Assembly (NCBI GenBank): GCA_026984335.1
Contig: JALSSK010000447.1
Coordinates: forward strand, 1-35,017
DNA length: 35,017 nucleotides
Direction: 5' to 3'
From: Rhodothermales bacterium
GTDB taxonomy: Bacteria > Bacteroidota > Rhodothermia > Rhodothermales > ISCAR-4553
Shown here: positions 1-35,017 of the stretch, piece after piece
How positions within the stretch are numbered: the stretch's first letter is position 1
Layout: every line of letters starts with the position of its first letter
The notes under the pieces: model-generated
Told to the model about the DNA's origin: nothing
Databases searched by the model: none
Seen by the model: only the letters and a program-made list of their open reading frames with translations
Position numbers and translations under genes: made by a program

Positions 1-29
1 GACCGTGTGAGGTCCGGGCATACCCTCGC

Positions 30-614
30 TCAGAACAGCTCCGGACGCTTGCCTTTGATCGGCGCGAAGAAAGCCCGCATCTTTTCGACGTCGTCTTCGA
101 GGTTGCCGGTGGCCTCGAAAAGCGGGCCGATGACGACCGCCTTCCGCTCGAAGTCGAGCGCGACGGCAAGGATGGGCGCGTTCGCCGCGCGCGCAATGTT
201 GTAAAAACCCGTCCGCCACCGCGCCACCTTCTTCCGCGTGCCCTCGGGCGAAAGGCCGAGCACGAACCGGTCGTGCGCCCGAAAGGCCTCGACGACCTGG
301 GCGACGACGCCCTGCCGCGCGAAACGGTCCACCGGGATGCCGCCGAGCTTGCGGAGGGTCACGCCGAACGGCCGGCGGAAGATCGTGTGCTTGCCGAGCC
401 AGTGCACGCGGAGGTCGAGCGCGAGCGCCGCCGCCATCGCCACCACGAAATCCCAGTTCGACGTGTGCGGAGCCACGATGATGATGAGCTTTGGCAGGTT
501 GGGGGGCGTGCCTTCGATGCGCCAGCCCATCACGGAGAGCACAAACGTTCCGAACGCACGGAGCCCTTTGCTCCCCCGCCGGGGAAGGGCGTCGCCGAGG
601 GCGGGAATATCCAT
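30..614 (-). CDS. PlsC-like 1-acylglycerol-3-phosphate acyltransferase family protein
   Basis: Probable membrane-associated acyltransferase of the lysophosphatidic-acid acyltransferase (PlsC) superfamily, which transfers an acyl chain to a glycerophospholipid or related acceptor. The family HX4D motif is visible as H-T-S-N-W-D, followed downstream by the glycine-rich block S-P-E-G-T-R, in the expected order and spacing. The frame stays open to a TTG at 665, but the ATG at 614 gives a more usual protein of 194 residues that begins M-D-I-P-A-L-G-D. Neither start has a clear Shine-Dalgarno sequence. The protein is shorter than classical PlsC and resembles the compact single-domain members of the family, so the acceptor cannot be named. 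It lies downstream of coaE on the same strand, with a 260-base spacer between them. The fold is well supported and the exact substrate is not. Confidence 0.85.
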   Translation of the reverse strand: MDIPALGDALPRRGSKGLRAFGTFVLSVMGWRIEGTPPNLPKLIIIVAPHTSNWDFVVAMAAALALDLRVHWLGKHTIFRRPFGVTLRKLGGIPVDRFARQGVVAQVVEAFRAHDRFVLGLSPEGTRKKVARWRTGFYNIARAANAPILAVALDFERKAVVIGPLFEATGNLEDDVEKMRAFFAPIKGKRPELF

Positions 615-666
615 CGAGGGCGCAACGTGTGGTGGAGAGATGACGGGGGAAAATAGGGATTCCAAG

Positions 667-808
667 CCGGGAAGTCAGGCGGCGAACGTCGAAGCGGGCG
701 TTTCGCGTTTCCATGTTCGGGATCCTCGCCCGCCCGTGCGCCGCCGTCAGCAAGGCAAGGCGCGCGCAGAGCGATTCGGGACGGCCCGGGCGAGACCGGG
801 AAGTCAGG
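667..808. repeat. 13-bp direct repeat in the spacer between coaE and the acyltransferase
   Basis: The 13-mer CCGGGAAGTCAGG occurs at 667-679 and again at 796-808, each time followed by a related G/C/A-rich stretch containing GTCGA. No gene is seen in 666-925. The copies may be remnants of a dispersed intergenic element. Their wider distribution cannot be judged from one window. Confidence 0.5.
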
Positions 809-925
809 TGTCGAGGGTCGAGGCAGCCGGTTCGGCGGCCTTCCCGAACGGAATCACTGTGCGTCCGGGCCGAGGCGGACGACGTGCCGGAGGAGCGGCC
901 ATCCCACCCGCCGCGGCCGAGCCCA

Positions 926-1534
926 TCACCGCCGGGCGGAAGCGCCGACCACGTCCCGGTAGACCCGCTCGACCTGCCGTTGGAGGTCCTCGAGCGAGCC
1001 GGTGTTCTCGATGACGTAGTCGGCGCGGCGGCGAAGCTCTGCGGGCGAAAGCTGGTGCGCCATGCGGGCGCGCACCTGTTCGGGCGTCACGTCGTCGCGC
1101 GCGACGACGCGGCGCACCCGCTCGTCCTCGGGCGCATCCACCACGGCCACGGCGTCGAGGTGACGGTCGCCGCCGGACTCGTAGATCAGCGCGGCTTCCT
1201 TCACGAGCAGCGGCGCGCCCTCCGCCTCGGCGGCCCGCCTCGCCGCCTCGAACGCCTCATACACGCGCGGATGCACGATCCGGTTGATGCGCGCCACGTT
1301 GGCCGGGTCGGCGAATACTTTCGCAGCGAGGTACGCCCGGTTCAGCCGCCCGCGCTCGTCGTAGCTCTCCGGCCCGAAGGCCTCGACGATCTCGGCCCGC
1401 ACCTCGGGGTCCGCCTCCATGAGCCGTTTCGCCTCGGCGTCGGCGTAGAACACCCGCGCGCCGAGCTCTTCGAGGATGCGACACACGGCCGTCTTTCCAC
1501 TGCCGATGCCGCCGGTGACGCCTAAGGTTTTCAT
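926..1534 (-). CDS. coaE: Dephospho-CoA kinase
   Basis: Catalyses the last step of coenzyme A synthesis, ATP-dependent phosphorylation of the 3'-hydroxyl of dephospho-CoA, in the cytoplasm. The protein has 202 residues, the usual length of the family. It opens with a P-loop at residues 8-15 (G-G-I-G-S-G-K-T), followed by the D-A-E/D type motif (Y-A-D-A-E-A) that is typical of CoaE, and then the R-I-V-H-P substrate-region motif (here R-I-N-R-I-V-H-P). The ATG at 1534 directly starts the conserved M-K-T-L-G-V-T-G block, so the start is well fixed. It lies between an outer-membrane protein gene and an acyltransferase gene, all on the minus strand. There is no functional link between them beyond general metabolism. 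Confidence 0.97.
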   Translation of the reverse strand: MKTLGVTGGIGSGKTAVCRILEELGARVFYADAEAKRLMEADPEVRAEIVEAFGPESYDERGRLNRAYLAAKVFADPANVARINRIVHPRVYEAFEAARRAAEAEGAPLLVKEAALIYESGGDRHLDAVAVVDAPEDERVRRVVARDDVTPEQVRARMAHQLSPAELRRRADYVIENTGSLEDLQRQVERVYRDVVGASARR

Positions 1535-1540
1535 GGGGGT

Positions 1541-1625
1541 GAACGTTGGAGGGTTCGAGGGTTCGGGGGTTTGTGAAGCGCAAGGCCGCCCCGTACGAAA
1601 TACGCACTACGAAATACGAAAACCA
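1541..1625. repeat. Short repetitive intergenic tract
   Basis: The spacer contains tandemly related G-G-T-T-C-G-type words (GAGGGTTCGAGGGTTCGGG) and, further on, two copies of TACGAAATACG a few bases apart. No gene is supported here. Similar GTTC-rich words recur in other spacers of this window, for example near 24445-24460, so this may be a dispersed short element. Confidence 0.4.
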
Positions 1626-1660
1626 GGGATCCGCTTTCCTTTGCGAAGGCCCGGCGTGCG

Positions 1661-3685
1661 TCAGAAGACCCACAGCATCGTCACGGCGAGGTTGGGGATG
1701 AGGGTTCGGACGCCGCGTCGCCCGGCGCGCCGGATGCGGTCGGCGAGGCCTTCGGGGAGGCCGCCGTAGAGGCGTTGGCGCACGTGCTGGACCGTGAGCC
1801 AGCCGTCGAGGCGGAGGGCGGATTGCCGGCGCATGGGCCACTCGAGCGCGAACGTCGGGCCCACCTGTTCGATGCGCTCACGACCGGGCCGGGTGACGGC
1901 GGCCGTCAGCGCGTTGCCGGCCTCGTCCCGAAGCGGGTTGCCGTCGGCGTCCACGCGCGGATAGCGGACGGTGGTGGCGCGGTCGAAGTCGCTCCGAATG
2001 AAGAACCGAAACCCGATCTCGGCGGCCATGCGGCTTCCGGTGCGCAGGCGAACCCATCCGCTGTAGGTGCGGAGCGTGTCGAACGGGATCTCGGCGAAGC
2101 GGTCGCTGAGGAAACGCCCGAGCCGAAGCTCGCTCAGACTGCCGGCGGCCCGCACCTGCACGCCCGCGCCGAAATCGTGCGTCGCATCGAGGGTGTAGCG
2201 CATCTCCCGCGCCGACTGATCCGTCGGGCGGCGCCCGGGGAGCACGAAGTCGTCCACGGTGTACGTGGCCCGCACCTCCGAGGTGAGGCGCATCCGCGTG
2301 CGCGGGGCGGGCGTCCACGTGACGGCCGGGCGGAGCCGGAGCGAGCGTTGCACGTTGTTCTCGGCGGAACGCGCGGCCCGGAGATAAACCGTGTGGAAAT
2401 ACGACCCGAAAAGCTGCACCTCGGCCTGGAGGTAGCGGCTCAGGCGAAAGAGCGCGCCGAAGGAACCGTTGTAGAAGACCTCGTCCCGGTCGTCGGGGTT
2501 GACCTCGGGGGTGTCGTGCCGGAGGACGCTCGCCGAGCCGTCGAAGTTCAGGGCGAGCAGGCGCGTGAGGTTGGCGCGGGCGCGCCCGAAGAGGGTGAAG
2601 TGCCCGCGATCGAAGTCGGCCTGACGAAGGAGGTCGCTTTTCTGGGCCGCCTGCGCGGTGGGCAACGCCTCCCGGTTGGCGAGGATGCGGCGTTCGACCT
2701 CTGCCCCGCCCCGAAGGCCGAGCCGCACCTCCGTATCCGGCGTCTCATAGCGCACGCCCGTTTCGAGATCGAACGAACGGCGTTTGAAGTCGGAGTCGAA
2801 AAAGAGCACGTCGGCGGGGGCGCGCAGGGTGCGGACGAATCGGCTGTTGACCGAGGCGTCGAGGCGCGTGAGCAGCCGAAGGCCCCGAAAAAGCGGCGTG
2901 TCGAGTTCGAGGGCAGCCGTGAGCGTGTCGCTCGTGGTGGCCTCCACGGTTTCGGAGAGACGGCTTGTCGGCGTGTTCCGGTTGAGGAAAGAGACGGCCT
3001 GATAGGCGTCGCGGCGGAAGGAAGAGAGGCGCACCTCGGAGGTGAAGCGCGTCCCCTCGAACGAGCGCTCGGCCCGCCCGCGGAGGCGCAACGCGCGCGC
3101 GCGCCGCGGATTGATCAGCTGCCACGCCCCTTCGCCCTCGACGTCGATCCGATAGCCGTTGATGGGGGGCGGAGTCGCGCCGAGACGCAACCCGAAGGCC
3201 GGCCCCGCATCCGTCCGGAGGGGCGCTTCCCGGCCCGCCTCGATCAACGCGCCGGGCCGCTGATCCCACGCCGCGCCCGCCATCGGCTCCACCCACACGT
3301 CCGGGCGCGGCGCAAACCGAAGCCCCGCGTACACGGCCTGGCTGAAGACACGGCTGAGGCTGAACCAGGCCGCCTCGCCGTGGAACCGAAGCGCGAAGCG
3401 ACGCCCCACCGGACGGCCCGCCCGCCATACGAGCCGGTTCTCGTCCCGAAAGCTGAGTTCGTCCGCGAACAGGATGAAGGCGTCCGAGGAAAAGCGATTC
3501 GCCAGAGCCACGTCCCACATACCGAAACGCTGGTCCAACCGGAGGTCGGCGCTCCATCGATAGCGGTTCACGTCGCGTTCGAAGCCTGCCGAGAATTGCC
3601 GGACCGGCTGGGCCCGCACTGCCGGGAGCACACGGGAGCACGCCATAAACACAAGAAATGCAGCGATTCCGATTCGTGCTCCCAC
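1661..3685 (-). CDS. Outer-membrane beta-barrel protein of unknown function
   Basis: Large predicted outer-membrane beta-barrel. From the GTG at 3685 it has 674 residues and begins with a signal peptide: a hydrophobic segment (I-A-A-F-L-V-F-M), then an A-V-R-A-Q cleavage-like site. The rest alternates polar and hydrophobic residues, with many short strands rich in Arg, Tyr, Phe and Trp. The last residue is Phe (L-W-V-F), the usual C-terminal signature of outer-membrane barrels. The frame is open upstream to 3796 and an ATG lies at 3724. The GTG is preferred because GGGAG sits 7 bases before it and it places the signal peptide at the N terminus. No specific family was recognised. The role could be transport or structural; I cannot assign a ligand. 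Confidence 0.75.
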   Translation of the reverse strand: MGARIGIAAFLVFMACSRVLPAVRAQPVRQFSAGFERDVNRYRWSADLRLDQRFGMWDVALANRFSSDAFILFADELSFRDENRLVWRAGRPVGRRFALRFHGEAAWFSLSRVFSQAVYAGLRFAPRPDVWVEPMAGAAWDQRPGALIEAGREAPLRTDAGPAFGLRLGATPPPINGYRIDVEGEGAWQLINPRRARALRLRGRAERSFEGTRFTSEVRLSSFRRDAYQAVSFLNRNTPTSRLSETVEATTSDTLTAALELDTPLFRGLRLLTRLDASVNSRFVRTLRAPADVLFFDSDFKRRSFDLETGVRYETPDTEVRLGLRGGAEVERRILANREALPTAQAAQKSDLLRQADFDRGHFTLFGRARANLTRLLALNFDGSASVLRHDTPEVNPDDRDEVFYNGSFGALFRLSRYLQAEVQLFGSYFHTVYLRAARSAENNVQRSLRLRPAVTWTPAPRTRMRLTSEVRATYTVDDFVLPGRRPTDQSAREMRYTLDATHDFGAGVQVRAAGSLSELRLGRFLSDRFAEIPFDTLRTYSGWVRLRTGSRMAAEIGFRFFIRSDFDRATTVRYPRVDADGNPLRDEAGNALTAAVTRPGRERIEQVGPTFALEWPMRRQSALRLDGWLTVQHVRQRLYGGLPEGLADRIRRAGRRGVRTLIPNLAVTMLWVF

Positions 3686-3715
3686 ATTTGTGCTCCCGTG
3701 CTCCACGATGCTCCC
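3624..3715 (-). promoter_or_regulatory. Repeated GGGAGCAC words forming a possible hairpin over the barrel gene's start
   Basis: On the minus strand GGGAGCAC-type words occur at 3715-3708 (one base different), 3704-3690 (two in tandem) and 3683-3676. The complementary word GTGCTCCC occurs twice within the signal-peptide codons at 3641-3634 and 3631-3624. In the mRNA the 3704-3690 segment, which includes the Shine-Dalgarno GGGAG, can pair over about 15 bases (2-base bulge) with 3641-3624. This would enclose the GTG start in the loop. Translational control is an inference. Confidence 0.4.
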
Positions 3716-3800
3716 GTCGTCCATAGTGCCGCGCGCCTGCGAAAAAAAAACCCTCGTCCGCCGGTGTCGGGTAGGGCCGCGCCACGCGCCCTCCAAAAAA

Positions 3801-4145
3801 TCACCCCGGCGGCCAGCTCAGCTTCCGCCCGCCGATGAGGTGCAGGTGCAGGTGCGGGACGGTCTGAAGCGCGTCCGGGCCGTTGTTGATCACCAGGCGA
3901 TACCCGCCCGTGAGCCCCTCCTGTTCCGCCACTTTTTGCGCCACGAGGTGCAGGTGCCCCACGAGCATCCGGTCTTCCTCCGTGAGGGCGTCGATTGACG
4001 GAATGGGTTTGCGAGGAATGACGAGCAGGTGGGTCGGGGCCTGCGGGTTGATGTCGCGAAAAGCGACGCTCCACTCGTCCTCATATACGATCTCCGCCGG
4101 AATCTCCCGGTCGGCGATTTTCTGAAAAAGCGTTTTCTCTTCCAT
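3801..4145 (-). CDS. HIT family nucleotide-binding protein (HinT-like)
   Basis: Histidine-triad hydrolase of the HinT/protein-kinase-C-interacting type, which cleaves purine nucleoside phosphoramidates and related adenylated compounds in the cytoplasm. The defining H-x-H-x-H triad is near the C terminus (V-P-H-L-H-L-H-L-I-G-G-R), and the N-terminal block T-L-F-Q-K-I-A-D-R-E-I-P-A is characteristic. Counting from the ATG at 4145 the protein has 114 residues, normal for the family. An ATG at 4169 would add eight residues and the frame extends further to 4352, but that extra sequence looks non-coding. It is transcribed divergently from the pterin operon, and about 115 bases separate it from the downstream barrel gene. 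Confidence 0.95.
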   Translation of the reverse strand: MEEKTLFQKIADREIPAEIVYEDEWSVAFRDINPQAPTHLLVIPRKPIPSIDALTEEDRMLVGHLHLVAQKVAEQEGLTGGYRLVINNGPDALQTVPHLHLHLIGGRKLSWPPG

Positions 4146-4336
4146 AGCCTGATTTTTCTTTGATTCCATGATGGCCGCCAATATAGCGCAAAGTGGTTTA
4201 ATTTCGACGGCGCCTTCGGACGCGCCCCCCTTCCCGTATGTTACCTTCGGCAGGGCATGCGAAAGAACAATCGCGCCCGCTTCTCGTCCCATGGTCCACC
4301 GTTCCCCACCGATGGGGGCCATGGCGGCGGTTTTCA

Positions 4337-4375
4337 TTGATCGTCGAAACATTTAATGTATACACACGATATAAT
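4337..4375 (+). promoter_or_regulatory. Candidate promoter of the pterin operon
   Basis: The AT-rich patch just upstream of the PTPS gene contains TTGATC at 4337-4342, a 16-base gap and TATACA at 4359-4364. A perfect TATAAT lies at 4370-4375. Either hexamer could serve as a -10 element about 30-45 bases before the ATG at 4406. No Shine-Dalgarno sequence is visible before that ATG. Confidence 0.4.
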
Positions 4376-4405
4376 CTCGTCCACTCCACCCGACTCCCGA
4401 CGCTG

Positions 4406-4819
4406 ATGCCCACGGTTTACGTCACCCGGAAAGTGCGTTTCAACGCGGCTCATCGCCTCCACAACCCGGAGCGTTCCGACGAATGGAATCGCGCCACGTT
4501 CGGCAAGTGTAACAATCCGAACTGGCACGGACACAACTATACGCTCGAAGTCACGGTGGCCGGCGAGCCGGATCCCGAGACGGGCTTCGTGATAGACCTG
4601 AGCCGGCTCAAGCGTCTTCTCGAAGAGAAGATCCTCTCGAAGTGCGACCACGCCAACTTGAACCTCGACGTGGACTTCATGCGCGGTCTCTTGCCTTCGA
4701 CGGAGAACTTTGCCGTGGCCATCTGGGGCGAGCTGGTCGATGCGTTGCCTGCGGGGCGGCTCCACTCGGTCCGCCTGATCGAAACCGAAAACAACAGCGT
4801 CGAGTATCGCGGCGAATGA
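4406..4819 (+). CDS. 6-pyruvoyl-tetrahydropterin synthase, eukaryote-like (PTPS-II) type
   Basis: COG0720 pterin enzyme of 137 residues. Zinc ligands are visible as H16, H41 and H43, and the catalytic Cys is C35. The spacing C-N-N-P-N-W-H-G-H is CX5HGH, the signature known for true PTPS (biopterin pathway). It differs from CX3HGH of QueD (queuosine) and ExxHGH of the folate variant. The second catalytic pair is D81-H82, followed by A-N-L-N-L-D-V and S-T-E-N-F-A-V, and the C terminus ends [12 protein letters not shown]. From memory these blocks closely resemble animal PTPS. It likely converts 7,8-dihydroneopterin triphosphate to 6-pyruvoyl-tetrahydropterin. The stop overlaps the folE start as ATGA, implying translational coupling. 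A general annotation pipeline may call this QueD. Confidence 0.9.
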
Positions 4820-5520
4820 CCCGGCCCACGACTTTCACCACCGACTTTCCGAACCCGATGCGACCTTCCGACGAGCACGCCCTCAAGCGCCTGACGCCCG
4901 ACGAGATCAACGGCGCGGCCCCGGCCATGTATCAACGGCGCGAGATCTACTGTCCCGAATCCACGGAGACGATCGGCGACCACGTTCACGGCATTTTGAA
5001 AACGCTGGGGGAGGATCCGGAGCGGGAGGGCCTGAAGAAGACGCCGGAGCGCGTGGCCAAGGCCCTGCAGTTTCTCACGCAGGGCTATACGATGGACCCG
5101 CGCGAGATCCTCACGAGCGCGCTCTTCGAGGAGGCATACAATGAAATGATCCTCGTCCGGGACATCGAAGTGTACAGCCTGTGCGAGCACCATATGCTCC
5201 CTTTCTTCGGGAAGGCGCACGTGGCCTACATTCCGAACGGAAAGATCGTCGGGTTGAGCAAATTGCCGCGGGTGGTGGACGTGTTCGCGCGGCGGCTGCA
5301 GGTGCAGGAACGGCTCACGCTTCAGATTCGCGACGCCATCGAGGAGGTGCTCCAGCCGCTCGGCGCGGCCGTGGTCATCGAGGCGACGCACCTGTGCATG
5401 GTCATGCGCGGCGTGCAAAAACAGCACTCGATGACCACCACGAGCGCCATGAGCGGCGAGTTTCTCCGCAACGCCACCACACGCGGCGAGTTCATGCGTC
5501 TGATCAACGGCCACGGCTGA
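4816..5520 (+). CDS. folE: GTP cyclohydrolase I
   Basis: Converts GTP to 7,8-dihydroneopterin triphosphate, the entry step to folate and biopterin synthesis. The protein has 234 residues. Zinc ligands are C123, H126 and C194; the C-H-C spacing matches that of the E. coli enzyme. The blocks [23 protein letters not shown] and [11 protein letters not shown] are diagnostic. The first ATG overlaps the upstream PTPS stop (ATGA at 4816-4819); a second ATG at 4858 would remove a variable N-terminal extension. Its position between a PTPS and a sepiapterin-reductase-like SDR suggests a role in biopterin synthesis, though it could also supply folate. Confidence 0.97.
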
Positions 5521-5542
5521 GCCCACCGATACCGAAAAGCGT

Positions 5543-6244
5543 ATGCCCGTCATTCTCATCACCGGCGCGAGCCAGGGCATCGGCGCGGCGATGGCGGAGG
5601 CCTTCGCCGCCGAGCCGGAAGCCCGCCTGGCGCTCCTGGCCCGCAACCGTGCGCGCCTCGAAGGCGTGGCCGAGCGTTGCCGCCGCCTCGGCGCGAGCGC
5701 CGAGGTCTTCCCCTGCGACGTCACGAACGACGGCGCCGTGGCCGAGACCGCCCGCACGATCCTCGACCGATGGGGCGCGCCCGACGTGCTCGTCAACAAC
5801 GCGGGCCGCTTCGAACCCGGCGATGCGCTCGGCACCACCCCGGACGCATTCCGCGCACAGGTGGCCGTCAACCTGACGAGCGCCTTCGTGGTGACGCGCG
5901 CCTTCCTCCCGGCGATGGTCGCGCGCGGCAGCGGACACCTCTTTTTCCTCGGCTCCGTCGCTTCGCTCAAAGCCTATCCCGGCGGGCTGGCCTATTGCGC
6001 CGCCAAGCACGGGGTGCTCGGGCTGGCCCGCGCCGTGCGCGAGGACACGAAGGACCGGGGCATCCGCGTGACGGCCCTCCTCCCCGGCGCGACCCTCACG
6101 CCGAGCTGGGACGGCGTCGAACTCCCGCCGGAACGCTTCATGCCGCCCGAAGACGTCGCCCGCGCCGCCGTGGACGTCTATCGCCTCAGCGACCGCACCG
6201 TGGTCGAAGAGCTCCTCCTCCGCCCGCAACGCGGCGACCTCTGA
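5543..6244 (+). CDS. Short-chain dehydrogenase/reductase, sepiapterin-reductase-like
   Basis: NAD(P)H-dependent short-chain dehydrogenase of 233 residues. The Rossmann motif T-G-A-S-Q-G-I-G lies at residues 7-14, N-N-A-G at 85-88, and the catalytic S138, Y151 and K155 have canonical spacing. The C-terminal block P-E-D-V-A, then R-T-V-V-E-E-L-L-L-R-P-Q-R-G-D, resembles what I remember of the sepiapterin reductase of Chlorobium. The gene starts 22 bases after folE and shares its strand, so it is probably in the same transcript as PTPS and folE. Reduction of 6-pyruvoyl-tetrahydropterin to tetrahydrobiopterin would complete the pathway. The family is broad, so the substrate assignment rests on operon context and remembered similarity. 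Confidence 0.88.
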   Translation: MPVILITGASQGIGAAMAEAFAAEPEARLALLARNRARLEGVAERCRRLGASAEVFPCDVTNDGAVAETARTILDRWGAPDVLVNNAGRFEPGDALGTTPDAFRAQVAVNLTSAFVVTRAFLPAMVARGSGHLFFLGSVASLKAYPGGLAYCAAKHGVLGLARAVREDTKDRGIRVTALLPGATLTPSWDGVELPPERFMPPEDVARAAVDVYRLSDRTVVEELLLRPQRGDL

Positions 6245-6395
6245 AGCGCCGCCGCCGAAACGCGCGCCCCGATGCCTCGCCGCTTCGTCCGGCTCTCCTG
6301 CCGGCTCCCTGACGAAGCCGGTCCGGCAAGCCGGGCATACTCTTTGATGTCCACGAGCGCGAAAGATGTACCCCAGCACGGTCCGCCGGTTTGTC

Positions 6396-6707
6396 ATGAA
6401 AGGATCCCGCATCATCCGACACTACCTTTTCCCCTGGCTCGTGAGCGTCGGAGCCGGGGTTGCGCTCGGCACGGGCGTCGCCGGATGGATCGCCGGAAGT
6501 CCCGCCGGAGGCGCATTCTGGACGTGGTTGCTCCTTTTCTGGCTCGTCGGAGGGGTAGCCGCCGCCGCATCCTTCATGCTTCTCGGACTGAGTCGTCTCT
6601 CCGCACGGGACGCCGGCCGGTCGGCCCTGCCCCGCGCGTATCCGGCTCCCAAACCGCTCCCGCCGCCGCTTGCCCCCGCGCCCCCGGCCCGACGTCGCGC
6701 CGCCTGA
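6396..6707 (+). CDS. Small two-helix membrane protein of unknown function
   Basis: Predicted protein of 103 residues from the ATG at 6396; an in-frame ATG at 6366 would add ten. It has two hydrophobic segments separated by a short Gly/Ala/Pro loop, first L-F-P-W-L-V-S-V-G-A-G-V-A and then T-W-L-L-L-F-W-L-V-G-G-V, flanked by basic residues. The C-terminal tail is rich in Pro, Ala and Arg. No family is recognised. It follows the pterin operon by about 150 bases and is followed by a bidirectional terminator. The hydrophobic pattern supports it as real, but no conserved motif does. Confidence 0.5.
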   Translation: MKGSRIIRHYLFPWLVSVGAGVALGTGVAGWIAGSPAGGAFWTWLLLFWLVGGVAAAASFMLLGLSRLSARDAGRSALPRAYPAPKPLPPPLAPAPPARRRAA

Positions 6708-6776
6708 CCGAAACGCCGGCCGATCGCGCGGCAGCCGTTTCCCCGTCGCTTCGGAAAGAACTTCTGACCGCAAACG

Positions 6777-6815
6777 AAAAAGGCGGTCCCGCCTCGACGG
6801 AACCGCCCTTTCTCT
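6777..6815. terminator. Bidirectional intrinsic terminator between the small membrane protein gene and fusA2
   Basis: A-rich flank, stem AAAGGCGGTCC with a near-complementary GGAACCGCCCTTT arm, and a T-containing flank on each strand. It lies between convergent genes: the plus-strand ORF ending at 6707 and the minus-strand EF-G paralogue ending at 6831. Confidence 0.65.
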
Positions 6816-6830
6816 CCGTCGAAAAAGCGA

Positions 6831-8951
6831 TCAGGCTTCCTGAAGGGCCTCCGCTTCGGCCACCACCTTCTCCTGCACGTGACGCGGCATCGGCTCGTAG
6901 TGGCTGAAGGTGGCGCGGTGCAGGCCTCGGCCCTGCGTGAGCGAGCGAAGCGCCGTCGAATAGCGGTACAGCTCGGCCTCCGGGACCTGCGCGACGATCT
7001 TCTGGAACGGCCCCTCCGACTCGATGCCCTGGATGCGGGCGCGCCGGGTGTTGAGGTCCCCCATCACGTCGCCGGTGTACGTGTCCGGCACGAGGACCTC
7101 GACGTTGTCGATGGGTTCGAGCAGCACGGGGTTCGCCTGCCGGAACGCCTCGCGGAAGCACATGCGCGCCGCCGTCTTGAAAGCGTTCTCGTTCGAGTCC
7201 ACCGAGTGCATCCCGCCGTCGTAGATGACCACGCGGATGTCGCCCACGGGATAGCCGGAGATGGGGCCTTTCTGAAGCGCTTCGGCCACCCCTTTCTGGA
7301 TGGCTCCGAAAAACCGCCGCATGTCGATCACGCCGCCGACGATGGCGTCGATGAACTCGACCTTCGCCCCCCACGGCATCTCCATCTCCGCCTTCCCGCG
7401 CACACTGATGTCGGGGTCAGGCTTGAACTCACCGTCGAGCGGTTCGACGAGCATCGCGATGTCGGCGAACTGCCCCGCGCCGCCGGTCTGTTTCTTGTGC
7501 CGGTACTTGGCGCGCGCTTTCGTCTGCACCGTCTCGCGATAGGCCACCTTGGGCCGGGAGAACTCGATGTCCACGCCGAAGCGCGATTTCAGACGGTATC
7601 TGGCAATTTCCAGCTGCATCTCGCCCTGCCCGCCGATGACGATCTGACTCAGCAGCGGATCGTGGATGACCTGGAGCGACGGATCCTCGATGGCGATCTG
7701 CTGAAGGCCCTGCGCCAGCTTGTCTTCCTCGCCCTCCCGCGTCGGGGAGACGGCCACGCGATAGCGTGGTTCGGGAAACTCGATGGGTTTGATGACCACC
7801 CGGCTGCCTTTCTTGTGGAGCGTGTCGTTCGTGTGCGTGTGCCGCAGTTTGACGAGCGCGCCGATGTCGCCTGCGAGCATCCGCTCCACGGGCTCGCGGT
7901 CCCGCCCGTTGATGGCATAAAGTTGTCCGAGGCGTTCGATGTTGCCCGTCTGCGCGTTTTCGAGGTCGAGCCCTTGCCGGAGCGTGCCCGCATAGACGCG
8001 GAAGAAGGAATAATCGCCCACGTGCTGTTCGGCCATCGTGCGATAGATGAAGGCGACCGGATCGGCGTTCGGATCCGCAGGCACGGGTTCTCCCTCGACC
8101 GTCTCGGCAGGGGGCATCTCGGCGGGCGCCGGGCACACGTTGTCGATGAAGCTCATCAACCGGGAAGCGCCGATGTTCTTCGTGGCGCTCGTCAGGAAGA
8201 TGGGGAAGAGCTCCCGCCGGAGCATGGCTTCGTGCAGCCCCTGCCGCATCTCGTCTTCGCTCAGTTCCCCTTTCTCGAAATACAACTCCATCAGGCTTTC
8301 GTCGTTCTCGGCGATGTTCTCGACGAGTTCGTTGTGAAGCGCTTCCGCCTCTTCGAGAAAATCCGGGGCAATGTCGCTGAACGAGGGCCTGCCTTTGTCA
8401 TCGAAGGTGATCTGCTTCATCACCAGCACGTCGATGATGCTCCGCGTACCGCTGCCGCCGGGCAACTGCACCACCGTCGCGCCGCGCCCGAAGCGGTCCC
8501 GGATCTGCGCGACGACGGAACGAAAATCGACCTTGTCCTTGTCCAGGTGGTTGATGATGAACATGGCGGGCTTCTGAAGGTCTTCGCCGGAACGCCAGGC
8601 CAGCTCCGTGCCCACCTGCACCCCTTCCGCCGCATTGATGACGTAGAGCGCGGTGTCGGCCACCTTGAGCGCCGCAATCACCTCACCGATGAAATCAGGA
8701 TATCCCGGCGTATCGAGGATGTTGATCTTGTGCCCTTTCCATTCCGCATGCAAAAGCGAGGTGAAGACGGACATCTGCCGCTCTTTCTCGCTCGGGTGAT
8801 AATCGCTGACGGTATTCCCCTCCTCGATTGCCCCCATCCGCTGCAAAGCGCCGCTGGCATAGAGCATCGCCTCGGCCAGCATCGTCTTCCCGCTTCCTTG
8901 ATGGCCCACCAGGGCTATATTCCGGATGTGATCTGCATCGTAGACATTCAT
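6831..8951 (-). CDS. fusA2: Elongation factor G paralogue (EF-G2/FusA2 type)
   Basis: Translational GTPase of about 706 residues with the EF-G domain order. The P-loop is G-H-Q-G-S-G-K-T at residues 16-23. The motif normally written D-T-P-G-H-V-D-F reads D-T-P-G-Y-P-D-F at 80-87, so the catalytic His is replaced by Tyr84. The guanine-specificity motif N-K-x-D reads N-H-L-D at 134-137. The switch I region reads G-N-T-V-S-D-Y and then E-R-Q-M-S-V instead of the R-G-I-T-I block of housekeeping EF-G. These mark the EF-G2 subgroup; a Bacteroides member is reported to work without GTPase activity. The ATG at 8951 is chosen because GAGGAG lies 8 bases upstream; a GTG at 8960 overlaps that Shine-Dalgarno. 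The protein probably acts on ribosomes under particular conditions rather than as the main EF-G. Confidence 0.93.
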   Translation of the reverse strand: MNVYDADHIRNIALVGHQGSGKTMLAEAMLYASGALQRMGAIEEGNTVSDYHPSEKERQMSVFTSLLHAEWKGHKINILDTPGYPDFIGEVIAALKVADTALYVINAAEGVQVGTELAWRSGEDLQKPAMFIINHLDKDKVDFRSVVAQIRDRFGRGATVVQLPGGSGTRSIIDVLVMKQITFDDKGRPSFSDIAPDFLEEAEALHNELVENIAENDESLMELYFEKGELSEDEMRQGLHEAMLRRELFPIFLTSATKNIGASRLMSFIDNVCPAPAEMPPAETVEGEPVPADPNADPVAFIYRTMAEQHVGDYSFFRVYAGTLRQGLDLENAQTGNIERLGQLYAINGRDREPVERMLAGDIGALVKLRHTHTNDTLHKKGSRVVIKPIEFPEPRYRVAVSPTREGEEDKLAQGLQQIAIEDPSLQVIHDPLLSQIVIGGQGEMQLEIARYRLKSRFGVDIEFSRPKVAYRETVQTKARAKYRHKKQTGGAGQFADIAMLVEPLDGEFKPDPDISVRGKAEMEMPWGAKVEFIDAIVGGVIDMRRFFGAIQKGVAEALQKGPISGYPVGDIRVVIYDGGMHSVDSNENAFKTAARMCFREAFRQANPVLLEPIDNVEVLVPDTYTGDVMGDLNTRRARIQGIESEGPFQKIVAQVPEAELYRYSTALRSLTQGRGLHRATFSHYEPMPRHVQEKVVAEAEALQEA

Positions 8952-8959
8952 AAGCGCCA

Positions 8960-8965
8960 CTCCTC
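8960..8965 (-). promoter_or_regulatory. Strong ribosome binding site deciding the fusA2 start
   Basis: GAGGAG on the minus strand, 8 bases before the ATG at 8951. Strong Shine-Dalgarno sites are uncommon among the genes of this window, so this one is notable. Confidence 0.7.
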
Positions 8966-9002
8966 GTTTGACCGCACCGGGCGGTGAATTTCAAAATGCC
9001 AC

Positions 9003-9044
9003 GGAAAAAATCGCCACTCGGCTCCTGTGCCGGGAGCCGGTGGC
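9003..9044 (-). terminator. Terminator-like hairpin in the fusA2 leader (candidate attenuator)
   Basis: Read on the minus strand: GCCAC and CGGCTCC, a seven-base loop, GGAGCCG, one unpaired A and GTGGC form a 12-bp stem. After two bases comes a run of six T (9010-9005). This is a textbook intrinsic terminator, yet it lies about 50 bases before the fusA2 ATG and downstream of a plausible fusA2 promoter. No minus-strand gene precedes it that would need termination here. Confidence 0.7.
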
Positions 9045-9140
9045 GTCTCCATCGAAGCGCCGTGCCTACCATGCACGGAGCACCCAGAACCCGAAGGGTT
9101 TTCAATGGGTGTAAAATACGTTCGAATGAGAAATAGTCAA
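9045..9140 (-). promoter_or_regulatory. fusA2 promoter and structured leader
   Basis: On the minus strand TTGACT (9140-9135), a 16-base gap and TATTTT (9118-9113) form a sigma70-like promoter. The expected transcript begins near 9106-9111 and at once can fold: CACCCA/TGGGTG (9111-9106 with 9086-9081) encloses AACCC/GGGTT (9100-9096 with 9092-9088). A second hairpin, CCGTGC/GCACGG, spans 9078-9060 with a seven-base loop. A GGCG near 9061-9058 can pair with CGCC at the foot of the downstream terminator stem, an arrangement that could switch structures. No known riboswitch class was recognised. The rest of 8952-9270 holds the tsaB upstream region and no other gene. Confidence 0.5.
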
Positions 9141-9270
9141 GAAGTCGGGCCGCCGGCAACGGCATCAAATCCTGACCTTCTTCATTATTTTGTAATTTGA
9201 GCGGTGTTCCGGAAGGCGGGGTTCGATTCGCCGCCGGCGCCCGTCCCGCCCGCTCATCCTTTCCGCTGCG

Positions 9271-10005
9271 ATGCCCGCTCCCCTGCTTGCCATAGAAACC
9301 GCCACCGACGTATGCGGCGTGGCGCTGATGGAAGACGCGCGCGTGACGGCGACGCTGACGCTGGCGCGCCCGCGCAGGCACGCCGAGCAACTCGTCTCGC
9401 TGATCCGCGATGCGCTCCGGTACGGAGGCCTCGAAGCCGGGGCGCTCGGCGCGGTGGCCGTCTCGATGGGGCCCGGCTCGTACACGGGCCTGCGCATCGG
9501 CGTGAGCACGGCCAAGGGACTGGCGCTGGCCGTGGGCGCGCAGCTCGTGGGCGTGCCCACACTCGAAGCCCTCGCCGCCACGGCGCTCCCGGCCGCCGAC
9601 CCCGGCGACGTCGTGTGCGCCGCCTTCAACGCCCGCCGCGAGGAGGTGTACGCCGCCGCCTTCCGGGTCGGCGCGGACGCCGGGCTGACGCCCCTGGCCG
9701 AGACGACGGCCCTCCCCACAGGCGATCTTCCGACGTGGTTGCCCGTACAAACCGCCGGACGGCTCTGGCTCGTCGGCGAAGGCGCCCCCGCGGCCGCCGA
9801 GGCCCTCGCGCCGACATGGGGCGCCCGGCTGCGCGCGCTCCCGCCCGACGCCTACCCGCCCGACGCCGCCGCCGTCGCCCGCCTCGGTCACGACCGCCTC
9901 GCGCGTGGCGAAACGGAAGATGTCGGCGCCTTCGAGCCGTTTTACCTCAAGGCGTTCGTCGCCCGTCGCAACACCCGCTCGGCCTTCGAACGTCTTCCCT
10001 TTTAG
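9271..10005 (+). CDS. tsaB: tRNA threonylcarbamoyladenosine biosynthesis protein TsaB
   Basis: Subunit of the TsaB-TsaD-TsaE machinery that installs threonylcarbamoyl on A37 of tRNAs reading ANN codons. The protein has 244 residues and an ASKHA-type fold. The N terminus L-L-A-I-E-T-A-T and the block S-M-G-P-G-S-Y-T-G-L-R-I-G are diagnostic of TsaB. The ATG at 9271 directly precedes the conserved N-terminal strand. It is divergent from fusA2 and 84 bases upstream of accD, with which it may be co-transcribed. tsaD and tsaE are not in this window. Confidence 0.95.
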   Translation: MPAPLLAIETATDVCGVALMEDARVTATLTLARPRRHAEQLVSLIRDALRYGGLEAGALGAVAVSMGPGSYTGLRIGVSTAKGLALAVGAQLVGVPTLEALAATALPAADPGDVVCAAFNARREEVYAAAFRVGADAGLTPLAETTALPTGDLPTWLPVQTAGRLWLVGEGAPAAAEALAPTWGARLRALPPDAYPPDAAAVARLGHDRLARGETEDVGAFEPFYLKAFVARRNTRSAFERLPF

Positions 10006-10089
10006 CCGCCCGAAGCCGTACGCTTCCGAGGCCCATCCGCAACCCGTCCCCCCACGCGCCGCAAGGCAACCGACCCAAGGTAAACCGAC

Positions 10090-10935
10090 ATGGCCTGGTT
10101 CAAACGAAAAGGCGCCGGCATCCGCACCAACCGAGAAGGACAGAACGAGACGCCGGAAGGGCAATGGATCAAGTGCCCGGACTGCAAGGAAATCATCAAT
10201 CGGCGCGCGCTGGAAGAAAGCTTCAAGGTGTGCCCGAAGTGCGGCTATCACTTTCGACTCGACAGCCTGGGCTACTTCCGGCTGCTCTACGACGAGGGCC
10301 GCTTCGAACTTTTCGACGAGGAACTCCTCTCCACCGACGCGCTCTCCTTCGTCGATCGCAAGCCGTACGACGTCCGCCTGCGCGAGTCGCGCCGCAAAAC
10401 CGGTCTGCACGACGCGGCCCGAGCGGCGATGGGCGACATCGAAGGCCGTCGCGTCTCCACGGCCGCGCTCGACTTCTCCTTCATCGGCGGGTCGATGGGG
10501 TCGGTGGTGGGCGAGGTGGTGGCCCGAAGCATCAAACGGGCGTACACGGAAGGAACGCCGCTGATCGTGATCTCGCAGAGCGGCGGCGCGCGCATGATGG
10601 AAGGCGCGCTGAGCCTCATGCAGATGGCCAAAACCAGCGCCCACCTCACCCGCCTGGCCGAACGCGGCCTGCCTTACGTCTCGCTCATGACCAACCCCAC
10701 CACGGGCGGCGTAACGGCCTCCTTCGCCATGCTCGGCGACTTCAACCTCGCCGAACCGAAGGCCCTCATCGGCTTCGCCGGCCCCCGCGTCATCCGCGAA
10801 ACGATGGGGCAGGACCTTCCGGAAGGGTTTCAGCGCTCGGAGTTCCTTCAGAAGAAAGGCTTCGTAGACTTCATCGTAGACCGCCGAGAACTCCGGAAAG
10901 CGGTCGCCCACCTGCTCGACCTCGTGGCGCATTGA
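10090..10935 (+). CDS. accD: Acetyl-CoA carboxylase carboxyltransferase subunit beta
   Basis: Carboxyltransferase beta subunit that, with AccA, moves the carboxyl group from biotin to acetyl-CoA to give malonyl-CoA for fatty-acid synthesis. The protein has 281 residues. The N-terminal zinc ribbon has cysteines C29, C32, C48 and C51. The crotonase-like carboxyltransferase core contains S-Q-S-G-G-A-R-M-M-E-G, N-P-T-T-G-G-V-T-A-S-F-A and G-F-A-G-P-R-V-I, all hallmarks of AccD. AAGGT lies about 10 bases before the ATG. Length and motifs are normal. It ends in a hairpin shared with the convergent GWxTD gene. Confidence 0.97.
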   Translation: MAWFKRKGAGIRTNREGQNETPEGQWIKCPDCKEIINRRALEESFKVCPKCGYHFRLDSLGYFRLLYDEGRFELFDEELLSTDALSFVDRKPYDVRLRESRRKTGLHDAARAAMGDIEGRRVSTAALDFSFIGGSMGSVVGEVVARSIKRAYTEGTPLIVISQSGGARMMEGALSLMQMAKTSAHLTRLAERGLPYVSLMTNPTTGGVTASFAMLGDFNLAEPKALIGFAGPRVIRETMGQDLPEGFQRSEFLQKKGFVDFIVDRRELRKAVAHLLDLVAH

Positions 10936-10966
10936 TGCGCCGCCCCACGATCCTGCGCAAATGCAA

Positions 10967-10998
10967 AATGCCCGGCCTCTTCCGAGACCGGGCATTTG
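10967..10998. terminator. Bidirectional terminator between accD and the GWxTD gene
   Basis: ATGCCCGG and CCGGGCAT pair over a 12-base loop. The minus-strand side carries TTTT directly after the stem. It lies between convergent genes ending at 10935 (+) and 11170 (-). The remaining spacer to 11169 shows no gene. Confidence 0.7.
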
Positions 10999-11169
10999 TA
11001 CAGCTACTGGATAGACATCACCCTTTAAGAGGCCTAAAGTAGCTCACCCGATACGAATTTAGCCCCGACGCGCGTCCATCGCCCCTCCCCTTCGACCAAA
11101 CGGGCCCTTCTTTCGACGAACGACATTTTTCCATAGACGAACGGCATCACGAAACGCTTTCGCGCCCTT

Positions 11170-12606
11170 TCAATTGCGCCGGAGCTCCTCTTGCCAGTTC
11201 GCCAGCTTCCGCTCACCCGCCACGGTCGAATGGATGAGTTCGAAATCACCGAAGCCGTTTCGGTCGGCGAAAATGAACTGCGCCTGTCCCTCACCGGGAA
11301 TGTTGTTGTACTCCCAGACCTCATACGGGCGCACGCCCCGATCGAAGAGATGCGGCTCTATGTTCGAGGGCAGACCATATTTGATCAAGATGCGCCCCCG
11401 GTCGGTTTCCCACCCCTCGATGTTCCGGCTCGTGTACCGGTCGTTGGCGTACTGCACCCGCTGGTAGAACTCGTCCTTGTACTCATTGGTCGGAGTCGAG
11501 GGGTTCGGGTCGCGCTTGTTCCAGAAGTTCATCAGGAAATGCTGCCGGGCTTCAAGCTCCCTGAGTTTTTTGATCCGTTGCCGTTCCTGCTCGGAGGCGA
11601 TGAGGTCGATGTGCCGGAAGGCCTGCTCCACTTCTTCCTCGGACATGGACGCATACGGGCTGTTCTCGAAGGCCACTTCCAGAGCCGGCGGCGCGGCGCG
11701 CTTCACGCCCGGATTATAGACGAAGAATTTGCGGGACTGCTCGGCGAGCGCTTCGTTCGCATCGTTGAGCAAGGCAATGCGCAGGAAATAGGAACCGCTC
11801 GGAAGGTTGCTCACGTCGAACTGCCCCACGATCACGTCCGGCGAGCGCACGGGACGGCGGGTGCGCTGTTCCATCCCCGGCAACGGCTGCGGAAGGTTCA
11901 CCTCGGCGACGTAGACGAGCAGCGTGTATGCGTCCGCATCGACGACGGCCTTGCTGAGGTGATACGTCTCGGCATAATAGAAGAGACGCGAGAGACCGTT
12001 GCCGAAGAGCTGGTTGGCGTTCGGGCGAACGATGAGCCCGTTTTTATAGAAAAGGTTGCTCCGATCCGAGCTCGGCCGAATGTCCGTGGCGAGCGTCAGG
12101 TCGGAGATGCCGACGAGGTTCGGGTTGGAGAAGTCGGGGATGACGGCGTCCCGGCGAAGCGTCAGGGCCGCGCGCCGGGACGCCGCGTCGGCGGGGATCG
12201 CCACGTCGAGCACATACTCTCCCGGCGGCACGACGGTCCGCACCTGATGAATGAACCGTTGCCCGGGAACGATGCTGCTCGTATCCGGCACCACGAACTC
12301 GAGCGCGATGGAATCCTGCCAGACGGGATCCCCCGGCGTGCCGGGCAGGCCGGGCACGGTGCTTCGCATCAGGGCCAGATCCACCGGCAAATGCGCGCGG
12401 TAACCGACCTCCTCTTTCGCATACGTCAGGCTCGACGCCTCAAAGGCCAGATAAACTTCCATCAGGGATTGCTGGTCGTCGAAGGCAAATGCGGCGTAAT
12501 CGACGTCCATCTGGATGGGCAGCGTGTCCTGTCCGTATGCCGCCGTGGCAACGACAAAGCATGCGGTGAGAAGCAGACGGTAACGGGCTGTCGGTTTCAT
12601 CATCAT
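11170..12606 (-). CDS. GWxTD domain-containing secreted protein
   Basis: Exported protein of 478 residues with a signal peptide (L-L-L-T-A-C-F-V-V-A-T-A, then a site like A-Y-G-Q). The C-terminal part contains G-W-E-T-D-R-G-R-I-L-I-K-Y-G, the motif that names the GWxTD domain. It is followed by Y-E-V-W-E-Y and F-I-F-A-D-R-N-G-F-G-D-F, also typical of that domain. The N-terminal two thirds look like beta-sandwich domains (alternating strands, Y-F-L-R-I-A-L-L-N). The domain is common in Bacteroidota, Rhodothermota and relatives, but its biochemical role is not established. Three consecutive ATG codons occur at the start; the exact one is uncertain by one or two residues. Confidence 0.9.
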   Translation of the reverse strand: MMMKPTARYRLLLTACFVVATAAYGQDTLPIQMDVDYAAFAFDDQQSLMEVYLAFEASSLTYAKEEVGYRAHLPVDLALMRSTVPGLPGTPGDPVWQDSIALEFVVPDTSSIVPGQRFIHQVRTVVPPGEYVLDVAIPADAASRRAALTLRRDAVIPDFSNPNLVGISDLTLATDIRPSSDRSNLFYKNGLIVRPNANQLFGNGLSRLFYYAETYHLSKAVVDADAYTLLVYVAEVNLPQPLPGMEQRTRRPVRSPDVIVGQFDVSNLPSGSYFLRIALLNDANEALAEQSRKFFVYNPGVKRAAPPALEVAFENSPYASMSEEEVEQAFRHIDLIASEQERQRIKKLRELEARQHFLMNFWNKRDPNPSTPTNEYKDEFYQRVQYANDRYTSRNIEGWETDRGRILIKYGLPSNIEPHLFDRGVRPYEVWEYNNIPGEGQAQFIFADRNGFGDFELIHSTVAGERKLANWQEELRRN

Positions 12607-12837
12607 CTATCGTATCGTAGGCCGGCGGGCCTGGGCTCGCCCTCTGTTTTCAAGCTAAATCTACGTTCGAAGCGCCCCGCGTCAACGGTAATTCTCCATA
12701 CCCCGAGGCGAAGTCCGGAAGGCGTCATACGGCAGGGGTGCGATTGCGTTTCCCCTCCATGCGCCGGAGCGCGTCCCCCTCGTAATATGTAGCAGCGCCT
12801 CCCGGAGATCCCGCGGGCGCCGTCGGCAGCCCCCGGC

Positions 12838-13719
12838 TCACGACAGCCACGCCCAGAGCGCCGTCACGGCGGGCCAGCCCACGATCGCGTCGATCAGGAA
12901 GCCGGAGAACAGAGGCGCCTTCGCGGGCGGACGCAGGACCGCGCCCGTCATCAGAAGCGGTCCGACGGCGTCGAGGAGGAGCAGGCTCGGCCCCCCGAAG
13001 CTCCACACGGCGATGCCCGCTCCCATCGCCGCCGACAACGCCGAGGCCGCCCCCAAGGCACGCCACCGCCGCCATGGCCATTCACCGGCCAGGCTCCGCA
13101 GACCCGCGGCGCGGTCTCCCTCCCGGTCCGCCCAGTCCGCCAGAAGCACGTTGGGCAGGATAAAGAGCACGCGATAGAGCACGGCGGCCCCCACTACGAC
13201 CGTGAGCGACCCGCCTGCCTCGACCACGGGCAGGACCACACTCCCCGCCCCCCACGCCAGTGCGATGAAGAACGGTTTGAACGGTCCCAGATCTTTGAGC
13301 CGTCGCCGTCCGGGCAGAAGCGGCGCCACGTGAAGCACACCGAGGCTGCCCACGGCGCTTCCCCACAGCAGCGTGGCCGGTCGCAGCTCCGGCAGCATCG
13401 CCAGCCCTGCCGCCGCCGCCGCCAGGGCTCCTCCCCACGCATAGCCGCGATGCCGGCGCGCCCACGCCACGCGTCCCGGGCGGTTGACCGCGTCTTCCGC
13501 CGAAGGCCGGAGAAGGCGATCCGTCTGATACACCAGAAACGTTCCGCAGAAAGCGAGCGTGAGCAACGGCGCGCTCGGCGACACCCCGAAGAGGGCGTAC
13601 GTCCCCAGCATCAGCCCCACCGCGATCAGCCCCTCCGACACGTTCGAATACGGGACGGCCTCCCCAGGGAACGCCCCCAGGCCCCCTTTCCCGCCCTCAA
13701 GGTATGCATCCTCCGGCAT
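12838..13719 (-). CDS. UbiA-like integral membrane prenyltransferase-family protein
   Basis: Polytopic membrane protein of 293 residues with roughly eight hydrophobic segments. Two Asp-rich sites occur where UbiA-family prenyltransferases have theirs. The second is convincing: N-V-L-L-A-D-W-A-D-R-E-G-D-R, matching the D-x-x-D-x-x-G-D pattern. The first reads V-Y-Q-T-D-R-L-L-R-P-S-A-E-D and lacks the usual N-D-x-x-D, although D and E-D remain. Family members transfer prenyl chains from a diphosphate onto aromatic or other acceptors. The altered first site makes the substrate and even activity uncertain. The ATG at 13719 is fixed by AAGGAGG eight bases upstream. No quinone or carotenoid genes lie nearby. 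Confidence 0.75.
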   Translation of the reverse strand: MPEDAYLEGGKGGLGAFPGEAVPYSNVSEGLIAVGLMLGTYALFGVSPSAPLLTLAFCGTFLVYQTDRLLRPSAEDAVNRPGRVAWARRHRGYAWGGALAAAAAGLAMLPELRPATLLWGSAVGSLGVLHVAPLLPGRRRLKDLGPFKPFFIALAWGAGSVVLPVVEAGGSLTVVVGAAVLYRVLFILPNVLLADWADREGDRAAGLRSLAGEWPWRRWRALGAASALSAAMGAGIAVWSFGGPSLLLLDAVGPLLMTGAVLRPPAKAPLFSGFLIDAIVGWPAVTALWAWLS

Positions 13720-13726
13720 GCCGCAG

Positions 13727-13733
13727 CCTCCTT
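13727..13733 (-). promoter_or_regulatory. Consensus Shine-Dalgarno site of the UbiA-like gene
   Basis: AAGGAGG on the minus strand, about 8 bases before the ATG at 13719. Just beyond it is an AT-rich patch (13740-13775) that probably holds the promoter. Confidence 0.65.
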
Positions 13734-13739
13734 TTGCGC

Positions 13740-14390
13740 ATAAAGTATTAAAATAATTATTCTTACGATACCTCGGACTCTCTCCCCCTCTATCACGTGT
13801 CCCTCCGCTTCACCACCCTGCTCGAACACAAAGCTTTCATTCATATATACTTGTGTAATTTTCATCGACTCCTGCGCTCCGGGAATCCCCTGATTCCACG
13901 CCCGTTCGGAGAAAGGATCCTTCGCTCCCCAAAAAGTCGAGTTTCTCGCGGAAAGGCTTGGGTATGGGGAATCCGGGCGGTGTAGTATGCGCATAAGCCC
14001 GGTGCCGGAAAATGCACGTCCGTGAATGGGGATGGTCCTCCGTTCGACACGGTATGTATAATCCGCGTAAATTTCGGCCTTCTTTCTCCAATTCGCTTGA
14101 CATTTAGGTCATTCGCGGGAGAAATTAGCCTGTACTTCTACCCACTCGCCTCCATGCATAGAGGCTGCACCCACGTCGGGATCGTTCCGGCGGTCCCGCT
14201 TTCTTCGGCAAGCAAATCTTTTCGGCCCCTTCTCGGATGGAGGAGGGATCGTTCGTTCTTTCTTTTCGCTCGTGCGCCTGCGCGCGCACCCGCACGGGAA
14301 AGGCCTTCCGTTCTTTCGTCTGTTTCATCAACCGAAAACGCACGCTCAACATAACTTTTCGTCCCATTTCACCAACGCTAAGGAGACTCC
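13740..14390. other. About 650-base divergent spacer without a convincing gene
   Basis: No open frame here has a recognisable product; the short frames present are incidental. Visible items are the AT-rich patch at 13740-13775, an imperfect inverted repeat ACACAAAG / CTTGTGT at 13827-13834 and 13851-13857, a TATAAT at 14057-14062, a TTGACA at 14097-14102 followed 17 bases later by AGAAAT, and a small hairpin GCCTC-8-GAGGC at 14148-14165. If TTGACA marks the promoter, the secreted-protein mRNA would have a leader of roughly 260 bases. No known riboswitch was recognised. Confidence 0.5.
14380..14385 (+). promoter_or_regulatory. Ribosome binding site of the giant secreted protein
   Basis: AAGGAG ends five bases before the ATG at 14391, which is a strong site and fixes the start. 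Confidence 0.8.
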
Positions 14391-17300
14391 ATGAGACTGC
14401 TACAACGCCTTGGCAAGTTTGGCTTTTTGCTTCTGCTCACGTTTACCGTGGGTACGACGGCTTATGGCCAGACTTGCGACTTCTATCTCAACGTCACCGA
14501 CGGCTCCGACCTCAACGACGGCCTCACGCCCACTACGGCGTGGCAATCGTTTGAGAATGCCTGGAACAATGCTTCCGACGGCTCGACGGTTTGCACCGCC
14601 GCCGGTGAGTACTTCCAATCGGATGACAACGACGGTATCTTTCTGGCCGACCTCGGCAAGAGCGTTACCTTCGCCATCGACACCTTCGCCAGCAACGACG
14701 AGCTCCGCTTCCCGGAGAAGAGCTTTGAGGTCGCGGCGGGCACGGGCAACAGCGTCACCATCATGGGCGGCACGGCGACCAACCCGACCGTCTACTTCGG
14801 CGACGGCTTCGTCAACAACCCGGCCAACTTCCCCGGCAACCAGGGCTTCCTGGACACGATCACGATCACGTCCGGCACGTTCTCGATCGACGTGCCGACG
14901 ACGATCGACGACCTCGTCGTGACGATCAACCGGGATACGGAAGGCTCGTTCGACGTCACGCCGACGTATTCGACGGCCAACCGCACCATCACCATCACCG
15001 GTGACGACACGGTCAATGCCGGCGGCGAGCTGCCGACGGACCTGGCCGCGGGCACGCTGACCATCAACACGACTGCCGGCACGTACACGAGCTCGGCGGC
15101 CCACACCCTGGACGACGGCGGCATGCTGATGCTGACCGGAACGGGCGACGCCACGTTCTCGTCGGTCTTCACCGTCTCCTCCGCGGGCGGGGCGATGATC
15201 GTGAACTCGAACTCGGGCACGCTCGCCTTTGACGGCGGCCTCGTCGTGAACGCCTCCGCCGACCTCGGCGCCATCGTCGACAACCAGGCCGACGGCGCCG
15301 TCTCGGCTTCGAGCACGACGTTCAACCACGTCGGCGCCGCGAACGGAACGGCCGGCGACAACGACTTCACCGGCACGATCCTCAACAGCGGCACCGGCAC
15401 GGTCACCACGGGCGTGCTCTCGGACGTCGGCAACGGCGACCCCGACCGCGTGCTCGTGTCCACGGACAATGCCACGACGGGCACGTTCAACGTCGGCGGC
15501 GCCTCGGCCTCTACGGTGGGCGGCGACCTGACCAACAACGGCACGTACACCCTCTGGGGCGACCTCCTGCTCGAGGGTGACCTCACCAACGTCGTCGGTT
15601 CCACCGTCGACACCGGCAGCTACACCCTCTCCCTCGACGGAACCGGCACCTATGCCAACGCCGGCGACATCACGGGCTCGGGTACGGTCGACCTCCTCGA
15701 CACCGCCACGGTGGACGTGGACGGCGCCGGCGGCGGCACGGGCGGCGCCCTCCCGAACGTCACCGTCACCGACGGCGACGCCACGGTGGATGCCAGCCAG
15801 ATCACCGGCTCCGTCACGATCAACTCCAGCGGCACGCATAGCATCAACTCCGCCGGAAGCATCAACGGCGACCTCATGGTCAACGGCGCGGCCAGCGTGA
15901 CGACCGTCACGACGGCCTCGGGCATCGACGGCAACGTCGACGTCACCGGAGGCGCGACGCTCGACGTCAACGGCCCCGACGTGGGCGGCACGACGAGCGT
16001 GGCCTCGGGCACGACGACGTTCAACGGCACCACGAGCTTCGGCGGCGACGTCTCGACGAGCGGCGGCGGCGGCATCACCTTCAACGGCCTGGCCGGCACC
16101 ACCATCTCGGGCAACCTGACCGTGAGCGGCACCGGCACGGTGACCAACACCGCCGGCACGGAACTGACCGTCACCGGGATGTTCGACCTCACGGACGGCA
16201 CCTTCATGATGGGCGACGACGTCTCCGTCTCGGGCGCCTTCATGCAGGTCGAGCCCAGCACGTTCGACTTCGGCGGCGCCAACACGCTGAGCCTGCAGGG
16301 CGACTTCACGCGCACCGGCGGCACGGTCATCCGCTCCACGGGTATGCTCAGCTTCATCGGCCAGGGCGACCAGGTCTTCCAGGGTGGACCCAACTTCACG
16401 GTCTACAACGCGGAGATCCAGGGCCTCGGCACGCACGTGATCTTCGAAGACGGCTCCCTCGAAGTGGAGAACGACTTCACCATCGGCATCAACGCCAGCA
16501 TGGATCTCGGCGACCGCCTCATCCGCCTGATCGGCCTCACCTCGACGATGCTCAACGACGGCACGTACACGTCCGGCCCCGACGGCAAGGTGATCTTCGC
16601 CGGTCCCGCCGGCGCCGCCCAGACGATGGAAGGCAACGGCCTCTACGGCAACATCGAGATTTCGCAGGCGGCGGACGATCAGAACGTCACCATCAACGCG
16701 ATCAACCTCGAGATCACGCAGTCGGGTACGCTCACCTTCCTCGTGGGCGGCATCGACCTCAACGGCCAGGCCTTCGACCTCAGCACGACCAACGGCATGC
16801 CGATGATTCGCCGCAACCTGGCGAACCAGGTCGGCCCCGACATCCGTCCGGACGGCAGCGACGGTGGCTTCTTCACCGGAGCGGGCACGTTCAACACGTC
16901 GGGCACGGCCTACGACCTCGAGTACTTCGGCGCCCAGAGCGCCGTGGCGCAGACCGGCACGGAATGGGACAATTCCTTCGTGAATGACGTCACCGTTTCG
17001 ACCACCGGCTTCGCCACGCAGCTCGACGCCGACCACTCGTTCGCAGGCGCGCTGACCGTCAATAGCGGCTCGGACCTCGACATGAACGGCTGGACGCTGA
17101 CCTCGACCGGCACGGACGTGGCGCACAGCGTCGCGGGCGCCGTCTCGGGCACGGCGAGCTTCGACGTCAACGGCTCGGGCTCGATCAGCGGCAGCGGTAC
17201 GGTCAGCACGCTGACGGTCAACTCCAGCGACACGTTCGACATCAACACGCTGGCGGCCATCGGCAACCTGAACGTCACCTCCGGCGCCGTGAGCGTCGGG

Positions 17301-20300
17301 CTCGACACCGACACGGCCGATGATCCCGACACCGCCGGCGACATCGACAACTACAACCAGACCGGCGGCGACGTCAGCCTCACGACGTCCATCGACATCG
17401 GCGAGAATGCGGGCGCGGGCACGTTCAACGTGACCGGCGGCACGTTTGCCGGCGGCGACTGGGACGTCTACCTGTACAACGCCGACCTGACGTCCGATTC
17501 CCCGGCCGAGTTCAACGGTGACGGAACCGGTTACTTCAACTTCCTCACCGACGGCACCATCAACAACGACGTCGACGGCGACTTCGTCGACGCCAAGTTG
17601 CCCCGCCTCATGATCGACCCGGGCGCCGGCAACACGGTGACGCTTCTCGGCTACTCCGGCGTCACGGACCGCCTCACCCATACGACGGGCGACCTCGACC
17701 TCAACGGTCAGACGTTCCGCCACAATGGGACCGAGTGGAACTACATCGCCGGCGCCGGTGGGTACGGCACGGTGGGTACGTTCTCCGTCAACGACGGCCT
17801 CACGGCCAACCTCGAACAGGACGTCACGCTGCCGAGCCTGCGGAAGAACGCGGCGAACACCTTCACCCTGACGGGCGACGCCTCGACGGTGGAAGTGACC
17901 ACGCTCTTCACGATGAACGACGGCACGGTCGACCAGGGCGGCATCGACATCCTGCTGACCAATGCCGGAACGGCGTTCGACTACAACGCCGGCTCGTTCA
18001 TGTCCTCCGGCGGCGAACTCATCTTCGACGCAGGCGCGGCGCAGACCTTCACCTTTGCGGACGGTCTCGACATCCCGTACCTGCGCATCGAGAATGACGT
18101 CACCGCCGACGGCGACGCGGGCACCGAGGTGTTCAACGTCTCGAACATGTTCACCTTCGGCGAGAACGGCAGCGACCTGCTCTTCGCCGACGCCGACGGC
18201 AACCTCTCCTTCTCGGCAGATGCGGTCATCGTGCGCGACGGAACGGGCACGATCCAGGACGCCACGGTCCCCGAGCCGCAGACGCCGGTCTTCCCGGATG
18301 ACGGTTGGGTGGACGTGCATTACCTCGCTTCCGTCACGACGGACACCGAGCTTCCGGGCGATCCCGATGACCTCGGTTATCTGTTGATCGATCCGGGCGC
18401 GGGCGACGTCGTGCTCGACAAGGCCGCCACGGCCAACGAGGGCGTCGACCTCATGACCGGCAACCTGAACACGACCGACACGAATACGCTCACCATTGCG
18501 GACGGCGGTTCGGTCATGCGCTCGCAGGGCACCGTCAACGACGACAACGGCAACGGCGTCTCCGACGCGGAAGACGGAACCGGCGACGGCTCCAACCTCC
18601 AGGGCACGAGCTGGACGCTGACGTACGACACCAGCGGCGGCGCCATCACCACGCAGTCGGGCGAGTATCCCGAAGGCGTCGACGTGGCGCTCGTCGTGAC
18701 GGGCGACACGTTCGACCTCGACCTGCACGCGCCCCGCACGGCCACGTCGCTCGACATGACCCTGGCGGACGCCGGCTCCATCTACGCGCCTCTGTTCGAC
18801 CTCAACGGTTGGGACTTCTCGGTCACGGGAGACGCCGCCATCAATGATGGTGAACTCACCGACAGCGGCGCCACGTTCACCGTTGACGGCAACCTCACGG
18901 TTGGCGCAGACGATCCGGACAACAACGTCCTCGGCGTCATTGACAACCTGGACGTGGTTGTGGGCGGAGACGCCACGATCGACGGTCATTTCGACGACGG
19001 CACGCTCAACGTCAGCGGCTCGGCCACGCTTAACGGCACCTTCACCGACAGCGACCTTACCGCTTCCGGCGATGTGACGGCCGGCCCGGGCATCGACTTC
19101 GGCGGCGCCAACCTGACCTTCACCGGCTTCCAGCAGATGTTCACCCTGAACGGTGACATCGACCCGGCTCAGATCATCATGAGCCAGACCAATGGCGATG
19201 GTCAGCCGTGGGTCATGGTGGAAGCCCCGAACGGTCCGGTGACCATTGACCTGAGTGACTTCAACGACAATCTGGCACTGAACAACGGTCTGTTGATCAC
19301 CGGCGACAGCCCGGTGATGTTGCAGAACACGGCTCAGGGCTTCACCCACAATCCTGCCGAAGGCGACCTCAGCCATGTGGTGGGAACGGTGAGTAAAGCC
19401 ATCTTCCAGTTCTTCACCGGTCGTCTGGAGTACCCGGTCGGCAGCGAGAGCGCGTATCGCCTCGCCGCCATCACGTTCGAGTCCGGAGATCCGGCCATTA
19501 CGGCCTCGACGATCTCCGTCCAGCACGTGGATGAACGTCCCGCAGGTCTGGCAGGCTTCCCGATAGGACCGGTCGCAGGCCCTGCAGACTTCTACTGGCT
19601 GCTGACGGCTTCGACCAGCCTCGGCACCGCTCAGACGTTTGACCTCGAGTTCCTGGGCTCCGGCTTCTCGGACTTCGAGCAAGTCGAAGACATCCGGGTT
19701 GTCCGCCGTCTCGACGGCGACGTGCAGAACACCTGGGAAGAGCAGGAAGGCACGTACGACAACTTCCTGACGGAGCCTCCGGCCAACGACCCGCTCGTCC
19801 GTGTCACGAACTCGACGGGTGGTCTCGTCGCGCAGGGCTCGCTCTTCACCTTCGGTGTGAACGACATCGCAGGGATCTCCTTCTTGCAGGTGGTTCATGC
19901 GGCAGCGAGCACCGACTTCAGTGAAGTCGACGTCTACATGGACGACGCCTTGTTGCTCGACAACTTCACGTACCGTGAAGCCTCTTCGCTCATCGCCGTC
20001 GATGTAGCCAGCAAGGGCACCGGCAGCACGGCCTCGTTCGCCATTGACGTCGCCCCGAGCAACAGCACGAGCTCTGCGGACGCCGTCCTCTCGGCGGACG
20101 TCGAGCTGACGGAAGGCCAGAGCAACGTCGCCGTCGTGCTCGACGACGGAGCGGGCAATGCCCAGATGGTCGTCGCCACGGACGTGGAGACGATTGCCTC
20201 GGATCCGACGCTCGTGGACGTCGCGCTGCTGCACGGCATCTCGGATGCCGGCGCGCTCGACATCCGCCTCTTCGAGGGCATCTCGGGCCAGGGCCCGCTG

Positions 20301-20873
20301 ATCCTCGAAAACGTCGGCTTCGGCGAAAGCTCGGACGGGTACGTGTCCGTGGATGCCGGCCTCCACACGCTGGAGTTCCTGCCCACCGGCACGACCGACC
20401 AGGCCTTCGCGACCTCCGTTGACATGACCGGGCTGGAAGGAGAAGCCGTGATGGCCATCGCCCACGGCTTCATGAACCCGCCGGTCGGTCAGAGCGGCTC
20501 GCGCGGCGCCAACGTGATGGTCGTCCAGCTCGACGGAACGGTTCGCCTCGGTACGGTCGTCACGGCCACCGAAGAGGAAGTGGCCGAGATCCCGACCGAG
20601 TTCGCGCTCGAAGGCAACTACCCGAACCCGTTCAACCCGTCCACCACGATCCAGTTTGACCTGCCGGAGACCGCCGAGGTCACCATCCAGGTCATCGACA
20701 TGCTGGGTCGCCAGGTGCTGACGGTGCCGCGTCAGACCATGGAGGCCGGCGCCAAACGCACGGTTCAGATCAATGCGATCAACCTTGCTTCCGGCACCTA
20801 CCTCTACCGTCTGACGGCCACTGCGCCGAACCAGACCTGGGTCAGCACGGGCACGATGACGCTCCTCAAGTAA
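14391..20873 (+). CDS. Giant beta-helix-like secreted protein with DUF4397-like and T9SS sorting domains
   Basis: Secreted cell-surface or extracellular protein of 2160 residues. Residues 1-26 are a signal peptide ending near T-A-Y-G-Q. Residues about 30-85 read like the cap of a right-handed beta-helix (G-S-D-L-N-D-G-L-T-P, then an A-G-E-Y motif; DUF1565-like). Residues about 85-1640 are long runs of short Gly/Thr/Asn/Asp/Val strands (G-T-F-N-V, G-D-L-T-V-N-G types), consistent with a parallel beta-helix. Residues about 1670-1825 form a separate domain (Y-P-V-G-S-E-S-A-Y-R-L). Residues about 1829-2055 resemble DUF4397 (V-V-H-A-A-A-S, D-V-Y-M-D, L-L-D-N-F). The last 95 residues are a type A T9SS sorting domain (N-Y-P-N-P-F-N-P, D-M-L-G-R-Q-V, G-T-Y-L-Y-R-L). 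Adhesion or structural function is an inference; no enzymatic site was seen. Confidence 0.92.
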   Translation: MRLLQRLGKFGFLLLLTFTVGTTAYGQTCDFYLNVTDGSDLNDGLTPTTAWQSFENAWNNASDGSTVCTAAGEYFQSDDNDGIFLADLGKSVTFAIDTFASNDELRFPEKSFEVAAGTGNSVTIMGGTATNPTVYFGDGFVNNPANFPGNQGFLDTITITSGTFSIDVPTTIDDLVVTINRDTEGSFDVTPTYSTANRTITITGDDTVNAGGELPTDLAAGTLTINTTAGTYTSSAAHTLDDGGMLMLTGTGDATFSSVFTVSSAGGAMIVNSNSGTLAFDGGLVVNASADLGAIVDNQADGAVSASSTTFNHVGAANGTAGDNDFTGTILNSGTGTVTTGVLSDVGNGDPDRVLVSTDNATTGTFNVGGASASTVGGDLTNNGTYTLWGDLLLEGDLTNVVGSTVDTGSYTLSLDGTGTYANAGDITGSGTVDLLDTATVDVDGAGGGTGGALPNVTVTDGDATVDASQITGSVTINSSGTHSINSAGSINGDLMVNGAASVTTVTTASGIDGNVDVTGGATLDVNGPDVGGTTSVASGTTTFNGTTSFGGDVSTSGGGGITFNGLAGTTISGNLTVSGTGTVTNTAGTELTVTGMFDLTDGTFMMGDDVSVSGAFMQVEPSTFDFGGANTLSLQGDFTRTGGTVIRSTGMLSFIGQGDQVFQGGPNFTVYNAEIQGLGTHVIFEDGSLEVENDFTIGINASMDLGDRLIRLIGLTSTMLNDGTYTSGPDGKVIFAGPAGAAQTMEGNGLYGNIEISQAADDQNVTINAINLEITQSGTLTFLVGGIDLNGQAFDLSTTNGMPMIRRNLANQVGPDIRPDGSDGGFFTGAGTFNTSGTAYDLEYFGAQSAVAQTGTEWDNSFVNDVTVSTTGFATQLDADHSFAGALTVNSGSDLDMNGWTLTSTGTDVAHSVAGAVSGTASFDVNGSGSISGSGTVSTLTVNSSDTFDINTLAAIGNLNVTSGAVSVGLDTDTADDPDTAGDIDNYNQTGGDVSLTTSIDIGENAGAGTFNVTGGTFAGGDWDVYLYNADLTSDSPAEFNGDGTGYFNFLTDGTINNDVDGDFVDAKLPRLMIDPGAGNTVTLLGYSGVTDRLTHTTGDLDLNGQTFRHNGTEWNYIAGAGGYGTVGTFSVNDGLTANLEQDVTLPSLRKNAANTFTLTGDASTVEVTTLFTMNDGTVDQGGIDILLTNAGTAFDYNAGSFMSSGGELIFDAGAAQTFTFADGLDIPYLRIENDVTADGDAGTEVFNVSNMFTFGENGSDLLFADADGNLSFSADAVIVRDGTGTIQDATVPEPQTPVFPDDGWVDVHYLASVTTDTELPGDPDDLGYLLIDPGAGDVVLDKAATANEGVDLMTGNLNTTDTNTLTIADGGSVMRSQGTVNDDNGNGVSDAEDGTGDGSNLQGTSWTLTYDTSGGAITTQSGEYPEGVDVALVVTGDTFDLDLHAPRTATSLDMTLADAGSIYAPLFDLNGWDFSVTGDAAINDGELTDSGATFTVDGNLTVGADDPDNNVLGVIDNLDVVVGGDATIDGHFDDGTLNVSGSATLNGTFTDSDLTASGDVTAGPGIDFGGANLTFTGFQQMFTLNGDIDPAQIIMSQTNGDGQPWVMVEAPNGPVTIDLSDFNDNLALNNGLLITGDSPVMLQNTAQGFTHNPAEGDLSHVVGTVSKAIFQFFTGRLEYPVGSESAYRLAAITFESGDPAITASTISVQHVDERPAGLAGFPIGPVAGPADFYWLLTASTSLGTAQTFDLEFLGSGFSDFEQVEDIRVVRRLDGDVQNTWEEQEGTYDNFLTEPPANDPLVRVTNSTGGLVAQGSLFTFGVNDIAGISFLQVVHAAASTDFSEVDVYMDDALLLDNFTYREASSLIAVDVASKGTGSTASFAIDVAPSNSTSSADAVLSADVELTEGQSNVAVVLDDGAGNAQMVVATDVETIASDPTLVDVALLHGISDAGALDIRLFEGISGQGPLILENVGFGESSDGYVSVDAGLHTLEFLPTGTTDQAFATSVDMTGLEGEAVMAIAHGFMNPPVGQSGSRGANVMVVQLDGTVRLGTVVTATEEEVAEIPTEFALEGNYPNPFNPSTTIQFDLPETAEVTIQVIDMLGRQVLTVPRQTMEAGAKRTVQINAINLASGTYLYRLTATAPNQTWVSTGTMTLLK

Positions 20874-20904
20874 GCGTCTTCCGCTCACGCTGAACGGTAA
20901 AAGA

Positions 20905-20943
20905 AAAGCCCCGGCGTCTTCACGACGTCGGGGCTTTTTCTTT
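20905..20943 (+). terminator. Intrinsic terminator of the giant secreted-protein gene
   Basis: GCCCCG, a bulged G and CGTC, then loop TTCAC, GACG, a T and CGGGGC, followed by TTTTTC. It begins 32 bases after the stop codon. Confidence 0.88.
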
Positions 20944-20970
20944 GGCCGGAGCACGCCATGCTCGGAGAAA

Positions 20971-21007
20971 GAAAGGCCCCGACCTCTCACGAAGCCGGGG
21001 CCTTTTC
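20971..21007. terminator. Second terminator, serving mainly the convergent metallophosphoesterase gene
   Basis: AAAGGCCCCG and CGGGGCCTTT pair with a loop of about 14 bases, with T-containing flanks on both strands. It lies between convergent genes, just downstream of the phosphoesterase stop at 21036. Confidence 0.8.
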
Positions 21008-21035
21008 ATATCACCGAGACCAAAGGCACGAGCGC

Positions 21036-21845
21036 TCAGTTTCCGGCGCTCATCCGTTCGAAGCGGGTTGTGCTTTCTTCAACGAATCCGCCCTTTTCCA
21101 CGTCATAGCGGCGCTCTTCCACGACGAAGGCCTGCTCCGTCACCGTAATGAGATTATAGAAATTGGTGTCCCGGTGCTCCTTCCGCCCCCGACTGCTCGT
21201 GGCCGTTCCGGCGCTCGCAATGACGAGCCGGTGCGCGCCGGGAATGATCTCCAGCGGTTCGATGTGGGAGACGTGCAGATGCCCGCAAAGAATCAGGTCG
21301 ATGCGAGCATCCATGGCCGCGTCGAGCGTGCGCCTCGCATGCCGGGCGATGTCGTGCCGTCCGAGCGCGTGGATCTTTGTGAGGTGATGATGGACCACGA
21401 GCGCCTTGAACCGCCCCTCGCCCTCTGCGGCGAAGAAGGACCGGATCATCTCCCGCGAAGACGCGTCGATGCGCCCCCCCTTGATGGTAAGGCCATAGGC
21501 CGAGTTGATCCCGAGCACGGCCACCTCGTCCGCCACGAACGTCGGCGTGAGATTGTCCGTGATGTACTGCCGGTATCGACGGAGAGGGTCGAAGATGCGG
21601 GAGATGGGCCGGCGCCACCAGGCGAAGACGTCGTGGTTGCCGGGCACCACGAGCGTGGGCGCCTCGAAGGCGTCGAGCATGGCGCGGGCCGCCTTGAACT
21701 GCGACCGCCGCGCCCGCTGCGTCAGATCACCGCTGACCGCGACGAGCCCCACGCCCCGCGCGTTGACGTCCGCCACCAGATCCTCCACAATGGTCGGATG
21801 CGCGATCTTGCCAAAGTGAATGTCCGAAATGTGCGCAAGCTCCAT
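21036..21845 (-). CDS. Calcineurin-like metallophosphoesterase (CpdA/class III type)
   Basis: Cytoplasmic dinuclear-metal phosphoesterase of 269 residues. All family motifs are present in order: S-D-I-H-F-G (D-x-H), S-G-D-L-T (G-D), P-G-N-H-D-V (G-N-H-D), V-V-H-H-H-L (H) and C-G-H-L-H-V-S-H (G-H-x-H). The start at 21845 puts D-I-H at the N terminus, as expected. Relatives hydrolyse cyclic nucleotides, nucleoside diphosphate derivatives or UDP-lipid intermediates, and the substrate cannot be chosen from sequence. It is separated by about 200 bases and a terminator from the pdh cluster upstream on the same strand, so it is probably transcribed separately. Confidence 0.93.
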   Translation of the reverse strand: MELAHISDIHFGKIAHPTIVEDLVADVNARGVGLVAVSGDLTQRARRSQFKAARAMLDAFEAPTLVVPGNHDVFAWWRRPISRIFDPLRRYRQYITDNLTPTFVADEVAVLGINSAYGLTIKGGRIDASSREMIRSFFAAEGEGRFKALVVHHHLTKIHALGRHDIARHARRTLDAAMDARIDLILCGHLHVSHIEPLEIIPGAHRLVIASAGTATSSRGRKEHRDTNFYNLITVTEQAFVVEERRYDVEKGGFVEESTTRFERMSAGN

Positions 21846-21987
21846 AGACGACGCCTATCAGTCCAACAATGCTCCGTCGGAGGTCCCAACCCGAGCCCCC
21901 GAAAAAGTATTCCTTCCGGCGGAAGATTCACCGGGCCCACAAGGTAATAAAGCCTTCGCTTTCCGAGGCATTCAACGATAGTGTTTT

Positions 21988-22023
21988 TACTAAAAAGGGC
22001 GATTCCGATGGCCGGAACCGCCC
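21988..22023 (-). terminator. Intrinsic terminator after pdhC
   Basis: On the minus strand GGGCGGTTCCG and CGGAATCGCCC form an 11-bp stem (one G-U pair) around a five-base loop, followed at once by TTTTT. It lies 23 bases past the pdhC stop. Confidence 0.85.
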
Positions 22024-22046
22024 CTGGTAATCTGACGCGCGCCCGT

Positions 22047-23357
22047 TCAGAGCATGAGGTTGAGCGGCTCTTCGAGGTAGTCCCGGACCGTGGTGAGGAA
22101 GCGCGAACCGACGGCCCCGTCGACGATGCGGTGATCGCACGAGAGCGTCACCTTCATGCGCTTGCCCGGCACGATCTCGCCGTCCCTGACCACCGGCACG
22201 TCGCGAATCGCGCCGATGGCGAGGATGCAGGCGTTCGGCGGGTTGATGATGGCCGTGAACGCTTCGATGCCGAACATGCCGAGGTTGCTCGTCGTGAAGG
22301 TCGCGCCCGAATAGTCTTCCGGCTGAAGCTGCCGGTTCCGGGCTTTTTCGGCCAGTTCGCGCGTCTCCTCGGCGATCTGCGCCAGCCCCTTCCGGTCGGC
22401 GTTCCGGATGACGGGGGTGATCAGCCCCTCATCCACGGCGACGGCCACGGCCACGTGCACCTCGCGGTAGAGCCGGATCTCCCCTTCCGCTTCCAGATAC
22501 GAGCCGTTGACGTACGGGTGTTGCCGGAGCGCCAGCGCACAGGCTTTCGTGATGAGATCGTTGAACGAGATCTTGCCGCGCCCCTGTGCCTCGGCCAGCG
22601 CATTGAGCCGGCTCCGGAAGGCGACGGTCTTGTCCATGTCGATCTCGGCGGTGAGATAGAAGTGCGGGGCGGTAAACTTGCTTTGCGCCAGCCGGCGGGC
22701 GATGGCCTTTCTCATCTGCGAGAGCCGCACCACTTCGTACGCCTCGCCGGGCAGGGCCGGAGCGGGAGCCGGAACGGGCCTCGGAGCGGGCCTCGGAGCA
22801 GGAGCCGCCTTCCCTTCCTCCGGCGCAGCGGGCCGCTCGGTCAGCACCGCCTCGATGTCGCGTTTGATGATGCGCCCTTCCGGGCCGCTCCCGCGCACGT
22901 CGCTCAGCTCGATGCCGTGCTCGGTCGCCATCTTCCGCGCCAGCGGCGACGCTTTCACCCGCCCGTCCGACGGCGCTTCTTCCGGCTTCACCGGCGCGAT
23001 CGTGGTCGGTTTCGCGCCGTCGCCCGAGGGCGTTTCGGCTTGCGCAGGAGCTTTCGGTGGCGCCTCTGCCGCCGCGCCGTCGCCGCCGTACTTCGCCAGC
23101 AGGCCGGAGATGTCCTCTCCCTCCTTGCCGAGCACCGCGATCAGCCCGCCGATGGGCACGGCCTCGCCTTCTTGCGCCACCTTCTTGAGCAAAACGCCGT
23201 CGTCGTACACCTCCAGGTCCATCGTCGCCTTGTCCGTCTCCACCTGGGCGATGACGTCCCCCGCCGACACCTTCGCGCCTTCATCGACGAGCCAGCTGAC
23301 GAGCACCCCCTCTTCCATGGTGTCGCTCATCTTCGGCATTTCAACAGGAATAGCCAT
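22047..23357 (-). CDS. pdhC: Dihydrolipoamide acetyltransferase (E2) of pyruvate dehydrogenase
   Basis: E2 core subunit of the pyruvate dehydrogenase complex, which moves the acetyl group from lipoyl to CoA. The protein has 436 residues. An N-terminal lipoyl domain carries the modified lysine K43 in E-T-D-K-A-T-M. A Pro/Ala/Glu-rich linker follows, then a peripheral subunit-binding domain at about 133-171 (S-P-L-A-R-K-M-A; G-S-G-P-E-G-R-I). After an Ala-Pro linker comes the acyltransferase domain ending with S-C-D-H-R-I-V-D-G, where H409 and D413 are catalytic. There is a single lipoyl domain. It is the last gene of pdhA-pdhB-pdhC, 83 bases after pdhB. The E3 subunit is not in the window. Confidence 0.95.
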   Translation of the reverse strand: MAIPVEMPKMSDTMEEGVLVSWLVDEGAKVSAGDVIAQVETDKATMDLEVYDDGVLLKKVAQEGEAVPIGGLIAVLGKEGEDISGLLAKYGGDGAAAEAPPKAPAQAETPSGDGAKPTTIAPVKPEEAPSDGRVKASPLARKMATEHGIELSDVRGSGPEGRIIKRDIEAVLTERPAAPEEGKAAPAPRPAPRPVPAPAPALPGEAYEVVRLSQMRKAIARRLAQSKFTAPHFYLTAEIDMDKTVAFRSRLNALAEAQGRGKISFNDLITKACALALRQHPYVNGSYLEAEGEIRLYREVHVAVAVAVDEGLITPVIRNADRKGLAQIAEETRELAEKARNRQLQPEDYSGATFTTSNLGMFGIEAFTAIINPPNACILAIGAIRDVPVVRDGEIVPGKRMKVTLSCDHRIVDGAVGSRFLTTVRDYLEEPLNLML

Positions 23358-23440
23358 AATACGATCTTCGATTTGGGAGTTCAGAGTCTGGATGCCGTGA
23401 ACGGAGCGCGCGAGACGTCCCGCCTACCGGGATCCGGAAC

Positions 23441-24424
23441 TTAATCGACGTACATCACCTTTTTGCACGCCCGGTAGGCATCGTCCTCCTGGGGCATGTA
23501 ATACGCCATCAGGTTCTTCGCGTACGGCGCCGGGGTGTCCTTGGCGGTGATCCGCACGATGGGCGCATCGAGGAAGTCGAAGGCGCGATCCTGAATCTGA
23601 TAGGTGATCTCCGAAGAGATGCTCGCGTATGGATTGCTCTCGTCGATGATGACGCACCGGTTCGTCTTCCGGATGGAATCGAGGATGGTGTCGACGTCGA
23701 GCGGGCGGATGGTGCGAGGGTCGATCACCTCGGCGCTGTAGCCCTCTTCGGCGAGGCGGTCGGCCACGCGCATCGCGATCCAGTAGCTTTTGCTGTGGGC
23801 CACGAGGGTCACGTCCGTGCCCTCCCGCGCCACACGCGCCTTGCCGATGGGGATGAGGTAATCCTCCTCCTCCGAGACCTCGCCGCGCATGCCGTACATC
23901 ACCTCGCTTTCGAGGAAAAGGACGGGGTCGTCGTCGCGGATGGCCGATTTGAGCAGACCCTTTGCGTCATCCGGGTTCGACGGAGCGACGACCTTCAGGC
24001 CCGGGATCGTCGCATAGATCGACTCCGTCGAGGTGTTGTGCGTGGCGGCGAGTTGCCCGGCGGCGCCGTTGGGCCCGCGAAAGACGATCGGGATCTTGAA
24101 CTGCCCGCCGGACATGTACCGGATCTTGGCGGCGTTGTTGATGAGCTGGTCGAAGGCGACGAACGAGAAGTTGAACGTCATGAACTCGATGATCGGACGC
24201 AGGCCGTTGAGCGCGGCCCCGATGCCGAGGCCCGCAAAACCGTTCTCGCTGATCGGCGTGTCGATGACGCGCCTGGGCCCGAACTTGTCGAGCATGCCCT
24301 CGCTCACCTTGTACGCGCCGTTGTACTGCGCCACTTCCTCGCCCATGAGAAAGATGGTCGCATCCCGCTCCATCTCTTCGACCATGGCGGCGCGAATCGC
24401 TTCACGAAACTGTAATTCAGCCAT
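23441..24424 (-). CDS. pdhB: Pyruvate dehydrogenase E1 component subunit beta
   Basis: Beta subunit of the thiamine-diphosphate-dependent E1 heterotetramer. The protein has 327 residues, the standard length. Typical blocks are F-L-M-G-E-E-V-A-Q-Y-N-G-A-Y-K, D-T-P-I-S-E-N-G-F-A-G, G-P-N-G-A-A-G-Q-L-A-A-T-H and the C-terminal transketolase domain with E-V-I-D-P-R-T-I-R-P-L-D. The ATG at 24424 starts the conserved N terminus; no Shine-Dalgarno sequence is present. It lies 97 bases after pdhA on the same strand. Confidence 0.96.
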   Translation of the reverse strand: MAELQFREAIRAAMVEEMERDATIFLMGEEVAQYNGAYKVSEGMLDKFGPRRVIDTPISENGFAGLGIGAALNGLRPIIEFMTFNFSFVAFDQLINNAAKIRYMSGGQFKIPIVFRGPNGAAGQLAATHNTSTESIYATIPGLKVVAPSNPDDAKGLLKSAIRDDDPVLFLESEVMYGMRGEVSEEEDYLIPIGKARVAREGTDVTLVAHSKSYWIAMRVADRLAEEGYSAEVIDPRTIRPLDVDTILDSIRKTNRCVIIDESNPYASISSEITYQIQDRAFDFLDAPIVRITAKDTPAPYAKNLMAYYMPQEDDAYRACKKVMYVD

Positions 24425-24450
24425 TGGGTGGATTCCGGTTTAAAGTTCAG

Positions 24451-24520
24451 GTTCAAGGTCCGGTGACGAGGAGAAGCGGAGCGCCGGCGAAGCGCGCCAC
24501 GCCCCCTTTGCGCCTTGAAC
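24451..24520. repeat. Inverted repeat in the pdhA-pdhB spacer
   Basis: GTTCAAGG at 24451-24458 and CCTTGAAC at 24513-24520 are perfect complements separated by 54 GC-rich bases. The arm next to pdhA begins right after its stop codon. It could fold in the transcript between the two genes and tune or protect the mRNA, or be a remnant of a dispersed element. Confidence 0.4.
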
Positions 24521-25663
24521 TCACGCGAGGAAGGGATAATCCTTCTGCGTATAGACGTCCTCGTAAATGCTTTCGAGCGGGGGGAACGGGCTGTTCTCGG
24601 CAAACTCGACCGAGCGCCGCACCTCCTCCTTCACGTCCTCGTCCATCGCGTCGAGCGCGTCGAGGTCGGCCATCTCGTGCTCGAGGATATACATTTTCAG
24701 GCGGAGAATCGGGTCTTCGTGCTTCTTCCGTTCCAGCTCTTCCTTCGTCCGGTATTTTCCGGGGTCGCTCATCGAGTGCCCGCGATAGCGGTACGTCCGC
24801 ACTTCGAGGAGCGAGGGCTTGAAGTCCCGCGCCATTGCGACGTGATCCTGCACGGCTTTGGAGACGGCGAAGACGTCCATGCCGTTGACCAGCGACGCTT
24901 CCATGTGATAGCTGAGCGCGTGTTTGATGAACATCGTCTCGGCGAAGGCGCGGGTCGTGGCCGTGCCCATGGCGTACTGGTTGTTCTCGATGATGAAGAC
25001 CACGGGCAGTTCGTAGAGCGCCGCCAGGTTCGAGGCCTCGTGGATGGCGCCCTGACCCACGGCGCCGTCGCCGAAGAACGTGAGGCAGACGCCGTCGTCG
25101 GCCTGGTACTTGTGCGCAAAGGCGATGCCCGTGCCCACCGGCACATGGGCCCCGACGATCCCGTGACCGCCGAAGAACCGGTGTCGGGCGCTGAAGAAAT
25201 GCATCGAGCCGCCCTTGCCGCGCGAGCACCCGTCGATCCTGCCGAAGAGCTCGGCCATGCACTCGTCGGCGCTCATGCCCAGGGCGAGGGCGTGGCCGTG
25301 GTCGCGATAGGCGGTAATGACCGAGTCGCGCCCGATACGGATGGCGTTGACCGCTCCGGTGGAGACGGCTTCCTGGCCGATGTACAGGTGGAGGAAGCCT
25401 CCGATCTTCTGCTTGCCGTACATCTGCGCGGCGCGCTCCTCGAAGCGACGCTGCAACAGCATGCTCCGATACATGGCGAGCACCTGCTCCTCCGACAGCC
25501 CGACGTCCTCGTGACCGTACTGCCCGGCCCGGTACGTCCTGAAGGTCCGGTTGACCCTGATGCTCTTCGGGATATCGACGTCCTGCTGCTCGGCCGTAAG
25601 TCCCTCATCCGCCGCCTTTTTCGGCGTGTGTTTCGGCGTGCGCTTTTTCGTCTCGCTGGCCAT
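24521..25663 (-). CDS. pdhA: Pyruvate dehydrogenase E1 component subunit alpha
   Basis: Alpha subunit of pyruvate dehydrogenase E1. It binds thiamine diphosphate and carries out decarboxylation of pyruvate with reductive acetylation of E2. From the ATG at 25663 it has 380 residues. The thiamine-diphosphate motif is G-D-G-A-V-G-Q-G through E-N-N, with G-S-M-H-F-F upstream and the phosphorylation-loop-like Y-R-Y-R-G-H-S-M-S-D-P downstream. A Lys/Thr-rich extension of about 30 residues precedes the conserved core (L-Y-I-G-Q-E-A-V). The frame remains open to 26032, but the upstream sequence looks non-coding and GGAAACAT precedes this ATG. It is first in pdhA-pdhB-pdhC and divergent from an ECF sigma gene. 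Confidence 0.95.
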   Translation of the reverse strand: MASETKKRTPKHTPKKAADEGLTAEQQDVDIPKSIRVNRTFRTYRAGQYGHEDVGLSEEQVLAMYRSMLLQRRFEERAAQMYGKQKIGGFLHLYIGQEAVSTGAVNAIRIGRDSVITAYRDHGHALALGMSADECMAELFGRIDGCSRGKGGSMHFFSARHRFFGGHGIVGAHVPVGTGIAFAHKYQADDGVCLTFFGDGAVGQGAIHEASNLAALYELPVVFIIENNQYAMGTATTRAFAETMFIKHALSYHMEASLVNGMDVFAVSKAVQDHVAMARDFKPSLLEVRTYRYRGHSMSDPGKYRTKEELERKKHEDPILRLKMYILEHEMADLDALDAMDEDVKEEVRRSVEFAENSPFPPLESIYEDVYTQKDYPFLA

Positions 25664-26046
25664 ATGTTTCCATGCTTGAGTGGTAGTCCGGGGGATGGCA
25701 CGCGCATCTTTTACCCGCCTTCGTCGTCCTGGTATTTTGGTGGAGCGCGACGCGAAGGCCCTTTCGATGCGAGCTTGTGAAAATAAGACTTTTGCAGTCG
25801 CAAAACCCAGCATTAACCCGTTCTTTATGGGAACCTCGCGCACGGAACGCAAACCGGGGCGTCTCGTTGAAGAGGCGCAACGCCGGTGCGAAGGCGCCGC
25901 CTTCGGCCACTCCCGCCCCGACTCCACCGCCCGCATGCCCCCGTCGAACCGAACCTGCGTCCACTCCGGAAGATGCGTCCACGCCAAATGTAACGAACAT
26001 GTAACACGCGCTACGATCTTTTGCAGGAACAACGAGAAGGTGTAAC
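25664..26046. other. Divergent regulatory spacer between pdhA and the ECF sigma gene
   Basis: This 383-base spacer has no convincing gene. It contains a perfect inverted repeat TTTTGC-AGTC-GCAAAA at 25790-25805, which is operator-like in size and lies about 130 bases before pdhA. GAGAAGG just before 26041 is a plausible ribosome binding site for the GTG start of the sigma factor. No clear -35/-10 pair could be assigned. Confidence 0.45.
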
Positions 26047-26676
26047 GTGCCTAAACTCAAGCAGACCCAAGCACAAGAGCCCAGTACGAAGGCCCGGTCC
26101 GCGCGCGCTCCCATCGATCTTGAGGCCCTCCTCGAAGGCGACCCCAAGGCCTTCGAACAGCTGGTGCAACAGGAGAGCACGCGCCTCTATCGCGTGATCT
26201 ATCGGATCGTCAACGATCATCATGAAGCGGAAAGTGTGTTGCAGGAAACGTTTCTGCAGGCCTACAAACGCTTTCACACCTTCCGCCGGGAATCCAAGGT
26301 GACCACGTGGCTCTATGCCATCGGCATCAACCTCGCGCGAGCCTCGCTCCGGAAATCACGCCGATACGATACCCTCTCCGACGAAGACATCGAGCGGCTC
26401 CAGCCCGGCTTCTCGCGGGGGATGCATACCGGCAACTACGAAGCCTGGAACCCGCACAAAATGGCCGAGCGCTCCGAACGCAAACGGCTGGTCCACGAAG
26501 CCATACGGAAACTCCCGCCCGACTATCGCCTCGTCGTCACCCTGCGCGACATCGAAGAGCTTTCGACGGCGGAGGTGGCGCACATACTCAACATCAGTGA
26601 CGGCGCCGTGCGCGTCCGCCTGCACCGCGCGCGACAGGCCCTCCGCAGCCTGCTCGACCGTTACTTTCGCTCGTGA
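26047..26676 (+). CDS. RNA polymerase sigma factor, ECF (sigma-70 family)
   Basis: Extracytoplasmic-function sigma factor of 209 residues. Region 2 lies at about 30-100, with N-D-H-H-E-A-E-S-V-L-Q-E-T-F and T-W-L-Y-A-I-G-I-N-L-A-R. Region 4 lies at about 145-205, with L-P-P-D-Y-R-L-V-V-T-L-R-D-I-E and the helix-turn-helix S-T-A-E-V-A-H-I-L-N-I-S-D-G-A-V-R-V-R-L-H-R-A-R. Between them is a linker without region 3. The GTG start is supported by GAGAAGG upstream. A polar, Lys/Gln/Thr-rich N-terminal extension precedes region 2. The downstream anti-sigma gene overlaps its stop, so the two form a regulatory pair. Confidence 0.93.
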   Translation: MPKLKQTQAQEPSTKARSARAPIDLEALLEGDPKAFEQLVQQESTRLYRVIYRIVNDHHEAESVLQETFLQAYKRFHTFRRESKVTTWLYAIGINLARASLRKSRRYDTLSDEDIERLQPGFSRGMHTGNYEAWNPHKMAERSERKRLVHEAIRKLPPDYRLVVTLRDIEELSTAEVAHILNISDGAVRVRLHRARQALRSLLDRYFRS

Positions 26677-27017
26677 TTTCATTCGTAAACGAGAGGACTT
26701 CACCTCGCATCAAGATGCTTCATCTCCTTGAGAAAATACGCAGGATCTTTCGCCCCTCCCCCTCCTGCCAGGAAGTCAACCGCTTTCTCGCCGAATATAT
26801 CGAGGGCGTGCTGCCCGCCGAAACACAGGCGCGCTTCAAAATGCATCTCGATCAGTGCGCGAAGTGCAAACCCTACTTTGAGCAATATCTGATGACCCTC
26901 GAACTGGTCAAGGAAGACGAGGAAGTCAACCCGCCGGAGGAACTGCTCGAACACACGATCGAGTTTCTGCGCGCGCACCTCAACCTCAAGAACGGGGAAG
27001 ACCGGAACGACGCCTGA
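26673..27017 (+). CDS. Zinc-finger anti-sigma factor
   Basis: Probable anti-sigma factor of 114 residues, or 100 if the ATG at 26715 is used. The GTG at 26673 overlaps the sigma stop as GTGA, suggesting translational coupling. The zinc-binding anti-sigma (ZAS) pattern is visible: a Cys near residue 32 (S-C-Q-E-V), then H-L-D-Q-C-A-K-C (H-x3-C-x2-C). There is no membrane helix, so it appears to be a soluble ZAS protein, perhaps sensing redox or metal state in the cytoplasm. It is expected to sequester the sigma factor encoded just upstream. The C-terminal part is acidic and helical, without a recognised domain. Confidence 0.85.
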   Translation: MISFVNERTSPRIKMLHLLEKIRRIFRPSPSCQEVNRFLAEYIEGVLPAETQARFKMHLDQCAKCKPYFEQYLMTLELVKEDEEVNPPEELLEHTIEFLRAHLNLKNGEDRNDA

Positions 27018-27142
27018 AGGCCTCCCGGCCCCGGAGACCCGGGGAAACCCACCGCCCGAAACCGCGCCCGTGCACGGCATTCGTCTTTTGCCGAATTATT
27101 AGCGATATTCCGGCGCACGATAAACAGGACCACCGATTCGCT

Positions 27143-27916
27143 TTGGAGCCTTCCCCATCCCCGCCCGCCGATCGGACCGGCCATGAGATCGCCGGGCGCG
27201 CGCTGGTCATCATCCCCACCTACAACGAAGCCCGGAACATCCGGACGGTGCTCGAACAGACGCTCGCGCTCCCGGAAGACCTGCACGTGCTCGTCGTCGA
27301 TGACGGTTCCCCGGACGGCACCGCCGAGCGCGTGCGCGAGCTTCAGCGTCGTTTCCCCGGTCGCATTCACCTCATCGAACGCCCGGCCAAGCAGGGGCTC
27401 GGCACGGCCTACCTCGCCGGCTTCCGCTTCGCCCTCGCGCACGAGTACACGTACATCTGCGAGATGGACGCCGACCTCTCGCACAACCCGCAGGATCTGC
27501 CCCGCCTGATCGAACCCGTCCGATCGGGACGCGCCGACCTCGCCATCGGCTCGCGCTACGTGGACGGGGTGCGGGTGATGAACTGGCCGCTCTCCCGGCT
27601 CATCCTCTCCTACGGCGCCGGCATCTATACGCGCCTCATCACCCGCCTGCCCGTCCGCGACGTGACGGCGGGTTTCAAATGCTTTCACCGCCGCGTGCTC
27701 GAAGCCATCGACCTCGCCCGCGTCAAGTCGAACGGGTATTCGTTTCAGATCGAGATGAACTACCGGGCCTGGCGCAAGGGCTTCCGTCTCGTCGAGGCGC
27801 CGATCATCTTCACCGAACGCACCGAGGGGCAGTCGAAGATGAGCAAAGCCATCGTCCGCGAGGCCGCCCTCAAGGTGTGGGAACTGCGCCTGCGAAGCCT
27901 CATCGGCAAGCTCTGA
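27143..27916 (+). CDS. Polyprenol-phosphate mannosyltransferase-like GT2 glycosyltransferase
   Basis: Family 2 glycosyltransferase of 257 residues, like dolichol/polyprenol-phosphate mannose synthase (DPM1/Ppm1). It would transfer a hexose from a nucleotide sugar to a polyprenyl phosphate at the inner membrane face. Motifs are I-I-P-T-Y-N-E-A at the N terminus, V-V-D-D-G-S-P-D-G-T, the metal-binding M-D-A-D-L-S-H-N-P, G-S-R-Y-V-D-G, and D-V-T-A-G-F-K with the later F-Q-I-E-M. No C-terminal membrane helices are visible, as in the soluble DPM1 group. A TTG at 27143 is the only reasonable start in frame. Mannose as donor is the usual family activity but is not proven here. Confidence 0.88.
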   Translation: MEPSPSPPADRTGHEIAGRALVIIPTYNEARNIRTVLEQTLALPEDLHVLVVDDGSPDGTAERVRELQRRFPGRIHLIERPAKQGLGTAYLAGFRFALAHEYTYICEMDADLSHNPQDLPRLIEPVRSGRADLAIGSRYVDGVRVMNWPLSRLILSYGAGIYTRLITRLPVRDVTAGFKCFHRRVLEAIDLARVKSNGYSFQIEMNYRAWRKGFRLVEAPIIFTERTEGQSKMSKAIVREAALKVWELRLRSLIGKL

Positions 27917-27930
27917 GGCCCTCTCCCGTC

Positions 27931-27956
27931 GCGATTTGTTTTTTTGATTAAATCGC
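27931..27956. terminator. Weak hairpin after the GT2 gene
   Basis: GCGATTT (27931-27937) pairs with AAATCGC (27950-27956) around a T-rich 12-base loop. It lies just after the stop at 27916. The T run is inside the loop rather than after the stem, so function as a terminator is doubtful. Confidence 0.25.
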
Positions 27957-28067
27957 CCCGAACGAGGCCGCGCCCCCCTTTCCCACCGCACTTACCATTC
28001 CTCGAACACTTATTTTCCCGCGCCGCTCCCGCGACTCCCTTTTCCGATCACGAAACACCCATCCGCC

Positions 28068-29324
<1,257 letters not shown>

Positions 29325-29342
29325 CCCGGTCCGGCTTTTCCC

Positions 29343-29380
29343 GAAAAAGCGCGCGGAGGTCGAACTTCGCGCGCTTTTCG
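29343..29380. terminator. Bidirectional terminator between icd and the DUF3524 glycosyltransferase gene
   Basis: AAAAGCGCGCG (29345-29355) and CGCGCGCTTTT (29368-29378) are perfect complements around a 12-base loop, with A- and T-rich ends on both strands. The convergent genes end at 29324 (+) and 29382 (-). Confidence 0.88.
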
Positions 29381-29381
29381 T

Positions 29382-30539
29382 TTACGCCGCCGGGGCATCT
29401 TCCCGCACGCCCACGCTTTCGACCAGGTCATCGAAGCGCCGGACGTGCGTGCGCCAGTCGAGGCGTTCCGGGATGCTTCGGAGCGTGTCCACCGGCAGCG
29501 GGCGCTCCTCGCCCTTGAGAATGGCCGCCATGATGTGAAAAAGCTCGTCCTCGTCCTCATAGAGCACCGGCGCGTGAAGGAGCGGGCGATGGAGCGAGCC
29601 GGGGATGAGTTCGGGGTAGCTCAGACGGTTCGGAAGGAGGGGGTGAGAGCCGCAATAAATGGCTTCCATGACGGCGATGCCGAAGAACTCGTGGAGCGAA
29701 GTGGAAACGATGAGGTCGGCGCGGTGAAGCAGGCGACTGTACTCCTCGAAATCCTCCGCATACCCGTAGTGAAGGATGCGTTCGGCATAGCGTTCGAAGG
29801 CCTGTTCGAACTCGGAGGGTTTCTCCTCGAAATGCTCGCCCGCAAGGATCAGACGAAAGCGGAAGCCCGCGTCGTCGAGACGGTTCATGAGGCGGAAGAA
29901 GGCCTTCGGGTTCTTGTCGTACTCCCATCGCTGGTTCCACAGGACGATGGGCGGCTTCATGCCCGGCCCCCACTCGTGCGCCGGATAGTCCGCCCGGTAG
30001 CGGTCGTGCGCGGCGAGGTCCATGCCGAGGTGCAGCACCTCGCACTTTTGCCGGATCTCGGCGACGGTGCGGAGGTGGGTGTAGTCCGGGAAGCGATGCA
30101 GCAGCACGGGCAGCGCCTCCATGAACTCCTCGTGGTGAAAGCGCGAGTTGAAGACGACCCGGTCGGCGGCGAGGCACGAAAGGTAGTTGATGTAGCCGTA
30201 CGTCTCGTCCCGCTCAGTTCCTTCCGGAAGCGGATAGGTGAGCTGGTTCTCGTGGAGATAGTAGATCACCGGAATGCCCGCGAAGCGCCGACGCGTCAGG
30301 GCCAGGAAGGCGGGCAGATTGACCATGTCCGTGGCGAAGATGACGTCCGGCACGAATCCCTGCTCGAGCGCCTGCAGCGCCTTGCGCGCCATCGTGACCG
30401 CCCCGCCGTGCATGCGCCATTTCCAGAAGCGCGCCGTCATCGTGACGGGATGGATCGTGTGGCGGCTGTGCTTGCGAAATCCGTCGAGAAAGTTGCGGTG
30501 GGAACCGCCGTACCAGGGTTCCAGCGCCAGGACCTTCAT
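29382..30539 (-). CDS. DUF3524-family glycosyltransferase, tRNA-queuosine mannosyltransferase (QTMAN/GTDC1) homologue
   Basis: Predicted GT-B glycosyltransferase of 385 residues. The N-terminal domain carries the DUF3524 signature: L-E-P-W-Y-G-G-S-H at residues 6-14, T-A-R-F-W-K-W-R-M-H-G-G-A, Y-L-H-E-N-Q-L-T-Y-P and C-L-A-A-D-R-V-V-F-N-S. The C-terminal donor domain has W-N-Q-R-W-E-Y-D-K-N-P and the E-x7-E type loop H-E-F-F-G-I-A-V-M-E-A-I-Y-C-G. From memory the same blocks occur in vertebrate GTDC1, identified as the enzyme that mannosylates queuosine in tRNA-Asp. The bacterial substrate is not shown by the sequence. The start at 30539 begins the conserved M-K-V-L-A-L-E-P block. A 90-residue orphan gene lies 48 bases upstream on the same strand. 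Confidence 0.9.
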   Translation of the reverse strand: MKVLALEPWYGGSHRNFLDGFRKHSRHTIHPVTMTARFWKWRMHGGAVTMARKALQALEQGFVPDVIFATDMVNLPAFLALTRRRFAGIPVIYYLHENQLTYPLPEGTERDETYGYINYLSCLAADRVVFNSRFHHEEFMEALPVLLHRFPDYTHLRTVAEIRQKCEVLHLGMDLAAHDRYRADYPAHEWGPGMKPPIVLWNQRWEYDKNPKAFFRLMNRLDDAGFRFRLILAGEHFEEKPSEFEQAFERYAERILHYGYAEDFEEYSRLLHRADLIVSTSLHEFFGIAVMEAIYCGSHPLLPNRLSYPELIPGSLHRPLLHAPVLYEDEDELFHIMAAILKGEERPLPVDTLRSIPERLDWRTHVRRFDDLVESVGVREDAPAA

Positions 30540-30587
30540 GCTGCTCGCCTCGAAATGATTCTCAAAACCGTGTGCTTGCCGGGGCGC

Positions 30588-30860
30588 TCACGCCTCGTCC
30601 ACCCCGTCGGCTTCCTCACGGTGGGCGGTCCCGACCTGTTCTCGAAGCAAAGCCTCCTCCTCCGCTTCCGTCGCCGGACGCACGATGGAGACGGCGCGCA
30701 CCTGCAGTTTTTCCCGCAAAACCGTATCGCGCACCTCATTCGCCGTGATCAACTGCTCCTCGCCCGGTTTGAGCACCAGCGTCCGCGTCGCCATGGCGAT
30801 CTTCACCGGACGCGGGTTTGTGTTCTTGATGAGCATTCCTTTGCGTTTGCGGGTAGTCAT
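30588..30860 (-). CDS. Small 90-residue protein of unknown function
   Basis: Begins at the ATG at 30860, with GGAGAGAG 7 bases upstream, and has 90 residues. The N terminus is basic (M-T-T-R-K-R-K-G). Residues about 9-60 look like a compact beta/alpha domain: L-I-K-N-T-N, V-K-I-A-M-A, T-L-V-L-K-P-G-E-E and a helix-prone E-V-R-D-T-V-L-R, then V-R-A-V-S-I-V-R-P. The last 25 residues are acidic (E-A-E-E-E-A-L-L-R). No family was recognised. It precedes the DUF3524 gene by 48 bases on the same strand and may be co-transcribed. The good ribosome binding site and sensible composition support a real gene. Confidence 0.65.
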   Translation of the reverse strand: MTTRKRKGMLIKNTNPRPVKIAMATRTLVLKPGEEQLITANEVRDTVLREKLQVRAVSIVRPATEAEEEALLREQVGTAHREEADGVDEA

Positions 30861-31059
30861 GCAGAATCTCTCTCCGTGTCTTAGATTGGGGGGGCGACGC
30901 GCGCGCGGTTCCGGTCTTGACGATGCGCGTTCAGTATACGAAGTTTTCGTCGGCATAGGGACCCCCGGCGCCGGGATCGGCGCGTCTCGCTTCTTTTTTC
31001 ACCATTTTCCAATCCACGGCGCGATGCGCGTCCCGCCTCTGCGACACGTCCCGGCCGCG

Positions 31060-31752
31060 ATGACCACGGCGGCAAGCACGGTGTGGCGCGGCCTGCTCCG
31101 GCTCCTGGCGCCGCCGTGTTGCCTCGGGTGCGGCGCTCCGGCGGACGACGGGCCGGTGTGCCGGAGCTGCCTGCGCCGCCTCGAGCGCGCCGACGCCGAC
31201 GACCTGGCCGCGCGGCTGGCCGCCCTGCCCGGCCCGGCCTCACCGTTCGAGGACGCCTTCGCGCTGTGGGTCTTCGATCAGGGGGGCACGCTCCGGCGCA
31301 TCCAGCACACCCTCAAATACGGCAACCGTCCCGCCTATGGCCGCCGGCTCGGCGCGCTCATCGGGCAGGCGCATCGGGCCTCCGCCCGTCCGCGCCCGGA
31401 CCTCGTGACGCCCGTGCCGCTTCACCGGGTGCGGCTCTACGAACGCGGATACAACCAGAGTGCGCTCCTGGCCGAGGGCCTGGCCGAAACGCTCGGGACG
31501 CCGTGCCACCCCGAAGCGCTCCGCCGCATCCGCGCCACCCGCTCTCAGACCACCCTCTCCCGTCGCCGCCGGTGGGAAAACGTCTTCGGCGCGTTCGAGG
31601 TCGCCGTGCCGGAAGCCGTCACGGGTCGGCGCGTCCTCCTCGTCGACGACGTGCTGACCACGGGCGCCACCGCCACCGCCGCCGCGCTCGCGCTCCGCGA
31701 GGCCGGCGCCGCCGCCGTCGACCTGGCCGCACTCGCCCTCGCCCGCGGCTGA
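31060..31752 (+). CDS. comF: ComF family protein (phosphoribosyltransferase-like)
   Basis: Protein of 230 residues from the ATG at 31060; an ATG at 31024 would add twelve. The N-terminal zinc ribbon has C-C-L-G-C-G and C-R-S-C. The ComF blocks L-K-Y-G-N-R-P, P-V-P-L-H-R-V-R-L-Y-E-R-G-Y-N-Q-S and the PRPP-binding motif R-V-L-L-V-D-D-V-L-T-T-G-A-T-A are all present. ComF relatives take part in DNA uptake during natural transformation; many bacteria without known competence also have them. The gene ends only 10 bases from the convergent ABC ATPase gene. Confidence 0.93.
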   Translation: MTTAASTVWRGLLRLLAPPCCLGCGAPADDGPVCRSCLRRLERADADDLAARLAALPGPASPFEDAFALWVFDQGGTLRRIQHTLKYGNRPAYGRRLGALIGQAHRASARPRPDLVTPVPLHRVRLYERGYNQSALLAEGLAETLGTPCHPEALRRIRATRSQTTLSRRRRWENVFGAFEVAVPEAVTGRRVLLVDDVLTTGATATAAALALREAGAAAVDLAALALARG

Positions 31753-31762
31753 GCGGCACGCG

Positions 31763-32410
31763 TCACCGGTAGTCCTCCACGCACAGCGCCGCATCGCACC
31801 GGGCGGCTTCGGCGGGGTCGTTCGTGGCGACGACGATGAGACGGCCCGCCGCCTGCCGCTCCGCGATGATCCGCGCCACCATCTCGCGCCCGGGCTCGTC
31901 GAGGTTGGACGTGGGCTCGTCGAGCAGGAGCATCGGCGGATCGGCGAGGAGCGCGGCGGCGAAGCGTATGCGTTGCTTCATGCCGGACGAATACGTGGCC
32001 ACGCGGTCGTCGGCGCGAGGCAGAAGGGTCACCGCTCGCAGCGCGGCTTCGATGCGCGCGGCGGCCCCGGGGAGGCGGCGCGCGCGGGCGATGAACCGGA
32101 GGTTCTCCCGCGCCGTGAAGTCGTCGTACACGTTCAGATACGGCGCGACCATGCCGGTGTGGAGGGGACGATCCTCTCCGGAGATCACGCGCCCGCCTGC
32201 GATCAGCGTCACCGTGCCGCGCACGGGCTCCATCACCCCGGCGAGGATCCGGAGGAGCGTCGATTTGCCCGAACCGTTCGCGCCCGTCACCGCGAGCGTG
32301 CGCCCGCCTTCGAGCCGAAACGTCAGCTTCCGAAAAAGAATGCGCCGGCCAAAACGATGCCCCACGTTCTCGACGTCGAGGCGGGCTATCGGAGAGCGGT
32401 CTTCGGTCAC
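31763..32410 (-). CDS. ABC transporter ATP-binding protein (CcmA-like)
   Basis: ATPase subunit of 215 residues. Walker A is G-A-N-G-S-G-K-S-T at residues 43-51, the signature is Y-S-S-G-M-K-Q-R, and Walker B is M-L-L-L-D-E-P-T-S-N-L-D. The position of the H-loop histidine reads A-T-N-D, so Asn replaces the usual His. The size and the single domain resemble CcmA of the haem/cytochrome c maturation exporter, but no permease or ccm gene is next to it, so the partner is unknown. It is divergent from the DUF4399 lipoprotein gene and convergent with comF. The family is certain and the transported substrate is not. Confidence 0.9.
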   Translation of the reverse strand: MTEDRSPIARLDVENVGHRFGRRILFRKLTFRLEGGRTLAVTGANGSGKSTLLRILAGVMEPVRGTVTLIAGGRVISGEDRPLHTGMVAPYLNVYDDFTARENLRFIARARRLPGAAARIEAALRAVTLLPRADDRVATYSSGMKQRIRFAAALLADPPMLLLDEPTSNLDEPGREMVARIIAERQAAGRLIVVATNDPAEAARCDAALCVEDYR

Positions 32411-32605
32411 GAGCCTGGCGCGATGCGGCGGCGAAAGGGCGGGTTTGCGGGGAGAAGATACGCGCCCGACCGGCTTTTCGCCATGAAGATCGTGCGAGAG
32501 CGCCCCGCCCCTTCGCCCTTCTTTCGAACACGAGCGCGGGAGGTCCTTTCTTCAGTATCTTTCCGCGTCAACCTTTCTCCCTCATTCATCCCACCTACCG
32601 TACCC

Positions 32606-33067
32606 ATGAAAAGGTTTGTTTTGCTCTCCCCCGTTCTGATCGTCGTTCTCACGTTCGGGCTCGCCGCGTGCGGCGGCCAAAAGGAGTCGCCCGCACCCGA
32701 GAGCGCCGAGCCCTCCGCCGAAGCCGCACCGGAGGTCCGCGTGTTCTTCGTCGAGCCTGCCGACTCCTCCGTCGTGCCCACGACGTTTCACGTGGTGATG
32801 GGGGTGAAGGGCCTCTCCGTGGCGCCCGCGGGCGAGGTGAAGGAGGGCTCCGGCCATCTCCACATCCTCGTCGATACGACGTTCGTCCCTGCCGGGCAGG
32901 TGATCCCGAAGGACGAGCATCATCTCCACTTCGGCGCCGGTGCGCTCGAAGCCGACCTGACGCTTCCCCCCGGCCCGCACACGCTCCGTCTTCAGTTCGC
33001 CAACGGCGCGCACGTGGCCCTCGAAGGGGACCGGTACCGGGACGAGATCCACGTCACGGTGCAATGA
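32606..33067 (+). CDS. DUF4399 domain-containing lipoprotein
   Basis: Exported lipoprotein of 153 residues. The signal peptide ends in a lipobox L-A-A-C with the lipidated Cys at residue 22, followed by a Ser/Glu/Ala/Pro-rich linker. The rest matches the DUF4399 pattern: V-F-F-V-E-P-A-D, F-H-V-V-M-G-V-K-G, G-H-L-H-I-L-V-D, the histidine-rich D-E-H-H-L-H-F-G and T-L-R-L-Q-F-A. The conserved histidines suggest metal binding, but the domain's function is unknown. The start at 32606 is fixed by the signal peptide. About 100 bases separate it from the Asp-box gene downstream. Confidence 0.88.
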   Translation: MKRFVLLSPVLIVVLTFGLAACGGQKESPAPESAEPSAEAAPEVRVFFVEPADSSVVPTTFHVVMGVKGLSVAPAGEVKEGSGHLHILVDTTFVPAGQVIPKDEHHLHFGAGALEADLTLPPGPHTLRLQFANGAHVALEGDRYRDEIHVTVQ

Positions 33068-33171
33068 GTGGAAGAGCCGACGCCGGGGATCCCCGGGGGA
33101 CGGCATCTCTTTTGGCCCTGATCATGCGTCCCGGATCGCGTATCCTGTCCGGAAATCGCCGTACGCGCTCC

Positions 33172-35017
33172 ATGAAACGGCCCTCCCACGTCCTGTCGGC
33201 CGTGCTTCTGCTCGGTCTCGCGCTCTGGCTGCGGCCCGCCCCCGCGCCCGAGCGCCCGGCGCGCGTGGAGAAGCGGCCCGACGAGCGGGCGTGGCTCCGG
33301 CGCACCTATCCGTACTTCCGGGCCGACCCGCACGCCCTCCGCGACGCCCTCGATCAGGCGAAGGCCCTCCGCCGCGCGCCCAAACGACGGACCTTTGCCG
33401 CGTGGTCGTTCGCCGGGCCGGTCAACGTCGGCGGTCGCGTCGTGGACGTGGCCGTCGCACCGGACGATCCCGACCGGCTGTATGCCGCCGCCGCCACCGG
33501 AGGGGTGTTCACCTCCGGCGACCGGGGACTATCGTGGAGACCGATCTTCGACGAGCAGGCGCTTCTCACCATCGGCGACCTCGCGCTCGACCCGAGCGAC
33601 CCGGACGTGATCTACGTGGGCACGGGCGAGGCCAACGGCGGGCACAACAACTTCGCGGGCGGGGGGCTCTACAAGTCCGAAGACGGCGGCGCGTCGTGGC
33701 GCTTCATGGGGCTCGGCGAGACCGTGAGCATCGGGCGCGTGGTGGTGGACCCCTCGAACCCGAAGCGCGTCTTCACGGCGGCGATGGGAAGCTACTTCGC
33801 CCCGACGCCCGAGCGCGGGCTCTACCGGAGCGAGGACGGCGGCGCGTCGTGGACGCGGGTGCTCGCGGTGAACGACTCCACCGGCGTGATCGACGTCGTG
33901 ATCCGCCCCGACGACCCGAACACGATCTTCGCCGCCACCTGGCAGCGCGTCCGGCGCGTGAGCGGCTCGTTCCTTTACGGCGAAGGAAGCGCCGTCTGGC
34001 GCAGCCGCGACGGCGGCGAGACGTGGGAGCGCCTCGGCCCCGCGCACGGCCTGCCCGACCCCGAAAAGCAGCGCCGGTTCGACGGTCGCGTGCACATCGG
34101 GCGCATCGGGCTGGCCCTGTGCCGCGATCATCCCGACGTGATGTACGCCCTCTTCACCGACGGAGCGGGCTACCTCGGCCTCTATCGCACGGACGACGGC
34201 GGCGACACCTGGCGCGACGCCGACCCGAACCGGGGCGTCGCGCAGGGCCTCGGCGGCTTCAGCTGGTACTTCGGGCAGGTCCGCGCGCATCCGACGAACC
34301 CGGACGTCGTCTACGTGATGGACGTGCTCCTCATGCGCTCCGGCGATGGCGGCGCCACCTGGACCGCCACGCCCGGCATCCACGCCGACCATCACGCGCT
34401 CACCTTCTTCCCCGAGAACCCCGAGACGCTCCTCAACGGCAACGACGGCGGCGTCGCCCTCTCCACCGACGGCGGCTTCACGTGGACGCGCGCGGGCGAT
34501 CTCCCGAACACGCAGTTTTACGAGATCGCCTTCGACCCGAGCCATCCGGAGCGTCTCTATGGCGGCACGCAGGACAACGGAACCGTCCGCACGCTCACCG
34601 GAGCCCTCGACGACTGGACGAAGATCCTCGGCGGCGACGGCTTCTACGTGGTCATCGACCCCGAAGACCCGAACACGATCTACGCCGAGACGCAGTGGGG
34701 CGGCCTCCGGCGCTCGCAATCGGCCTTTCCGTCGTTCGTCTCCGTCACGAACGGCATCGATCCGGACGAGAAGACGAACTGGGACACGCCCCTCGTGATC
34801 GATCCGAACGACCCGGCGGTGCTCTATACGGGCACGAACCGCGTGTACCGCACCACCGACCGCGCCGCCTCGTGGACGCCCCTCAGCGACGACCTGACGA
34901 AAGGCGTCTATCCGCTCCTCGGCACGATCAGCGCGATCGCCGTCGCGCCTTCGGACTCCGACGTCCTCTATGCCGGAACGGACGACGGCAACGTGTGGAT
35001 CTCGGACGACTACGGCG
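33172..35017 (+). CDS. Asp-box (BNR/sortilin-like) beta-propeller protein, 3' end outside the window
   Basis: Partial secreted protein; 615 residues are visible and the frame is still open at the window edge. The ATG at 33172 begins a signal peptide (V-L-S-A-V-L-L-L-G-L-A-L-W-L); an in-frame ATG at 33124 would add sixteen basic residues. At least eight Asp-box type motifs (S-x-D-G-G-x-S/T-W) are present, e.g. S-E-D-G-G-A-S-W twice, S-R-D-G-G-E-T-W, T-D-D-G-G-D-T-W and S-G-D-G-G-A-T-W. Between them are D-P-x-x-P-x-x-I/V-Y units, the pattern of VPS10/sortilin-like beta-propellers. In this lineage such proteins often end in a T9SS sorting domain; that part is not visible. Likely surface or extracellular, ligand unknown. 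Confidence 0.88.
   Translation, partial: MKRPSHVLSAVLLLGLALWLRPAPAPERPARVEKRPDERAWLRRTYPYFRADPHALRDALDQAKALRRAPKRRTFAAWSFAGPVNVGGRVVDVAVAPDDPDRLYAAAATGGVFTSGDRGLSWRPIFDEQALLTIGDLALDPSDPDVIYVGTGEANGGHNNFAGGGLYKSEDGGASWRFMGLGETVSIGRVVVDPSNPKRVFTAAMGSYFAPTPERGLYRSEDGGASWTRVLAVNDSTGVIDVVIRPDDPNTIFAATWQRVRRVSGSFLYGEGSAVWRSRDGGETWERLGPAHGLPDPEKQRRFDGRVHIGRIGLALCRDHPDVMYALFTDGAGYLGLYRTDDGGDTWRDADPNRGVAQGLGGFSWYFGQVRAHPTNPDVVYVMDVLLMRSGDGGATWTATPGIHADHHALTFFPENPETLLNGNDGGVALSTDGGFTWTRAGDLPNTQFYEIAFDPSHPERLYGGTQDNGTVRTLTGALDDWTKILGGDGFYVVIDPEDPNTIYAETQWGGLRRSQSAFPSFVSVTNGIDPDEKTNWDTPLVIDPNDPAVLYTGTNRVYRTTDRAASWTPLSDDLTKGVYPLLGTISAIAVAPSDSDVLYAGTDDGNVWISDDYG

Follow-up and report, generated by a model that had tools for sequence, protein, structure and literature searches.

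Intrinsic-terminator attenuators of the trp, pyr and riboswitch types share a simple order of parts: the gene's own promoter, a leader, a strong hairpin with a U-tract, and then the gene. Within the Bacteroidota, the closest described case of control over the translation factor considered here is fusA2 (EF-G2) of Bacteroides thetaiotaomicron, which Cur (BT4338) activates at the promoter on carbon limitation; Bacteroides EF-G2 is switched on in carbon starvation and is required for gut colonization (PMC6989115). A leader that governs a gene product is also described in the wider Bacteroidota, in the roc mRNA of B. thetaiotaomicron, but roc is an unrelated gene that depends on Cur indirectly (PMC10294740). 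We analyzed a 35,017-nt stretch of Rhodothermales DNA (the window) in which the EF-G2 leader has the parts of the classical attenuators in the same order, but differs from them in having no recognizable antiterminator, leader peptide or aptamer. The locus resembles B. thetaiotaomicron fusA2 in encoding a related EF-G paralogue, which in that species is under strong transcriptional control; however, the control there is exerted by a promoter activator (PMC6989115), whereas for the Rhodothermales gene we propose control after initiation. No site resembling the Cur consensus (TATGTTnTAnAACATA-like) was found when the whole window was scanned allowing up to 3 mismatches.

The EF-G2 (fusA2) coding sequence lies on the minus strand at 6831–8951, with its ATG at 8951; the mechanical ORF starts at a GTG at 8960. 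Its product matches the elongation factor G subfamily model of NCBIfam (NF009381) at 878 bits, above the cut-off, and NF058620 (EFG2_Bacteroid) at 826 bits, under that model's cut-off of 1000. Judged by these matches, the protein is a relative of Bacteroides EF-G2 and not a certified member of the narrow EFG2_Bacteroid model. At least one match to an EF-G2 search was present in all 60 of the 60 genomes first searched, a count that includes other EF-G-type proteins, and at a stricter E-value the order yielded a close orthologue in 98 of 114 genomes. Those relatives that carry names belong to the Rhodothermales; the closest isolate with a name is Roseithermus sacchariphilus (locus L003), at 77% identity. 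Two exact GAAGCGCTTC palindromes occur within the coding sequence (window positions 7274–7283 and 8336–8345).

The minus-strand promoter named in the preliminary description, TTGACT-16-TATTTT (TTGACTATTT...CGTATTTT), was recovered by a consensus scan at 9140–9113 and is conserved before orthologues. Its pattern, TTGAYTATT...TATNTT, recurs at varying distances before EF-G2 in many families and is strongly conserved across much of the order, with a single occurrence, at EF-G2, in the whole genome from which the window comes. Families that lack the hairpin described below carry a homologous promoter close to EF-G2. The promoter is therefore EF-G2's own, and the terminator falls inside the 5′ UTR.

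Downstream of this promoter, the letters CGCCACCGGCTCC-CGGCACA-GGAGCCG-A-GTGGCG, at 9045–9012 on the minus strand, form a terminator hairpin of 13 bp (6 bp, a bulged A and 7 bp, with a loop of 7 nt; −24.8 kcal/mol). It is followed at 9011–9005 by A and six T, matching the six T first noted before the fusA2 Shine-Dalgarno site (GAGGAG, 8965–8960, minus strand), and ends 60 nt before the ATG. EF-G2 thus has an intrinsic terminator downstream of its own promoter and upstream of the start codon, one of the features expected of an attenuator. Among terminator-like sites on the window's minus strand, this hairpin ranks with the strongest and is comparable in strength class with the terminator just after the EF-G2 stop codon (6810–6779, minus strand; −23.3), which we took as a reference for the kind of terminator this genome uses. 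Dinucleotide shuffling of the window's leader gave an equally strong terminator just once in 500 trials. In two relatives, taken singly, the corresponding hairpins are not rare among shuffles (66/500 for L002 and 24/500 for L003), as would be expected if the structure were a chance hairpin or the terminator of another transcript. That explanation nevertheless appears very improbable, given that the hairpin sequence is common to four families and that no gene lies upstream on the minus strand. The upstream neighbor, a tsaB-like gene at 9271–10005, is on the plus strand, divergent from EF-G2, and so leaves no minus-strand gene for the hairpin to terminate, bearing out the original reading; the upstream genes of L002 and L003 are likewise divergent and tsaB-like.

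Inheritance of the hairpin was assessed by comparing about 90 distinct EF-G2 upstream regions. The signature GCCACC(C/G)G...GTGGC is present in 5 of these orthologous leaders, L001, L002 (f1), L003 (f8), L004 (f2) and L005 (f6), which span four families, f1 being represented by two genera. It was found in none of the upstream control stretches and was absent from 99 of 100 shuffle sets. In L001–L004 the hairpin is followed by a T-run and ends 58–60 nt before the ATG (49–51 nt ahead of the codon for query residue 1). In L005 the hairpin is present but has no U-tract and lies farther from the gene, and a weaker and more distant version of the shape occurs in L009 (f7). When four of these hairpins were aligned, 98% of pairs were kept, compared with 32–49% for a slid partner, and three pairs were changed on both sides. 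These compensatory changes come from four sequences, and shuffling of the columns reached the same count in 31 of 500 trials. For the pair of f1 genera, identity amounts to 75% in the promoter, 51% in the pre-terminator leader (shuffled maximum 54%), 73% in the terminator and 82% in the UTR that follows it. A dispersed repeat was rejected, since both f1 genomes (G000 and G001) contain the exact hairpin pattern a single time. Terminator matches in L020 and L023 were set aside because the hairpins overlap the promoter region, as were those in L065 and L067, whose sequences showed a similar arrangement by eye.

Most families in the order, Rhodothermus (f3) and f5 among them, lack the hairpin. Outside the order, 14 upstream regions belonging to other families in the class were examined, and a comparably strong leader terminator was seen in none of them. 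Because the EF-G2 tree sets the hairpin-bearing families apart from one another, the element is either ancestral and often lost or was gained more than once; the shared letters favor common descent. Taken together, the comparisons argue that the terminator is real and inherited.

The leader that precedes the terminator gives a different picture. The preliminary description had drawn two hairpins there. The second, CCGTGC/GCACGG (9078–9060, minus strand), is indeed predicted by folding, in a segment with no similarity to the sister genus, but the first fares less well: its 5′ arm, CACCC (9111–9107), begins 2 nt past the −10 hexamer and is therefore, given a normal start site, probably mostly untranscribed. 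A GGCG at 9061–9058, overlapping the second hairpin, had been proposed to compete for the CGCC at the foot of the terminator (9045–9042). Such pairing is possible, and two results speak for a riboswitch, or some other aptamer for a ligand or protein, coupled to an antiterminator: folding pairs the foot upstream with a probability of 0.97–0.99 before the 3′ arm is made, and the fold of the region including the terminator has z = −3.9. The same occlusion is, however, equalled by 24% of shuffled leaders, and in six genomes antiterminator pairing never rose above that of shuffled leaders (the fraction reaching the observed value ranged from 0.24 to 0.81), so that no switch is visible. Without the terminator, the window's leader shows no folding advantage over shuffles (z = −0.53), and among L001, L002 and L003 the identity of this segment is at shuffle level, with no conserved aptamer upstream of the terminator. 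Rfam covariance models, applied at the gathering score to the window and to eight related loci, gave no match, in agreement with the initial assignment to no recognized riboswitch class; with E allowed up to 10, the best sub-threshold score was 13.4 bits for SAM-Chlorobi, for which 35 are required. The possibility that the terminator arms pair with the UTR downstream (CACCGG/CCGGTG) was also considered; such pairing was not above shuffles. In the absence of an aptamer, an antiterminator or UTR pairing above chance, or an Rfam match, a ligand aptamer is unlikely, and we regard a riboswitch-type leader as highly improbable. Leader-peptide attenuation was rejected: a 42-codon GTG frame (8948–9076) traverses the hairpin and ends at the EF-G2 start, but on inspection the frame and its start were both missing from the L002 leader. 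Of the proposal that premature termination regulates EF-G2, the part that places termination in the 5′ UTR finds support in the anatomy, in the descent of the hairpin in four families and in the position of the promoter near the gene in relatives, whereas the part that invoked a ligand-sensing or antiterminating leader finds none. The UTR between the terminator and the Shine-Dalgarno site (9004–8966, minus strand), which contains an ACCGC/GCGGT hairpin, is the best-conserved non-coding segment relative to the sister genus, at 82% compared with 74% for the start of the coding sequence.

In other Rhodothermales, different elements are found before EF-G2. The palindrome AAGCGCTT lies within 150 nt of the gene in 13 of 90 leaders from several families (L010, L012, L013, L014, L018, L033, L035, L037, L041, L050, L052, L053 and L159), compared with 0.3 in shuffles and 0 in the next stretch upstream. 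We take its core to resemble LacI-family operators, and it is possibly such an operator, tying EF-G2 to sugar control. In the window the palindrome is absent from the EF-G2 upstream region even with one mismatch allowed. Some copies of a longer form stand before proteins whose N-termini, by eye, resemble TonB-linked receptors with a carboxypeptidase-like domain. Family f14 (L024, L029, L030 and L031) has an EF-G2 leader terminator of a different build, which counts in favor of attenuation: a conserved RNA structure some 100 nt long (GCGCCGTATGGGTTCTGA...GGCGGTTTTT) whose closing stem has a T-run next to it, which is single-copy in each genome and has no match in Rfam. The f14 leader, the palindrome and the window's hairpin differ by lineage, and thus different elements have been placed behind the EF-G2 promoter. 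In L034 (f9), about 110 to 35 bases before EF-G2, three segments, ACCTCTT...AAGAGGT...ACCTCTTTT, make a possible classical antiterminator/terminator pair.

The f14 locus L031 bears on another explanation, in which the promoter and terminator make a functional small RNA derived from the 5′ UTR and control of EF-G2 is secondary. Promoter and terminator together have the anatomy of an sRNA gene, and in L031 the promoter region is duplicated, one copy standing before the structured leader RNA and the other directly before EF-G2, so that the two may be transcribed separately. Upstream of the terminator, however, the body of this putative short RNA is unconserved even between sister genera, and we consider this explanation decidedly unlikely for the window.

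On balance, the sequence comparisons make it probable that the element is an intrinsic-terminator attenuator in the EF-G2 5′ UTR, limited to certain lineages, and the terminator probably limits or controls the amount of EF-G2 made. RNA polymerase would start at the conserved EF-G2 promoter and, some 60 nt on, transcribe the GC-rich hairpin and U-tract; a share of transcripts would end as short RNAs of about 100 nt, and the remainder would read through into EF-G2. The order, spacing and inheritance of promoter, hairpin and U-tract are read directly from the DNA, and from them we infer that termination occurs in the cell and limits EF-G2. Readthrough may vary with conditions. It is conceivable, at clearly lower probability, that nothing senses a signal and that the hairpin ends a fixed share of transcripts or just stabilizes the mRNA. 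Such an unregulated throttle would fit a leader with no conserved sensor, no antiterminator above chance and no alternative pairing with the downstream UTR, as well as the absence from many relatives of the hairpin, which, given the EF-G2 tree, was either readily lost or gained more than once. Against it stand the letters of the lower stem, which are kept beyond the needs of pairing, and the fixed distance to the start codon. For the attenuator, these two features, GCCACCGG/GTGGC in the lower stem and the start-codon spacing, combined with a leader in which no aptamer or antiterminator is conserved, favor control by the state of elongation, or by a trans factor recognizing the terminator itself, over control by a ligand-binding leader. 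The more specific proposal that a sequence-specific protein or small RNA recognizes the conserved GCCACCGG/GTGGC stem and thereby controls readthrough into EF-G2 is rather unlikely.

Were such a stem-reading factor to exist, these Rhodothermales would control EF-G2 at the RNA level where Bacteroides uses Cur at the promoter. More generally, if premature termination controls EF-G2 in the Rhodothermales, the same translation factor would be controlled at different steps across lineages.
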